From assembly GCA_919902495.1 (NCBI GenBank), contig CAKKRC010000010.1, positions 1 to 55,251 of the forward strand: a stretch of 55,251 nucleotides of DNA, written 5' to 3'. Positions 1-55,251 of the stretch are shown one piece after another. The position numbers were made by a program, and so were the translations under genes. This stretch comes from Nitrospiria bacterium (GTDB taxonomy: Bacteria; Nitrospirota; UBA9217). The notes below the pieces were generated by a model, which saw nothing but the letters and a program-made list of their open reading frames with translations, ran no database searches and was not told where the DNA came from. How positions within the stretch are numbered: position 1 is the first letter of the stretch; each line of letters opens with the position of its first letter.

Positions 1-2
1 TC

Positions 3-1940
3 GAAAAGGAGATCTCGAAGGACGAGATCCTCGAACTCTACCTCAACAAGATCTACTTCGGGCACGGCGCCTACGGCGTACAGATGGCCGCCAAGACCTA
101 TTTCGGCAAGGACATCGCGAGCGTCAACCAGGCGGAGGCGGCGCTGCTGGCGGGCCTGCCGAAATCGCCCATGGTCTACTCGCCGTACAGCGATATCGAC
201 CTGACGAAGCTGCGGCAGTCCCAGGTCCTCAAACGGATGGTGGATGAGGGCTATCTCAACGAGGCCCAGTCCGCTGCGATCTACAACCAGCCCCTGAACC
301 TGGAAAATCTGAGGTCCCAGGAGGAACTGGCCCCGCATATCGTCGATCATATCCGCAAATACATCCTGAACAAGTACGGCGAGGAGAAGCTCTACCACGG
401 CGGCATCAAGGTCTACCTCTCCATAGACCTCGACCTGCAGCGCGCCGCGGTGGCATCGCTCAAGGAAGGCCTCCGCGCGCTGGACAAGCGGCAGGGGTTC
501 CGCGGCCGCGTCGGCCGCAAGGATGTGAAGCCCGCCGCGGCCCAGCTGGGCACGCTCCGGGTGGTGGTGAAGCCGGGCGAGGTGTTCAACGCCCACGTGC
601 TCGCCGTGGGCGACTACTACCTTACGGTCAAGGGCCGCGGGATGGTTGGATACATCGTGAAGGAAGACATGGCCTGGGCGCTCATCAAGCCCAAGAAGCG
701 CAAGGACGATCCCGATGAGTTCAAGGCCCCGTCCGAGATCATTCAGCCCGGCGACATCGTCAAGGTCCGCTTCAAGGACTATGACAAGAAGAAGCAGACC
801 GCCTCGTTCCTGCTGGACCAGACGCCGCTGGTGGAAGGGGCCGTGGTCGTCCTCGAGCCCTACACCGGCTATGTCCGCGCCATGGTCGGCGGGTATGATT
901 TCGTCGAAGGCGGGTTCAACCACGCGACGGACGCCAAACGCCAGCCCGGTTCCGCCTTCAAACCCTTTATTTACGGGGCTGCGCTCGAAGCGAAGGACGG
1001 TGACCACTACCGGTATACCCCGGCAACGATCGTCTTCGACCTGCCCGTCATCCATGAGCAGACCGAGCAGGACAAGAAGGGATGGAAACCGACGAATTAC
1101 GACGAACGGTTCCTCGGCCCCATGCGCATGCGGACGGCACTGGCCCTGTCGCGGAACGCCGTCACCGTGCGGTTGCTGGAGGACATCGGCCTGTCCCGGG
1201 CCGTGACCTTCGCGCGGAAGGCCGGCATCACGAGCCCCATCAATGAGGACTATACCTCCGCGCTCGGCTCTTCGGTCGTGTCGCCCCTTGAGCTCACCTC
1301 CGCCTACGCGACCTTCGCTTCGCAGGGCATCCGGTCCGAGCCGATCATGATCAAGAGCATCGTCGACGGCAGGGGCGTCGTGCTCGAGGGATATGACCCT
1401 CAGCCCCAGGAGTCCGTGGACAGGATCACGGCCTACCTCGTGACGAGCCTGCTCAAGAGCGTGGTGGATGACGGGACCGGGAGGGGCGCGAAAGGATTGA
1501 ACAAGCCGCTGGCCGGCAAGACGGGGACCACCAACAACTATGTGGACGCCTGGTTCGTGGGGTACAGCCCGAGCATCGTGACCGGCGTCTGGGTGGGCTA
1601 CGACAACGCCAGCGCATCGCTGGGAGACAGGGAAACCGGAGCGCGGTCCGCGCTTCCCATCTGGGTGGGCGTGATGGCCAGGGCCCTGGCGGACAAGCCG
1701 GTCGAGGAATTCCCGGTGCCCGACGAGGTGGTGTTGACGAAGATCGATCCGGAGACGGGATTGCTCGCCCGGGAAGACGCGGCCGACGCCGTTCCCGATG
1801 TGTTCCGCAAGGGCACCGAGCCCACGCAATTTGCCCAGACCAAGGGCGGACCCAAGGCGGGACAGTTCTATATGCTTGACCAGGGCGAGGGCGATTTCAC
1901 GCTTATCAAGAAAAAGAAGGCCGAAGAGGCCGAGGACTGA
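3..1940 (+). CDS. mrcA: Class A penicillin-binding protein 1A (5' truncated)
   Basis: Bifunctional peptidoglycan glycosyltransferase/transpeptidase anchored in the inner membrane. The frame is open to the left edge, so the signal anchor and the start of the glycosyltransferase domain lie outside the window. Seen: the glycosyltransferase signature (ELYLNKIYFGHGAYGVQ) at the edge, an inserted OB-like segment around nt 540-830, then the transpeptidase motifs SAFK (catalytic Ser at nt 951), SRN (nt 1149) and KTGTT (nt 1518). The C-terminus is Lys/Glu-rich. The first ATG in the window (nt 84) lies inside the glycosyltransferase domain and is not the start. The OB-type insert favours PBP1A over PBP1B or 1C. 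It lies upstream of ileS with a repeat-bearing gap between them. Confidence 0.93.
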   Translation, partial: EKEISKDEILELYLNKIYFGHGAYGVQMAAKTYFGKDIASVNQAEAALLAGLPKSPMVYSPYSDIDLTKLRQSQVLKRMVDEGYLNEAQSAAIYNQPLNLENLRSQEELAPHIVDHIRKYILNKYGEEKLYHGGIKVYLSIDLDLQRAAVASLKEGLRALDKRQGFRGRVGRKDVKPAAAQLGTLRVVVKPGEVFNAHVLAVGDYYLTVKGRGMVGYIVKEDMAWALIKPKKRKDDPDEFKAPSEIIQPGDIVKVRFKDYDKKKQTASFLLDQTPLVEGAVVVLEPYTGYVRAMVGGYDFVEGGFNHATDAKRQPGSAFKPFIYGAALEAKDGDHYRYTPATIVFDLPVIHEQTEQDKKGWKPTNYDERFLGPMRMRTALALSRNAVTVRLLEDIGLSRAVTFARKAGITSPINEDYTSALGSSVVSPLELTSAYATFASQGIRSEPIMIKSIVDGRGVVLEGYDPQPQESVDRITAYLVTSLLKSVVDDGTGRGAKGLNKPLAGKTGTTNNYVDAWFVGYSPSIVTGVWVGYDNASASLGDRETGARSALPIWVGVMARALADKPVEEFPVPDEVVLTKIDPETGLLAREDAADAVPDVFRKGTEPTQFAQTKGGPKAGQFYMLDQGEGDFTLIKKKKAEEAED

Positions 1941-1948
1941 GAAAACTG

Positions 1949-1982
1949 ACACGGGGACACGGGGACGCGGGGACACGGGGAA
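1949..1982. repeat. Short tandem repeat (ACACGGGG units)
   Basis: About four imperfect copies of an 8-10 base unit (GACACGGGGACAC type) directly follow the PBP1A stop. The gap to ileS (1941-2076) otherwise holds a fragment rich in TTTGCGAG/CTTTGCGAG, which resembles arms of the MITE-like repeats at 33.8 and 51.3 kb. No RNA gene or clear terminator was seen. Confidence 0.6.
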
Positions 1983-2076
1983 GAACCTAAAGAATTGAGC
2001 CGAACCTCTGCGTACTTTGCGAGCTTTGCGAGAGAAGACCCGTGATTTTGATTCGCCTGGATTAAGAAAGACAACT

Positions 2077-4863
2077 ATGGATTATAAGACGACCCTCAAT
2101 CTGCCGAAGACCGACTTCCCCATGAAGGCGAACCTGAAGGACCTCGAGCCCCGCACCATCGGCCGGTGGCAGGAGCAGGGGACCTATCGCCTGATCCAGG
2201 AACGGAACAAGGGCAAGCAGAGCTATATCCTCCATGACGGACCGCCCTACGCCAACGGCCATATCCACATCGGCCACGCGCTGAACAAGACCCTGAAGGA
2301 CATCATCGTCAAGTACAAGTCCATGTGCGGGTTCTCCTCGCCCTACATTCCCGGCTGGGACTGCCACGGCCTCCCCATCGAGCACCAGGTGCTCAAGAGC
2401 CTGGGCTCGAAGAAGGATTCGATGTCGCAGGCGGAGATCCGGAAGCTCTGCCGCGACTATGCCGGGAAGTTCATCGACATCCAGCGAGAGGAGTTCAAGC
2501 GGCTGGGCGTGTTCGGCGACTGGGACGATCCCTACCTTACCATGAACTATGCGTACGAGGCGGCCATCGTGCGCGAACTCGGAAAGTTCGTGGGCACCGG
2601 CGGCGTCTACAAAGGCAAAAAACCCGTGTACTGGTGCGGGTCCTGCGAGACGGCCCTGGCCGAGGCTGAGGTGGAATACGGCGACCACGAATCGCCGTCC
2701 ATCTCCGTCAAGTTCGCTTTGCCCGGCGCGGAGAAAGCGCTCCCGTCGCTGACCGGGAAGAACGTCAGCATCGTGATCTGGACCACCACGCCCTGGACGC
2801 TCGTATCCAATTTGGCTGTCGCGCTCCATCCCCAGTTCGACTATGTCGCTTTCGATATCGGGAACAATGAGGTGCTGATCGTTGCCGAGGCGCTGCTTGC
2901 CCAATCGCTCCAGAAGTTCGGGATCACATCGCACACGGTCATCGAAAAGTTCAAGGGGAAGGCGCTGGAAGGGCTCAAGGCACGCCATCCCTTCATCGAC
3001 CGGGAGTCCCTGGTGATCCTCGGCGAGCATGTGACCCTAGAGGCGGGCACTGGCGCCGTGCATACCGCTCCCGGCCACGGCCAGGAAGACTACGAGGCCG
3101 GGCTCAAGTACGGTCTTGACGTCTATGCTCCCGTTGACCATAAAGCGCGGTTCACCAAGGAGGCCGGTGTCTTCGCGGGCGAGCACGTGCACAAGGCGAA
3201 CAAGAACGTCATCAGTCTGCTCAAGGAGAAACACGCGCTCCTTGCGGAGGAAAAACTTTCGCATTCGTATCCCCACTGCTGGCGGTGCAAGCACCCGGTC
3301 ATCTTCCGGGCCACGGAGCAGTGGTTCATCTCCATGAAGACGAACGACCTGCTGAAGAAGGTCGTAGAGAACGCGAACGCCGTGACCTGGGTGCCCGGAT
3401 GGGGCAAGGACCGGTTCCTCTCCATGGTCCAGGACCGTCCCGACTGGTGCATCTCGCGCCAGCGGGCATGGGGCGTTCCCATCGTTGCGTTCACCTGCAA
3501 GGACTGCCACACGCTGCTCCTCGACAAGGAGATCGTCGATCATGTGGCGGACATCGTCGCGAAGGAAGGCGCCGATATCTGGTTCACCAAGTCGCCTGCC
3601 GAACTGATGCCTGCCGGAACATCATGCAAGAAATGCGGCAAGAAGGAATTCGAGAAGGAGATGGACATCCTCGACGTCTGGTTCGACTCGGGTGTCTCCC
3701 AGGCGGCCGTGCTCAAAGAACGCAAGGAACTGTCCTGGCCCGCGGACCTGTACCTCGAAGGGAGCGATCAGCACCGGGGATGGTTCCAGTCGTCGCTCCT
3801 TGCCTCCGTCGGCACCACGGGCAGGTCGCCGTACCGCACAGTGCTGACCCATGGCTTCACGGTGGACGGCTCGGGCAAGAAGATGAGCAAGTCCTCGGGC
3901 AACGTGGTGGCGCCCCAGGAGGTCATCGACAAGTACGGGGCGGAAGTATTGCGGCTCTGGGTCTCGGCCGCCGACTACCGCGACGACATCCGCATCTCGC
4001 CCGAGATCCTGGCGCACCTCGCCGAGGCCTATCGCAGGATCCGGAATACCAGCCGGTACTTTCTGGGCAACCTCTCGGACTTCGATCCGGCGAAGGACAC
4101 CGTTGCCGACGACAAGCTCCTCGAGATCGACCGGTGGGCATTGCATCGGTTGCAGAGGCTGGTGCAGCGGGTGGGCAAGGCCTACGATGATTTCGAGTTC
4201 CACATCGTGTTCCATTCGATCCATAATTTCTGCGCCGTGGACATGAGCGCCTTCTACCTCGACATCCTGAAGGACCGGCTGTACACGGCGAAGGCCGCAT
4301 CGCCGGAGCGGCGGTCAGGCCAGACCGTCATGCACCGGATACTCTCAACGCTGGTGCGGCTCATGGCGCCGGTGCTTTCGTTCACGGCAGACGAGGTCTG
4401 GGCGTATATGCCCGGAGAGAAGAAGCAGTCCAGCGTGTTCCTCTCTGACTTTCCGAAGGCCGAGGACCGGTATATCGATGATAGTCTCGAGGCGCGGTGG
4501 GACAAGCTTCTCGCGGTGCGCGGCGAGGCCGCGAAGGTGCTCGAGGGGCTCAGGAAGGACAAGAAGATCGGCCATTCCCTTGACGCGGGCGTGACGCTCT
4601 ATGCGGAGCCTGGCCTCCATGAGCTCCTGAAACAGTACGAGAAGGACCTTCCCTTCATCTTCATCGTGTCTGCCGCGGAGCTGGCAAAAGAATCCGAGGC
4701 ACCTGCCGACGCCTTCACCAGCGACACGGTCAAAGGCCTGAAGATCACGGCCGGCCAGGCGAAGGGCGGGAAGTGCGGCCGATGCTGGATGTACAGCACG
4801 GCCATCGGAGCGGTGAAGGAACACCCGGAGATCTGCGGAAGATGCGCGGGGAATCTGGCATGA
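2077..4863 (+). CDS. ileS: Isoleucyl-tRNA synthetase
   Basis: Charges tRNA-Ile in the cytoplasm (class I aminoacyl-tRNA synthetase, 928 aa from this start). Seen: the HIGH motif (HIHIGHA, HIGH at residues 64-67), the CP1 editing domain in the middle, and KMSKS at residues 602-606. The anticodon-binding domain follows, then a C-terminal zinc finger with CGRC pairs near residues 900-925. The ATG at 2077 gives the expected N-terminus (MDYKTTLNLPKTDFPMK); an upstream ATG at 2017 would add 20 residues of repeat-derived sequence. Length and motif order match the bacterial type with a C-terminal zinc finger. lspA follows after 40 nt, a common arrangement. Confidence 0.97.
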   Translation: MDYKTTLNLPKTDFPMKANLKDLEPRTIGRWQEQGTYRLIQERNKGKQSYILHDGPPYANGHIHIGHALNKTLKDIIVKYKSMCGFSSPYIPGWDCHGLPIEHQVLKSLGSKKDSMSQAEIRKLCRDYAGKFIDIQREEFKRLGVFGDWDDPYLTMNYAYEAAIVRELGKFVGTGGVYKGKKPVYWCGSCETALAEAEVEYGDHESPSISVKFALPGAEKALPSLTGKNVSIVIWTTTPWTLVSNLAVALHPQFDYVAFDIGNNEVLIVAEALLAQSLQKFGITSHTVIEKFKGKALEGLKARHPFIDRESLVILGEHVTLEAGTGAVHTAPGHGQEDYEAGLKYGLDVYAPVDHKARFTKEAGVFAGEHVHKANKNVISLLKEKHALLAEEKLSHSYPHCWRCKHPVIFRATEQWFISMKTNDLLKKVVENANAVTWVPGWGKDRFLSMVQDRPDWCISRQRAWGVPIVAFTCKDCHTLLLDKEIVDHVADIVAKEGADIWFTKSPAELMPAGTSCKKCGKKEFEKEMDILDVWFDSGVSQAAVLKERKELSWPADLYLEGSDQHRGWFQSSLLASVGTTGRSPYRTVLTHGFTVDGSGKKMSKSSGNVVAPQEVIDKYGAEVLRLWVSAADYRDDIRISPEILAHLAEAYRRIRNTSRYFLGNLSDFDPAKDTVADDKLLEIDRWALHRLQRLVQRVGKAYDDFEFHIVFHSIHNFCAVDMSAFYLDILKDRLYTAKAASPERRSGQTVMHRILSTLVRLMAPVLSFTADEVWAYMPGEKKQSSVFLSDFPKAEDRYIDDSLEARWDKLLAVRGEAAKVLEGLRKDKKIGHSLDAGVTLYAEPGLHELLKQYEKDLPFIFIVSAAELAKESEAPADAFTSDTVKGLKITAGQAKGGKCGRCWMYSTAIGAVKEHPEICGRCAGNLA

Positions 4864-4865
4864 AG

Positions 4866-4898
4866 AATTGCGGATTTCGGATTGCGGATTGCGGAGTT
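4866..4898. repeat. Short tandem repeat (GGATTGC units)
   Basis: Between the ileS stop and lspA there are three to four near-copies of a 7-9 base unit (GCGGATT/CGGATTGCGG). No promoter was seen, so ileS and lspA are probably cotranscribed across it. Confidence 0.55.
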
Positions 4899-4903
4899 AA
4901 CGT

Positions 4904-5422
4904 ATGAAAAACAAATACGCCTGGTTCTCAGCCATCATCGCAGCGATCATCCTTCTGGACCAGCTCACGAAACAACTGGTCGTCCGGTCGTTCAATCTGC
5001 ACGAAAGCGTGCGGATCATCCCCGGTTTTTTCGATCTCACCTATGTCCGGAACCCCGGCGCCGCCTTCGGATTTCTGGCCGGCGCCCCAGGGGTGTGGCG
5101 GAGCATTTTTTTCATCACGGTCTCGATCGTCGCCCTGGCGGTGATCGTCGCCCTGGTCCGTCAGACCCGCGACCGCCTGTCGCTCATCGCGCTGTCGCTC
5201 ATCGGCGGCGGGGCCGTGGGGAACCTTATCGACCGCATTCGTTTTGGCGAAGTGGTCGATTTCATCGATTGGTATTATCGTGCGTTCCATTGGCCGACCT
5301 TCAACATTGCTGATTCGGCGATCACCATCGGCGTGGGGCTCCTGGCGATCGACATGCTGTTGCCGAAAAAGCAGCTTACCGCTGAGGACGCCGAGGAACG
5401 TCAAAGGCTTCATCACGAATAA
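4904..5422 (+). CDS. lspA: Lipoprotein signal peptidase (signal peptidase II)
   Basis: Inner-membrane aspartyl protease that removes the signal peptide from diacylglyceryl-modified prolipoproteins. Four hydrophobic segments are visible. The catalytic aspartates lie in GNLIDRIRFGEVVDFID and FNIADSAITIG, with the conserved N-terminal DQLTK and the RNPGAAFGFL loop. At 172 aa it is slightly long for the family. The last ~16 residues (LTAEDAEERQ...) are encoded by sequence resembling the GCTGAGGACGCCGAGG repeats common in such genomes, so the C-terminus was probably extended into an intergenic repeat. With lgt downstream it supplies maturation for the many lipoproteins in this window. Confidence 0.96.
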   Translation: MKNKYAWFSAIIAAIILLDQLTKQLVVRSFNLHESVRIIPGFFDLTYVRNPGAAFGFLAGAPGVWRSIFFITVSIVALAVIVALVRQTRDRLSLIALSLIGGGAVGNLIDRIRFGEVVDFIDWYYRAFHWPTFNIADSAITIGVGLLAIDMLLPKKQLTAEDAEERQRLHHE

Positions 5423-5574
5423 CACGAATCCCTCCCCCTTGATGGGGGAGGTTAGGTGGGGGTGACGTGCATAGACCGTTAACCGCTTCACCCTCCCCTT
5501 GATCCCCTCCCATCGCAGGGAGGGGGATGATTAATACAGGATATTTCGTACGTGATATTCGTGTTCGTGATATT
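5411..5574. repeat. MITE-like nested inverted repeat between lspA and lgt
   Basis: Outer arms ATCACGAATAACACGAAT (5412) and ATTCGTGTTCGTGAT (near 5558) are inverted. Inside are C-rich/G-rich palindromes (CCCTCCCCCTTGATGGGGGAGG and CCCTCCC...GGGAGGGGG). The left arm overlaps the lspA 3' end. There is no ORF of interest, so it could form a cruciform or long hairpin in the lspA-lgt transcript. Confidence 0.65.
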
Positions 5575-5603
5575 AGACTTAACCGTGTCCTCCAAGGTGA
5601 TCC

Positions 5604-6446
5604 ATGCATCCCATTCTATTTGAAATACCAAAGATCGATCTCGGCAGCTGGGTGCTCGGGCCCATTCCCATCCGGCTCTACGGCCTGATGATCGGCATCG
5701 GTTTCCTGGTCAGCATTTGGCTCGCCTCGCGTCAGGCGAAGAAGGAAGGCATCGATCCCGACCGCATCATGGACATGGGCGTCTATCTCCTGCTCGCGGC
5801 CATCGTCGGGTCCCGGCTTTTCTACGTGCTGGTCAATCTCCAGGAGTTCCAGCGGAACTGGCTCGACGTCTTCGCCATCTGGAAGGGCGGGCTGGTGTTC
5901 TACGGCGGGCTGATCGGCGCGGTCGCCGTGGGCATCTGGTACGTGCGGAAGCATGGCCTCCCGGTCTGGAAGACCGCGGACATCGTGGCACCCTACATCG
6001 CCCTGGGCCACATGTTCGGTCGTTTCGGATGTTTCTTTGCCGGGTGCTGCTACGGCGCGCCTTGTCATACGTCCCTGGGCATCGTCTTCACCGACACCCA
6101 TTCCCTGGCGCCGCTCGGCGTGTCGCTCTACCCGACCCAGTTGTTCGAGGCGGGAGGCGAGTTCGTGAACTTTCTCATCCTGTTCACCCTGTACCGCTAC
6201 CGGAAGTTCGACGGCCAGGTGTTCTGGGCCTATCCCGCGCTCTATTCCGTCCTGCGCTTCATCGTCGAGTTCTTTCGCGGCGACACGGCGCGGGGCGTCT
6301 ATTTCGGCGGCGCGATCTCCACTTCGCAGATCGTCTCACTCGGGATGTTCTTCGTCTCCCTGTTCATGCTCTGGCGGCTGGGGCGGAAGAGTCAGGTTGA
6401 GGCCGAGCCTGAGCTCAAGGTAAAACCGAGCAAGTCCAAGCCCTGA
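5604..6446 (+). CDS. lgt: Prolipoprotein diacylglyceryl transferase
   Basis: Transfers diacylglycerol from phosphatidylglycerol to the lipobox Cys, the first step of lipoprotein maturation, in the inner membrane. Its 280 aa with about seven hydrophobic segments are typical. Conserved features are seen: the N-terminal IRLYGLMIGIGF, the HMFGRFGCFFAGCCYG signature (Lgt family), YPTQLFEA and the C-terminal RFIVEFFRGD. The extra Cys residues in FAGCCYGAPC are usual in many proteobacterial Lgt proteins. It follows lspA across an inverted-repeat element. The C-terminal tail is short and Lys-rich (cytoplasmic). Confidence 0.97.
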   Translation: MHPILFEIPKIDLGSWVLGPIPIRLYGLMIGIGFLVSIWLASRQAKKEGIDPDRIMDMGVYLLLAAIVGSRLFYVLVNLQEFQRNWLDVFAIWKGGLVFYGGLIGAVAVGIWYVRKHGLPVWKTADIVAPYIALGHMFGRFGCFFAGCCYGAPCHTSLGIVFTDTHSLAPLGVSLYPTQLFEAGGEFVNFLILFTLYRYRKFDGQVFWAYPALYSVLRFIVEFFRGDTARGVYFGGAISTSQIVSLGMFFVSLFMLWRLGRKSQVEAEPELKVKPSKSKP

Positions 6447-6587
6447 CCATCTCGCCGACCACGGTGTATCCTCAACCACATCCACCCCATTGTCGTCAAG
6501 GCCTGCATCAGCGCAGGACCGGGCTGCAATAAACTGCTTTCTTCTGCTCCCGCCTCCCCGCATATCACCACGCTATCGGCAACCCAG

Positions 6588-6637
6588 TGCTATAATCAAG
6601 CCAGCAGTTGCGCCCCCCCCCGTCCCCCCCCCCCCCC
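6588..6637 (+). promoter_or_regulatory. Extended -10 promoter followed by C9 and C14 homopolymer tracts
   Basis: TGCTATAAT (6588-6596) is an extended -10 element; no good -35 is visible. About 15 bases downstream, in the predicted 5' leader of the lipoprotein gene at 6745, lie runs of nine C (6613-6621) and fourteen C (6624-6637). Such tracts slip readily and could alter leader structure or initiation, but this is inference. The rest of the lgt-to-lipoprotein gap (6447-6744) shows nothing else recognisable. Confidence 0.5.
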
Positions 6638-6744
6638 TCTCAGCGATGCCCGCTTAGAAGGGCGCGCACAGCTTCTCTTCGACAGGAAATAGTAGCAATC
6701 CCGCAATGGCCGCACGGCAGGCTTTCCTGCACAAGGAGGGCATT

Positions 6745-8268
6745 ATGAATAGGTTAGGACATTTGTTCACTGTGGGCCTCGTGATGAGCATCGTTGTTTC
6801 CTGCAGCAGCGGGGGAGGAGGCGCGGCTCCCGCGCCCGGCAAGGCCTGGCACCATCCCGCGTCCCTTTCCGACAACATAAGCCCCGACGGCTCGACGGCG
6901 ATGGTCCCCAGGGCCGCCGCGGACGCAAGCGGCGCCGCGCTTGTCGTCTGGTCGCAGAACGACGGCAGTTTCTTCCGCGCCTACAAGAGCGAGTTCCGGA
7001 ACGGTGTCTGGTCGCACCCGACCTCGACGGCAGAGCGGTTCGATCCAGGCGGCGCGCATGTGAACGGTCATCAGGCGGTCATGGACGACAATGGCAATAC
7101 GGTCATCGTATGGGTGCAGGACCAGCTGGGCATCTACAAGAGCGAATACCGGAACGGCGTCTGGACGCACCCCACGTCGTCCCTCGACCGCGTGAACAAC
7201 AACAGCACGACGGGCGCAACCGCCCCGCGGGTTGCAATGGACAACAGCGGCAACGCCATCATCGTGTGGCAGCAGTCCGACGGTTCCAAGCAGCAGATCT
7301 ATATGCGGGAATACCGCGGCGGCAACTGGTCCGCGGTACCGGCGCTGACGACCCGTTTCAGTCCGACGGGCCAGGACGCGTACAATGCGCAGGTAGCCAT
7401 GGACAACAACGGGAACGCGATCATCGTCTGGGAGCAGAACGACGGCACGTTCGGCACCACCTTTTCCCAGATCTACAAACGGGAGTACCGCGGCGGCAAC
7501 TGGGCCGCGGTGCCGGCGCTCACGAGCAGGGTCAGCCCGACGGGCGAGCACGCCTACTGGCCGCAAGTGGAGATGGATGACCTGGGCAACGCGGTGATCG
7601 CGTGGATGCAGTATTACGTCACCTCGACCGCCTGCGGGTTCATGGGATTCGCCGGGCCTTGCAGTGCCGTCTTCATGAGCGAGTATCGAGACAGCATCTG
7701 GACGTCGCCGACCTCAACTGCCCAGCATATCAGTCCGACGGCGAACAATACGACGACCTCCGTTCCCAGCGTTGCGATGGACGGCAACGGGAACGCCATC
7801 ATCGCCTGGGCGCAGTCCGACGGCGTTTCCCAGTGCACTACCGGGCCGGCCATGTGGTCCCCCTGTACCAATATCTTCAAGAGCGAATACCGGAGCGGCG
7901 TCTGGTCGCACCCGACGACGACGGCGCAGTTCATCAATCCGTCGGGGGCAGGGATCACCGCTTCCAGCCCGCAGGTCAGGATGAACGCGACGGGCGATGC
8001 GATCATCGGCTGGCGGGGCAACGCAAGCAGCAGCAACGACTGCATGGGATCGTCCATGCCCTGCAGCCAGATCTACAAGAGCGAGTACCGGAACAGCGCT
8101 TGGATCCATCCATCGAGCCTTGCCGACAACATCAGCCCGGACGGACAGGAGGCCAACCTCGGGGGCGTGGCCTTGAGCAACAACGGCAACGCGTTCATCG
8201 TATGGGGACAGCAGGACGGAGCGGTCCCCCAGTCGTACAGTCAGATCTTCATGAGCGAGTACCGGTAA
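6745..8268 (+). CDS. Lipoprotein with eight-repeat beta-propeller-like domain
   Basis: 507-aa predicted surface or periplasmic lipoprotein. The start at 6745 is set by AAGGAGG upstream; a 13-residue upstream extension lacks a site. The signal peptide ends in a VVSC lipobox, followed by SSGGGG. The body is about eight repeats of ~55-65 residues, each with a 'MD.NGNAIIVW.Q.DG' strand and a 'IYKSEYRNGVWTHPTS' strand, separated by 'ISPTG'. The protein ends exactly at ...FMSEYR, while the N-terminus begins W-H-HPASLSDNISPDG. The first and last half-repeats therefore complement each other, as in velcro closure of a beta-propeller. No catalytic motif was seen and the ligand is unknown. It is the first of a series of poly-Gly lipoproteins and ends in its own terminator. 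Confidence 0.88.
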   Translation: MNRLGHLFTVGLVMSIVVSCSSGGGGAAPAPGKAWHHPASLSDNISPDGSTAMVPRAAADASGAALVVWSQNDGSFFRAYKSEFRNGVWSHPTSTAERFDPGGAHVNGHQAVMDDNGNTVIVWVQDQLGIYKSEYRNGVWTHPTSSLDRVNNNSTTGATAPRVAMDNSGNAIIVWQQSDGSKQQIYMREYRGGNWSAVPALTTRFSPTGQDAYNAQVAMDNNGNAIIVWEQNDGTFGTTFSQIYKREYRGGNWAAVPALTSRVSPTGEHAYWPQVEMDDLGNAVIAWMQYYVTSTACGFMGFAGPCSAVFMSEYRDSIWTSPTSTAQHISPTANNTTTSVPSVAMDGNGNAIIAWAQSDGVSQCTTGPAMWSPCTNIFKSEYRSGVWSHPTTTAQFINPSGAGITASSPQVRMNATGDAIIGWRGNASSSNDCMGSSMPCSQIYKSEYRNSAWIHPSSLADNISPDGQEANLGGVALSNNGNAFIVWGQQDGAVPQSYSQIFMSEYR

Positions 8269-8325
8269 CAGGACCACGAGGTGCCGGCCGGGACATGATC
8301 TGCACGATCAAGTGATCGAAGCCAG

Positions 8326-8358
8326 GGCCCTCTGTCTGACATCGGCAGGGGGCCTTTT
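8326..8358 (+). terminator. Intrinsic terminator
   Basis: 11-bp stem (GGCCCTCTGTC / GGCAGGGGGCC, with G-U pairs) followed by TTTTCTTT. It ends the lipoprotein transcript. The trailer after it (TTGACCTCTTGCGTTCC) recurs after three other terminators in this region. The rest of the 375-base gap to the next gene holds the promoter at 8500. Confidence 0.85.
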
Positions 8359-8499
8359 CTTTGACCTCTTGCGTTCCTCTGAACGGCAGGCTATCGTTCT
8401 GTAGCGGCTTGTTTTCGCTAGCCTGCATAAAGGCGCTTGCACCATCGTGCAGTCATCTGCGCCGGCCCGCGAGCTTTTCCCGCCTCGTCAATAATCGGG

Positions 8500-8508
8500 T
8501 GCTATAAT
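8500..8508 (+). promoter_or_regulatory. Extended -10 promoter
   Basis: TGCTATAAT, the same element (GTGCTATAAT) as at 6587, about 135 bases before the start at 8644. No convincing -35. The ~130-base leader has no riboswitch that I recognise. Confidence 0.5.
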
Positions 8509-8643
8509 GTATGTATCGGTTTCCCTTCACTCAGCGGTCCTCATCTAAAAGGGATCGCGCGCTATTTGCATTCTTTTCACCGTCCCAAGCGGCCCGTCAG
8601 TGATCCTGTGCAGGCCCCTATCTCTCTAAAGGAGGGAACTTCC

Positions 8644-11070
8644 ATGAAGAACGTTCTGGCATGTATCGTCATGACCGGTGTATTGGCAGGCGCGGTCCTT
8701 TCGTGCGGAGGAGGAGGAGGAGGGGGGACGCCGCCACCGCCGAACTTAGTTTCCCTGTCCACGGTGACCGCGCTCTATCCCGTGAACGGCGCGAACTGGA
8801 ACGATTACGCCAAGGGTGCCAGCGTGGCAACGGCCACCGACACACTGTGCTCCGCGGCGACCGATACGGCCTGCATGCACGGCGGCGAAAAGCGAGTGGT
8901 GACGGTGACGGGAAAGACATCCTGCGCCGGTCTCACAGCTACGGACGCCTTGAGCGCCTTCGATTGGACCTGTGACGCCAGCACCGGCACGGCTCGGTTC
9001 ATCTCGACCGGGCTGAAGGACGGAAAATACCTTTCGGACCTGTTGGACTTCACCACTCCGGGATGGAAGGCCAATGCAGTGACCGTGAACGACGGAGGGA
9101 CACTCTACTCAACCGCTTCTTCGGCGAACTGGTGGGCCAATCCGGTAGTCGCTGACAATGATGGGGGTTCATTACCAACGTCAGGTACGGTTTATATGGT
9201 GACCACCAGCATGAGCGGCACTTACACGTTCGGCGCCTCGAAGATCGCGCTGGTCAGCAAACCGGGTACGACGATAGCCGGACCAGGAACAAGCGCAACC
9301 ATCATCTGGGCGGACGGCTCTGGCAGCGCCAGAGACCACCTCTGGATCGAGGGCAAGGTGAATTTGGCAGGAGACCAGATCGGGGTCCGTCTTACCAGTG
9401 TCAGATTCTCAGTGCTCAAAGGAGTCACGGCTACGAACAGCACCACAGGCGGCGGGATTTCTCTGGAGGCTTCCACGAACAATAGTCTTTCAGACGTAAC
9501 GTCATCGTATCACGCCAGCACCGGCATCTCGCTTAATTCTGCCTCCAACAACAACACCCTCACGGGTATCACGGCATCGAATAACGGACAGCCGGGCGTG
9601 TGGATCTCCGCGTCTTCAAACAACACCCTCGACCTGGTCACGGCATCGAGCAATACCACTTACGGCGTCTATCTCGTTTCCGCATCGAGCAATACTCTCA
9701 CAAGGATCACTGCTTCGAATAATACCGCCCATGGCGTATACCTCAACTCATCATCGAACAGTAACAGGCTTTCCGAGATCACTGTTTCCGATAATGGCAA
9801 TGTGGGCGTTTACCTCAACTCCTCTTCAAGCAATACCATATTAGACGTCACGGCCTTAAAGAACGTGAACTTCGGTGTTCTGTTCAACGCCTCAAATAAC
9901 AACGCACTTACCGGTGTCCTGGCCAACAGCTGTGCCATCGGCGTTATGCTCTCCGGATCCTCATACAACAGGATTGCTACAGTCACCGCCACGAATAGCA
10001 CCAGCAACGGCGGTGTCGCTCTTGTTTCCTCCTCTCATAACATGTTTTCGGAGATCATGGCGTCGAATAACAGCGCTGGCATTAACGCCTCTACCTCGTC
10101 AAATGATAATACGTTCGCCAGGGTCACAGCCTCAAATAACGTGTACGGCGTCTTGCTTCAGACATCCTCCTCCAACGTCCTCGTCGGTGTAACTGCCTCG
10201 AATAACGAATCTTACGGCGTCTACCTCGACACAACGTCGAACAACACATTGGCCGGGGCCACGGCTACGAACAATAGCCTTGGGCTGTACTCGGCAACGG
10301 CTTCAACCAATAGGATTACGGATATTTCGGTAGCGCACAATAGTATGGGGGTTTACCTGGCTGCTTCATCTAACAGCAACAAGTTCAGCGGGCTTTTCAA
10401 GGTAGGAAATAACGGTGGCACGGATTGTTTCGTAGCCAGCGGAAGTACAAATCCCGGACTTGACGATGACACTGATCCATCCGATGTTGCTTCTGACGCT
10501 GATCACAACGGGTTATGCATCCAGCAAGGAAGTTCCGATTTCGGGACCGCTACTACCGGTGTTAGTCTTGCCGATTCATTTATCGACAAAGTATACGACG
10601 ACAGCGTGAATGCAAGCGATACCGGCAGTGCAGTGATCTACCCGATAGATCCCACAACCTACGACTGGTTGAAATTCGAGAACGCCTTCAGGGGATGGGG
10701 CAAAGATGGTGTTGTAGGCTCTTCCAGCAGTCAAGGCCGATGGACTACGGGCTTGGGAGCCATCTGGGACCGAAGCATCACAAGCGGTGATACGGTCATC
10801 AAGGGCATGCTTACCCTTCCCACGGGCACAGATACGCTTACGCACACCTGGTCCGATGCCTCGACGACCACGTTCCTGCGCAACGCGATCGAGATATCCG
10901 GCGACAGCGTCGGGGATGACGATCTGCTGTGCGAGTCGAACGACATCTGCCTCTACGCGCCGAACATCGGCTCCTATCAGGGCCATGGGAATCTGGTGTC
11001 CGCAGGGACGTTCACGAACGGAACAATCACCAGCGTCACGCTCATGAAGTACGAGACGAACGGGCGCTAA
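8644..11070 (+). CDS. Lipoprotein with right-handed parallel beta-helix (PbH1 repeats)
   Basis: 808-aa exported lipoprotein. The start at 8644 follows AAAGGAGGG; an in-frame upstream extension has no signal peptide. Lipobox VLSC, then seven Gly and a Pro run. An N-terminal ~200-residue module (VTALYPVNGANWNDY...) contains several Cys. The long centre is built from ~22-25-residue repeats ending in 'SNNNTLTGITASNN', characteristic of NosD/PbH1 beta-helices. A C-terminal module ends 'YQGHGNLVSAGTFTNG...'. The terminal modules match those of the protein at 23648 almost residue for residue, while the centres differ. Beta-helices often bind polysaccharide, but no catalytic site is visible and the role is unknown. 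Confidence 0.9.
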   Translation: MKNVLACIVMTGVLAGAVLSCGGGGGGGTPPPPNLVSLSTVTALYPVNGANWNDYAKGASVATATDTLCSAATDTACMHGGEKRVVTVTGKTSCAGLTATDALSAFDWTCDASTGTARFISTGLKDGKYLSDLLDFTTPGWKANAVTVNDGGTLYSTASSANWWANPVVADNDGGSLPTSGTVYMVTTSMSGTYTFGASKIALVSKPGTTIAGPGTSATIIWADGSGSARDHLWIEGKVNLAGDQIGVRLTSVRFSVLKGVTATNSTTGGGISLEASTNNSLSDVTSSYHASTGISLNSASNNNTLTGITASNNGQPGVWISASSNNTLDLVTASSNTTYGVYLVSASSNTLTRITASNNTAHGVYLNSSSNSNRLSEITVSDNGNVGVYLNSSSSNTILDVTALKNVNFGVLFNASNNNALTGVLANSCAIGVMLSGSSYNRIATVTATNSTSNGGVALVSSSHNMFSEIMASNNSAGINASTSSNDNTFARVTASNNVYGVLLQTSSSNVLVGVTASNNESYGVYLDTTSNNTLAGATATNNSLGLYSATASTNRITDISVAHNSMGVYLAASSNSNKFSGLFKVGNNGGTDCFVASGSTNPGLDDDTDPSDVASDADHNGLCIQQGSSDFGTATTGVSLADSFIDKVYDDSVNASDTGSAVIYPIDPTTYDWLKFENAFRGWGKDGVVGSSSSQGRWTTGLGAIWDRSITSGDTVIKGMLTLPTGTDTLTHTWSDASTTTFLRNAIEISGDSVGDDDLLCESNDICLYAPNIGSYQGHGNLVSAGTFTNGTITSVTLMKYETNGR

Positions 11071-11096
11071 CGCGTCAGCAGGCGCAAGATAATCAC

Positions 11097-11133
11097 GGCC
11101 CCCTGCCGGGTATTCGGCAGGGGGCCTTTTATT
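11097..11133 (+). terminator. Intrinsic terminator
   Basis: Perfect 11-bp stem (GGCCCCCTGCC / GGCAGGGGGCC) followed by TTTTATTT, directly after the beta-helix gene. The trailer GCCCTCTTGCC...GGATATAGTTCTGCATCGG leads into the rluD fragment. Confidence 0.92.
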
Positions 11134-11226
11134 TGCCCTCTTGCCTTCCTTCCCCCGGTAGGATATAGTTCTGCATCGGAGGACTTCTCCTCCGGGCACT
11201 GCTCTCAACATTAGCCCGACCTTCTT

Positions 11227-11523
11227 ATGCCCCAGAAAACCCTCATTGTCACCGACAGCCACACGGGCAAGCGCCTCGACATGTTCATCGCTCACTTCGA
11301 GGCGTACAGCTCCCGGAATCGCATCCAAACTTTTATCAAAGATGGTCTCGCCCTGGTGAACGGGAAACCGGAAAAGCCCAGCTACAAGGTCAGGGCCGGT
11401 TACACGGTGACGCTCGAACTTCCCGAACGGAAGATCCGCGAGGTTCTGCCCGAGAACATCCCGGTCCATGTTGGGAAAATTACCTTGACACCTTTAAACA
11501 ACGGGCATGACATTTATCTATAG
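11227..11523 (+). pseudogene. 5' fragment of rluD (S4 domain only)
   Basis: The first ~83 codons match the intact rluD at 17653 closely at protein and DNA level (MPQKTLIVTDSHTGKRLDMF...). Homology stops at ...LPENIPVHV. The whole catalytic domain is absent, and the frame ends after ~16 unrelated residues. The sequence after the break (CCTTGACACCTTT) resembles that just downstream of intact rluD (GATTGACACCTTT), so an internal deletion joining the 5' end to the downstream spacer is possible. A stand-alone S4 RNA-binding peptide could still be made but is unlikely to be functional. Confidence 0.85.
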
Positions 11524-11737
11524 CGTGACCCTGTCGGTACTATTCTTCCCCTTGGTAATTCTTTAGTAGACAGTTGCATTTGCCCCCGTGGGCGGCACCA
11601 CCAGGTCTTTCGAGCAAAGGGAACATGCCATGGTTTCCGGATTCTGCTCATTGGATCGCAGGCTTTCCGCAGCGTCATCTCCGTCTCACAGACACATCTC
11701 TACCTCTGCGTCATCCTTACCTTTTTCAGCCCACTGT

Positions 11738-11760
11738 CCTGCCGTCACATTGACGGCAGG
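11738..11760 (+). promoter_or_regulatory. Perfect 10-bp hairpin in the leader of the lipoprotein gene at 11788
   Basis: CCTGCCGTCA / TGACGGCAGG with a 3-base loop, 27 bases before the ATG and followed by TTTCGCAAAGGGAGG. It has no T-run, so it is not a terminator. A similar but degenerate leader (GGCGGCACC...GAGCAAAGGGAACATGCCATG) lies at about 11590-11630, suggesting a partial duplication. The gap 11524-11787 holds nothing else. Confidence 0.4.
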
Positions 11761-11787
11761 AGCGTTTCGCAAAGGGAGGACCTTGCC

Positions 11788-13075
11788 ATGAAGACGATAC
11801 GGTTCCTTTCCCTATTCGTGCTATTGTTCGCTGGTGTCATACTGCTGGCAACTTGCGGAGGCGGCGGCGGGGGCGCCGGTGCTCCCGCTGGCGGTGGTGG
11901 GGGTGGGGGCGGAGGTGGCACGCCCCCCCCCGGCAGGCCCGGTGTTCAGTGGATTTGATTTTTCCCTGGCAACGGGGAACTTTTGGGAGTACCGATGGGA
12001 TTACTATGAGAACAGCTGGGCCCAGGGGAGCACTCCTTCGACAACGAATGATAAAGGCAGGTTCTGGGTGGTCCTTGGTTCGCCGACAACGATCCAGGGG
12101 ATCACCGCCTATGCTGTGAAGCTCTACGGGAAGAGCAGGAACACCGACAGGTCCTTCTCGCCCCGCTGGAAATACATCGCCATGACCAATAACGAGATAT
12201 TGGGGTCCACGGACGGAACGACGCTCACCTCGATCTTTGACGCTCAGACGGGCCAGTGGCCGGGAGGGGGTTTCTTTTCTACCCTCCCGGGAAGTACCTT
12301 GATCCTCGCGCAGAACGGCACGATCAGTACCTACAATACCTACATCTCGGGAACGGCGATCGTCGCGGGTCGGTCTGCGAGCCAGAGCCAGTGTCAGTAT
12401 TTCCCGGGCGTCGGGACGATCTGCGGCGACAGCTCGTACAATTACACGGAGAACGAGTATTATCGGCCGAACGTCGGCCCGGTCGCTTATTATTACTACA
12501 ACACATTCTCAGACTGCGGAGGCGGGTTCTGCTCCGGGGCGACATGGCGGCACAACGCCGGGTTGACCGCGTCCTCCCGCAACGGACAGACGAATCCGCT
12601 CGTGACGGGTGTCACGTCGATCAATAACGCAGCAACCGCGACAAGCATATCGACGTCCAATCCCGCGATGGGTTCGATCTATCAGCCGAGCCTGGTAAAC
12701 TCGAACATGACCCAGATCAATGTCACCGTCGTTGACGACCAGGGCAATACGGTCAACAGCTATCAGCCCTATGTGGAGAACTGGTATACCTTTACGCTTG
12801 TTTCCGCGAAAACGGTAACGGTGACCCTGAGCTTCGAGGGCAGCCCGTCCAATACGGACCTGGACCTGTTCTTGTTCAGCTATGCGAGCAATGCTCTGAG
12901 CACGTTCCGCGGCTACAGCGTGCATGACAATCCGGCGAGCACGGACCAGCACGAGCGGATCGTGGTGCAATCGCTGCCTGCGGGGACCTATAGGATCGGT
13001 GTCGACCATGCCGCGCCGCTTGCGGTATTTCCCTCGAACTCTCCGGGCGTTGCGTATACGCTGGAACTCGAGTAG
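11788..13075 (+). pseudogene. Poly-Gly lipoprotein with PPC-like C-terminus, frameshifted at a C9 tract
   Basis: The signal peptide (ATG 11788 after AAAGGGAGG) reads MKTIRFLSLFVLLFAGVILL with an LATC lipobox and a long poly-Gly/Pro linker, then hits a stop at ~11956. The body, about 375 residues from FSGFDFSLATGNFWEYRW onward, is in the next frame. The frames join at nine C (11923-11931); eight would restore one ORF reading ...TPPPAGPVFSG. The body has a Tyr-rich middle and a C-terminal ~110 residues like bacterial pre-peptidase (PPC) domains (YTFTL...LDLFLF...LPAGTYRIGVD). The alternative start at 11834 gives no signal peptide. It may be phase-variable, a true pseudogene, or a sequencing error. 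Confidence 0.75.
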
Positions 13076-13145
13076 CTCTGCAGAAGTGCCATATGCCTGC
13101 CATATACGCGTGGCGGGCCGGTGAGAAGCGGGCGGAAATCTTCAT

Positions 13146-13172
13146 GGGGCATGCAGCCATGCATGCCCCTTT
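13146..13172 (+). terminator. Intrinsic terminator
   Basis: Perfect 10-bp stem GGGGCATGCA / TGCATGCCCC, loop GCCA, followed by TTTACTTTG. The remaining gap to 13399 contains TTGACA (13246) and TATAAT (13283), but their spacing is too long for a single promoter. Nothing else was seen there. Confidence 0.88.
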
Positions 13173-13399
13173 ACTTTGCTCTCTTGCGCTTCGTTCCCCG
13201 TCCAGGAAATTTCACTTTACAAGCGTTCTGAACGAGCGTATCCTTTTGACATTCCTTCCAGATTCATACCTGAATTACACGTTATAATTGAATACGTTTT
13301 GTTTCCTGATGAGGAATTGCAGTCTGCATTACCAGGTTTCTGGTTTTCGTGCAAGATCGCGATTGATGATTCTACTCTGATATAGAGGAGGTGCCCGTC

Positions 13400-14653
13400 A
13401 TGTTCATGCTAAGAGAAGTGGCCAGATGTGCAGTCATCGGTTCGCTCGTACTTGTCTTGTCGTTCGCGTGCTTGAGTTGCGGTGGAGGCGGCGGGGGCGG
13501 GGTAGGAGGCGGGGGGGGTGTGCCGCAGCTTTCGCTCACGACGTTCCAGGCAGCGTCCATGGTCATCGGGCAAGCGGATTTTTCCGGGACAAGCCCGAAC
13601 CGGGGAGGAACTGCGGATTCGAACACTATCGGCGGCATTTCGGGAAATCCATTCGTATCCGGAACGAAGCTCTTCCTTCCCGATCCCAGCAATAACCGGG
13701 TGTTGGTGTTCAACAGCGTGCCGACCGTAACCAATGCCAGCGCCGACCTTGTGCTCGGCCAGCCGAACTTTACGACAACGACTACAGGGACTTCCGCGCA
13801 GAAGATGAACTATCCGGGGACCGTGAAAGTAGACAGCGGCAAACTGTTCGTCGCCGACTGGTCCAATAACCGCGTGCTGATCTGGAATACGATCCCCACA
13901 ACGAACGGTCAGGCGGCCGACGTGGTCGTGGGGCAGACGGCCTTCGGCGTCAATACGAACGCATGCGCTGCCAACCGTCTTTACAGTCCGACCAGCCTGT
14001 TCGTGGTCAATGGCAAGCTCATTGTCTCCGACATGGACAACAGCCGTATCCTCATCTGGAACACGATTCCCACGGCGAACGGACAAGCGGCTGACCTGGT
14101 CATCGGTCAGAACTCGTTCACGACCTGCATGTCCAACGATGACAATCAAAACGGCGCTGATGACCTCGCACCGACGGCCAGGACGCTCTCCCAGCCCAAT
14201 GACATCTGGAGCGACGGGACGCGCCTTATTATCGCAGACGCCCAGAACAACAATCGCATCCTGATCTGGAACACGTTCCCTACAGCCAACTTTACGCCCG
14301 CGGACGTGGTGGTCGGCCAGCCGAACATGACGACCGCTTCGGGCGCTGCCACTGACAGCAAACTGAACTATCCGGGTTACATCGATTCGAACGGCACGCA
14401 GCTAGTTGTGGCGGATATGGACAACAACCGGGTGCTGATCTGGAACGCGATTCCGACAACGAACGGACAGGCGGCTGCCGTGGTCCTCGGCCAGTCCACG
14501 TTCACGAACAGTGCTGGGAATGATGACAACCAGGACGGGGTCCCCGATGCAACCGCAAGCAACAGAACGCTGAGCGGGCCCGCGGGTGTGTGGATCTATG
14601 GCAGCAAGCTGATCGTCGCGGATGGCAACTACCGGTATCTCATATATGAATAG
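13400..14653 (+). CDS. Poly-Gly lipoprotein with six NHL-like repeats
   Basis: 417-aa exported lipoprotein. The ATG at 13400 follows GAGGAGGTG; the GTG at 13391 lies within the ribosome site and is not used. The signal peptide ends in an LSC lipobox followed by Gly7-Val-Gly5. Six repeats of ~55-65 residues follow, each with 'ADVVVGQ.xF', a strand 'GKLFVADWSNNRVLIWN' and the linker 'IPTTNGQ'. The 'NNRVLIWN' strand is the NHL-type blade signature, so a six-bladed propeller is likely. Repeats four and six contain 'NDDNQNGADD'-like acidic loops that could bind Ca2+. No enzyme motif was seen. The terminator behind it has been invaded by a group II intron. Confidence 0.9.
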   Translation: MFMLREVARCAVIGSLVLVLSFACLSCGGGGGGGVGGGGGVPQLSLTTFQAASMVIGQADFSGTSPNRGGTADSNTIGGISGNPFVSGTKLFLPDPSNNRVLVFNSVPTVTNASADLVLGQPNFTTTTTGTSAQKMNYPGTVKVDSGKLFVADWSNNRVLIWNTIPTTNGQAADVVVGQTAFGVNTNACAANRLYSPTSLFVVNGKLIVSDMDNSRILIWNTIPTANGQAADLVIGQNSFTTCMSNDDNQNGADDLAPTARTLSQPNDIWSDGTRLIIADAQNNNRILIWNTFPTANFTPADVVVGQPNMTTASGAATDSKLNYPGYIDSNGTQLVVADMDNNRVLIWNAIPTTNGQAAAVVLGQSTFTNSAGNDDNQDGVPDATASNRTLSGPAGVWIYGSKLIVADGNYRYLIYE

Positions 14654-14685
14654 CAAATGAGACTGTCATGAAAAGGATTTGCCGT

Positions 14686-14718
14686 GGGGCATGCCGCGAG
14701 GCATGCCCCTTTTTCTTT
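14686..14718 (+). terminator. Intrinsic terminator, target of the group II intron
   Basis: Perfect 10-bp stem GGGGCATGCC / GGCATGCCCC, loop GCGA, then TTTTTCTTT. The intron begins at the next base. Class C introns are known to insert just behind such hairpins. Confidence 0.92.
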
Positions 14719-15098
14719 GTGCGCCCGGCAGGGCGCACTCACTTGGAGGTGTAAGTCCTCTACGGACCCTGATGACGGGAACCGTTAGCCGAACCGCAAG
14801 GGCTGTCGCCGCGAGGCGAGGTCTGAAGGAAGCGGTACGCAAATCCCCGGCTCGAGGAACACGAAGCGCATACGAGGCAGCCGCGTCTGGGCGAGAAGGC
14901 AAAGACATTCAAAGCCCGATAGTCATTCGGAAGGCGCGGTTGTAGATGCGACGGGTATATGGGGAGAAAGTGGGTGCGCAATACCCGGGGAGGTCTGCAT
15001 GCTTGCCGTAAGGCTATCATCGTCAAGAGACGGTGGGACGAGCGTGCAGAAGTCAGCCGAGGGCATAGTAGTCCCGCGCACGGGATGAAGGCCCGAAC

Positions 15099-16532
15099 AT
15101 GGAAGGTCGGAGGGGTGCCGAAGTCTTGATGAACGAAGGAGACGCACAAAGGAAGGCTGAGATGCCTGAGGACTCCCGGAGGGCAGCGGGCGGAACCCGC
15201 CAGAGTACGGAGAGAGCGCGTCAAACGTCCGCGGCGGCAGAGGAGAACACCCAGCCGGAAGCAACGAAGCTCTTAGAGGAGGTATTGCGCCGCGAGAACC
15301 TGATTGTTGCCCTGCAGCGTGTCAAGTCGAACAAAGGAGCTCCGGGAACGGACGGCATGACCGTCGAAGAACTCCCGGTCCACCTTAGAACGCACTGGCC
15401 GTGCATCCGGAAAGAGTTGCTGGACGGGACGTACATCCCCGCCCCGGTTCGGAGGGTAGAGATACCGAAACCGGACGGGAAGGGAACACGCCCGCTCGGA
15501 ATCCCCACCGTCCTCGACCGGTTCATCGAACAAGCCATTTTGCAGATACTGACTCCAATCTTCGATCCCCACTTCAGCGAGAACAGCTATGGCTTCCGTC
15601 CCGGACGCGGCTGTCAGGATGCGATCAAGGCAGCCCGCAGCCACGTGGAAGCGGGTTATCGCTTTGTAGTGGATATGGATCTGGAGAAATTCTTTGACCG
15701 AGTTAACCACGACGTGCTCATGGCACGGGTGGCCAGACGGGTAAAGGACAAAAGACTTCTCCGACTCATCGGCCGTTATCTCAAGGCCGGGATTATGATC
15801 GAAGGAGTTATCCAGAGCCACGAAGAAGGGACACCCCAGGGAGGGCCGCTCTCGCCGCTCCTATCCAACATCCTGCTGGATGATCTGGACAAAGAGCTGG
15901 AGCGAAGAGGCCGCCGTTTCTGCCGCTATGCCGACGACTGCAACATTTACGTCAAGTCCAAGGCTGCGGGAGAACAGGCGATGCGGTCCATCACCCGGTA
16001 TCTTGCAAAGAAGCTGCGCTTAACGGTGAACAGGGAGAAGAGTGCGGTAGGTCGTCCCTGGGAACGCAAATTCCTGGGATATACCATGACCTATCACCTT
16101 CGGCCAAAGCTCAAAGTGGCCCATAACTCCATCAAGAGAGCCAAGGCCCGAATCCGCGAGATCATCCGAAAGGGCCGGGGACGCTCTCTGCCGCAAGTGA
16201 CCAGAGAACTGACCGTGTTCCTTCGCGGATGGGTGAACTACTTCCGGCTATCCCAAGTAAAGAACGCCTTCGAGGAACTGGACCAATGGAGACGGAGAAA
16301 GCTGCGCCTGATCCTGTGGCGGCAATGGAAAGCGCCGCGCACCAGAGCCAAGAAGCTGATCGAACGAGGGATAGAAAAGACGAGGGCGCGTATCTCGGCC
16401 TACAATGGTCGAGGGCCATGGTGGAATGCCGGAGCGTCACATATAAATGCTGCGGTACCCGCCAACTGGCTGCATAATCAAGGACTCATGAGCCTTCTTG
16501 CAGAGCATCATCGCTTAACAAGCCTTGCATGA
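15099..16532 (+). CDS. ltrA: Group II intron reverse transcriptase/maturase (LtrA family, class C)
   Basis: Intron-encoded protein for splicing and target-primed reverse transcription. Seen: RT domains with TDGMTVEELP, FRPGRGCQDA, DMDLEKFFDRVNHD, EGTPQGGPLSPLL and the catalytic RYADDCNIYV, then the thumb and maturase (domain X) segment with RGWVNYFRL. No HNH endonuclease domain is present, as expected for class C. At 477 aa it appears full length with no frameshift, so the intron may be active. Start uncertain: ATG 15099 or ATG 15129 (both upstream of the conserved region); neither has a strong ribosome site. The stop abuts domain V. Confidence 0.95.
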   Translation: MEGRRGAEVLMNEGDAQRKAEMPEDSRRAAGGTRQSTERARQTSAAAEENTQPEATKLLEEVLRRENLIVALQRVKSNKGAPGTDGMTVEELPVHLRTHWPCIRKELLDGTYIPAPVRRVEIPKPDGKGTRPLGIPTVLDRFIEQAILQILTPIFDPHFSENSYGFRPGRGCQDAIKAARSHVEAGYRFVVDMDLEKFFDRVNHDVLMARVARRVKDKRLLRLIGRYLKAGIMIEGVIQSHEEGTPQGGPLSPLLSNILLDDLDKELERRGRRFCRYADDCNIYVKSKAAGEQAMRSITRYLAKKLRLTVNREKSAVGRPWERKFLGYTMTYHLRPKLKVAHNSIKRAKARIREIIRKGRGRSLPQVTRELTVFLRGWVNYFRLSQVKNAFEELDQWRRRKLRLILWRQWKAPRTRAKKLIERGIEKTRARISAYNGRGPWWNAGASHINAAVPANWLHNQGLMSLLAEHHRLTSLA

Positions 16533-16564
16533 ACCGCCGTATGCCGAACGGCACGTACGGTGGT
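16532..16564 (+). ncRNA. Group II intron domain V hairpin
   Basis: The stem ACCGCCGTA / GTACGGTGGT with a distal stem-loop (TGCCGAACGGCA) forms the ~34-nt catalytic domain V. It lies just after the RT stop codon, followed by GTGAGAGG and the domain VI hairpin. Confidence 0.8.
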
Positions 16565-16669
16565 GTGAGAGGCTGGGGCCGCGAGGCCCCCGCCTACTCG
16601 ATCCCCCTTGCACTCCCCGACCTGCTGGTATATAGTTCTCCGCAGATCACGATCTATCGGACCGATTGC

Positions 16670-16735
16670 ATGCCCCGGAAAACCCTTGCCGACTCCGACG
16701 GCCCCGATGACTGGCGGCTTGAGAAGGAAATCGAA
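16670..16735 (+). pseudogene. Short, chimeric rluD 5' fragment
   Basis: ATGCCCCGGAAAACCCT matches the rluD start (ATGCCCCAGAAAACCCT). After ~30 bases it continues with CCCGATGACTGG...CTTGAGAAGGAAATCG, which resembles the spacer just upstream of intact rluD (CCCGATGTCCCG...CTTGAGAAGGAAAGCG at ~17588). Upstream, GGTATATAGTTCTCCGCAG resembles the leader of the 11227 fragment. It is a scrambled relic; the 50-codon frame has no recognisable product. Confidence 0.6.
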
Positions 16736-16798
16736 TCAGAAAAATTGCTGCAGCGTTGCAACGCCGATCTCGTCAGAGAAGCATCTCATATAAACCAG

Positions 16799-16843
16799 TT
16801 GACGGTATCATTCATGCTATGATACTATGCAATTGTACAATTG
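16799..16843 (+). promoter_or_regulatory. sigma70 promoter with palindromic operator for the toxin-antitoxin pair
   Basis: TTGACG (16799-16804) with TACTAT (16823-16828, 18-bp spacer) or GATACT (16821, 16-bp spacer). Immediately downstream is a perfect 14-bp palindrome CAATTGTACAATTG (16830-16843), at the expected transcription start. This placement fits autorepression by the antitoxin or toxin-antitoxin complex (inference). Confidence 0.7.
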
Positions 16844-16860
16844 TAACGAGGTGAAAACAG

Positions 16861-17043
16861 ATGCTTTCTACTCTTAAAGATGCCGTGATGTCCATCAAAA
16901 CCGTTCAGTCAGGACAGAAGCCGAAAGGGAACGTCTCTGACGGGCTGTTGGGTAAGTATGCGGGTATTGTTCCGGAAGGAAAAACATCCGCGGAGTTCGT
17001 CCGGGAAGAGCGGGCTTCGGCCTACGGCAAAGTGAAAAAATAG
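16861..17043 (+). CDS. Putative antitoxin of a PIN-type toxin-antitoxin pair
   Basis: 60-aa basic protein with a ribosome site (AACGAGGTG) and the stop only three bases before the PIN gene. The N-terminal ~25 residues are Lys-rich. The C-terminal part (GLLGKYAGIVPEGKTSAEFVREERA) resembles the tail with which VapB-like antitoxins wrap PIN toxins. I do not recognise the DNA-binding fold. Assignment rests on size, position and the operator upstream. Codon use is like that of its neighbours. Confidence 0.7.
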   Translation: MLSTLKDAVMSIKTVQSGQKPKGNVSDGLLGKYAGIVPEGKTSAEFVREERASAYGKVKK

Positions 17044-17046
17044 ACA

Positions 17047-17505
17047 ATGGATACTCCAAAAGTCCTCCTGGATACGGATGTCGTGATCAACTGGCTGGTG
17101 CGGGAGGTGGAGACAGTATCCGCGAAAGAGCTCTGGAAGGCGCCCCATGAAATCGTTCGGCGCGCTGAGGCTGGGGCGCTGAGGGCACTTATCTCTCTCA
17201 CGACCCTTTTGGAAATCCGGTTTCTTTTGCGCAGGAAAAAATCTTTCTCGACCCGCCAGATAGAAGATGACCTCAACTCGATCACGTCGGTCATAGACGT
17301 CATCATTCCCGATGAATTAAGTCTGCTCAAGGCCAATACCCTCCAAGCCGATCATCCTCTGGATCCTTTCGATGCGATCCACCTGTCTCTTTGCGTGGGC
17401 CTGGAGCCCGTTACTCTGATATCACGCGATGACGACTTCATTAAGATCGCCAAGAAGCTCGGCACTGCGCTGACGCCCGAAGAGTTCGTAGCCACGTTAA
17501 AATAA
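17047..17505 (+). CDS. PIN-domain ribonuclease toxin (VapC-like)
   Basis: 152-aa PIN domain, predicted Mg2+-dependent RNase. Acidic site residues are visible: Asp in LLDTDVVINWL (residue ~9), Glu in SLTTLLEIRFLL (~58), Asp in PFDAIHLSL (~112) and Asp in SRDDDFIKI (~130). Length and motif order fit VapC. It is translated with the small protein just upstream. It sits between a group II intron with an rluD relic and intact rluD, so it may have arrived as a cassette. VapC toxins typically cleave tRNA or rRNA; the target here is unknown. Confidence 0.88.
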   Translation: MDTPKVLLDTDVVINWLVREVETVSAKELWKAPHEIVRRAEAGALRALISLTTLLEIRFLLRRKKSFSTRQIEDDLNSITSVIDVIIPDELSLLKANTLQADHPLDPFDAIHLSLCVGLEPVTLISRDDDFIKIAKKLGTALTPEEFVATLK

Positions 17506-17652
17506 AAAAGAGCGTAACTTCGGGGTCATTCGTTCTCATGGCGCGTTCTGGCGAGCATCAAGACATCCTCGTCGATCCCGACAGTCCCGATGTCCCGACT
17601 TGAGAAGGAAAGCGCCGCACTTAATAGCCGGGCGTTGAGTTTTTTATCGCTT

Positions 17653-18615
17653 ATGCCTCAGAAAACCCTCATCGTCACCGACAGCCACACCGGCAAGCGC
17701 CTCGATATGTTCATCCAGCATCACGAGGCGTACAGCTCGCGGAACCGCATCCAGACTCTCATCAAAGATGGTCTCGCTCTGGTCAACGGGAAACCCGAAA
17801 AGCCCAGCTACAAGGTCAGGGCTGGCGACACCGTGACGCTCGAACTTGCCGAACGGAAGATCCGCGAGGTCCTGCCCGAAAACATCCCGCTCCATATCGT
17901 GTTCGAGGACGATCACATGGTGGTGCTGAACAAGCCGCCGGGGCTCGTGGTCCATCCCGCTCCCGGGAATTATACCGGCACGCTCGTGAACGCGCTGCTC
18001 TATCACTACGGAAGCCTTCCTTCTTCGGGGAAGGGGGCCGCTGAAGGAGCGGGGAGCGAACGGGAGCGGGCGGGCATCGTTCACCGCCTCGACAAGGACA
18101 CCTCGGGAGTCATGGTCGTGGCGCGGACGGAGCAGGCGCTCAAGGCGCTGACCAAACAGTTCAAGGACCGTGTCGTGCAGAAGAAGTATATCGCGCTGGT
18201 CAGCGGCGTTATCAAGAAGGGTTCGGGTACCATCGATGCGGCCATCGGCAGGCATGTGAAGGAACGGAAAAAGATCAGCGTCCACACAGCCTCTCCGCGC
18301 GAGGCCGTCTCTCTCTTCAAGGTCAAGGAACGCTTCAAAAAAGCGACCCTCGTCGAGGTGGAGATCAAGACCGGACGCACGCACCAGATCCGCGTGCACA
18401 TGGCGCACCTGGGATATCCCGTCCTGGGCGACCGGGTCTATGGCGGCGCGAAGGTTGCCAAGATTGGCAGTATGGAGATACCCCGTCAGATGCTTCACGC
18501 AGAATCGCTTTCCCTGCTCCATCCCGTGACCGGAACATCGCTCACCTTCATCGCCCCGCCCCCGCAGGACATGTCTCAGGTGATTGAACAGCTGAGGCAG
18601 GCATCGGGGCCTTGA
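17653..18615 (+). CDS. rluD: Ribosomal large subunit pseudouridine synthase (RluD family)
   Basis: 320-aa enzyme converting uridines in 23S rRNA (helix 69 in E. coli RluD) to pseudouridine. An N-terminal S4 domain (residues ~8-65) is followed by the catalytic domain with HRLDKDTSGVMVVA, whose Asp is the nucleophile, and the C-terminal RTHQIRVHMAHLGYPVLGD. The start at 17653 (MPQKTLIV) is chosen because the 5' fragment at 11227 begins at the same codon; an extension to 17590 is spacer-derived. There is no clear ribosome site. This is the only complete copy, although pieces of rluD occur at 11.2, 16.7 and 31.2 kb. Confidence 0.95.
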   Translation: MPQKTLIVTDSHTGKRLDMFIQHHEAYSSRNRIQTLIKDGLALVNGKPEKPSYKVRAGDTVTLELAERKIREVLPENIPLHIVFEDDHMVVLNKPPGLVVHPAPGNYTGTLVNALLYHYGSLPSSGKGAAEGAGSERERAGIVHRLDKDTSGVMVVARTEQALKALTKQFKDRVVQKKYIALVSGVIKKGSGTIDAAIGRHVKERKKISVHTASPREAVSLFKVKERFKKATLVEVEIKTGRTHQIRVHMAHLGYPVLGDRVYGGAKVAKIGSMEIPRQMLHAESLSLLHPVTGTSLTFIAPPPQDMSQVIEQLRQASGP

Positions 18616-18646
18616 GTTCCGCCAAAGTAATTCCGCCAAAGTAAGA

Positions 18647-18674
18647 TTGACACCTTTCTGGGAATTGCTATAAT
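18647..18674 (+). promoter_or_regulatory. Consensus sigma70 promoter of the FadL-type gene
   Basis: TTGACA (18647-18652), 16-bp spacer, TATAAT (18669-18674): both boxes are perfect. The ATG at 18673 overlaps the -10 box and cannot be the start, so the gene starts at 18694 with a leader of about 13 bases. Confidence 0.85.
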
Positions 18675-18693
18675 GGCGCCGGGGGGAATCGCT

Positions 18694-19959
18694 ATGTTCC
18701 GAGGAAGGAAGATCGGATCAGGTGATCATTGTTCTATTCTGATCTTTCTGCTTCTGCTGTCGGTGCTCTTTACCGCCGGGCCGCCGGCATTTGCCGGAGG
18801 ACCCGTCCACGGCGCCAGGGCTGCAGGCATGGGCACTGCCTTTGTCGGTCTGTCCGATGATCCTTCCGCCATTCTGTTCAACCCCGCCGGTCTGACGCAG
18901 CTCAAGGGGACACAACTGTACGGCGGCGTTACCGCGGTCCATCCCTCCACGACCTATTCGAACACATCCGGCGCTTCGGAATCCACAAAATCCCAGACCT
19001 TCTTTCCGCCTCATCTGTATTTCACCACGGACAGCGCCGGCAGTAATCTTGTCCTCGGTCTGGGCCTCTACTCCCCCTTCGGCATCGGCGGAAGGAAGTG
19101 GGACGAGACTGGTCTCACCAGGTACCAATCCGTGGAAAGCTCGATCGCCACGCTATCGCTCAATCCGACCATTGCCTGGCGCGTGTCGGACTCGATCTCT
19201 CTCGCCGCGGGAATTGATTATCTGCGCGCGGCCATGAAGATGAAGCGCATGTTGGACCAGTCACTATTCGGCGCTGGTGATGCAATATCAGAGGTTGAGG
19301 CTGATGGGGACGGGTGGGGGTATAATCTCGGGGCGATGTTCCGCGCGGGAGATCGCCTCAAGATCGGGGCCGCATACCGGAGCGCCGTGAAAGTGGAGTA
19401 CCGGGGCGACATGACCATAGAAAAGATCGCACCTGCGCTCCAGCCGCCGTTCAGCGGGCCTTCGTACAAGACCGCCATCGAGACGCAGAACCGTTTTCCC
19501 GAGATCTGGAGCCTGGGCGCAGCGTACCGCTTTTCACCGAAACTGGTTGTCGCTGCTGATGCGGAGCTGGTGCGCTGGTCCAGTTTCAAGACCATGGCCC
19601 TGCACATCGATCAGCAGGTGCCCCCTGTGCTTGTTGATTCATCCGCGTCCCTTGACTGGAAAGATTCATGGCAGTTCAAGATCGGAGCGGAGTATGCGGC
19701 AAGCGATACGCTGGCGCTGCGCGCCGGATACGCATATATCAATACGCCGGTGCCGGACCAATCGCTCGAACCGGGTAACCCGGACGCGGACCAGCACAAT
19801 ATCAGCGTCGGGATCGGATACACGGCCGCCCCGTACCGGGTCGACGGCTTTTACAGCGTGTCTCTCTACCGCGATCGATCGCCGCAGAACGGGATGCTGA
19901 GAGGGACCTACGAAAACATTGCGCATTATCTCGGTGTCAGTGTTGGCAGGGCTTTCTGA
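18694..19959 (+). CDS. FadL/OmpP1-family outer membrane transporter
   Basis: 421-aa outer-membrane beta-barrel for hydrophobic compounds such as long-chain fatty acids or hydrocarbons. The signal peptide ends near AFA. The N-terminal hatch follows, with the family motif GARAAGMGTAFVGLSDDPSAI and NPAGL. Alternating amphipathic strands run to a C-terminal Phe (GVSVGRAF), the usual barrel-assembly signal. The start at 18694 is fixed by the promoter. It stands between rluD and the large STAND regulator, 30 bases before the latter, so the two may be cotranscribed. The substrate cannot be read from sequence. Confidence 0.92.
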   Translation: MFRGRKIGSGDHCSILIFLLLLSVLFTAGPPAFAGGPVHGARAAGMGTAFVGLSDDPSAILFNPAGLTQLKGTQLYGGVTAVHPSTTYSNTSGASESTKSQTFFPPHLYFTTDSAGSNLVLGLGLYSPFGIGGRKWDETGLTRYQSVESSIATLSLNPTIAWRVSDSISLAAGIDYLRAAMKMKRMLDQSLFGAGDAISEVEADGDGWGYNLGAMFRAGDRLKIGAAYRSAVKVEYRGDMTIEKIAPALQPPFSGPSYKTAIETQNRFPEIWSLGAAYRFSPKLVVAADAELVRWSSFKTMALHIDQQVPPVLVDSSASLDWKDSWQFKIGAEYAASDTLALRAGYAYINTPVPDQSLEPGNPDADQHNISVGIGYTAAPYRVDGFYSVSLYRDRSPQNGMLRGTYENIAHYLGVSVGRAF

Positions 19960-19989
19960 GTCGATTAGATCACGGTAGAACAGAAGATC

Positions 19990-22900
19990 ATGAAAGAGAC
20001 ACCATCATTCGCCAAGATCACCGCGCCCCGCTTGCCGGAAGTGTATCCGCGCAAGAGGCTGTTCAAGCTGCTGGACCAGGGCCACCGCATGCCGATCACC
20101 TGGGTCTCCGCCCCGGCAGGCGCAGGCAAGACCACGCTCATCAGGAGTTGGATCGAAGCGCGCAAGCTTCCCTGTCTGTGGTACCAGATAGACGCGGGTG
20201 ACGCGGACCTCGCTTCCTTCTTTTACTACCTCGGGCTTGCCGCGAAAAAGGCGGCCCCGAGGCGCCGAAAACCGCTTCCCCTTCTCACCCCTGAATACCT
20301 GATGGATGTCCCGACCTTCAGCCGCCGGTATTTCGAGGACCTTTGTGCGCGCGTCAAGACCCCATTCTTCATCATCTTCGACAACTATCAGGACGTCCCG
20401 CCCGAGTCTCCCTTTCATTCCGTGCTCGCAAGCGGTCTCGCGGCCGTCCCGGAAGGTGTGCGCGTCATTTGCCTGAGCCGGTCCGAACCATTGCCGGCGT
20501 TCAGCGGGCTGATCGCGGGAAGCAGCATGAAGGTCATCGGCTGGGACGATCTGCGATTAAGTCCCAATGAATCCCGCGCGATCGTCGGGCTGCACTCCAA
20601 GGACAAGCAGGACAGGAAAACACTCGAATGGATGTATGACAGGACCCAGGGGTGGGCGGCAGGCCTTGTCCTGATGGCGAGGGCGGCCAAGGCGCGTATC
20701 ATGGATCACGGGAAGATCGACGCTCTTCCGCGGGAGCATATCTTCGACTATTTCGCGACCGAGCTGTTTGCGCACGCTGACGTGAAGATAAGGGACTTCC
20801 TGGTTCACACATCAGCGCTGCCGACGATGAGCCGGGCCATAGCGGAGCGTCTCACCGGAAACAGTGATGCGGGGACGATCCTGGAGGGATTGTACCGCAG
20901 AAACTACTTTACCTACAAAAGCCAAACGCCGTCCATTACCTATCAGTATCATCCTCTGTTCAGGGAATTTCTGCAGACGCAGATGAAGAACTCCCTGAAC
21001 CAGGAAGAGATCGCCGGTTTGCAACGGCATGCGGCAACGCTCCTGGAGGAATCAGGCCAGGCGGAGGAGGCGGCAGGTCTCTTTATCGAGATCAAAGATT
21101 GGCGGAACATGACCGACCTGGTCATGAAGCACGCGCCTGTACTCGCTCAGCAGGGCCGCAGCATGCTTGTACTGCAGTGGATCGGGTTGCTCCCCGCGGA
21201 GATGTCCGAAGCCGACCCATGGCTCCTGTACTGGACAGGCGCATGCAGGTCGCCGTACGGACCGGCCGATGGACGGCCGTTCCTGGAAAAGGCTTTCAGA
21301 CTCTTTGAACAGCGCGGCGATCCTGTCGGCGCCCTGCTCGCATGGGCCGGCGCAACGCGGACCTATATTTACGAATACAACGAATTCTCCGGCCTCGATC
21401 CCTGGCTCGACTGGATCGAGAACCGTTTGAAGTCAAACACGGACTTTCCCTCCCTCGAGATCGAGGCGCAGGTCTCCGAGGCGGCGCTCGGCGGGCTCAT
21501 ACACCGGCGGCCGCGTTCGGACCGGATCAAATACTGGGTCGACCGGGCGCTCGCGGCAAGCAGAAAGAGCCAGACGCACGAGGTAAAGGCGCGGTTGCTC
21601 AGCGCGATCCTGCAAAGCCTCACCTGGTTGGGCGAATTCTCGGCAGCAGAAAGGATTTTGGAACAACTGGAGGAAACTGCCAGGAAGCGGGACGTTTCTT
21701 TGTTCAGCAGGGTGATCGCCGATTCCTACGGGGCCATCCTGAGAAGCGTATTGCCGGTGTCGCAGGAAGCGTGTCTGCAGGATTTGATGCGCATCCGTGA
21801 GGCCATGAGATCAAACGGCATCGTGGCCATGGATACCGCGGTACTGCACCTGGCGGTCCTGGTGTCGTTCACTATCGGGGACCGGGACAGGACCGGAGCG
21901 CTGATCGATGCATTGAAACCATTGGCATCCATGGGCCGGAACTTTGCTTCGCAGTATCATTACGATCTTGCCTGGCACGCCCTGATCACCGGGAAGACTT
22001 CCGAGGCGGTTGTCCACGCGGGGCAGGCCGTTATGCTGATCATCGAATCAGGCGCGCCCTTTCCCGAGCTGATGTGCCGGTATGTTCATGCAACGGCGCT
22101 GTTCCTTGCCGGTGAACGGAAACAGGCGAGTGAAGAGCTCGGCCTTGCGCGAAACACCGCGGAGAGCTTCGGGAGCAGCTGGTACCTGAACCGTATCGCT
22201 CTGCTTGAAGCGGAGATGGCGTTCGAGAGCGGAGACGATGAAATTGGATTGAAAGCGCTGAGGCAGGCGCTGGAGCTGGGAAGAAAACAGGGATACTTCT
22301 CGCCCGCATTCCACTGGCGGGCCGAGGCCCTGTCGCGGCTCTGTGCTCGAGCGTTGGAAGAGGGAATCGAAACAACATACACGACGGAAATGATCCGGCT
22401 GCTCAGGATCACGCCGGAATCCATTCTTCATGCGCCGGAGTCCTGGCCCTGGCCTCTGAAGATTTATACCCTTGGCCGCTTCCGGATCGAGAAGAACGGC
22501 AAGCCCCTGCCCGGCACGCTCCGCTTTTCCCGCAAGGTCCCGCAGAAGCCGCTTGAGCTGTTGAAACTGCTGATCGCCCTGGGCAACAGGGGCGTGAAAG
22601 ATGAACGGATCATCGATGCGCTCTGGCCGGACGCGGAGGGCGACGCGGGCAAAAAGTCCCTGAGCGTCACCGTTACCAGGCTGCGTGATCTTTTGGGACT
22701 GCCCGAGGCGGTGATAGTTGCCGAGGGCGCGGTAAGCCTGAACGAGCGCCTGGCCTGGACCGATGCGCGGGCGTTCGAGAAGATGCTCAATGAAGCAGTG
22801 CGGAGCGCCCCCTCACCCAGCCCTCTCCCCGGTGGGGAGAGGATTCAGGAGAGGGGAAAATCCGTACTCCACACTCCGCGCTCCGCACTTGAACGGGCCC

Positions 22901-23235
22901 TTGCCCTTTACCAGGGGGCGTTCCTCGACAACGAGTCCGGCCACTGGGCCATACCCCTGCGGGAGAAACTGCGCGAGCTTTTCGTGAGGAGCGCGGAGAA
23001 GGCAGGCAGGTTCCATCAGGAGCGAGGGGAATGGGACGAAGCCGCGGAGATCTATCGCAGGGGCCTTGGTGCCGACGAACTGGTGGAACAATTTTACGTT
23101 GGGCTAATGTCCTGTCACAGGCGACAGGGCCGGCCGGCAGAGGCAAAGTCAGTCTACCTGCAGTGTAAACGGGTATTTGACGCCTACGAACTGCCGCTCT
23201 CGGCCCGCATGGAATCCGAGTATTGTCTGATCTAA
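19990..23235 (+). CDS. MalT-like STAND ATPase transcription regulator with C-terminal BTAD domain
   Basis: 1081-aa regulator. The N-terminus has a P-loop (APAGAGKTTLIRSW, residues ~38-50) and Walker B (FFIIFDNYQD), as in MalT/LAL-type STAND NTPases. A long alpha-solenoid with TPR-like helices follows. Near residues 820-920 is an OmpR-like winged helix (LKIYTLGRFRIEKNGKPL...ELLKLLIAL...IIDALWPDAEGD), then a bacterial transcriptional activation domain. Such SARP-type C-termini replace the LuxR helix-turn-helix of MalT. Between winged helix and BTAD about 27 residues (APSPSPLPGGERIQERGK...) are encoded by a MITE-like repeat inserted in frame. It directly precedes the second lipoprotein run and is a candidate regulator of it. 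Confidence 0.9.
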   Translation: MKETPSFAKITAPRLPEVYPRKRLFKLLDQGHRMPITWVSAPAGAGKTTLIRSWIEARKLPCLWYQIDAGDADLASFFYYLGLAAKKAAPRRRKPLPLLTPEYLMDVPTFSRRYFEDLCARVKTPFFIIFDNYQDVPPESPFHSVLASGLAAVPEGVRVICLSRSEPLPAFSGLIAGSSMKVIGWDDLRLSPNESRAIVGLHSKDKQDRKTLEWMYDRTQGWAAGLVLMARAAKARIMDHGKIDALPREHIFDYFATELFAHADVKIRDFLVHTSALPTMSRAIAERLTGNSDAGTILEGLYRRNYFTYKSQTPSITYQYHPLFREFLQTQMKNSLNQEEIAGLQRHAATLLEESGQAEEAAGLFIEIKDWRNMTDLVMKHAPVLAQQGRSMLVLQWIGLLPAEMSEADPWLLYWTGACRSPYGPADGRPFLEKAFRLFEQRGDPVGALLAWAGATRTYIYEYNEFSGLDPWLDWIENRLKSNTDFPSLEIEAQVSEAALGGLIHRRPRSDRIKYWVDRALAASRKSQTHEVKARLLSAILQSLTWLGEFSAAERILEQLEETARKRDVSLFSRVIADSYGAILRSVLPVSQEACLQDLMRIREAMRSNGIVAMDTAVLHLAVLVSFTIGDRDRTGALIDALKPLASMGRNFASQYHYDLAWHALITGKTSEAVVHAGQAVMLIIESGAPFPELMCRYVHATALFLAGERKQASEELGLARNTAESFGSSWYLNRIALLEAEMAFESGDDEIGLKALRQALELGRKQGYFSPAFHWRAEALSRLCARALEEGIETTYTTEMIRLLRITPESILHAPESWPWPLKIYTLGRFRIEKNGKPLPGTLRFSRKVPQKPLELLKLLIALGNRGVKDERIIDALWPDAEGDAGKKSLSVTVTRLRDLLGLPEAVIVAEGAVSLNERLAWTDARAFEKMLNEAVRSAPSPSPLPGGERIQERGKSVLHTPRSALERALALYQGAFLDNESGHWAIPLREKLRELFVRSAEKAGRFHQERGEWDEAAEIYRRGLGADELVEQFYVGLMSCHRRQGRPAEAKSVYLQCKRVFDAYELPLSARMESEYCLI
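22808..22889. repeat. MITE-like palindromic repeat inserted in frame in the BTAD regulator
   Basis: CCTCACCCAGCCCTCTCCCC, GGTGGGGAGAGG and GGAGAGGGG form the palindrome, followed by an ACTCCGCGCTCCGCAC tail. The same palindrome type occurs at 29538-29593 and 5430-5530. It keeps the reading frame and adds a Pro/Arg-rich linker. Confidence 0.7.
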
Positions 23236-23407
23236 AGTGATAAGAAAAACCGGCAGTTGAAGAGTTTTTCATCCGTCGTCACAATAAATTCCTGTATTTT
23301 TCCTCAATCTACCGAAATATCCTGTCCATCTGTAGTCCTTCTGTAGTACCCCCTGTTCTATCGTTCCCGCAAGACAAGGAGCAGTGTTTTGTCCGGAGGT
23401 TGCGTCC

Positions 23408-23599
23408 ATGGATTATTACATTGTAAGGATCTACCGGCGCGAGCAAGGCGACCCCGACAGCATCGTGGGGACCATCGAGGAGGCGAGCAGCGCGGAACGA
23501 AAATCATTCCGGAGCCCGGACGAACTGTGGAACATCCTCGGCGGCCGTGGTGAGAAGATCCAGAAAAAAGGGATGGCCTGTGATACGGAGATTCGGTGA
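23408..23599 (+). CDS. Small conserved-type protein of unknown function
   Basis: 63 aa, starting at ATG 23408 after GGAGG (23395). Begins MDYYIVRIYRREQGDPDSIVG and continues with an acidic segment and FRSPDELWNIL. No signal peptide or membrane segment, so probably cytosolic. The compact mixed beta-alpha pattern suggests a small folded domain, but I do not recognise the family. It lies between the BTAD regulator and the second beta-helix lipoprotein, in the same direction. The 170-base gap before it is AT-richer than its surroundings, with two CTGTAGT motifs (near 23334 and 23341) that could bind a regulator. Confidence 0.7.
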   Translation: MDYYIVRIYRREQGDPDSIVGTIEEASSAERKSFRSPDELWNILGGRGEKIQKKGMACDTEIR

Positions 23600-23647
23600 G
23601 GGAATATGCATGGAATCAGCGATTATAATCGAAAAAGGAGGCTTGTC

Positions 23648-25597
23648 ATGAGAATGAAGATATGGTTGGTGGTATTGATCTCGCTTGCGACGTTATCGCT
23701 GGTAATCGTTTCCTGCGGCGGAGGCGGAGGGGGAGGAGGCGGGAGCACCGGAGGAGAGACGCTGGTGACCCTCTCGTCGGTCACCGCTCTCTATCCGAAC
23801 AACGGTGTGAACTGGAACGACTACGTCAAGGGTGGGACGATCACGACAGCCATGGATACGCTCTGTACTGCTGCGACGGACACGGCCTGCCTCCATGGCG
23901 GAGAGGTCAAAGTCGTGACCGTGACGGGCAAGACGTCCTGTTCCGGCCTGACGGCATCCGATGCGCTCGGAGCCTTCGACTGGACCTGCGACGCGAGCAC
24001 GGGGACGGTGCGCATGATCTCCACAGGGCTGAAGGATGGGAAGTTCCTCTCTGATTTGATCGACTTCACTACGCCGGCGTGGAAGGCGAACTCGGTGACG
24101 GTGAACGATAATGGAACGCTCTATTCGACCCAAACTTCCACCATGTGGTGGACGAATCCGGTTACGACCGCGATCAGCGGCGGGTCACTTGCGGCCGCAG
24201 GTACTGTTTATGCGGTAACAACCAGCATGACAGGGACCTATACGATCGACGCGTCGAAGGTCGCTTTGGTAAGCAGGCCGGGCGTCACAATACAGGGTGC
24301 AGCGGCTGCCGGTGAAACCATTATCTCCGCTTCAAATGTTAACTTCATCTGGCTGGAAGGCACGATCAACGCGATTGGTAATAACCTTGGGGTGTATCTT
24401 GATACTGTCAAGTATTCGTCTCTGAGAAACGTAAAAGCCGATAATGCCGATACAGGTACCTATTTAGCAGGCGTCGTGCTTAATGCGTCATCCAACAATA
24501 CTCTCAAGAATATATCCGGTGTCAATAACGGTCAGTACGCTATCGAACTGGTGGGGGCAAATGGAAACATGCTGGCACACATAACCGCTGCGAACAATGG
24601 CAGCCGAGGGGTTGCACTTGCTGCTTCGAGAAACAATATTGTTAAGGGTGTCAGAACGTCAAATAATGGCGGGGCAGGAATCTATCTTGTCAACAACTGC
24701 TACGATAATGTTTTTCTGGATATAGTTGCTACAAGCAGTTTTAACGGCATAGACATCGCGGATGGTGGATCAAGCAATAATGTGCTTTCCGGCATCGCCG
24801 TCGCTCTCAATGCGAATGATGGTATCGACCTGCGGTCATCAGATAATCTGCTGATGAATATAATGTCGATACGGGAAGGCAGCAATGGATTGGTTCTGAT
24901 GAGTGGTGCAAGGAATACCGTAGCGAACATCGCTTCTGCTGACGGAAGTTGGGATATTTATTCCTTGAATTCTTCTACCAATACCTTTACCGGGATAGTC
25001 AAAGTAGGATCTTCAGGTTGCGTTGTAAATGGCGGAGTAGATCCCGGTATCACAAACGGCACGTGCGCAATGAGCGGTTCATCAGATGCCGCTTTGACAA
25101 CCGGGGTAACGCTGACCGGATCTGTTCTGTCTAAAGTAACATCAACCGATGTGCTGAATGCGAGCAACGCGAGTGGCACGGAATCATATGCAAATATCAC
25201 TGATTGGACCACATTTGCCAACGATTTACGTGCATGGGGTAATGATGGCATCGCATTCCCGGACTATAGCAATACTGGCCGGTGCGTAGGAACGTGCCGC
25301 ATCTGGGATTGGAGCCTTCGTTCAACCGACACAGTCGTACGCGATGTTCTAAGTAAGCCTACGGGTAATGACACGATAACGCATACCTGGTCCGATGCCT
25401 CGACGACCACGTTTCTTCGCAATGCTGTCGAGCTCTCGGGCAACGGTAACGGTCTATGCGAGTCCGGCGAGACCTGCCTCTACACACCCAATATCGGTGC
25501 GTACCAGGGCCACGGAAACCTGGTATCCGCCGGAACGTTCACGGACGGGACGATCACCGGTGTGACGCTTTTGAAGTATGAGACTAACGGTCGATAG
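23648..25597 (+). CDS. Poly-Gly lipoprotein with parallel beta-helix (paralogue of 8644)
   Basis: 649 aa. ATG 23648 follows AAAAGGAGG. Signal peptide with IVSC lipobox, then nine Gly. The N-terminal module (VTALYPNNGVNWNDYVKG...) and the C-terminal module (THTWSDASTTTFLRNAVELSG...YQGHGNLVSAGTF) are near-copies of those in the 808-aa protein at 8644. The central PbH1 repeats (NGSRGVALAASRNNIVKGV...) are shorter, fewer and only loosely similar. Four to six Cys in the terminal modules are conserved. It overlaps nothing, but the next gene starts 20 bases after its stop, so the two are probably one operon. Function unknown; surface carbohydrate binding is a guess from the fold. Confidence 0.9.
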   Translation: MRMKIWLVVLISLATLSLVIVSCGGGGGGGGGSTGGETLVTLSSVTALYPNNGVNWNDYVKGGTITTAMDTLCTAATDTACLHGGEVKVVTVTGKTSCSGLTASDALGAFDWTCDASTGTVRMISTGLKDGKFLSDLIDFTTPAWKANSVTVNDNGTLYSTQTSTMWWTNPVTTAISGGSLAAAGTVYAVTTSMTGTYTIDASKVALVSRPGVTIQGAAAAGETIISASNVNFIWLEGTINAIGNNLGVYLDTVKYSSLRNVKADNADTGTYLAGVVLNASSNNTLKNISGVNNGQYAIELVGANGNMLAHITAANNGSRGVALAASRNNIVKGVRTSNNGGAGIYLVNNCYDNVFLDIVATSSFNGIDIADGGSSNNVLSGIAVALNANDGIDLRSSDNLLMNIMSIREGSNGLVLMSGARNTVANIASADGSWDIYSLNSSTNTFTGIVKVGSSGCVVNGGVDPGITNGTCAMSGSSDAALTTGVTLTGSVLSKVTSTDVLNASNASGTESYANITDWTTFANDLRAWGNDGIAFPDYSNTGRCVGTCRIWDWSLRSTDTVVRDVLSKPTGNDTITHTWSDASTTTFLRNAVELSGNGNGLCESGETCLYTPNIGAYQGHGNLVSAGTFTDGTITGVTLLKYETNGR

Positions 25598-25616
25598 AAA
25601 TATCATAGGAGGGATT

Positions 25617-26789
25617 ATGAGAACGAAAGTATTGTTGGTGTGCTTTGTCGTGGTTGTGATGGTAACCGTGTTATCTGCCTGCAGCGGCGGAGGTGGGGGT
25701 GGCGGCGCAGCGGTGGAACGGACAACGGTCAGCATTCCCAAGACCGGTCAGACCACGAGCTACGACGCCAACACGGTAAAGGCAGACGACGGGGCATTGC
25801 AGAAGGGCATCGCCTGGCCATCCCCACGTTTCACGGACAATGGCGACAGCACGATCACGGACAATCTGACGGGGCTCATGTGGCTGAAGGACGCCAATGT
25901 CATTCAATCGCATGATGCAGCCACCCCGGGGAGCGAACTTGACAACGACGGTACCGTTGGAGACGGCATGGTTTTCTGGCAGACTGCTCTCGATATTATT
26001 GAGGTGGCAAACGCGAGTGGAGGGCACTACAGTGACTGGCGTCTGCCGAACAGGAACGAGATGCGAAGCCTTATCCATTACGATCAGACCGACTCGTCCA
26101 CGTGGCTGAGCGGGCAGGGCTTCCAGAACGTCCCATCCGGTTTCTACTGGACATCGTCATCCTATTCCGCTTCCCTGGCATTCGTTGTATACATGATCGA
26201 TGGTCGTCTCGACACCTTTGGCAAGGCGGGAGAATATTATGTTTGGCCGGTACGGGGCGATGGCGGCAGCGCCGTTGGCGCGCTTCCCAGGACGGGCCAG
26301 CCGGTGAGCCATGACACGAATACGATACAGCGCGACGACGGCGCTTTGCGGAAAGGCGTCGCCTGGAAGACACAGCGGTTCATTGTATCGAGCAGCGGCA
26401 CCGGAACGGTGGTGACTGACAGCCTCACGGGGCTTGTCTGGCCGCAGGAGTGGGCAGCGGGCGATGGAAAGGTTCCGTGGCAGACAGCCCTTGACACCGT
26501 GGTAACGCTGAACACCATGACCTATCTTGGCCATTCCGACTGGCGGCTGCCGAATGTGAACGAGCTTGCCACGTTGACCAATACCGCAAATAGTAATCCA
26601 CGGACCTGGCTGATCGAACCTGCTCAGGGATTCATGAACATTCCTGTATCAGTGCCGGTGTATTGGACCTCTACGACAAACAAGTCAAGTCCGAGCCAGG
26701 CGAACGTGGTTGATATGTCGTCAGGATGGGCAGGGGGGGATTTAAAGAGCAACTTAAATTTAGTCATCACTGTTCGTGGAGGAAACTAA
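25617..26789 (+). CDS. Poly-Gly lipoprotein with two DUF1566 (Lcl-type) domains
   Basis: 390 aa. Start 25617 after a GGAGGG ribosome site. Lipobox LSACS, then GGGGGGG. Two tandem DUF1566 units, each with 'TDNLTGLMW', a 'WQTALD' helix, 'SDWRLPN.NE' and 'YWTSS', span residues ~65-215 and ~220-390. DUF1566 adopts a C-type-lectin-like fold and is found in some DGR target proteins (family knowledge). It is related to, but clearly diverged from, the two DUF1566 genes at 28561 and 29697 and shows no matching variable segment at DNA level. The first unit ends YYVWPVRGD, similar to the VWPVRSG end of the DGR-like pair. Confidence 0.88.
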   Translation: MRTKVLLVCFVVVVMVTVLSACSGGGGGGGAAVERTTVSIPKTGQTTSYDANTVKADDGALQKGIAWPSPRFTDNGDSTITDNLTGLMWLKDANVIQSHDAATPGSELDNDGTVGDGMVFWQTALDIIEVANASGGHYSDWRLPNRNEMRSLIHYDQTDSSTWLSGQGFQNVPSGFYWTSSSYSASLAFVVYMIDGRLDTFGKAGEYYVWPVRGDGGSAVGALPRTGQPVSHDTNTIQRDDGALRKGVAWKTQRFIVSSSGTGTVVTDSLTGLVWPQEWAAGDGKVPWQTALDTVVTLNTMTYLGHSDWRLPNVNELATLTNTANSNPRTWLIEPAQGFMNIPVSVPVYWTSTTNKSSPSQANVVDMSSGWAGGDLKSNLNLVITVRGGN

Positions 26790-26823
26790 TTTCTGCGGTT
26801 CGTTATGACGCAAGGAGGCAGTC

Positions 26824-28416
26824 ATGATGACGAAGAAGAAGACGATACATTTATCGGCGATTCTTGTGGTTGCGGCGGTCCTTGCCGCGTGCAGCAGCGG
26901 CGGAGGGGGAAGCGGTAGCGCTGGACCATCCGCCAAAATCCAGTTGAGCGGCACGATATCATCGTTCAGCTACACGCTCCCTACGGCGAACGTGTCATTC
27001 AGCAAATTCGCGCGGCTCTTTTCGCTGGTGGACACGGCCTGGGCGGCAGTCGCGCCCACGGTCGACCAGATCATGGCAATCCCGATCATGGCCGGCACAG
27101 GCTCAATCGACGCAGGGAACTTCTCCTTTGCGCAGACCACGGCGGTCAAGAACAACGGCACATTCAGTATCACGCTGGACAGGCGGATCACGGTCCCCGG
27201 CTACGGCGTCTTTGACGTGAGCTGGGTCCTCCTGCTGATGGACACCGCGGCGCCGAACAAGGCCGACCGGATCGTCGGTTTTGTGGCCGTGGGCGACGCG
27301 ATAAACAACATGATCAGCATTCCGATCTTCGACGCGAACGGCAGCATCGCCCTGGGGATCCTGACCGCGAACGGCGTCGAGGCGCTGTCCTCCGTGACCC
27401 TCGCGGACACCCAGGGAAAGTTCAACTATACCCTTGCCCAGCTCCAGGAGCTTGCCCGGACCGACGACTTCCTGAAGAACATCAGAAACATCTATGCGAA
27501 CTACGATGCTGCGACGGGGACCTTCTACAACATGAACATGTCGTTCGTCTGGTATGGCGTCCCCGCGGCCATCAATAACACATTCTCCGCTCCCGATGCA
27601 TTCACGGCCGAAGGTTACCAGGTCCAGATATTTACGAACAACACGACAACGCCGTCCTTCAGCTCCGTCTGCACGAACACAGCCGCATCGAAGCAGATCA
27701 TCGCCCTCTCCCCGCCGTCTGATGTGCATCTCGTTACGACGACTACAACGACCTTTGGTTCGGCAAGGCCGATATCGAATGACAGAGAGCTGGATCTGTC
27801 ACGGATGCCGGGACAGTGCGCCTCTCAGTGGCCGGACCAGGCCATCTTTATGCGGGATGATGCGACACAGCTCTTCTATAACTTCATAACCGGCGACCGG
27901 GACCTGCTCGCGCCTCCCATCGCGTCCGGGACCTGGGGCCTCAAGACCGGTCCCTCGACCACTACGTCGCGGACCGAGCTCGCGGCGTTCGATATGGCCG
28001 CGGCCAATCCGCTGACCGCGACATTACAGCCGATCACGTATGTGCCTTCCCTGAAGGTGACGACAGCGGCCGGCGCGATCACGGCGATCGACATCGAATG
28101 GTATCTCTGGAACAGCTCGCTTGCAACGCCGGCATATGTGAAACTGATTGACGCCACAATCCTGCAAAAGCAGATCAACGCCTTCTCGGTCTATATGGCC
28201 GATTATTCAGGCACGATCGGCAGCGGCGGCGCCGGAATCGAGGAGAATATCATCGACATTCCCGTGACCGGCGCGTCTCAGCGGATCACGTCAGCGCAGT
28301 TCACGCGGGGAGCATGGCGGTTCTTCGGAGATCCCAGTAGCGATGATCCGGTCGTCGTGAACCTGTTCGCGCAATACAGCCTGTATGGGATGACGTTCCG
28401 GTTCGGATGGCGATAA
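26824..28416 (+). CDS. Lipoprotein of unknown function
   Basis: 530 aa. Start 26824 follows AAGGAGG. Signal peptide with LAACS lipobox and SSGGGGSGS linker. No family recognised. The body is Thr/Ala/Asn-rich with predicted alternating beta strands and no transmembrane segments: an N-terminal ~150-residue part (VDQIMAIPIMAGTGSIDAG, ITVPGYGVFDVSW), a middle with FYNMNMSFVWYGVP, and a C-terminal part ending ALYGMTFRFG-like aromatic strands. Only two Cys lie beyond the lipobox. It sits 34 bases after the double-DUF1566 gene and is probably cotranscribed with it. Confidence 0.82.
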   Translation: MMTKKKTIHLSAILVVAAVLAACSSGGGGSGSAGPSAKIQLSGTISSFSYTLPTANVSFSKFARLFSLVDTAWAAVAPTVDQIMAIPIMAGTGSIDAGNFSFAQTTAVKNNGTFSITLDRRITVPGYGVFDVSWVLLLMDTAAPNKADRIVGFVAVGDAINNMISIPIFDANGSIALGILTANGVEALSSVTLADTQGKFNYTLAQLQELARTDDFLKNIRNIYANYDAATGTFYNMNMSFVWYGVPAAINNTFSAPDAFTAEGYQVQIFTNNTTTPSFSSVCTNTAASKQIIALSPPSDVHLVTTTTTTFGSARPISNDRELDLSRMPGQCASQWPDQAIFMRDDATQLFYNFITGDRDLLAPPIASGTWGLKTGPSTTTSRTELAAFDMAAANPLTATLQPITYVPSLKVTTAAGAITAIDIEWYLWNSSLATPAYVKLIDATILQKQINAFSVYMADYSGTIGSGGAGIEENIIDIPVTGASQRITSAQFTRGAWRFFGDPSSDDPVVVNLFAQYSLYGMTFRFGWR

Positions 28417-28560
28417 AGAACGAACAGTGAGAGAGACTGACGAGGTATGACTCGATGAGAGAACTTTACCGCGGGTTGTGGGCAGTTGTACCTGGAGAAG
28501 ATCCGTGACGTTCGAACGAAAGCGGTTGTCCGCATCTTAATTGTGAAAGGAGGAAGTATC

Positions 28561-29148
28561 ATGAAGAAATTGCTTTGGTTCAGTTTCGGCATTGTTATGG
28601 TAATAACCCTGGCCGCCTGCGGAGGCGGCGGAGGCGGAGCACCAGGGCCGACGCCCCAGCAAACATCGGTCAATCTCCCCAAAACCGGCCAGCTCACATC
28701 CTACGGCACGGGGTCGATTGACGACGGCGCATTGCAAAGAGGCGTTGCCTGGCCGAGCCCGAGGTTTACGGCAGGAACAGGCGCCGAGGTTGACTGCGTA
28801 ACGGACAACCTCACCGGGCTCATGTGGGTAAAGGCGCCTGATGCCACTACAAGCTCATGGCAGGCGGTGCTGGACTATGCTGATGGTTTACCGCTCTGCG
28901 GCCATACCGACTGGCGGCTGCCGAACAGAAAAGAGCTCCGAAGCCTTGCTAATTACGGTGAGGCAAACAGTGCCACCTGGCTGAATGCCCAGGGTTTCAG
29001 CAATGTGCAGGCCGGTTTCTACTGGTCGTCTACTACGTACGCGGGTGTTACGGCGGGCGCGTGGGGCGTCAATATGGTCGACGGCCTCGTGTTCGCAAAC
29101 GTTAAGACTAACGTCGGCTACGTGTGGCCTGTGCGCTCCGGACAGTAG
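28561..29148 (+). CDS. Poly-Gly DUF1566 lipoprotein, putative DGR variable protein 1
   Basis: 195 aa. ATG 28561 after AAAGGAGGAAG; an upstream in-frame ORF extension is leader. Lipobox LAACG, then six Gly. One DUF1566 domain: 'VTDNLTGLMWVKAPDAT', 'LPLCGHTDWRLPNRKE', 'QAGFYWSSTTY', ending VWPVRSGQ. Residues ~163-187 form a segment that differs sharply from the otherwise similar protein at 29697, only at codon positions 1 and 2. Surface-displayed DUF1566/CLec lipoproteins are known DGR targets (for example in Legionella). An avd-like relic follows 40 bases downstream. The ligand is unknown. Confidence 0.9.
   Translation: MKKLLWFSFGIVMVITLAACGGGGGGAPGPTPQQTSVNLPKTGQLTSYGTGSIDDGALQRGVAWPSPRFTAGTGAEVDCVTDNLTGLMWVKAPDATTSSWQAVLDYADGLPLCGHTDWRLPNRKELRSLANYGEANSATWLNAQGFSNVQAGFYWSSTTYAGVTAGAWGVNMVDGLVFANVKTNVGYVWPVRSGQ
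29041..29120 (+). other. Putative DGR variable region VR1
   Basis: Against 30141-30220 (constant offset 1100, no indels), 19 of 80 bases differ: ten at codon position 1, nine at position 2, none at position 3. Fourteen sites have A in one copy and the other five are compatible with A in a lost template. The next 30 bases are identical in both copies, as an initiation-of-mutagenic-homing site would be. Confidence 0.8.
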
Positions 29149-29188
29149 GTCATTGGGTCATTCGGTTATTTGGGGGTTTTGACTTGCC

Positions 29189-29526
29189 ATGGCGCAATAT
29201 GAGCATTTGCCTATCTATAAAAAGGCGATGGACCTGGCTATATACATCGAAAACATCGTCAGGGGGTTTTTCGAGGTACCACAAGTATACCCTCGGCACG
29301 GACTTGAGGAACCTGTCCCGTGAGGTTGTGCGGCTGATCATCCGGGCGAATTCCGAGTGGGCAGGCGCGCTACACTTACGCTGCTCAGGGACACTGTCGA
29401 GGAACTCAAGGTTTGCATGAGAATCTGCAAGGAAGTAAAGGCGTTTAAGAACTTCAATTCTTTTGTCCATGGAGTTGACGAAGCTGTTTCCCTGAGCAGA
29501 CAGAGCGAGGGCTGGGTAAAGAGCAT
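29189..29526 (+). pseudogene. avd: avd-like DGR accessory gene, broken by two frameshifts
   Basis: Reads MAQYEHLPIYKKAMDLAIYI in one frame. It then shifts at a T5 run (29268-29272, one T too many) to FSRYHKYTLGTDLRNLSREV, and shifts again near 29357 to RRATLTLLRDTVEELKVCM...VKAFKNFNSFVHGVDEAVS...EGWVKS. Conceptually joined it is a ~112-residue four-helix-bundle protein of the bAvd type, which in DGRs binds the RT and guides cDNA synthesis. The similar 23S-rRNA IVP four-helix family is the alternative, but the MAQYEHLPIYK start and the position between two DUF1566 genes favour Avd. Either a dead gene or two sequencing errors. Confidence 0.8.
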
Positions 29527-29537
29527 CCCTTCAGGTT

Positions 29538-29593
29538 CCCCTCCCCGGTCTATACACTCTCCCCGTGATGGGAGAGGGCTGGGGTGAGGGGAA
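29538..29593. repeat. MITE-like palindrome
   Basis: CCCCTCCCC...CACTCTCCCC, GTGATGG, GGAGAGGGCTGGGGTGAGGGG. Same family as the element inside the BTAD regulator. It abuts the 3' end of the avd relic. The gap from here to 29696 holds no template repeat and no other gene. Confidence 0.7.
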
Positions 29594-29696
29594 AAAAGAT
29601 ACCCGTCGTCATTATTAAAGAGACGGACCGATACCTCGGCAGGATTAAAGAACGCCTGCCGCTCATGAAAATTATAACAACAAAGGAGGAAGCAAA

Positions 29697-30248
29697 ATGT
29701 TGAAGAAATTTATCCTGTGCACTGTTGTTGCAATGGCATTTGCGGCGGCTCCGGTTTATGCGGCCCCGGCTGATGTGCCCAGGACCGGCCAGCTCATATC
29801 CTACGGCACGGGGACGATTGACGACGGGGGCTTGCAGAGAGGCGTTGCCTGGCCGGATCCGAGGTTTACGGCCGGGACAGCCGCCGAGGTTGACTGCGTA
29901 ACCGACAACCTCACCGGGCTCATGTGGGTAAAGACGCCTGATGCCACTACAAGAACATGGCAGGCGGCGCTGGACTATGCTGATGGTTTACCGCTCTGCG
30001 GCCATACCGACTGGCGGTTACCGAACGTTAATGAGCTGGAGAGTCTTGTAAACGCGGAATCGGGCAACCTCGCCATCTGGCTGAATGCCCAGGGTTTCAG
30101 CAATGCGCAGGCCGGCTACTACTGGTCGTCTACTACGTACGCGGGTAATACGTCGGGCGCGTGGGACGTCGGTATGAACGACGGCTACGTGAGCGCAAGC
30201 AATAAGACTGGCTTCTGCTACGTGTGGCCTGTGCGCTCCGGACAGTAG
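29697..30248 (+). CDS. Secreted DUF1566 protein, putative DGR variable protein 2
   Basis: 183 aa. ATG 29697 follows AAAGGAGGA. It has a type I signal peptide (MLKKFILCTVVAMAFAAAPVYA), not a lipobox, so it is probably released or periplasmic. The single DUF1566 domain is ~80% identical to that at 28561 outside the variable segment, including the stretch VDCVTDNLTGLMWVK and the end YVWPVRSGQ. Residues ~149-173 contain the variable segment. The two genes also share about 25 bases beyond the stop (GGTCATTCGGTTATTTGGGG), so they arose by duplication of a unit including 3' flank, with diversification afterwards or by separate retrohoming. Confidence 0.9.
   Translation: MLKKFILCTVVAMAFAAAPVYAAPADVPRTGQLISYGTGTIDDGGLQRGVAWPDPRFTAGTAAEVDCVTDNLTGLMWVKTPDATTRTWQAALDYADGLPLCGHTDWRLPNVNELESLVNAESGNLAIWLNAQGFSNAQAGYYWSSTTYAGNTSGAWDVGMNDGYVSASNKTGFCYVWPVRSGQ
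30141..30220 (+). other. Putative DGR variable region VR2
   Basis: Counterpart of VR1. Variable codons here (AAT, GGT, AAC, TAC, AGC, AGC, AAT, GGC, TTC, TGC) nearly all end in C or T, as expected if the template codons were AAC/AAT. More A is retained here than in VR1. Confidence 0.8.
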
Positions 30249-30317
30249 GTCCTTTGGTCATTCGGTTATTTGGGGCTCCGGACTCGGACTTGCATGAGAG
30301 TTACCGCCGGCAGATGC

Positions 30318-30430
30318 CGGGTGCTTTGCGGGGATCAGGGGAGCCATGCGTTGTGGCGCGACTGGCCGCTGAACGCATCGAGGGAATTATGCGTCAGGGG
30401 CTATCACAAACAGGCAGGGTATTCGCGATC
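30318..30430 (+). other. Possible relic of an FGE-type (formylglycine-enzyme fold) variable region
   Basis: Allowing two frameshifts, this reads RVLCGGS...ARLAAER...GYHKQAGYSR. This follows the layout RVLRGGSW-x7-RxAAxR-x(12-14)-GFR seen at the end of FGE-sulfatase-type DGR targets, with AAxR at the same distance from GGS. The match is short and depends on the assumed shifts, so it is a hint only. The gap 30249-30461 has nothing else. Confidence 0.25.
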
Positions 30431-30461
30431 CTCACTTGGATCAAGAAAAGGAGAATAAAAC

Positions 30462-30875
30462 ATGAAAAGACCTTGGATGATCATAACGCTGCTGTTGATA
30501 CTGCCGCTGTTCGGATGCGGTGACAGCAGTACAGCCCCGCCGCCTGCGGCCGGGAGTGCGCCATCCAATCCGATACTTGTCAGTGGGGCATCGTACTCGG
30601 GATCGGTCGGGACCGGTATGCAGTATATAAAACTGACCGGCTTGCTTGCAAACAATATGCATAGCGTTACCCTGGCCGGGTTGACCGATAATGCGAATAT
30701 TTACGTCTACTCAGATGCTGCGTTCACTTCGGAACTATGCCGGTCGGAACAGCCTGGTACGACCGCGGAGACCTGTTCTCCCGCAACGACCAATGCTTCC
30801 GGTGAGCTCTATATAAAAGTGGATGGCAGCCTAACGACGTCCGGAACAAGCTTTTCCTTGGCGGCAATAACTTAG
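30462..30875 (+). CDS. Small lipoprotein with PPC-like domain
   Basis: 137 aa. ATG 30462 after AAAAGGAGAAT. Signal peptide MKRPWMIITLLLILPLFGC (lipobox LFGC), then a Ser/Thr/Pro/Ala linker without the Gly run of its relatives. The ~95-residue body (YSGSVGTGMQYIKLTGLL...VTLAGLTDNANIYVYSDAAF...LYIKVDGSLTTSGTSFSLAAI) matches the pattern of bacterial pre-peptidase C-terminal (PPC) beta-sandwich domains. Two Cys (CRSE and ETCS) may form a disulfide. It is likely exported and ligand-binding. It ends the run of secreted proteins; a structured non-coding region follows. Confidence 0.85.
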   Translation: MKRPWMIITLLLILPLFGCGDSSTAPPPAAGSAPSNPILVSGASYSGSVGTGMQYIKLTGLLANNMHSVTLAGLTDNANIYVYSDAAFTSELCRSEQPGTTAETCSPATTNASGELYIKVDGSLTTSGTSFSLAAIT

Positions 30876-31098
30876 CGGCAAAGCCGCATGCGGGTTGGCG
30901 GCTGCGAAGCCGCACTTCCGTGCGATTAGGTGAACCGTCGGAAAGGGGATAGCCGTGGTCAGACATGATTCTGGAGTTGTTGAGCCGCAAAAGACGCCAG
31001 GCTTCTGTCTGGTGATATAACGGAAGCCCGAAGGGCTCATGCGGGCTTGTCGCATGCAGCCCTGAATAAATCCCGGCTTCTGCCTGGGGAGAATCATT
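30876..31098 (+). other. Structured non-coding region with repeated hairpins
   Basis: Contains several short stems: GCGGC-AAA-GCCGC, GCGGCT-GCGA-AGCCGC, AGCCC-GAA-GGGCT, CATGCG...CGCATG. There are also two similar hairpins sharing the loop TTCT (CCAGGC-TTCT-GTCTGG near 30991, CCCGGC-TTCT-GCCTGGG near 31072). It lies between a lipoprotein stop and a strong terminator. No protein-coding frame is convincing. It may be a transcribed structured RNA or the remains of a repeat element; not identified. Confidence 0.4.
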
Positions 31099-31099
31099 G

Positions 31100-31132
31100 C
31101 GCCGGCTGCGATTCGCAGCCGGCGTTTTTTTT
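31100..31132 (+). terminator. Strong intrinsic terminator
   Basis: Perfect 11-bp stem CGCCGGCTGCG / CGCAGCCGGCG with a 3-base loop, followed by eight T. It closes the secreted-protein run or the structured region before it. Confidence 0.93.
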
Positions 31133-31239
31133 CCGCGGACGCGGCCTGACCCAGCGTTATCTTGTCCAGACATGTCGGGATGCTGGAGGGCTCCATAGGA
31201 CAACGCTTGGGGCGCGTCACTCCACAGCTCGCCATAGAC

Positions 31240-31365
31240 AGGCAGATGCTTCACGCCGAATCGCTTTCCCTGCTCCATCCGGTGACCGGAACATCGCTCA
31301 CCTTCATCGCCCCGCCCCCGCCGGACATGCAGGAGTCCATTGATCGCTTGCGAAGCGGATCGTGA
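31240..31365 (+). pseudogene. 3' fragment of rluD
   Basis: Encodes RQMLHAESLSLLHPVTGTSL..., nearly identical to the last ~40 residues of intact rluD (DNA identity starts at CAGATGCTTCACGC). The end is diverged (DMQESIDRLRSGS) and carries its own stop at 31363. There is no catalytic domain upstream. The rest of the gap to 31679 holds a promoter at 31608 and nothing else I recognise. Confidence 0.85.
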
Positions 31366-31607
31366 TGTCTGCTCTTTAATCCGGTCTTTACTGCGATGTA
31401 TTGTGCTGCCCGACGGCCTTCTGTCCGGCGATGGAGCGGCAGCATGAAGGAACTCATGCTAGTTATCGCATGTAGTTGTGAAAAAACAACGGCTTCTGCA
31501 GGGGGAAGGCCATTTCCTTACCGTTCTTCCCGGTTTTTTAACGTTAATTTCATATCTATGCAACTTTGTGCGTCCGTATCGTCCCGCCAAAAAAACGTGA
31601 ATCTTCC

Positions 31608-31635
31608 TTGATTTATTTTTCTTACCTGCTATATT
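31608..31635 (+). promoter_or_regulatory. sigma70 promoter of the PEGA gene
   Basis: TTGATT (31608), 16-bp spacer, TATATT (31630) with an extended TGC before it. It lies 45 bases upstream of the ATG at 31680. Confidence 0.6.
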
Positions 31636-31679
31636 TTGAGTGGAAATCGATATTGTTCATGCTCATTCAGGGGGAATTG

Positions 31680-32639
31680 ATGCGAATGCGGGGGCTGGTC
31701 ATTGCGTTGGTGTTGTTAGTGCTGTCGGCAGGGCTTGCCGTGGCCCAGGAAAAGGGCGGTCCCGGCAACATCGATGTTCGGAGTTCACTGGTGGGTGGCC
31801 GGGTCTATATCGACCACGAATACAAGGGCGATGCCGACATCTTTATCGAGGACGTGAATCCAGGCGAACACTTCATAACCGTGCGTCAGGGCGGACAGAC
31901 CGTGAGCGGCCAGTTCACGCTGAAGTCGAATGAGACCATGATGCTGGAAGCGCGGTTCGAAGAGAGCCGCATTGTCGACCTCAGGGACATCGCCCGGGAA
32001 GAGGCGGCGAAGCGGGCCGAGGCGGAACGCAAGGCTGAAGCAGAGCGGAAAAAGAAGGAGGACGTTTCCCAGACCAAGACCGAAGAAAAGAAGAAACCCG
32101 AGCAGAAGAAGATCGTCGTTGCGGTCCCGAAGCCTCAAAAAAGCTCCGGCGATGAGCGGCGCGATGCGTATCTGAGCATCATTCGTGTCAACGTTGAGGA
32201 CGTCGGGGCCACTGACATGAAGGTCACCCCGAAGACCAACGCGAAGAGCGTAACGAACTTCAACGACAGCAAGAACATCGGCGGCAAGCTCTTCCGCTCC
32301 AAGCAGAACTTTCTGCTGTGCGAATCGGGGTCATGCTACCGGGACTGGAACGGGCGGTTCTTCTATATAGACGAGAACGGAAAGCGCGATGCTTTCCTGA
32401 TCCGCTGGAAAGAGACGGTATTTACCGGTGTGACGCCGGCAGGGACCAGCAAGCTGGAAATGGATGTCTGTCTGAACGGGGACTGCAAGCGTCTGGCATA
32501 TACTGCCGAAGGCGGCGCAGCGGCTCAGAACACGATCGACCGGTATCTTTTGAGCTGGACCAAGACCGCCTTCATCATCCGGCGGGCCGATCTGGTAAAG
32601 GAGATCAACGACGCCGGGGGGAAGGTGCCGGAGTTCTGA
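31680..32639 (+). CDS. Exported PEGA-domain protein with Lys/Glu-rich coiled coil
   Basis: 319 aa. ATG 31680 follows AGGGGGA; upstream in-frame ATGs lie in or near the promoter. Signal peptide MRMRGLVIALVLLVLSAGLAVA. A PEGA-like beta domain follows (GGRVYIDHEYKGDADIFIEDVNPGEHFITVRQGG). Residues ~105-155 are Ala/Glu/Lys-rich and probably a coiled coil or flexible linker. The C-terminal ~150 residues form an unrecognised domain (FLLCESGSCYRDWNGRFFYIDENGKRDAF...) with two Cys pairs (CESGSC, CLNGDC) likely disulfide-bonded. No catalytic motif. It stands alone between a promoter and a terminator. Confidence 0.85.
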   Translation: MRMRGLVIALVLLVLSAGLAVAQEKGGPGNIDVRSSLVGGRVYIDHEYKGDADIFIEDVNPGEHFITVRQGGQTVSGQFTLKSNETMMLEARFEESRIVDLRDIAREEAAKRAEAERKAEAERKKKEDVSQTKTEEKKKPEQKKIVVAVPKPQKSSGDERRDAYLSIIRVNVEDVGATDMKVTPKTNAKSVTNFNDSKNIGGKLFRSKQNFLLCESGSCYRDWNGRFFYIDENGKRDAFLIRWKETVFTGVTPAGTSKLEMDVCLNGDCKRLAYTAEGGAAAQNTIDRYLLSWTKTAFIIRRADLVKEINDAGGKVPEF

Positions 32640-32668
32640 TCTTGAGCGGACAGCAAGTACTTCTTTCG

Positions 32669-32692
32669 GGCGGCCATTGGGCCGCCTTTTTT
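32669..32692 (+). terminator. Intrinsic terminator
   Basis: Stem GGCGGCC / GGCCGCC with loop ATTG, then TTTTTT. It ends the PEGA transcript and touches the 3' end of convergent rlmN. Confidence 0.88.
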
Positions 32693-33716
32693 ATTTATCC
32701 GCTGCCCGGAGTTGGCCGCAGGCGGCGAGGATGTCCCGCCCCATGCTGTTCCTGACCACGGCCACGTGGCCGTTCTTGAGCAGCAGGTTCCTGAAGGCAT
32801 AGGCCCGCTCCTCGTCAGGCCGTTCGTACACGCTGCCGGGGAATGGGTTGAACATCAGGATGTTGATCATGCACGTCACCCCCTGAAGCAGTACCCCGAG
32901 CCTCGCCGCGTCTTCGTCGGAATCGTTAAATCCCTTAAACAGCACATATTCTATCGTCACGGACCGCCCGGTCTTCTCCCCGTAATACCGAACGGCCTCC
33001 ATAAGCCGGCCGATGGGATAGGCTTTGTTCACCGGCATGATCCGGTCCCGTATCGCGTCGGTCGTCGCGTTCAGGGACACCGCGAGGCTCACCGCAATAG
33101 TGTCATCGGCGAGCCGTTCGATCATGGGCGCCAGACCGCAGGTGGACAGGGTCACTTTCTTCGGCGAGAACCCCAATCCGCGGCGGTCAGTCGCCGTCTG
33201 AATGAACTTTCTCACCGCGTCATAATTGCCGAGCGGTTCGCCCGTGCCCATCAGCACGATGTTGGTGACCGGTCGTTCTCCGGCGAACCGTGCCGCCGCA
33301 AAGAACTGGTTCACCATCTCCCCGGGCGTCAGGTTCCGTATCAGTCCACTCGCGCCCGTGAGACAGAACCCGCAGCCTGACGCGCAGCCGACCTGTGTCG
33401 AAACGCAGAGGGTGAGCCGGTCCGGCCCGGGGATGAGGACCCCTTCAATGGAGTTGCCGTCACCCAGCCGGTAGAGCAGCTTCGTGGTCCCGTCATCGGC
33501 GGCGTCGCTTCGCTCGATGGCGAGTTGTGAGATCGCGCAGTGCCCCTTCAGAAGTTCCCGGAACGGCCTGTTCAGATCGGTCATCGCGTCGAGGTCTTCC
33601 ACTCGCTTCCTGAAGAGCTGTATCGCGACGCGGTGGCCCTGTCCGGGCTTCTGCCCGAGCTCGTGAGCGCAGAGCCGGTCTATTTCGTCGGGCGTGAGTT
33701 CTTTAAGGTCGATCAT
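32691..33716 (-). CDS. rlmN: Dual-specificity 23S rRNA/tRNA (adenine-C2) methyltransferase RlmN
   Basis: 341-aa radical-SAM enzyme methylating A2503 of 23S rRNA and A37 of some tRNAs. Seen: the N-terminal accessory domain, the [4Fe-4S] motif CASGCGFC (CxxxCxxC) near residue 110, GTGEPLGNY, the SAM-binding SLNA, and the C-terminal GRDILAACGQL, which carries the second conserved Cys used in methyl transfer. The first conserved Cys lies in STCGL. The start follows from length and the MIDLKELTPDEI beginning. It converges on the PEGA gene and is followed upstream by a MITE-like repeat. Confidence 0.95.
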   Translation of the reverse strand: MIDLKELTPDEIDRLCAHELGQKPGQGHRVAIQLFRKRVEDLDAMTDLNRPFRELLKGHCAISQLAIERSDAADDGTTKLLYRLGDGNSIEGVLIPGPDRLTLCVSTQVGCASGCGFCLTGASGLIRNLTPGEMVNQFFAAARFAGERPVTNIVLMGTGEPLGNYDAVRKFIQTATDRRGLGFSPKKVTLSTCGLAPMIERLADDTIAVSLAVSLNATTDAIRDRIMPVNKAYPIGRLMEAVRYYGEKTGRSVTIEYVLFKGFNDSDEDAARLGVLLQGVTCMINILMFNPFPGSVYERPDEERAYAFRNLLLKNGHVAVVRNSMGRDILAACGQLRAADK

Positions 33717-33788
33717 GGTAGTTGATTTCGCAAAAAACTCGTCTATTCATCGCAAGCCTGAACCTCGCACACTAAACCAAAACAAAAA

Positions 33789-33910
33789 GGGCATCTCTCG
33801 CAGAGCACGCGGAGGCCGCAGAGTTAAATCAATTAAACTTTAGTATTGGTTTTAATCCAAAATATTTTTTATGGCTTTTCTCTGCGAACTCTGCGCCTCT
33901 GCGAGAAAAT
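33789..33910. repeat. MITE-like inverted repeat
   Basis: Left arm CTCGCAGAGCACGCGGAGGC and right arm CTCTGCGCCTCTGCGAG are inverted around an AT-rich centre (TTAAATCAATTAAAC...). A related element lies at 51243-51358. It fills most of the 230-base gap between rlmN and the nuclease gene. Confidence 0.7.
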
Positions 33911-33946
33911 GTTATTACGTTTAGTCGTTGTTCGTCTTTATGCCCG

Positions 33947-34624
33947 TCAGTTCCTCGCCTTCCGGTATCCGGCCTTTTGCGCTTCCTCCTCGGTCGGGAA
34001 ATAGATCCGGTTCTTTTCCCGCACTTTGTCATACCCCTCCTGGCCGGGAAGGTGATAGATGCGGGACCTGCTGTTACCGATAACCGTTCCCCGCCGGACC
34101 GGGTCCGACCACGCTGCCCGCTTGTTCTTGTCCCATATGCCGAGGCCGGACCTGCGGGCCGCCCGTTCCGCCTTCTCGAAGTCACGCTGGTATTGGAAGG
34201 GATACTTCGTATAGGCCCTGCCGTAGCCAAGCCGTACCAGCTCCAGATTAAAGTTGGTCCCCTCGGCGGTGATGACATACGCGAGGGTCCTGCCGTACTT
34301 GTCAATGGCCCCGCCGGGACGGTCGGGAGATTCGAACTCCAGCCGCACCTGCTTGCCCAGGAGGGCGCGGCGAGTGAAGTCCGAAGCCTCGGGGCCATAG
34401 AACTGAACAGGCGTGTCCGGCCTTCCGGTCTCGGGCGTGTCGACGCCGATGAGACGGACCGTGAGCTCTCGTCCGTCCAGGACCACGACGATGGTGTCGC
34501 CGTCGAACACGGACGAGACCGTGACCGGCCCGCCCGGCGTTTCCGCCAGGCTCAGTGCGCAGGTCGCGGCAATGATGAACGCGAGGCCCAATGTTGCTAT
34601 GTATTTCGTACAGGAAGATATCAT
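33947..34624 (-). CDS. Secreted thermonuclease-like (SNase) protein
   Basis: 225 aa. Signal peptide MISSCTKYIATLGLAFIIAA... ending near SLA. The SNase OB-fold follows, with active-site residues visible in VRLIGVDTPE (Arg, Asp, Glu) and DKYGRTLAYV (Arg). The C-terminal ~45 residues (GNSRSRIYHLPG...IYFPTEEEAQKAGYRKARN) form the DNA-binding, Ada-like metal-binding tail often fused to nucleases, but the usual Cys pairs are absent, so metal binding is doubtful. It probably degrades extracellular or periplasmic nucleic acid. No clear ribosome site precedes the ATG. It lies downstream of the ferritin-like gene on the same strand (88-base gap). Confidence 0.9.
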   Translation of the reverse strand: MISSCTKYIATLGLAFIIAATCALSLAETPGGPVTVSSVFDGDTIVVVLDGRELTVRLIGVDTPETGRPDTPVQFYGPEASDFTRRALLGKQVRLEFESPDRPGGAIDKYGRTLAYVITAEGTNFNLELVRLGYGRAYTKYPFQYQRDFEKAERAARRSGLGIWDKNKRAAWSDPVRRGTVIGNSRSRIYHLPGQEGYDKVREKNRIYFPTEEEAQKAGYRKARN

Positions 34625-34711
34625 GGAAATGATGACGCCGGCATGCGTACTCTGCGTGCCGGCGTGTTGAACGTTCGTTCGTGAGCCCCGGGAGGATCCG
34701 GGAGCGAGCGA

Positions 34712-35203
34712 TTACTTTGCGGCGACCTTTTTCTTCATGGCGTTCAGCTGTTCCATATGCTTGGTTTCCTGCGCCATCATCTCCTCGAAAATGACCTTTG
34801 CCTGGTCGTCCCGCGCTTTCGCGGCAAGTCCTTTGTAAAAATTGTAGGCCTTTGCTTCGATCCCGATGGCGAGGGAGAGAGCGTCCCCCTCGTTCTGGAC
34901 CGTGTATTTCTCGATCCTTTTTTCGAGGTCCTTCACCGGCATTCCCCCCTCGGCGATCGCAGCGGGGGCCTTTTTGCTGAACGCGCTGAATTCGTCCAGT
35001 TCCCGGTCGTCGAGGATCGATTGATAGAGGGACTGGATGTAGATCATGTGCTTGTTTTCCCATGCGGCCAGGTCCGCGAAGCTCTTTTTCGCCTCTGCGG
35101 CGTTCGACTTTGACACGGCCTGGGCATAGAACTCCTTCGTGCCCTTTTCCATGATATAGGCTTCCACGAGTGCCTGAAGCAGGTCTTCTTTTCCTGTCAG
35201 CAT
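34712..35203 (-). CDS. Ferritin-like (rubrerythrin-type) diiron protein
   Basis: 163 aa from ATG 35203, which follows AAGGGGA; an upstream extension of 23 residues lacks a site. Four-helix ferritin-like fold: Glu in EAYIMEKGTKEFY, ExxH as ENKH, Glu in GIEAKAYNFY, and ExxH as ETKH. These would bind a diiron centre. The rubredoxin CxxC domain of classical rubrerythrin is missing, so it is closer to the COG1633 group. A role in peroxide or iron handling is inferred from the family. The C-terminus is Lys/Ala-rich. Confidence 0.87.
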   Translation of the reverse strand: MLTGKEDLLQALVEAYIMEKGTKEFYAQAVSKSNAAEAKKSFADLAAWENKHMIYIQSLYQSILDDRELDEFSAFSKKAPAAIAEGGMPVKDLEKRIEKYTVQNEGDALSLAIGIEAKAYNFYKGLAAKARDDQAKVIFEEMMAQETKHMEQLNAMKKKVAAK

Positions 35204-35385
35204 AGCGATCCCCTTATTGGTTGAATGACGATCTGTGTATATTAATTTAGCATAAACCGGGTTGCTTGTCACTTGTCAGGTTATCGTTCGCGGCGGTTCA
35301 GGTCAGAAACCGCTTGTTTTTCTTCCGACTTTTGTTTAATATACACACCCTGATAGAGTGCGTACCGTTGAGGAGGTTCAGACCC

Positions 35386-35679
35386 ATGCCTGTGTATGAA
35401 TATGAGTGCGGCTCCTGTGGAGGCCGCTTTGAGTTGATCCGGAAGTTCAGCGATCCCCTGCTGACCGAATGTACGTTATGCAACGCGACCGGCGTCAGAA
35501 AGGTCCTCTCACCGACGGCTTTCGTGCTGAAAGGGGGCGGGTGGTACACATCCGACTATCCCTCCGCTGAACGGAAGAGCGCGGCTGATTCGGAGAAACC
35601 CGCAGCGAAGCCGGAGACCGCCGCTCCTGCCTGTCCCGCCGGAGGATGTCCATCCGGTGCCTGCCCCGCAAAGAGCTGA
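35386..35679 (+). CDS. FmdB-family zinc-ribbon protein
   Basis: 97 aa. ATG 35386 follows AGGAGG; the long upstream extension is not supported. The zinc ribbon MPVYEYECGSCGGRFELI...CTLCNATGVRKVLSP has two Cys pairs, typical of the FmdB putative regulatory family. The C-terminal half is Ala/Pro/Lys-rich and ends with a Cys-bearing run (ACPAGGCPSGACPAK) that could bind metal as well. The role is not established for the family. The next gene starts seven bases after its stop, so the pair forms an operon. Confidence 0.9.
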   Translation: MPVYEYECGSCGGRFELIRKFSDPLLTECTLCNATGVRKVLSPTAFVLKGGGWYTSDYPSAERKSAADSEKPAAKPETAAPACPAGGCPSGACPAKS

Positions 35680-35685
35680 GTCCTG

Positions 35686-36480
35686 ATGGAATCCGTCCAT
35701 ATCCATATTCCCTACGGGCACCTGCGCGATTATCTTGCCCTTGTCCGGAAGAGGCGGTACGATCTCGAGATCTATATGCCCGCGTCGGTCCTGGGCCAGC
35801 TCGAGCGTGCCGATCTGGAGGTGCTGCTCGACAACCTGGATTGGCACCCCGCCCTGACGCTGCATGCGCCGTTCATGGACCTGAATCCCGGGGCAGTGGA
35901 TCCCATGGTCCGGTCCGCGACGCAGCTACGCTTCAAGCAGCTCCTTGCCATCGCTTCGGTGCTCAAACCCCGCGCGGTGGTGTTCCATGCGGCCTACGAC
36001 CGGTGGCGCTATGCCGGAAAGAAGGACCTCTGGCTCGAGAACAGCATGGAAACCTGGCCTCGCGTGATGGAGATCGCCGGGAAGATGGACGGCATGCGCG
36101 TGGCCGTTGAGAATGTCTTTGACGAGGACCCGGAGGCGCTTGCCATGCTCATCGAACGGGTCGGAGACCCGAATTTCGGGTTTTGCTTCGATACCGGCCA
36201 TTTCAACCTCTTTTCCACGGTGACCATGGAGACGTGGTTCGAGCGCCTGGGAAAATATCTTGTCGAAGTGCATCTCCACGATAACAAGGGAGCCGAAGAT
36301 TCCCACTGGGCCCTGGGCAAGGGCACCATCGACTTCACCAGGTTCTTTCAGCTCATCGAGCAGAACGGCGCGAAGCCGGTCTATACCATCGAGGCCCACG
36401 ACGCAGACGATATCGAACCGAGCCTTGAGAAGGTCAGGGCGCACTTGAAGGACAGAGCATCGAGGACGGACGTCAGATGA
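35686..36480 (+). CDS. Xylose-isomerase-like TIM-barrel protein (AP endonuclease 2 superfamily)
   Basis: 264 aa, predicted sugar-phosphate isomerase/epimerase. TIM-barrel motifs with metal ligands: LHAPFMDL (His), VVFHAAY (His), VAVENVFDE (Glu), FCFDTGHFN (Asp, His), VEVHLHDN (His, His, Asp) and YTIEAHD (Glu). The substrate is unknown. DNA-repair endonuclease IV activity is unlikely, because the protein is short and lacks that family's full set of ligands. It is translationally close to fmdB. The gene ends 100 bases before the TPR gene, in which a new promoter lies. Confidence 0.88.
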   Translation: MESVHIHIPYGHLRDYLALVRKRRYDLEIYMPASVLGQLERADLEVLLDNLDWHPALTLHAPFMDLNPGAVDPMVRSATQLRFKQLLAIASVLKPRAVVFHAAYDRWRYAGKKDLWLENSMETWPRVMEIAGKMDGMRVAVENVFDEDPEALAMLIERVGDPNFGFCFDTGHFNLFSTVTMETWFERLGKYLVEVHLHDNKGAEDSHWALGKGTIDFTRFFQLIEQNGAKPVYTIEAHDADDIEPSLEKVRAHLKDRASRTDVR

Positions 36481-36546
36481 AGGACCGGCGATCGTCGGTC
36501 GTAATCCTGATCGCTGACCCCCCTTGACTGCTCCACAACATCGGGG

Positions 36547-36575
36547 TTGACACAACCCGCTCCGTACTTTAGACT
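36547..36575 (+). promoter_or_regulatory. sigma70 promoter placing transcription at or next to the TPR start codon
   Basis: TTGACA (36547-36552), 17-bp spacer, TAGACT (36570-36575). The ATG at 36582 is only seven bases after the -10 box and has no Shine-Dalgarno sequence, so the mRNA may be leaderless. Confidence 0.65.
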
Positions 36576-36581
36576 ACGATC

Positions 36582-38360
36582 ATGAAAAAACTCCTTATTA
36601 TCCCTCTGGTGGCGCTCGTTGCCGGTTCCTGCATTGCTCCGGCAGCAAGGATGCCGGAAGTGTCTCTTGGCCGCATCAGCGATGAATCGCAGAACCGGGC
36701 CGACGCCTATTATCATTTCATGAACGGCGGGATGCTCGAGCAGGAGGGGGCGCTGGATGCCGCCCAGAAGGAATATGAAACAGCGTTCCGGCTGGATCCC
36801 CGGTCCGCTGATATCGCCCTCGCTCTTGCGTCGCTCTTCCTGCGGCGGGGAAAGGCGGATGATGCGGCGTTGTTCGCGCAGAAGGCGGCGGATCTCGACC
36901 CGGGCAACACCGAGACCCTGATGCTTCTGGCGGGGATCAACAGCGGTAAGAAGAGGTTCGACGAAGCCATCGAACTGTATAAGAAGGTCATTGTCCTCGA
37001 TCCCGCGCAGGAGGATGCCTATATCTATCTCGGCTCTCTCTACGCGTCCATGAAGCGTTTCGATGAGGCGGTCGAGACGTTCCGGGCGCTGGATAAGAAA
37101 AATCCCGGTTCGCTCATGGCGCCGTACTACCTGGGCCGCATTTTCACCGAGCGGAAATTATATCCCGAGGCCGTGGTGGAGCTCAAACGGGCGATCTCGA
37201 CGCGGGAGGATTTCGAGCCGGCCCATACGGGGCTGGGCGTGGTCTATGAGATCACCGGAAGGCACAAGGACGCCATCGAGTCCTACAAGAGGTCCCTTGC
37301 ACTGAATCCCCACAACACCGAGCTCCGTCAGCGCGTGGCCCAGCTGTACATCCAGGAGAATTCGCTTGACGATGCGCTGGAGCAGTTCCGGAAACTGGTC
37401 GCCGCCGATGCCCAGAACTATGACGCCTACGTCAAGATGGGCCTGATCTACGTTGAACGACAGAGGTACCCCGAGGCCGTCGAAGCGTTTCGCATTGCCT
37501 CCCTCGCCATGCCGGAGAACATCAGGATCCATCAGTACCTGGGGACGGTCTTCATCACCCTGGAACAGTACGATGAGGCGCTCACCGAATATGCCGCGGT
37601 CCTGAAGCTCGCTCCGGACGACACGGACTCCATTCTCCAGGTCGCCTATATCTATTCCCAGCAGGGACGGGTGAAAGATGCCGTGCCGCTGCTCAAGAAG
37701 GCGGTCAACGAGCAGCCGGGAAAGCCGGAGCTCTACCTGTATCTCTCGAACGCTCACATGGACCTTGAGCAGTATCCCGAAGCGGCCGCGGTCCTCAAGA
37801 AGGGCATCGAGATGGCGCCGGACCGGGAGGACCTGTACTTCACGCTGGCCGTGGTGTTCGAGAAACAGGGGAAGCGGGAAGAGATGATCGCGTCCCTCAA
37901 GAAGGCCCTGGAGCTCAAGCCCGATCATGCAGACGCCCTGAACTACCTTGGCTACACCTATGCCGAGGCGGGCGAACATCTTGACGAGGCCGTCAGCCTC
38001 ATCAAGCGGGCGCTCCTGATCAAGAATGACAACGGGTATATACTGGACAGCCTTGCCTGGGTCTATTACCAGAAGGGGATGTACAAGGAGGCCCTGGAGG
38101 CCATGATCAAGGCGATCGGCAAGTCCGACGACGATCCGGTCATGCGCGAGCATTACGGTGACATCCTCCTGAAGCTTGGAAAGAAGGACAAGGTAAAGGA
38201 ACAGTGGATCCGTTCCCTCGAGCTTGACCCCAAGAACCAGAAGCTTCGGAACAAGTACCGCGAGACCGGCTTCGGCGATCCTGATACCGTGGTGAAGCCG
38301 GACCAGCCTGCGAAAAAAGACAAGAAAGAAAAGAAAAAAGAGAAAAAAGAGAAGCCGTGA
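36582..38360 (+). CDS. TPR-repeat lipoprotein
   Basis: 592 aa. Signal peptide with VAGSC lipobox at residues ~16-20, so lipid-anchored. About fifteen tetratricopeptide repeats (A.EAYYHLG...Y.EA...Y.KAL.LDP pattern) span residues ~45-560, then a Lys-rich tail (KKDKKEKKKEKKEKP). Probably a periplasmic scaffold in envelope assembly. Its stop overlaps the start of the LolB-like gene (GTGA), so they are translationally coupled, as in many deltaproteobacterial and Nitrospirota genomes with TPR-lolB-ispE order. Confidence 0.93.
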   Translation: MKKLLIIPLVALVAGSCIAPAARMPEVSLGRISDESQNRADAYYHFMNGGMLEQEGALDAAQKEYETAFRLDPRSADIALALASLFLRRGKADDAALFAQKAADLDPGNTETLMLLAGINSGKKRFDEAIELYKKVIVLDPAQEDAYIYLGSLYASMKRFDEAVETFRALDKKNPGSLMAPYYLGRIFTERKLYPEAVVELKRAISTREDFEPAHTGLGVVYEITGRHKDAIESYKRSLALNPHNTELRQRVAQLYIQENSLDDALEQFRKLVAADAQNYDAYVKMGLIYVERQRYPEAVEAFRIASLAMPENIRIHQYLGTVFITLEQYDEALTEYAAVLKLAPDDTDSILQVAYIYSQQGRVKDAVPLLKKAVNEQPGKPELYLYLSNAHMDLEQYPEAAAVLKKGIEMAPDREDLYFTLAVVFEKQGKREEMIASLKKALELKPDHADALNYLGYTYAEAGEHLDEAVSLIKRALLIKNDNGYILDSLAWVYYQKGMYKEALEAMIKAIGKSDDDPVMREHYGDILLKLGKKDKVKEQWIRSLELDPKNQKLRNKYRETGFGDPDTVVKPDQPAKKDKKEKKKEKKEKP

Positions 38361-39133
38361 AGACCCGCGTTCTCCTCAGTGCACTCGTATTCCCGCTCCT
38401 GTCCGCGTGCTTTGTCGCCCCACCGGAAGTCCCCCTGCACGAAGTTCCCGCCGGGCCCATTGTTGCCGTGTTGCAGCAGCGGCGCCAGGCCTTCACGGGC
38501 ATGAAGGCCGTCGCCCGCGTGGAGACGGAGCGCAAGGGACGGAAGCGCGTGTATGAGAGCGTAGCCATCCTGCAGCAGCGGTTCGATAAACTGCGGATAG
38601 AAGGATATGGTCCGATGGGTGAGTCTGTGATCGCCCTGGTGTGGGACGGTACGGACGTGCTTGTCCGGAAGGCCGGTGAGCCCGAACCGATGAAGGTCGG
38701 GCAGTTCGGCCTCGAGCGGATCATCGGCGTCCCCCTGCTGCCTGCCGACCTTTGCTCGATCCTGTCCGGGAACATTCCGGGTATTCCTGATAATGCCGAG
38801 GCCACCGTGGGTTGCGCTCAGGCTGGATGGTGCATCGTTGATTTCCGTCATGAAGATCAACGCTGGAAGATCAGGATCGAACCCAAAGGCGGGGCGAACG
38901 GCGATCTGCGGATAGATACCCTGGAGTTGTACCGCGGTGAACGGCTCGTTGTTCGCAGCGCCTTTGCTTACCTTAAGGAAGGTGTGAACCAGGTGTTTCC
39001 CGATCCGACGTTGATACTCATAAACAGCCCCGACCGGGATATGTCCGTCACGGTGGCCTATGAGGATGTTGACATGCATGTCGCGGTCGAGGACGGCGCC
39101 TTCGTTCTGGGCGGCGAGGGAGCAGGCAAATGA
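38357..39133 (+). CDS. LolB-like outer-membrane lipoprotein
   Basis: 258 aa, GTG start inside the TPR stop (GTGA). Signal peptide with LLSAC lipobox. The body resembles LolB/DUF4292: MKAVARVETERKGRKRVYESVAILQQRFDKLRIEGYGPMGESVIALVWDG is the typical beta-rich N-terminal half. LolB accepts lipoproteins from LolA and inserts them in the outer membrane; that role is inferred from fold and from the lolB-ispE neighbourhood also seen in E. coli. Sequence conservation within this family is low, so the symbol is not assigned. It overlaps ispE by four bases (ATGA). Confidence 0.8.
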   Translation: MKTRVLLSALVFPLLSACFVAPPEVPLHEVPAGPIVAVLQQRRQAFTGMKAVARVETERKGRKRVYESVAILQQRFDKLRIEGYGPMGESVIALVWDGTDVLVRKAGEPEPMKVGQFGLERIIGVPLLPADLCSILSGNIPGIPDNAEATVGCAQAGWCIVDFRHEDQRWKIRIEPKGGANGDLRIDTLELYRGERLVVRSAFAYLKEGVNQVFPDPTLILINSPDRDMSVTVAYEDVDMHVAVEDGAFVLGGEGAGK

Positions 39134-40005
39134 ACGAACTGGTCCTGCGGACCCCGGCCAAGATCAACCTCTGCCTGTCGGTCCTGGGAAAAAGGCCCGA
39201 CGGATACCACGAGGTCGAGATGGTGATGCAGGCCGTGGGGCTCTATGATAAGGTAAAGGTCAAGCTTGCCGAAAGCGGCATCATGGTCAGTTGCGACGAC
39301 GCGGCCATTCCCGCCGGGCCGGGGAACATCGCCTACCGTGCGGCCCGGGAGATGCTGGACCTGTCCGGGAGCCCGTCCGGCATGGCCATCGAGATAAAGA
39401 AGAACATTCCTGTGGCGGCCGGCCTGGGCGGCGGGAGCAGCGACGCGGCCGCGGTGCTTGTGGCCTGCAACCGGCTGTTGGGGACGGATCTTAAACGGGA
39501 ACAACTCGCGGAAATAGGCACCCGGCTGGGCATGGATGTCCCTTTTTTCCTCTTCGGGCCCACGGCGTTGGCGAAGGGGCGGGGAGAGCTCCTGACGGCC
39601 CTGCCTCCGCCGCCTAAGTTCTGGGTTTTGCTGGTGAATCCTGGATTCGAGACATCCACCGCCTGGGTCTATAAAAACCTGAATTTTGGGTTGACAAAAA
39701 AAGGTGATTGTACTAATATTGCAGGGCTAAAAGTCAGTCAGATCGCCCGTTCGCTCCATAACGACCTTGAAGCGGTCACGGCCGCGGCGCACCCGGTCAT
39801 CGGGGAGATGGAGCGGTCCCTGCTCGATGCAGGGGCGTTGGGCGCATGCATGAGCGGCAGCGGACCTACGGTGTTCGGCATGTTTGACGCCGAGGCGGCC
39901 TGCCGAGCGGCGGCACAAGCACTTCATACGAAAGGGTGGCGCCTCTATGCGGCAGAGACCCTGACCGGATCGCCTTATAAGGAACACCTGGAACCAGCGC
40001 CCTGA
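39130..40005 (+). CDS. ispE: 4-diphosphocytidyl-2-C-methyl-D-erythritol kinase
   Basis: 291-aa GHMP kinase of the non-mevalonate isoprenoid pathway. It phosphorylates CDP-methylerythritol with ATP. Motifs seen: PAKINLCLSVLGKRPDGYHE at the N-terminus, the ATP-binding VAAGLGGGSSDAAAV (residues ~96-110), and the C-terminal MSGSGPTVFGMF. The ATG overlaps the LolB-like stop. It is followed by spoVG after 57 bases. Confidence 0.96.
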   Translation: MNELVLRTPAKINLCLSVLGKRPDGYHEVEMVMQAVGLYDKVKVKLAESGIMVSCDDAAIPAGPGNIAYRAAREMLDLSGSPSGMAIEIKKNIPVAAGLGGGSSDAAAVLVACNRLLGTDLKREQLAEIGTRLGMDVPFFLFGPTALAKGRGELLTALPPPPKFWVLLVNPGFETSTAWVYKNLNFGLTKKGDCTNIAGLKVSQIARSLHNDLEAVTAAAHPVIGEMERSLLDAGALGACMSGSGPTVFGMFDAEAACRAAAQALHTKGWRLYAAETLTGSPYKEHLEPAP

Positions 40006-40062
40006 CGGGGCGACCCCGGAGTCAGACCACGCACCTACGATCAAGCTGTGGGGGAAGCGCGT

Positions 40063-40374
40063 ATGGAGATCACGGAAGTCAGGGTATTTCCGGTTGCCAA
40101 CGAAGAGCGCCTCAAGGCCTATGCCACCATCACGATCGACAGCGTGTTCCTGATCAGGGACCTCCGCGTTATCAACGGCAATACCGGTCTCTTTGTCGCC
40201 ATGCCGAGCCGGAAGATGAAGGACGGAACATTTAAGGACATCGCCCATCCGCTGAACAGCGAGACGCGTCAGATAATAGAAAAAAAGGTCCTGGCCGAGT
40301 ATGAGCGCGAACTGGCGAACCCGACCAAACGGCCGGAGCGGCCGGAGGGCGCACCCGAGACCAGCCAGGAGTAA
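40063..40374 (+). CDS. spoVG: Septation/regulatory protein SpoVG
   Basis: 103 aa. ATG 40063 (MEITEVRVFPV) follows GGGGGAAG; the GTG at 40048 lies in the ribosome site. Conserved segments: VRVFPVANEERLKAYATIT, FLIRDLRVINGNTGLFVAMPSRKMKDG and FKDIAHPLN. SpoVG binds nucleic acid and affects septation and gene expression in Firmicutes. In non-sporulating diderms it is commonly found between ispE and prs, as here; its role there is less clear. The C-terminus is a short Pro/Glu tail. Confidence 0.95.
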   Translation: MEITEVRVFPVANEERLKAYATITIDSVFLIRDLRVINGNTGLFVAMPSRKMKDGTFKDIAHPLNSETRQIIEKKVLAEYERELANPTKRPERPEGAPETSQE

Positions 40375-40417
40375 CGCCGCTGCCAAGCGATCCGCCGATT
40401 CTGTATCAGACCTGAGA

Positions 40418-40442
40418 GGATAGGCCTCCTGCCTATCCTTTT
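40418..40442 (+). terminator. Intrinsic terminator
   Basis: Stem GGATAGGC / GCCTATCC, loop CTCCT, then TTTT. It ends the TPR-lolB-ispE-spoVG transcript before the tRNA. Confidence 0.85.
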
Positions 40443-40461
40443 CATATTTTCTCCGCAGCAC

Positions 40462-40535
40462 TCGGGGATCGTCTAATGGTAGGACAGAGGCCTTTGAAGC
40501 CTTGAATCGGGGTTCGACTCCCTGTCCCCGAACCA
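40462..40535 (+). tRNA. tRNA-Gln (anticodon TTG)
   Basis: Acceptor TCGGGGA pairs with TCCCCGA. The D arm is present, the anticodon stem GAGGC/GCCTT bears loop CTTTGAA (anticodon TTG), and the T arm contains GGTTCGACTCC. The discriminator A and CCA are encoded. The position before prs is a conserved arrangement. Confidence 0.97.
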
Positions 40536-40577
40536 TTTCAGAGTCAACCGTGACGCAGGACGCGTCGAGAGGGAACG

Positions 40578-41528
40578 ATGATCAAGGCAAAGCAGGGCAT
40601 CAAGATATTCACCGGCAACGCGAACCCGGGCCTGGCCAGCGAGATCTGCGAACGGATGAACATCCCGCTCGCGAAAGCCGATGTGACCCGCTTCAGCGAC
40701 GGCGAGATCAATGTCCAGATCCTGGACAACGTGCGCGGCTCCGATGTGTTCGTGGTGCAGCCCACCGCCGCCCCCGTGAACCGGAACCTGATGGAGCTGC
40801 TCATCATGATCGACGCGCTCAAGCGTGCCTCGGCGTCCCGGATCACCGCGGTGCTGCCCTATTACGGGTACAGCCGGCAGGACCGGAAGGTCCAGCCCCG
40901 GGTGCCGATCACGGCCAAGCTCGTGGCGGACCTGATCACGACCGCCGGGGCGAACCGTGTGCTGACCATCGATCTTCACGCGGGGCAGATCCAGGGGTTC
41001 TTCAACATCCCCGTGGACAACCTGTTCGCCGCGTCGGTGCTCCTGGACTATCTGCGCACCAAACAGTTCAAGGACCTCACCCTGGTGTCACCCGACGCGG
41101 GCGGCGTGGAGCGGACCCGGGCTTTCGCCAAGCGGCTGAACGCGTCGCTCGCGATCATCGACAAACGGCGGGAGAAGGCCAACGTTGCGCAGGTGATGCA
41201 TATCATCGGCGACGTGAAAGGGCATGACTGCCTCCTCCTTGACGACATGGTGGACACGGCTGGCACCCTGACCGAGGGTGTGGCGGCGCTCAAGAACGCA
41301 GGGGCGGGCACCGTCATGGCGGCCTGCTCCCACGCAGTACTGTCCGGGCCGGCAATCCAGCGGATCAACGATTCGGCGCTTGACGAGATCATCGTCACGA
41401 ACACCATCGCCCTGGACAGCAAACGGAAGGAGTGCAGGAAGCTGACGGTCCTCTCCGTCGCTCCGCTCCTTTCCGAGGCGATGAACCGGATCCACGAGGA
41501 GACATCGCTCAGTTCGTTGTTCGTGTAA
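40578..41528 (+). CDS. prs: Ribose-phosphate pyrophosphokinase
   Basis: 316 aa. It makes PRPP from ribose 5-phosphate and ATP for nucleotide, His and Trp synthesis. Seen: the flexible-loop and ATP-site region [10 protein letters not shown], the metal/ATP motif [28 protein letters not shown], and the PRPP-binding loop [13 protein letters not shown]. Length matches class I PRPP synthetases. It lies 42 bases after the tRNA; no separate promoter is obvious, so tRNA and prs may be cotranscribed and processed. Confidence 0.97.
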
Positions 41529-41536
41529 AGCACGGC

Positions 41537-41635
41537 TATAGCAACCACAGATGAGCACAGATAGACACAGAGAGAAAAAGCAAAGAACACCGGCTTATAC
41601 AAACTGCATTCATCTGTGTTGATCTGTGGTTACAC
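41537..41635. repeat. MITE-like inverted repeat
   Basis: Arms AACCACAGATGAGCACAGAT (41540) and ATCTGTGTTGATCTGTGGTT (41613) are inverted around ~55 bases. It fills the prs-rplY gap. The ACCACAGAT type of arm is common as an intergenic repeat in such genomes. Confidence 0.75.
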
Positions 41636-41678
41636 TGGTAGTTAATCATCATATTGTTCAATAGATACTGGAGGAAAC

Positions 41679-42440
41679 ATGGAACGGGTGGCATTGACAG
41701 CACAGGTAAGGGAAAAGGCGGGCAAGGGTGTGGCGCGGGGGCTCCGGCGGGATAAAATGGTGCCGGCGGTCCTGTACAGCCATGGCAAGTCCATGCCCAT
41801 TTCGATGGTGAACAAGGACGTGACGAAGATCCTCAATATCGAGGGCGGTGAGCACGCCCTCATCAACCTCAAGCTCGAAGGGGCGAAGGAAGCCGGCGAG
41901 CGCATGGCCCTCATCAAGGACTACCAGGTTGACCCGCGCAGCGGCGCGTTGATGCACCTCGACCTCATGGAAGTGGCCATGAACGAGAAGGTGAAGATCC
42001 AGGTGGCCGTGCACATCACCGGCTCCTCCATCGGCGTGAAGGAAGGCGGCATCTTCCAGTATGGACAGCGGACGCTCGAGATCGAGTGCCTGCCGGCAAA
42101 TATCCCCGACAATATCGAGGTCAACATCACCAACCTCAAGGTGAACGAGTCGCTGCACGTGCGGGACATCAAGGCGCCCGAGGGCGTCCGCATCCTGACC
42201 GAAGGCGATTCCACCGTGGCGACCATCCAGCCGCCGATCTCCGAGGCGAAGCTCGAGCAGATGCTGGCCGCTGCGCCGGCTGAGGCGGAGGCGGGTGAGC
42301 CCGAGGTCGTGGGCAAGAAGAAGGAAGGCGAGGCAGAGGCTGCCGCTCCTGCCGCCGGAGCCAAGGGCAAGGAAGCCGGGAAGGAAGCCGCTCCCAAGAA
42401 GGAAGCAGCACCCAAGAAAGAGGCAGCTCCCAAGAAGTAG
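41679..42440 (+). CDS. rplY: 50S ribosomal protein L25 (Ctc type)
   Basis: 253 aa, 5S rRNA-binding protein of the large subunit, of the long general-stress-protein Ctc form. The N-terminal L25 domain (residues ~1-95; VREKAGKGVARGLRR, VPAVLYSHG) is followed by the C-terminal TL5-like beta domain to ~190. The tail is Ala/Lys/Glu-rich, with three tandem copies of APKKEA encoded by near-identical DNA, which may vary in number. A GGAGG site precedes the ATG. It stands between prs and pth, as in many bacteria. Confidence 0.96.
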   Translation: MERVALTAQVREKAGKGVARGLRRDKMVPAVLYSHGKSMPISMVNKDVTKILNIEGGEHALINLKLEGAKEAGERMALIKDYQVDPRSGALMHLDLMEVAMNEKVKIQVAVHITGSSIGVKEGGIFQYGQRTLEIECLPANIPDNIEVNITNLKVNESLHVRDIKAPEGVRILTEGDSTVATIQPPISEAKLEQMLAAAPAEAEAGEPEVVGKKKEGEAEAAAPAAGAKGKEAGKEAAPKKEAAPKKEAAPKK

Positions 42441-42468
42441 CTGCGCCGCGTAGGACCGGGGACCCTGC

Positions 42469-43032
42469 ATGAAGATCGTCATTGGGCTCGGCAACCCGGG
42501 CAGAAAGTATGAACGTACCCGTCACAACGCAGGCTTCATGGCGGTCGATGAACTCGCCAGGCGCCTGCGTTTTGATTTATCGGGTGAGAAATATCAGGCG
42601 GTCGTCTGCAGGGGCAGGATCGACGGCGAGGAAGCGCTTCTCGCGAAGCCCCAGACCTACATGAACGAGAGCGGCCGCTCGGCCGGGGCGGCCCTCCGGT
42701 ACACGACGGCCGGGGTCGCAGACCTCATCGTGGTGCATGACGAACTGGACCTTCCCCTTGGGGCGGTGCGGGTCAAGATCGGCGGCGGCCACGGCGGACA
42801 CAACGGGCTCCGGTCGATCATCGACCACCTGGGGTCCCCGGAGTTCATCCGGGTCCGCGTGGGGGTCGGCAGGCCGGCACCCGGTCTCGACGCCGCGGAT
42901 TACGTCTTGAGCCCCTTTCTCCCGGGAGAACAGCAGACGGCAGCGGAGGCGATGGCGAAGGCGGCCGATGCGGTCCAAACCATCGTCCGGGACGGCCTGA
43001 CAAGGGCCATGAACGCGTTCAACAAAAAGTGA
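42469..43032 (+). CDS. pth: Peptidyl-tRNA hydrolase
   Basis: 187 aa. It releases peptides from dropped-off peptidyl-tRNA. Seen: GLGNPGRKYERTRHNAGF with the catalytic His at residue ~20, KPQTYMNESGRS, VVHDELDLPLG with the conserved Asp, and GGGHGGHNGLRSI. Full length. 28 bases after rplY, so in the same operon; an intrinsic terminator follows. Confidence 0.96.
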   Translation: MKIVIGLGNPGRKYERTRHNAGFMAVDELARRLRFDLSGEKYQAVVCRGRIDGEEALLAKPQTYMNESGRSAGAALRYTTAGVADLIVVHDELDLPLGAVRVKIGGGHGGHNGLRSIIDHLGSPEFIRVRVGVGRPAPGLDAADYVLSPFLPGEQQTAAEAMAKAADAVQTIVRDGLTRAMNAFNKK

Positions 43033-43045
43033 TCGTGACGTCAAG

Positions 43046-43082
43046 CCCGGAGCGGATCGTATTCACGGCTCCGGGTATTTTT
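43046..43082 (+). terminator. Intrinsic terminator
   Basis: Stem CCCGGAGC / GCTCCGGG with a 14-base loop, then TATTTTTATTT. It ends the prs-rplY-pth transcript. Confidence 0.8.
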
Positions 43083-43097
43083 ATTTCCGAATTATTT

Positions 43098-43214
43098 ACC
43101 ACGGAGTCACGGAGCCACGGAGAAAAGCTTTTGTAATTTGGCGTTCATCTCCTCTTCGTTCTCCGCAGTACAGGTGTTGATCCATTGCCGTTAACCGTGT
43201 TCATCCGTGGTTAA
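43098..43214. repeat. MITE-like inverted repeat
   Basis: Arms ACCACGGAGTCACGGAGCCACGG and CCGTGTTCATCCGTGGT are inverted around ~75 bases. It fills the pth-ychF gap and precedes the ychF ribosome site. Confidence 0.7.
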
Positions 43215-43228
43215 TAAAGGAGTAATTC

Positions 43229-44323
43229 ATGGGTTTCAACTGCGGTATCGTCGGCCTGCCGAACGTCGGCAAGTCCACCATCTTCAACGCGCTGACCTCG
43301 GCCGGCGCGCAGGCGTCGAACTATCCCTTTACCACCATCGACCCCAATGTGGGCGTGGTGGATATGCCCGACGAACGTCTCGGTAAACTTGCCGATATAT
43401 ACGTGCCGAAGAAATTGACGCCAACGAGCATGGAGTTCGTGGACATCGCAGGGCTCGTCAAGGGCGCTTCCCAGGGCGAGGGGCTCGGGAACAAATTCCT
43501 GGCCAATATCCGCGAAGTGGACGCCATTGCACATGTGGTGCGCTGCTTCGAAGACCCGAACGTAATTCACGTTGCGAACAAGGTTGATCCACAAGCGGAC
43601 ATCGAAGTGGTCGAGGCGGAGCTCATGCTCGCGGACCTCGACGCGATCGAGAAGCGGCTGTACAAGGCCGAGAAGCTGGTCAAGACCGCGGACAAGAAGA
43701 CCGCCGACGAAGTAGAGTTCATGCGGCGGCTGAAGGAAATGCTGGCGAAAGGCGAACCCATCCGGCGGGGGGCGCATTCCGAGGAAGAGTTGCTATGGCT
43801 CCGGAGCTATGCGTTGCTTTCCTCCAAGCCGGTGCTCTACGTGGCGAACGTGGCAGAAGACATGGTTGACAAGCCGAATCCCCACGTAGATGCGGTGAAA
43901 AAGATCGCGGCCGAAGAAGGTGCAGGCGTCGTGGTCATCTCCGGCCAGGTGGAAGGCGAGATCGCTCAGCTCCCGCTGGAAGAGCGTAAGGAATATCTCG
44001 CGGGCATGGGGCTCAAGGAGTCCGGCCTCGACCGGATGATCCGTGCGGGGTACGAGCTCCTGGGACTTATTACGTATTTTACTGCCGGTAAGGACGAAGT
44101 CCGCGCATGGACAATCACCAAGGGTACGAAGGCGCCCCAGGCGGCGGGCAAGATCCACACGGACTTTGAGAAGGGATTCATCCGCGCCGAGGTGTTCCAC
44201 TACGACGACCTGATGAAGTTGAAGACCGAACAGGCGGTGAAGGCGGCCGGACTGCTCCGCTCGGAAGGTAAGGAATACGTCGTCAAGGACGGGGACATCA
44301 TGCTGTTCCGGTTTAACGTGTAG
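43229..44323 (+). CDS. ychF: Redox-regulated ribosome-binding ATPase YchF
   Basis: 364-aa OBG-family P-loop protein with ATP preference. Seen: G1 GLPNVGKST (residues ~8-16), the G2 region TTIDPN, G3 [19 protein letters not shown], the altered G4 ANVAED that gives ATP specificity, a coiled-coil insert, and a C-terminal TGS domain ([18 protein letters not shown]...[10 protein letters not shown]). Start after AAAGGAG. It ends at a bidirectional terminator. A degraded copy of its 3' end lies at 45901. Confidence 0.97.
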
Positions 44324-44353
44324 CTGGTCGATCAATAATGGAACAGAGATAGC

Positions 44354-44383
44354 AAAAGGCCTGTCAGTGATGACAGGCCTTTT
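44354..44383. terminator. Bidirectional intrinsic terminator
   Basis: Perfect 13-bp stem AAAAGGCCTGTCA / TGACAGGCCTTTT, loop GTGA. It lies between the convergent genes ychF (+) and the diguanylate cyclase (-) and can serve both. Confidence 0.9.
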
Positions 44384-44477
44384 GTGTTTGCGCTGCCTGC
44401 TTGCTGCTCCGGGTCCATCAGGCAGGATGCTTGCCGCAGTCGGCCGTAATGTGCGCCGCCGTACTGCGCTGATCACG

Positions 44478-45566
44478 TCATAGAGCATCAGGGTTCACCC
44501 CTGGCATGGTCATGCCGGCGCTGAAGCCGGTGACACGGTTCTTGCCCGTCGTTTTCGACTTATAGAGAGCCATATCCGCTTCGTGGATCAGTTGAGGGGT
44601 TGTCTTGTTGTCGTCCTTCTGCTTGGTCGAGACCCCGAGGCTCACCGTAAGGACCTCGTCGGGATGCATTGTTTTGAGGGTGAACGGGTATTCATCGATC
44701 GCCCTTCTCAGCCGCTCGGCTACCTCCAGTGTTTGATCAAAACCGGTCTCGGCGAGAAGGACTGAGAACTCCTCGCCACCATAGCGGAAACAGGCGTCCG
44801 TGCTTCCGGTCCTGAAGGTGTCGCGAAGGAGCGCCCCAAGCTGCGCGAGGGCCCGGCTTCCTTCCAGATGGCCGTAGCGGTCATTGACACGCTTGAAGTT
44901 GTCAATGTCGATCATGATAAACGAGAGATTCCTGCCCGTGCGCACCTGTCTGCCGAATTCCTGTTCGAGCTTTTCCAGCAGCACACGGTAGTTGAGCAAC
45001 CCGGTCAGTTCGTCATACCGGGCAATCTCGAGCGTCTTCATGAAGAGCGTGGCCTTTTCAAGGCCCGCTGAGATCGTATGGGAAACGGTGCGGAGAAGGT
45101 CGAACTCTTCGACGGTGAACGCACCAGGCTTGCTGTGGCTGAAACCCATCACGCCGACGATGCTGGTGTCGTTCATGAGCGGTATGCCCATATAGCTTCC
45201 CGGTCTTGTCGGCTCATCGGGATGATGCAAAAACGTATCATAGGATGAACTGTTGGCCAGAAAGAGCGGCTCACCGTTTGCTGCGATCTCTCCCGGCGCA
45301 CCGTTGTCGAAGAAAATGGCATGGGACATCCTGTTTTTGAGCGCGGGATCGAGAAAAAAGACCGCGTCCAGGCCGGACAGGTCCTTCTTGACGATATAGA
45401 CCGAGGCGTTGTCGAAGCAGATGGATTTGCCGATGGTGGCGATGATCTTCCGGATCAGTTCCGCGGGTTCCAGTTCGGACGCTATGATCCTGCCGACCTC
45501 GCTGAAGAGGTGGGATTCGGTGAGCTTGCTGTAGAAGAGCGGTTTATAATCACGCAGCGCGGTCAT
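44478..45566 (-). CDS. GAF-GGDEF diguanylate cyclase
   Basis: 362-aa cytosolic sensor enzyme making c-di-GMP from two GTP. An N-terminal GAF domain (residues ~20-170) is followed by a linker helix and a GGDEF domain with DELTGLLNYR, FIMIDIDNFKRVND and the active-site RYGGEEF near residue 265. The inhibitory I-site (RxxD, five residues before the motif) reads GSTD, so the Arg is absent and product inhibition at this site is unlikely. The C-terminal VSLGVS and ADMALYKSKTTGKNRV are intact. The gene lies between ychF and a relic of the ychF 3' end, which points to an insertion. Confidence 0.94.
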   Translation of the reverse strand: MTALRDYKPLFYSKLTESHLFSEVGRIIASELEPAELIRKIIATIGKSICFDNASVYIVKKDLSGLDAVFFLDPALKNRMSHAIFFDNGAPGEIAANGEPLFLANSSSYDTFLHHPDEPTRPGSYMGIPLMNDTSIVGVMGFSHSKPGAFTVEEFDLLRTVSHTISAGLEKATLFMKTLEIARYDELTGLLNYRVLLEKLEQEFGRQVRTGRNLSFIMIDIDNFKRVNDRYGHLEGSRALAQLGALLRDTFRTGSTDACFRYGGEEFSVLLAETGFDQTLEVAERLRRAIDEYPFTLKTMHPDEVLTVSLGVSTKQKDDNKTTPQLIHEADMALYKSKTTGKNRVTGFSAGMTMPGVNPDAL

Positions 45567-45900
45567 GGCGCGTGTTTCCTCCTCACCAACCTCCGGTCGA
45601 GGCGCTGTCCGCGGACCGAGAGGACTCAGACACGGAATTTGATCATAGTGTACCCTTATTTAATACGTTTGACCATTAAAATCGTTCTTCACGCAAAATT
45701 ATTCATTAAATTGCAGATGGCGGAAAACTATGTTGTATTGCGCTCGCGAGGGCCTGGATTTAGCCGATTATTGTAGTGTTTTCAGGTTGTTCGGCTGTTG
45801 GGAGAGCGAGTGGCTGAGAGGGCGAGCTGCCCTAACTTGCTCCAAAGGACCCCTCCGATAGATGTGGTTCGCTGCAAGGAACAGATCACAATGGCGATGA

Positions 45901-46050
45901 GAAGACGGTCAGGGTCGTAGGGCTGCTCCTGTTCGCGGGCGAGGACGATGTGGTGAAGGATGGGGACATCCTGCCGTTTCGGGTAAGCGTACAGCCGGAT
46001 GCTATTGAAACAGAGATAACCAAATGCCTGTCAGCGTTGACCGGCATTGT
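45901..46050 (+). pseudogene. Degraded copy of the ychF 3' end and its terminator region
   Basis: GTAGGGCTGCTCC...GTGGTGAAGGATGGGGACATC matches the ychF segment GCCGGACTGCTCC...GTCGTCAAGGACGGGGACATC (44265-44300). It continues beyond the stop into GAAACAGAGATAACCAAATGCCTGTCAG, the counterpart of the ychF terminator. The stop codon is lost. The rest of the 657-base gap (45567-46223) is AT-richer on its left side and has no gene that I can support. Confidence 0.75.
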
Positions 46051-46223
46051 TGTCGGTGTTTACTGTGCAGGTGCATATCATCCTGGGAAAGAGCGGACCG
46101 ATCCCAAAGTGATCCCTTGATTTATCCCTGTATCTGTAGTACTTTTACATTTAAGGTTATCTGTTTTCTCTGCCCGTCATGGGGCGATCGGTTATGGTAG
46201 TCCTGTTCCACGAGGAGTATGAT

Positions 46224-47456
46224 ATGAACCGCTATAGCAGGAAATCGGTTGAGTATATCTTGATTTACCTGTTCATAGGTACGCTGGCTGCCTGCGCCAC
46301 GATCCAGGTGAACCCGATCCCTGCGCCGCCGCCCACAGCGAAGCTACGGGTCTACGTGCAGCCCCTGACCGGCGAGGGAAAGTGGGGAACCTCCCACGAG
46401 GTGTACGTTCAGAACCAGATTCGCCGCGTCGAACGGTTCCTTGAAAAGACCGGCATCTATGACGTAGTCGGGGAGCAGGATGTCCGGACCGTTCTGGGTG
46501 GGCAGCGCATCGAGCGCTCGCAACTGGAACAAAATGGGTGGGCGCCGGCCCGGCGGATCGGCGAGGCGCTTCACGCGGACTACGTGATGGTCATGGAGCG
46601 GGTCATGCAGCGCGGCGCCGTCGGCGGGAAAGACTTCCTGTTCGTCAACGTCATGATCAATGTGGGGACGGGGAAGGTGTTCGAGTCCCGGACGCAGATC
46701 GTAGGAATGACACGGGGGGACCGGGAGGAGCAGCGCGAGCTTATGAGGATGACCTATCGGGACATCTTCCAGAGCTGCAAGCAGGATATGCTATCCACCG
46801 CTATCAGAAAGGGCAGAAGCAGTCCTTCGGCACCGGTGAAACCTGAGCCCGCTGAGTCCCGAGAGGAGACACCCCCTCCGTCGGCGGTGAAGCAGCTGAC
46901 ACCGCCACCCACACCCACACCTGGGCCGAAAAAGGAAACTCCACCTGTTGTCGCGAAGGTTTCTCCGGAGCCTGTAGCTGCGCCGGAACCCGCTGCTGCG
47001 CCGAACCTTGCCGGAAGCGGGCTGATCGAGGCATCGAGGAAGGACACCGGGGCGAAAAAACTGGTGGTCTACGACTTTGATGTTAACGACCAATACCGGG
47101 TCGCCGCACTGATCCTGGCTGAGGCACTGCGGGAAGAATTGTTCAAACTGAAGCAGTTCGTCCTGGTGAACCGTGAAGACCTGCAAAAAGTGCTGGAGGA
47201 AATGGCCCTGCAGCAGACAGGCCTGATCGACGAGAAAGAGGCGGTCAGGACAGGGAAGGGTCTCGCGGCGAGCCAGGTGGTGACGGGGCGACTGGGCCAA
47301 CTGGGCAAGACCTTCGTGATGCAGGCGAAGCGGGTGGACGTGGAGACCTTCGGGACGCTGGGCCTTGCGTCGATAAAGTTCACTGAAGGTCAGGAGGAAG
47401 AGGCGCTGAACAGACTGCCCGATTTCGCGAGGAGCCTGGTGGGGCTGCAGCAATGA
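46224..47456 (+). CDS. CsgG-like lipoprotein 1
   Basis: 410 aa. ATG 46224 follows GAGGAG; the upstream ATG at 46179 has no signal-peptide logic. Signal peptide with LAACA lipobox. The N-terminal domain (residues ~30-200; LRVYVQPLTG, TGIYDVVGEQDVRTVLGG, LHADYVMVMERVM) resembles CsgG/curli-secretion-like nucleotide-fold domains. A Pro/Lys-rich linker of ~75 residues follows, then a second CsgG-like domain (LVVYDFDVNDQYR...[20 protein letters not shown]...[15 protein letters not shown]). Probably outer-membrane associated. Its stop overlaps the start of a paralogue (ATGA). Confidence 0.85.
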   Translation: MNRYSRKSVEYILIYLFIGTLAACATIQVNPIPAPPPTAKLRVYVQPLTGEGKWGTSHEVYVQNQIRRVERFLEKTGIYDVVGEQDVRTVLGGQRIERSQLEQNGWAPARRIGEALHADYVMVMERVMQRGAVGGKDFLFVNVMINVGTGKVFESRTQIVGMTRGDREEQRELMRMTYRDIFQSCKQDMLSTAIRKGRSSPSAPVKPEPAESREETPPPSAVKQLTPPPTPTPGPKKETPPVVAKVSPEPVAAPEPAAAPNLAGSGLIEASRKDTGAKKLVVYDFDVNDQYRVAALILAEALREELFKLKQFVLVNREDLQKVLEEMALQQTGLIDEKEAVRTGKGLAASQVVTGRLGQLGKTFVMQAKRVDVETFGTLGLASIKFTEGQEEEALNRLPDFARSLVGLQQ

Positions 47457-48895
47457 TGATGTCTATTTTCATGTTGAAGAGATCTGTCCAGATGATAATC
47501 ATCTGTGTCATGGCAGTTGCAGTGTTTGCGGCCTGCGCCACCGTTAAAGTCAATCCGATCCCGGTGCCGCCGCCAACTGCAAAGCTGCGGGTATTTGTTC
47601 AAGCATTCACGCTTGGGCAATTCAATTGGGGATTAACGGAGGAAGAGTTTGGCGAGCGGCATGTGAAGATCACAGAGCAGACCCTTGAGCAGACCGGGAT
47701 TTATGAGATCGTGAAGAAACCGGAAGTTCGAGATGCCATAGGGGACCAGGCTATCTACTTCGGGCAATTTGAGCGGGATTCCTGGGCTCAGGCGCGGTCC
47801 ATCTGCAGGGGGCTCCATGCTGATTATGCGTTGATCGTTACGCGGGATAAAGTACGGGGTATGGGATTGTGGGATAATATTTACGAGTATCGCCTCATAA
47901 ATGTGGAGACGGGCAGGGTCTTTAGGACCAGCTTCCGGCGCGATGACGCGAGAAAATCTGACCTTAAGGAAATAATTGTCTCTCAGAATGAGGTCCATCG
48001 TAAATTATTCATGCAGGCGAAGGAGGATATGCTCTCTGTGGCGATGCGGAAGGGGAGGGCGTATGTGCCGCCAACTATTCCATCACCGGGAAGACCACTG
48101 GATGCACCATTGATTGCAAAAGCGATACAGCCTGCTGCTCCAGCAACGCCCGCGGTTCAGCCTGCGGCGCCTCAAAAACAGGAAGCACCGCCAGCATTGA
48201 AGAAGCCGGAAATGCACTCACAACCGCAGCCAATGTCTCCGCCGCTTCAGGTCCAGAAGCCTGAGCAACAGCCGGTCCCCGCAATGGTCAAACCGTCTCC
48301 GATCTCAGCAACGAGAGAAACAGCGCCGCCGGTTGTGGTCAAACAGGAGCAGCCCGCTGTACCCACACCGAAGAAGGAGCCCTCTTCTGTTGTCTCGAAA
48401 GCTTCGCCGGAAACCGCTATGGTGATACAGAAATCCATTATGCCGAACCTTCCAACTTCGGGCCTGTTCGAAGAACCGAAGAAGGACCCCGGGGCGAAAA
48501 AGCTCGTGGTCTACGATTTTGATACCACCGACCAATACCGGACCGTGGCCCTCATCCTGGCGGAGGCCTTGCGGGAAGAGGTGTTCAAACTGAAGCAGTT
48601 CATCCTGGTGAACCGCGAAGACCTGCAAAAAGTGCTTGAGGAGATGGCGCTGCAGCAAACCGGCCTGCTCGACGAGAAAGAGGCGATCAGGACCGGGAAA
48701 GGTCTCGCGGCGAGCCAGGTGGTGACGGGACGACTGGGCCAGCTGGGCAAGACCTTCGTGATGCAGGCGAAGCGGGTGGACGTGGAGACCTTCGGGACGC
48801 TGGGGATCGCGTCGACGAAGTTCACCGAGGGGCAGGAGGACGAGGTGCTGAACAAACTGCCCGATTTCGCGAGGAGCCTGGTGGGGCTGCAGTAG
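47453..48895 (+). CDS. CsgG-like lipoprotein 2
   Basis: 480 aa, start at 47453 inside the previous stop (several ATG in a row: 47453, 47456, 47459). Lipobox FAACA, then [20 protein letters not shown], as in its neighbour. Same two-domain layout with a longer Pro/Ala/Gln-rich linker (~150 residues). The C-terminal ~135 residues are almost identical to those of the first protein also at DNA level, while the N-terminal domains have diverged, suggesting gene conversion or selection on the C-terminal domain. The pair forms an operon and may act as a hetero-oligomer. Confidence 0.85.
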
Positions 48896-48935
48896 AGCGC
48901 ATGCTCACAGGAACGGAAATCCAAGGAGGAAATCT

Positions 48936-49499
48936 ATGGAACTGTTCGAAGCGATAAAGACGCGAAGGAGCGTCCGGAAATATCTGGACAAGCCGGTGGA
49001 GGACGACAAACTGCAGGCGGTGCTCGAGGCGGTGCGCATGGCGCCGTCGTGGGCGAATATGCAGTGCTGGCGCCTGGTGGTGGTGAAGGACAAGTCCGTC
49101 AAGGAGACCTTGAGCGACCTGTCCTATGTCGAGTCCTTCTTCGCGCCCAAAGGGTACAAGGCGAACCCATCGAAGAAGGCACTTGCCGAGGCACCGGTGG
49201 TCATCGTTCTCTGCGCCGAGCCGTCGCAGTCGGGCGTGCTCTGGGGACAGAGCTACTACCTGGTGGACACGGGGATCGCGGCCCAGACCCTGATGCTTGC
49301 CGCCCGGGGCCAGGGGCTGGGCACGGTATTCGTGGGGGTCTATGATGAAGTGAAGGTCAAGGGCATCCTGCAAATTCCCCAGAACGTGCGGGTCGTGGGG
49401 CTCTTCCCCCTCGGCTATCCGGCGGGAGAGAGCAAGGACGGTCCTCCCCGCAAACCGATGCAGGAGATCTGTTTCCACGGGCAGTGGGGGGAGCAGTAG
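48936..49499 (+). CDS. Nitroreductase-family FMN oxidoreductase
   Basis: 187 aa with an AAGGAGG ribosome site. Seen: [22 protein letters not shown] with the FMN-phosphate-binding [42 protein letters not shown], and GLFPLGYPA near the C-terminus. NAD(P)H-dependent reduction of nitro or quinone compounds is the family activity; the substrate is unknown. It lies 40 bases downstream of the CsgG-like pair, in the same direction. Confidence 0.93.
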
Positions 49500-49552
49500 G
49501 CCGGAGCGCCGGGACCATGCCGTTTTGCTCGGGACAAAAGGCATCGGTGATA

Positions 49553-49581
49553 TTGACCAGCCTTTGCCTATCTGGTATAGT
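49553..49581 (+). promoter_or_regulatory. sigma70 promoter of the MBL-fold gene
   Basis: TTGACC (49553-49558), 17-bp spacer, TATAGT (49576-49581) with an extended TGG in front. 45 bases before the ATG at 49626. Confidence 0.7.
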
Positions 49582-49625
49582 GATACACAGAGCCGGCCAA
49601 TATCGAGTACGGAGGCTGAATACGA

Positions 49626-50465
49626 ATGAAGATCACCTGCTGGGGGGCCAGAGGTTCCATCGCGGTGTCGGGCAAGCACTACGTGAAATACGGGGGCGAC
49701 ACGACATGCATGGAGGTCCGGAGCAAGAACAACGACATCATCATCCTGGATGCGGGCACCGGTATGCGAAGGCTCGGGAACAAGCTCCTCGCCTCGAACG
49801 AGCGCGATGTCAGCATGCTGTTCACCCACGCGCACTGGGACCACCTCATGGGTTTTCCCTTTTTCAAACCCATCTATATGAAAGGGACGGTGATCAGGAT
49901 GTACGGCTGTCCCTATGCGCAGGAGTCCGTCAGAGCCATGGTCGGCAACACCATGGTGGCGCCCTATTTCCCCGTGGATTACGGATTGCTCCAGGCCGAG
50001 ATCACGTCCCACTCGGTCTGCGAGGACGGCTTCACGATCGGTCCCGTCACGATAACACCCATCGCCCTGAACCACCCCAACCTGGGCATCGGCTACAAGT
50101 TCGTTGAGGACGGCAAGAGCTTTGTCTTCCTGACGGACAACGAACTGGCGCACAAACATCATGGCGGTCTCGATTACGAAGACTACCTGCGGTTCTCCGA
50201 GGGGGCCGACCTGCTTATCCATGATGCCGAATACACACCGGACCAATATACCATGACGAAAGGGTGGGGGCATTCCACCTATACCGACGCCCTCCGGCTG
50301 GCGATGGACGCCAAGGCCAAGCAGTTCGGCCTGTTCCATCACAATCAGGACCGCACTGACGCGGCGCAGGACGAGATCGTCGACGACTGCCGCCGCATCG
50401 CAAAGGGCAAGAAGGTGAAGCTCAAGTGTTTTGCCCTCGAGCCCGACATGGAGATAGCGTTGTAG
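49626..50465 (+). CDS. MBL-fold metallo-hydrolase
   Basis: 279 aa. Metallo-beta-lactamase fold with TCWGARGSIAVSGKHYVKYGGDT at the start, the metal motif FTHAHWDHLMGFPF (HxHxDH, residues ~73-82), a later His in ALNHPNLGIGYKF, LTDNE, DAEYTPDQY and FHHNQDRTD. It resembles the cAMP-phosphodiesterase/PhnP-like branch, so cyclic phosphodiesterase activity is possible but not proven. GGAGG ribosome site at 49609. Monocistronic with its own promoter. Confidence 0.92.
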   Translation: MKITCWGARGSIAVSGKHYVKYGGDTTCMEVRSKNNDIIILDAGTGMRRLGNKLLASNERDVSMLFTHAHWDHLMGFPFFKPIYMKGTVIRMYGCPYAQESVRAMVGNTMVAPYFPVDYGLLQAEITSHSVCEDGFTIGPVTITPIALNHPNLGIGYKFVEDGKSFVFLTDNELAHKHHGGLDYEDYLRFSEGADLLIHDAEYTPDQYTMTKGWGHSTYTDALRLAMDAKAKQFGLFHHNQDRTDAAQDEIVDDCRRIAKGKKVKLKCFALEPDMEIAL

Positions 50466-50568
50466 GATATTCGCGTTCCGCGCTTCGCGCCGGTCCGGTT
50501 CCGGCCCTTCCCTCCAAAACCCGCGCTTCGCTTGATAAACCGGGACGATCGTAGTCCTGTATTTCCCC

Positions 50569-50597
50569 TTGCCTTTTTCCGTCCAAAGTCGGATAGT
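50569..50597 (+). promoter_or_regulatory. sigma70 promoter of msrB
   Basis: TTGCCT (50569-50574), 17-bp spacer, GATAGT (50592-50597). About 55 bases before the ATG at 50653. Confidence 0.55.
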
Positions 50598-50652
50598 ATC
50601 ACAGCAGCATCGGAGCGGATACGTCGTGCCGCTCTCTTGAGGAGGGGTGCGT

Positions 50653-51204
50653 ATGACACGGCAGTCGTTCATCGTGGGGCTTCTGGGTCTGCTGCTTTGG
50701 CCATGGCGGGCGCATAGCGCAGGGGACACGCGTGGGAAGGGGACGGCCATGAAACCTGCGGGCAAGATCCTGATCTTTGATCACCGGACAAACAAAACGG
50801 AGGAAGTCGAACGGGTCGTGAAGACCGATGACGAATGGAAAAAGCTCCTTTCCCCCGAAGAGTTCAAGGTCACCCGGAAAAAAGGCACCGAGCAGGCCTT
50901 CACAGGCAGGTATCATGCTTCCAAGGAAAAGGGCGTCTACCAATGCGTGGGCTGCGGTACCGACCTGTTCCGCTCAGATACCAAGTTCGAATCCGGCACG
51001 GGATGGCCCAGCTTCTGGGAGCCTATCTCGGAGCACAACGTAAGGACCGAGACCGACCGGTCATGGTTCATGGAAAGGGTCGAAGTGCTCTGCGCGCGGT
51101 GCGACGCCCACCTGGGTCACGTGTTCAACGACGGGCCGAAACCCACGGGCAAGCGGTACTGCATGAATTCGGCGTCCTTGAAGTTCCTGCCTGCGGGGAA
51201 GTGA
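50653..51204 (+). CDS. msrB: Exported peptide-methionine (R)-S-oxide reductase
   Basis: 183 aa. ATG 50653 follows GAGGAGGGG; the GTG at 50647 is part of that site. Signal peptide [22 protein letters not shown], so periplasmic. MsrB domain: [10 protein letters not shown] and [12 protein letters not shown] form the zinc site, GTGWPSFW is conserved, and [11 protein letters not shown] carries the catalytic Cys. It repairs oxidised Met in envelope proteins. The resolving Cys found in some MsrB proteins is not obvious. It has its own promoter upstream. Confidence 0.95.
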
Positions 51205-51242
51205 GACGGACGAACAATTGGTTGCTCCTGACAAACCAAAAC

Positions 51243-51358
51243 CAAAAGGGCATCTCTCGCAAAGTCGCAAAGGACGCCAAAAACACCTTAAATTTTAAAT
51301 TATTGTATCCCCATTTGGTTTGTTTTTATTTGCGAGCTTAGCGCCTTTGCGGGAAATA
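51243..51358. repeat. MITE-like inverted repeat
   Basis: Left arm GGGCATCTCTCGCAAAGTCG and right arm GCGAGCTTAGCGCCTTTGCG around an AT-rich core. Related to the element at 33789 (shared AAAAGGGCATCTCTCGCA). The remaining gap (51205-51559) holds only the promoter at 51492. Confidence 0.7.
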
Positions 51359-51491
51359 GTCTTGTCTTTTTAAGTTGCCTTTGATGTTAGAAGCTTCTAA
51401 TTCCGCGTTATCCGTGCGGGACCCTCGCGCTCACCGTTCTCATACTACAGACCAACGTTCTCCCTGCCGTCATCCTCCTGACAATTTCGCC

Positions 51492-51520
51492 TTGACTCAC
51501 CGTGCCCCTTGCCTGATAAT
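51492..51520 (+). promoter_or_regulatory. sigma70 promoter of the glycosyltransferase gene
   Basis: TTGACT (51492-51497), 17-bp spacer, GATAAT (51515-51520). It shows that the upstream alternative start at 51509 is within the promoter, and supports the ATG at 51560. Confidence 0.7.
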
Positions 51521-51559
51521 CGACCGCAGTTGTTAACGCTGAGCAGAGAGCGGACATAT

Positions 51560-52822
51560 ATGAAGATCGGCATACAGACGTGGGGGTCCGAAGGGGATGT
51601 GCGGCCGTTCCTGGCTCTGGCCGCAGGACTGCGGCATGCCGGGCACGAGGTGACCCTTGTTGTCACGCACATCACGAACAGTGATTATTCTGCCCGGGGA
51701 GCAGCGCTCGGCGTTCCCGTGCGTTCGGCCGGCCACCTCGCTCCGGACCTCGCGAAGCATGCGGGTGAGGCCTTGGTCGGCGAGACGAATTTTCTGAAGC
51801 AGGTCGGCATCATCCTGCGGGACCTCTTCGATCCTGCGGCACAGGACATGCTGGCGGAAGCGAAGCGCCTCTGTCGTGAGAGCGACCTTCTCATCGGCCA
51901 TTTTCTCGTGCACCCCCTGAAGACCGCGGCTGAACTTGCACGCAAGCCCTATGTCTCGGTGTTCCTTGCTCCACTGCTGCCTTCAGCGCACTTCCCGCCT
52001 CCCGGTGTACCGCACCTCGGCAAGGTCTTGAATACCCTGCTCTGGAAGATCGGCGGTCGTATCATGGACAGAATGTTCCTTCCACCGATCAACGCGATGA
52101 GGCGGGCGGAGGGCCTTCCGCTGCTCAAGTATTCCATTCGGGGAGCGTTCCTGTCACCGCGCCTGAACCTCATTGCATCAAGCCCGGCTCTCTTCCCGCC
52201 GCTGGTCGACTGGAATGATACTATTCAGATGTGCGGCGCGTTCTACCTTCCGGAGCAGGGAGAGCAATGGCAGCCGCCGGAAGACCTCCAGCGTTTCATC
52301 CGGAATGGCCCGCCGCCGGTATACATGACCTTCGGGAGCATGAGCCTCGCTGATCCTGCGGCCGAGGGGACCGTAGCACTGTTCGTGGAGGCTTGCGGCC
52401 TTGCAGGATGTCGAACCATCATCCAGACCGAAAGCATCGATTCGGGAGACGGGACCACTTCTCCCGATATCTTCTATCTCGCCCGTGCCGAGCACCATCT
52501 GGTGTTCCCCCGGTGCGCGGCAGTGGTACACCATGGCGGGGCCGGAACGTCCCATGCCGCTTCCCGTGCGGGGTGTCCCTCGATCGTGGTCGAACATGCG
52601 ACGGATCAGGTCTTCTGGGGCGGCGTGCTTCATCGCGCCGGCATCGCGCCCCGACTTCTGCACCGCAGGACGGTGACCGCCGATGCCCTTGCCCGGGCGA
52701 TCAGGACCGTGCTTTCCTCATCGGCGATGCGGGAGAAGGCCCGCGCCATCGGGGAGAGCATGCGGCGGGAGGACGGTGTGGATCGGGCGGTGGAACTCAT
52801 TGAGCGGCAGCGCTGGTCCTGA
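51560..52822 (+). CDS. GT1-family glycosyltransferase (UDP-glucosyltransferase-like, GT-B fold)
   Basis: 420 aa. N-terminal acceptor half begins MKIGIQTWGSEGDVRPFLALAAGL, the start typical of sterol/macrolide/lipid glucosyltransferases. The C-terminal donor half contains VYMTFGSM and the family signature VVHHGGAGTSHAASRAGCPSIV. A hydrophobic acceptor such as a lipid, hopanoid or polyketide is plausible (inference). Monocistronic with its own promoter; two tandem 110-base repeats follow its stop. Confidence 0.9.
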   Translation: MKIGIQTWGSEGDVRPFLALAAGLRHAGHEVTLVVTHITNSDYSARGAALGVPVRSAGHLAPDLAKHAGEALVGETNFLKQVGIILRDLFDPAAQDMLAEAKRLCRESDLLIGHFLVHPLKTAAELARKPYVSVFLAPLLPSAHFPPPGVPHLGKVLNTLLWKIGGRIMDRMFLPPINAMRRAEGLPLLKYSIRGAFLSPRLNLIASSPALFPPLVDWNDTIQMCGAFYLPEQGEQWQPPEDLQRFIRNGPPPVYMTFGSMSLADPAAEGTVALFVEACGLAGCRTIIQTESIDSGDGTTSPDIFYLARAEHHLVFPRCAAVVHHGGAGTSHAASRAGCPSIVVEHATDQVFWGGVLHRAGIAPRLLHRRTVTADALARAIRTVLSSSAMREKARAIGESMRREDGVDRAVELIERQRWS

Positions 52823-52839
52823 GGCAGGTGGCGGAGGTG

Positions 52840-53062
52840 AATCCAGGAGCGAGCGCATGCCCCACGGCTTGTTGTGGGTTTAGCGAGCGATTAGAACAAC
52901 AAACTTCCTTGAGGATCGAAGCTCCATGCAGTTATCTGTAGGGAGTTTAAATCCAGGAGCGAGCGCATGCCCCGAAGCTTCCTGCGGGGTTAGCGAGCGA
53001 TTAGAATAATCAGTTCATCCTTGAGGATCGAGGCTCCATGCCGTTTTCTTCAGGGAGCCTCA
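52840..53062. repeat. Two tandem ~110-base structured repeats
   Basis: Unit 1 at 52840-52949 and unit 2 at 52950-53062 share AATCCAGGAGCGAGCGCATG, TTAGCGAGCGATTAGAA, CCTTGAGGATCGA and GCTCCATGC. Each unit has a variable hairpin in the middle (CCCAC...GTGGG; CCCCG...GCGGGG), and unit 2 also has GAGGCTCC...GGGAGCCTC. Base changes in the hairpins are partly compensatory. A related stretch (GGGAGCGAGCGATTA) lies at 34700. Not CRISPR: only two units and no spacer pattern. Confidence 0.75.
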
Positions 53063-53071
53063 AACTTCATA

Positions 53072-53100
53072 TTGCTTTATCCACCACCATGATCTATAAT
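53072..53100 (+). promoter_or_regulatory. sigma70 promoter of parE
   Basis: TTGCTT (53072-53077), 17-bp spacer, TATAAT (53095-53100). The ~120-base leader contains an inverted repeat. Confidence 0.65.
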
Positions 53101-53111
53101 CTGCCGCGAAA

Positions 53112-53210
53112 TCAGACAACAGACAGCAGACGGACAAACATCAGGCGAAAGACAGAAAACAGACGACTTTGCTCCAGTCTGTGATCTGACAGTCTGCTGT
53201 CGGTCCTCTG
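53112..53210. repeat. Inverted repeat in the parE leader
   Basis: GACAGCAGAC (53122) is inverted at GTCTGCTGTC (53192), with further partial pairing outside. Probably MITE-like; it could form a hairpin in the 5' leader. Confidence 0.6.
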
Positions 53211-53224
53211 ATCCGGAGGTTTTC

Positions 53225-55120
53225 TTGGCAGCTACCTATACCGCAAAAGACATCACCGTGCTCGAAGGGCTGGAGCCGGTCCGCAAGCGGCCGGCCATGT
53301 ACATCGGCTCGACCGATTCGCGGGGGCTTCACCATCTCGTGTGGGAGGTGCTGGACAACGCCGTGGACGAGGCGCTGAACGGCTACTGCACCGCTATCAC
53401 GCTCCGGATCGAGAAGGACGGCGGTATCACCGTGACGGACAACGGCCGCGGCATCCCGGTGGACATCCATCCGAAAACGAAGCGGCCGGCCATCGAGACC
53501 ATCCTCTGTACGCTCCACGCGGGCGGCAAGTTCGACCACACGGCGTACCGGTCCTCCGGCGGCCTGCACGGCGTGGGCGCCTCGGTGGTGAACGCCCTCG
53601 CCGAGGTCTTCAAAGCACGGGTCTGGCGCGACGGCTACGAATGGACCCAGGACTTCTCGCGCGGCAAACCCAAGGGGAACCTGAAAAAGGGCAAACCCAC
53701 CAAGGCCCACGGTACGGAGATCTATTTCAAACCGGACACGGACATCTTCTCCAAGACCACCTTCAACGCCAAGACCATCCTCGACGTGACCGAGAGCAAG
53801 GCCTTCCTGAACAAGGGCCTCAAGATCACCATCGAGAACTCGCGGGACGGCGAGAAGCCGGTCACCTTCAGGTACGACAACGGCATCCAGGACTACATCA
53901 AGCGCATTGTTTCGGGCACAACGGTGGTGAACGCCGAACCCTTCTACTTCGAGAAGGAGGACGACTTCAAGATCGAGTGCGCGTTCCACTGGACCCTGGC
54001 CACGGACATGGAGGTCCACTCCTACGCCAACTCGATCAACACCTCCGACGGCGGCACCCACGAACTGGCGGTGCGGTCCGGGCTCACCAAGGCGGTGCGG
54101 GCCTACGCCGAGCGCAAGAACCTCATCCCTAAGAACATCAAGGCCATCGCGCCCGAGGACGTGTACGAAGGGCTCTACGGTATCGTGAGCATCCTGGTCA
54201 AGAACCCCCAGTTCCAGGGGCAGACCAAGGAGAAACTGAACAATCCCGAGATCTCCACGCCCATCGAGAACTCGGTCAAGAACGCCTGCGAGGCCTACCT
54301 GCTCGCGAACCCGACCATGGCCGACGCGGTGGTGAAGCGCGTGCTGCTCGCATCCGAGGCGCGCATGGCGTCGCGCGCAGCCAAGGACAACGTCACCCGG
54401 AAACTGTCGTCGCTTAAACTGAACCTTCCCGGAAAGCGCGCCGACTGTTCTTCGAACAAGGTAGAGGAGTCGGAGGTCTTCATCGTGGAAGGCGATTCGG
54501 CCGGCGGCTCGGCCAAGATGGCGCGCGACCGGAAGACCCAGGCCGTGCTGTCGCTTCGCGGCAAGATCCTGAACGTGGAGCAGGTCTCGTCGCTGGAGCG
54601 GATCCAGTCGAACAACGAGATCAAGAACCTCCTGGCAACGCTCGGCTGCGGCGTGGGCGCCCACTTCGACCTTGCCAAGCTCAGGTACAACCGCGTCATC
54701 CTCATGACCGACGCGGACGTGGACGGCGCGCACATCAGCGTGCTGCTGCTCACGTTCATCTACCGCTACATGCCCGAGCTGATCAACAAGGGCCATGTGT
54801 TCCTCGCCATGCCGCCGCTCTACCGCATCGAGGCGGGCAAGGAGGTGTTCTATGCCATGGACGAGATGGAGAAGGACAAGATCCTCGCCAAGTTGAACGG
54901 CAGAAAGTATGATGTCGGCCGCTTCAAGGGATTAGGCGAAATGAATCCCGAGACGCTGAAAGAGACCACCATGAACCCCAAGACCCGCTCGCTCATGAAG
55001 GTCCAGGTGCTGGACCATAAGGCGACAAGCGATACCTTCGATCGGCTCATGGGCAAGGACCCCAAGGCCCGGTTCAAGTTCATCCAGGAGCGGGCGGAGT
55101 ACGCGGAGCTGGATATTTAG
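53225..55120 (+). CDS. parE: Type IIA topoisomerase ATPase subunit (ParE/GyrB)
   Basis: 631 aa, TTG start after GGAGG (53215). GHKL ATPase: VLDNAVDEAL, DNGRGIPV and SGGLHGVGASVVNAL, then the transducer domain. The TOPRIM domain has EVFIVEGDSAGGSAK and LMTDADVDGAHI. The C-terminal KGLGEMNPETLKETTM is conserved. The length and the lack of the large GyrB insert suggest topoisomerase IV subunit B (or a short GyrB). GyrB and ParE are hard to separate without a tree; no parC/gyrA is visible in the window. A strong terminator follows. Confidence 0.9.
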   Translation: MAATYTAKDITVLEGLEPVRKRPAMYIGSTDSRGLHHLVWEVLDNAVDEALNGYCTAITLRIEKDGGITVTDNGRGIPVDIHPKTKRPAIETILCTLHAGGKFDHTAYRSSGGLHGVGASVVNALAEVFKARVWRDGYEWTQDFSRGKPKGNLKKGKPTKAHGTEIYFKPDTDIFSKTTFNAKTILDVTESKAFLNKGLKITIENSRDGEKPVTFRYDNGIQDYIKRIVSGTTVVNAEPFYFEKEDDFKIECAFHWTLATDMEVHSYANSINTSDGGTHELAVRSGLTKAVRAYAERKNLIPKNIKAIAPEDVYEGLYGIVSILVKNPQFQGQTKEKLNNPEISTPIENSVKNACEAYLLANPTMADAVVKRVLLASEARMASRAAKDNVTRKLSSLKLNLPGKRADCSSNKVEESEVFIVEGDSAGGSAKMARDRKTQAVLSLRGKILNVEQVSSLERIQSNNEIKNLLATLGCGVGAHFDLAKLRYNRVILMTDADVDGAHISVLLLTFIYRYMPELINKGHVFLAMPPLYRIEAGKEVFYAMDEMEKDKILAKLNGRKYDVGRFKGLGEMNPETLKETTMNPKTRSLMKVQVLDHKATSDTFDRLMGKDPKARFKFIQERAEYAELDI

Positions 55121-55167
55121 CAGAAGGGTCGGGAAGTGGCTGGACGGAAAGAATGGAATAAACAGGG

Positions 55168-55198
55168 GAGGCAGGCCAACGGGCCTGCCTCTTTTTTT
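55168..55198 (+). terminator. Strong intrinsic terminator
   Basis: Perfect 10-bp stem GAGGCAGGCC / GGCCTGCCTC, loop AACG, followed by seven T. It ends the parE transcript. Confidence 0.93.
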
Positions 55199-55251
55199 GT
55201 GTATGCCAGGCATGACGTTCTGTACTTTGGTACAGGCCGGTCAGATGTGGT

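Follow-up and report, generated by a model that had tools for sequence, protein, structure and literature searches.

A probable recently inactivated diversity-generating retroelement locus with two frozen target variants in a Nitrospiria bacterium

The DNA analysed here (the window, meaning the whole stretch of 55,251 nt) belongs to a draft assembly of a Nitrospiria bacterium, which consists of 110 contigs and is 97% complete. Two genes for DUF1566/Lcl_C proteins enclose a short interval that holds the remains of an accessory gene and of a reverse transcriptase (RT) gene (Table 1). Both proteins carry N-terminal signals that predict export. DUF1566 has been reported as the commonest Pfam domain among the targets of diversity-generating retroelements (DGRs) (PMC6642488). 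The preliminary description had compared the pair with CLec-fold targets of known DGRs, and an AF2 model of target 2, with pLDDT >90 across most of the domain, predicts such a fold; its best match is the C-terminal domain of Legionella Lcl (E 1.1e-6), followed by C-type lectins. By analogy with the known CLec targets of DGRs, the variable residues would form a ligand-binding face and the proteins would bind a ligand. Target 2 gave no match in a phage search (tblastn) and no relative in a protein scan of genome contigs. A third DUF1566 lipoprotein gene, with a double domain, lies upstream of the pair (25578-26789) and has no close relative of the variable region (VR).

Table 1. Features of the locus in the window and of the intact cassette contig of nzgw271
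Feature	Position	Strand	Basis or remark
Target gene 1: DUF1566/Lcl_C protein, predicted to be exported (lipoprotein-like signal)	28561..29148	+	PF07603, 104.8 bits; G004 orthologue
VR1, ending in an IMH-like stretch (...GTGTGGCCTGTGCGCTCCGGACAGTAG)	29017..29151	+	20 differences from VR2 (10/10/0); 19/20 at A of the nzgw271 template
avd pseudogene (bAvd-type DGR accessory gene)	29189..29527	+	58% identity over 113 aa to nzgw271 avd
Deletion junction, 72 bp	29528..29599	.	site of ~2 kb holding TR and RT in relatives
Remnant of the RT-MutS_I (MSL) protein, last ~28 codons	29590..29676	+	82% identity over 28 aa
Target gene 2: DUF1566/Lcl_C protein, predicted to be exported (Sec-type signal peptide)	29697..30248	+	PF07603, 111.2 bits; CLec-fold model
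VR2	30117..30251	+	as for VR1
nzgw271 contig: avd	40-402		
nzgw271 contig: template repeat (TR)	about 632-780		
nzgw271 contig: RT fused to MutS domain I	ORF end 2458		
nzgw271 contig: DUF1566 target with VR	2501-3064		

The two target genes align without gaps at a constant offset of 1100, and the counts of the preliminary description were reproduced: 13 differences in 28741-28920, 3 in 28981-29040, none in 29121-29150, and 19 in 29041-29120, which are distributed 10/9/0 over codon positions 1/2/3 (the notation used throughout) and have an A in one copy at 14 sites. The footprint reaches slightly further in the 5´ direction, to a T/A difference at 29018, which gives 20 sites (10/10/0) over the 41 codons of 29017-29151. 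The third-position deficit is confined to the VR. It is significant when compared with the remaining pair, which differs 10/15/21 (Fisher p = 1e-4), and under a plain 1/3 null (p = 3e-4); upstream of the VR, 40 of 279 sites differ (9/13/18). DGRs are reported to vary at codon positions 1 and 2 (PMC10907252), and the sequence of the two genes supports a DGR reading of their footprint.

The preliminary description had left out the segment 28921-28976, where the pair differs at 25 sites, including 11 third positions. This segment splits the genes into two paralogue types (RKELRSLANYG vs VNELESLVNAE). Both types are also present in G004, a genome of a related genus, which indicates that the window genes are old paralogues; the homogeneous VR is therefore no sign of a recent duplication. 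Upstream of 28920 the two copies resemble each other more closely than expected of paralogues this old, which suggests that gene conversion is probably active at the locus.

Machinery remains lie between the two targets and had been overlooked: an avd pseudogene and the tail of an RT. The closest intact counterpart used for comparison is a 3,666-bp contig of Nitrospirae bacterium nzgw271 (G024 C332, JAHFEP010000255), whose avd matches PF22296 (bAvd) and NF033474. In the window, the avd frame is shifted by a +1 indel near 29259-29268, meets a stop codon at 29321-29323 and is shifted again by a -1 indel near 29357-29362, and the accessory gene is thus present as a pseudogene only; both indels are close to short homopolymer runs and may partly reflect errors in the sequence. 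The DNA is colinear with the nzgw271 cassette over 29156-29527, from just past target 1 through avd, and resumes colinearity over 29600-29684. In nzgw271 the interval between these two stretches spans ~2 kb and holds the template together with almost the entire RT; in the window it is replaced by 72 bp. Inside this junction is a 35-bp palindromic dispersed repeat (29557-29591), the 19-bp core of which (GAGAGGGCTGGGGTGAGGG) occurs in 6 copies genome-wide; the further copies are located on host contigs C40, C41, C45, C56 and C78. A similar palindromic element lies between the template and the RT of the nzgw271 cassette, near contig position 796-823.

The nzgw271 contig starts within the final part of an apparent second target. 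Its RT carries the IGNLTSQ motif, which is expected of DGR RTs and diagnostic for them, and the MutS domain I to which it is fused (MSL, PF01624) has been described as an accessory of DGRs (PMC10053308). One continuous open frame of 684 codons (404-2458) spans both the template repeat and the RT. The order target - avd - TR - RT recurs in relatives, several of which have a further downstream target, and two targets flanking one avd-TR-RT cassette are likewise found among them. Tandem DUF1566 genes in two relatives (G053:C8 1505-2635 and G002:C516 1247-3271) have no cassette gene in the stretch examined and may be further DGR leftovers.

The host's own template was never seen, and the template A states were borrowed from relatives (~75-80% identity at non-A sites); read in this way, the nzgw271 template has A at 19 of the 20 sites that differ (Fisher p = 1.1e-10). 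The templates of five other relatives have A at 17-19 of the 20, with p values across all six ranging from 1.1e-10 to 2.3e-7, and all five have A at 29116, the sole exception in nzgw271. Judged by the relatives' templates, the VR therefore varies at template adenines. TR-VR mismatches cluster at template A in the cassettes of all six relatives, and where relatives have kept a cassette, pairs of targets show VR codon patterns of 10/10/2 and 10/7/0. Between the window and its G004 orthologues, third-position change is present over the same VR stretch (16/11/8 and 16/13/9). The earlier claim of a DGR-type footprint is thus borne out by the template-A match and by the same codon pattern in target pairs with live cassettes, and the footprint has the features that mutagenic retrohoming from a single template with AAY codons would leave. 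The VR 3´ ends read GGACAGT in the window and most relatives, and the relatives' templates read GGAGAGT or GGAGAAT, the host template being absent from this comparison. The Bordetella phage BPP-1 is known for a hairpin 3´ of its VR; such a hairpin was sought downstream of VR1 and was not found.

Strong diversifying selection would likewise change codon positions 1 and 2 only, and the excess likeness upstream of 28920, where gene conversion probably acts, fits a history with no DGR, in which positive selection favoured binding diversity while gene conversion homogenised the remainder of the pair. We reject this explanation, to which we give almost no credence, because it explains neither why independent templates carry A at the differing sites (p = 1.1e-10) nor why remnants of avd and the RT lie between the genes.

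The VRs also allow the last rewriting to be placed in time. At the non-A positions of the nzgw271 template, VR1 and VR2 differ at 1 of 93 sites, a site at which the five other templates have A; the corresponding value upstream of the VR, 40/279, is significantly higher (p = 8e-5). The VRs have therefore hardly drifted outside the template-A sites, which indicates that the last rewriting was recent. Upstream of the VR, 28-32 of 93 third positions differ between the window and the G004 orthologues, and set against this divergence the last rewriting in this lineage is much younger than its split from G004. At the orthologous locus of G004, avd contains a different +1 indel and is truncated around residue 58, continuing into target 2. 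Since this decay differs from that in the window, the two genera probably lost the cassette function independently. A search for avd in the remaining 12 genomes of the family gave no match.

A template and a DGR RT had been anticipated in this genome or in related ones, and the related genomes alone supplied them, in cassettes with a full RT and with templates that have A at 17-19 of the 20 sites. In the host genome, no third VR-like copy or template repeat was detected, the two VRs being the only matches at that level. The PF00078 profile matched only 15462-16085, which is part of a group II intron maturase; the nzgw271 RT as query retrieved only the group II RT and the tail remnant at 29590-29676; and brt as query retrieved no DGR RT. 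A C-terminal remnant is thus all that the host genome yielded of a DGR-type RT. The RT at 15099-16532 was considered as a DGR RT and rejected, as it is a TIGR04416 group II maturase (416 bits) with a GIIM domain and is flanked by Rfam group II domains. It forms the maturase ORF of a complete-looking group II intron (14805-16602), in which Rfam domains D1-D4 occupy 14805-14979 and 15014-15093 and the catalytic domain occupies 16532-16602. Two other features of the window may be recorded here. A small ORF followed by a PIN-domain-like ORF (16861-17505) resembles, from its translation, a toxin-antitoxin pair. A 45-codon fragment at 31228-31362 is 76% identical to the C-terminus of a pseudouridine-synthase-like gene (17590-18615) and represents a stray partial copy of that gene, ~13 kb away from it.

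The preliminary description had also proposed that one template serves both targets. The footprint fits this proposal and the arrangement is known in relatives; the assembly now has neither template nor RT, so that the proposal holds for the past only. The targets would still be diversified today if a template and a DGR RT acted in trans from an unassembled replicon, a phage or a mobile element, or if an intact cassette persisted in part of the population. A single RT and TR can serve remote targets (PMC4891356), the assembly is incomplete, and the drift of only 1/93 at non-A sites shows that rewriting was recent. We nevertheless consider continued diversification unlikely, as searches of the genome yielded neither a DGR RT nor a third VR-like copy, all 14 family genomes lack an RT match at 1e-20, the viral contigs scanned contain no template-like pattern, and avd is broken. 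Were it correct, seemingly dead loci would still receive new variation.

Alternatively, the cell may still have a complete cassette, which, being rich in repeats, was collapsed during assembly. TR and VR are themselves repeated sequences, the junction contains a dispersed repeat, and even the intact nzgw271 cassette lies on a contig of a mere 3.7 kb. However, the junction is outside TR and VR, no other contig carries the missing RT, avd is broken as well, and the same locus has decayed in G004 with a different breakpoint, which makes an assembly artefact quite improbable.

We interpret 28561-30248 as a recently dead DGR locus with two frozen target variants, with a rough probability of 0.87. 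The locus has the composition of a degenerate DGR, in which targets accompany pseudogenised or deleted cassette genes: avd is frameshifted, the RT is reduced to a tail remnant, and ~2 kb are absent relative to nzgw271. The ancestral order would have been target 1 - avd - TR - RT fused to an MSL domain - target 2. The RT would have copied the template, the adenines in its AAY codons would have been randomised, and the cDNA would then have replaced the 3´ ends of both CLec-fold target genes. Frameshifts in avd would have come next, probably ahead of a ~2 kb deletion at or near the dispersed repeat, in which the repeat may have played a role and through which the template and nearly the whole RT would have been lost. 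Loss of the cassette would have frozen both target variants, presumably with no machinery acting in trans.

The two targets alone thus suffice to recognise a DGR whose template and RT have been lost, and surveys seeded with RTs would miss such loci. The present case is relatively dated: the VRs were recently rewritten, the cassette would have been lost later, and the orthologous locus in a related genus decayed differently. Such loci offer a test of the fate of hypervariable binding proteins after diversification ends.

In the literature searched, the present locus was not found described, and no paper was found on DGRs together with Magnetobacterium or with "MutS-like". The closest known arrangements are those of nzgw271 and Candidatus Magnetobacterium casense MYR-1, which share with the window homologous targets, avd and the RT tail in the order target - avd - (TR - RT) - target. 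Their cassettes, with DUF1566 targets and an RT fused to MutS_I (MSL, PF01624), keep the template and the full RT, whereas avd is frameshifted in the window and the template and RT are gone. The DGR of BPP-1 (mtd/avd/TR/brt) works on the same principle, with adenine-directed retrohoming that rewrites the 3´ end of a gene for a CLec-fold protein; its single annotated VR belongs to a phage gene, and the RT of the relatives is fused to MutS_I. brt aligns with the nzgw271 RT over two stretches only, at 37-39% identity. Inactivated DGRs were described in the DiGReF survey (PMC3521204), degenerate DGR loci in Thiohalocapsa PB-PSB1 (PMC10907252), and Treponema denticola isolates without RT or TR whose target VRs vary at template-A positions (PMC4891356), so that this kind of locus is already known. 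The DiGReF cases keep a TR and a damaged RT, whereas no complete locus was found in the window genome. In Thiohalocapsa PB-PSB1, DGR machinery is missing or pseudogenised as in the window, but a complete locus of each class is kept. Compared with the leftovers in T. denticola, the window retains avd and the RT tail between two targets, and both the host phylum and the target family differ.
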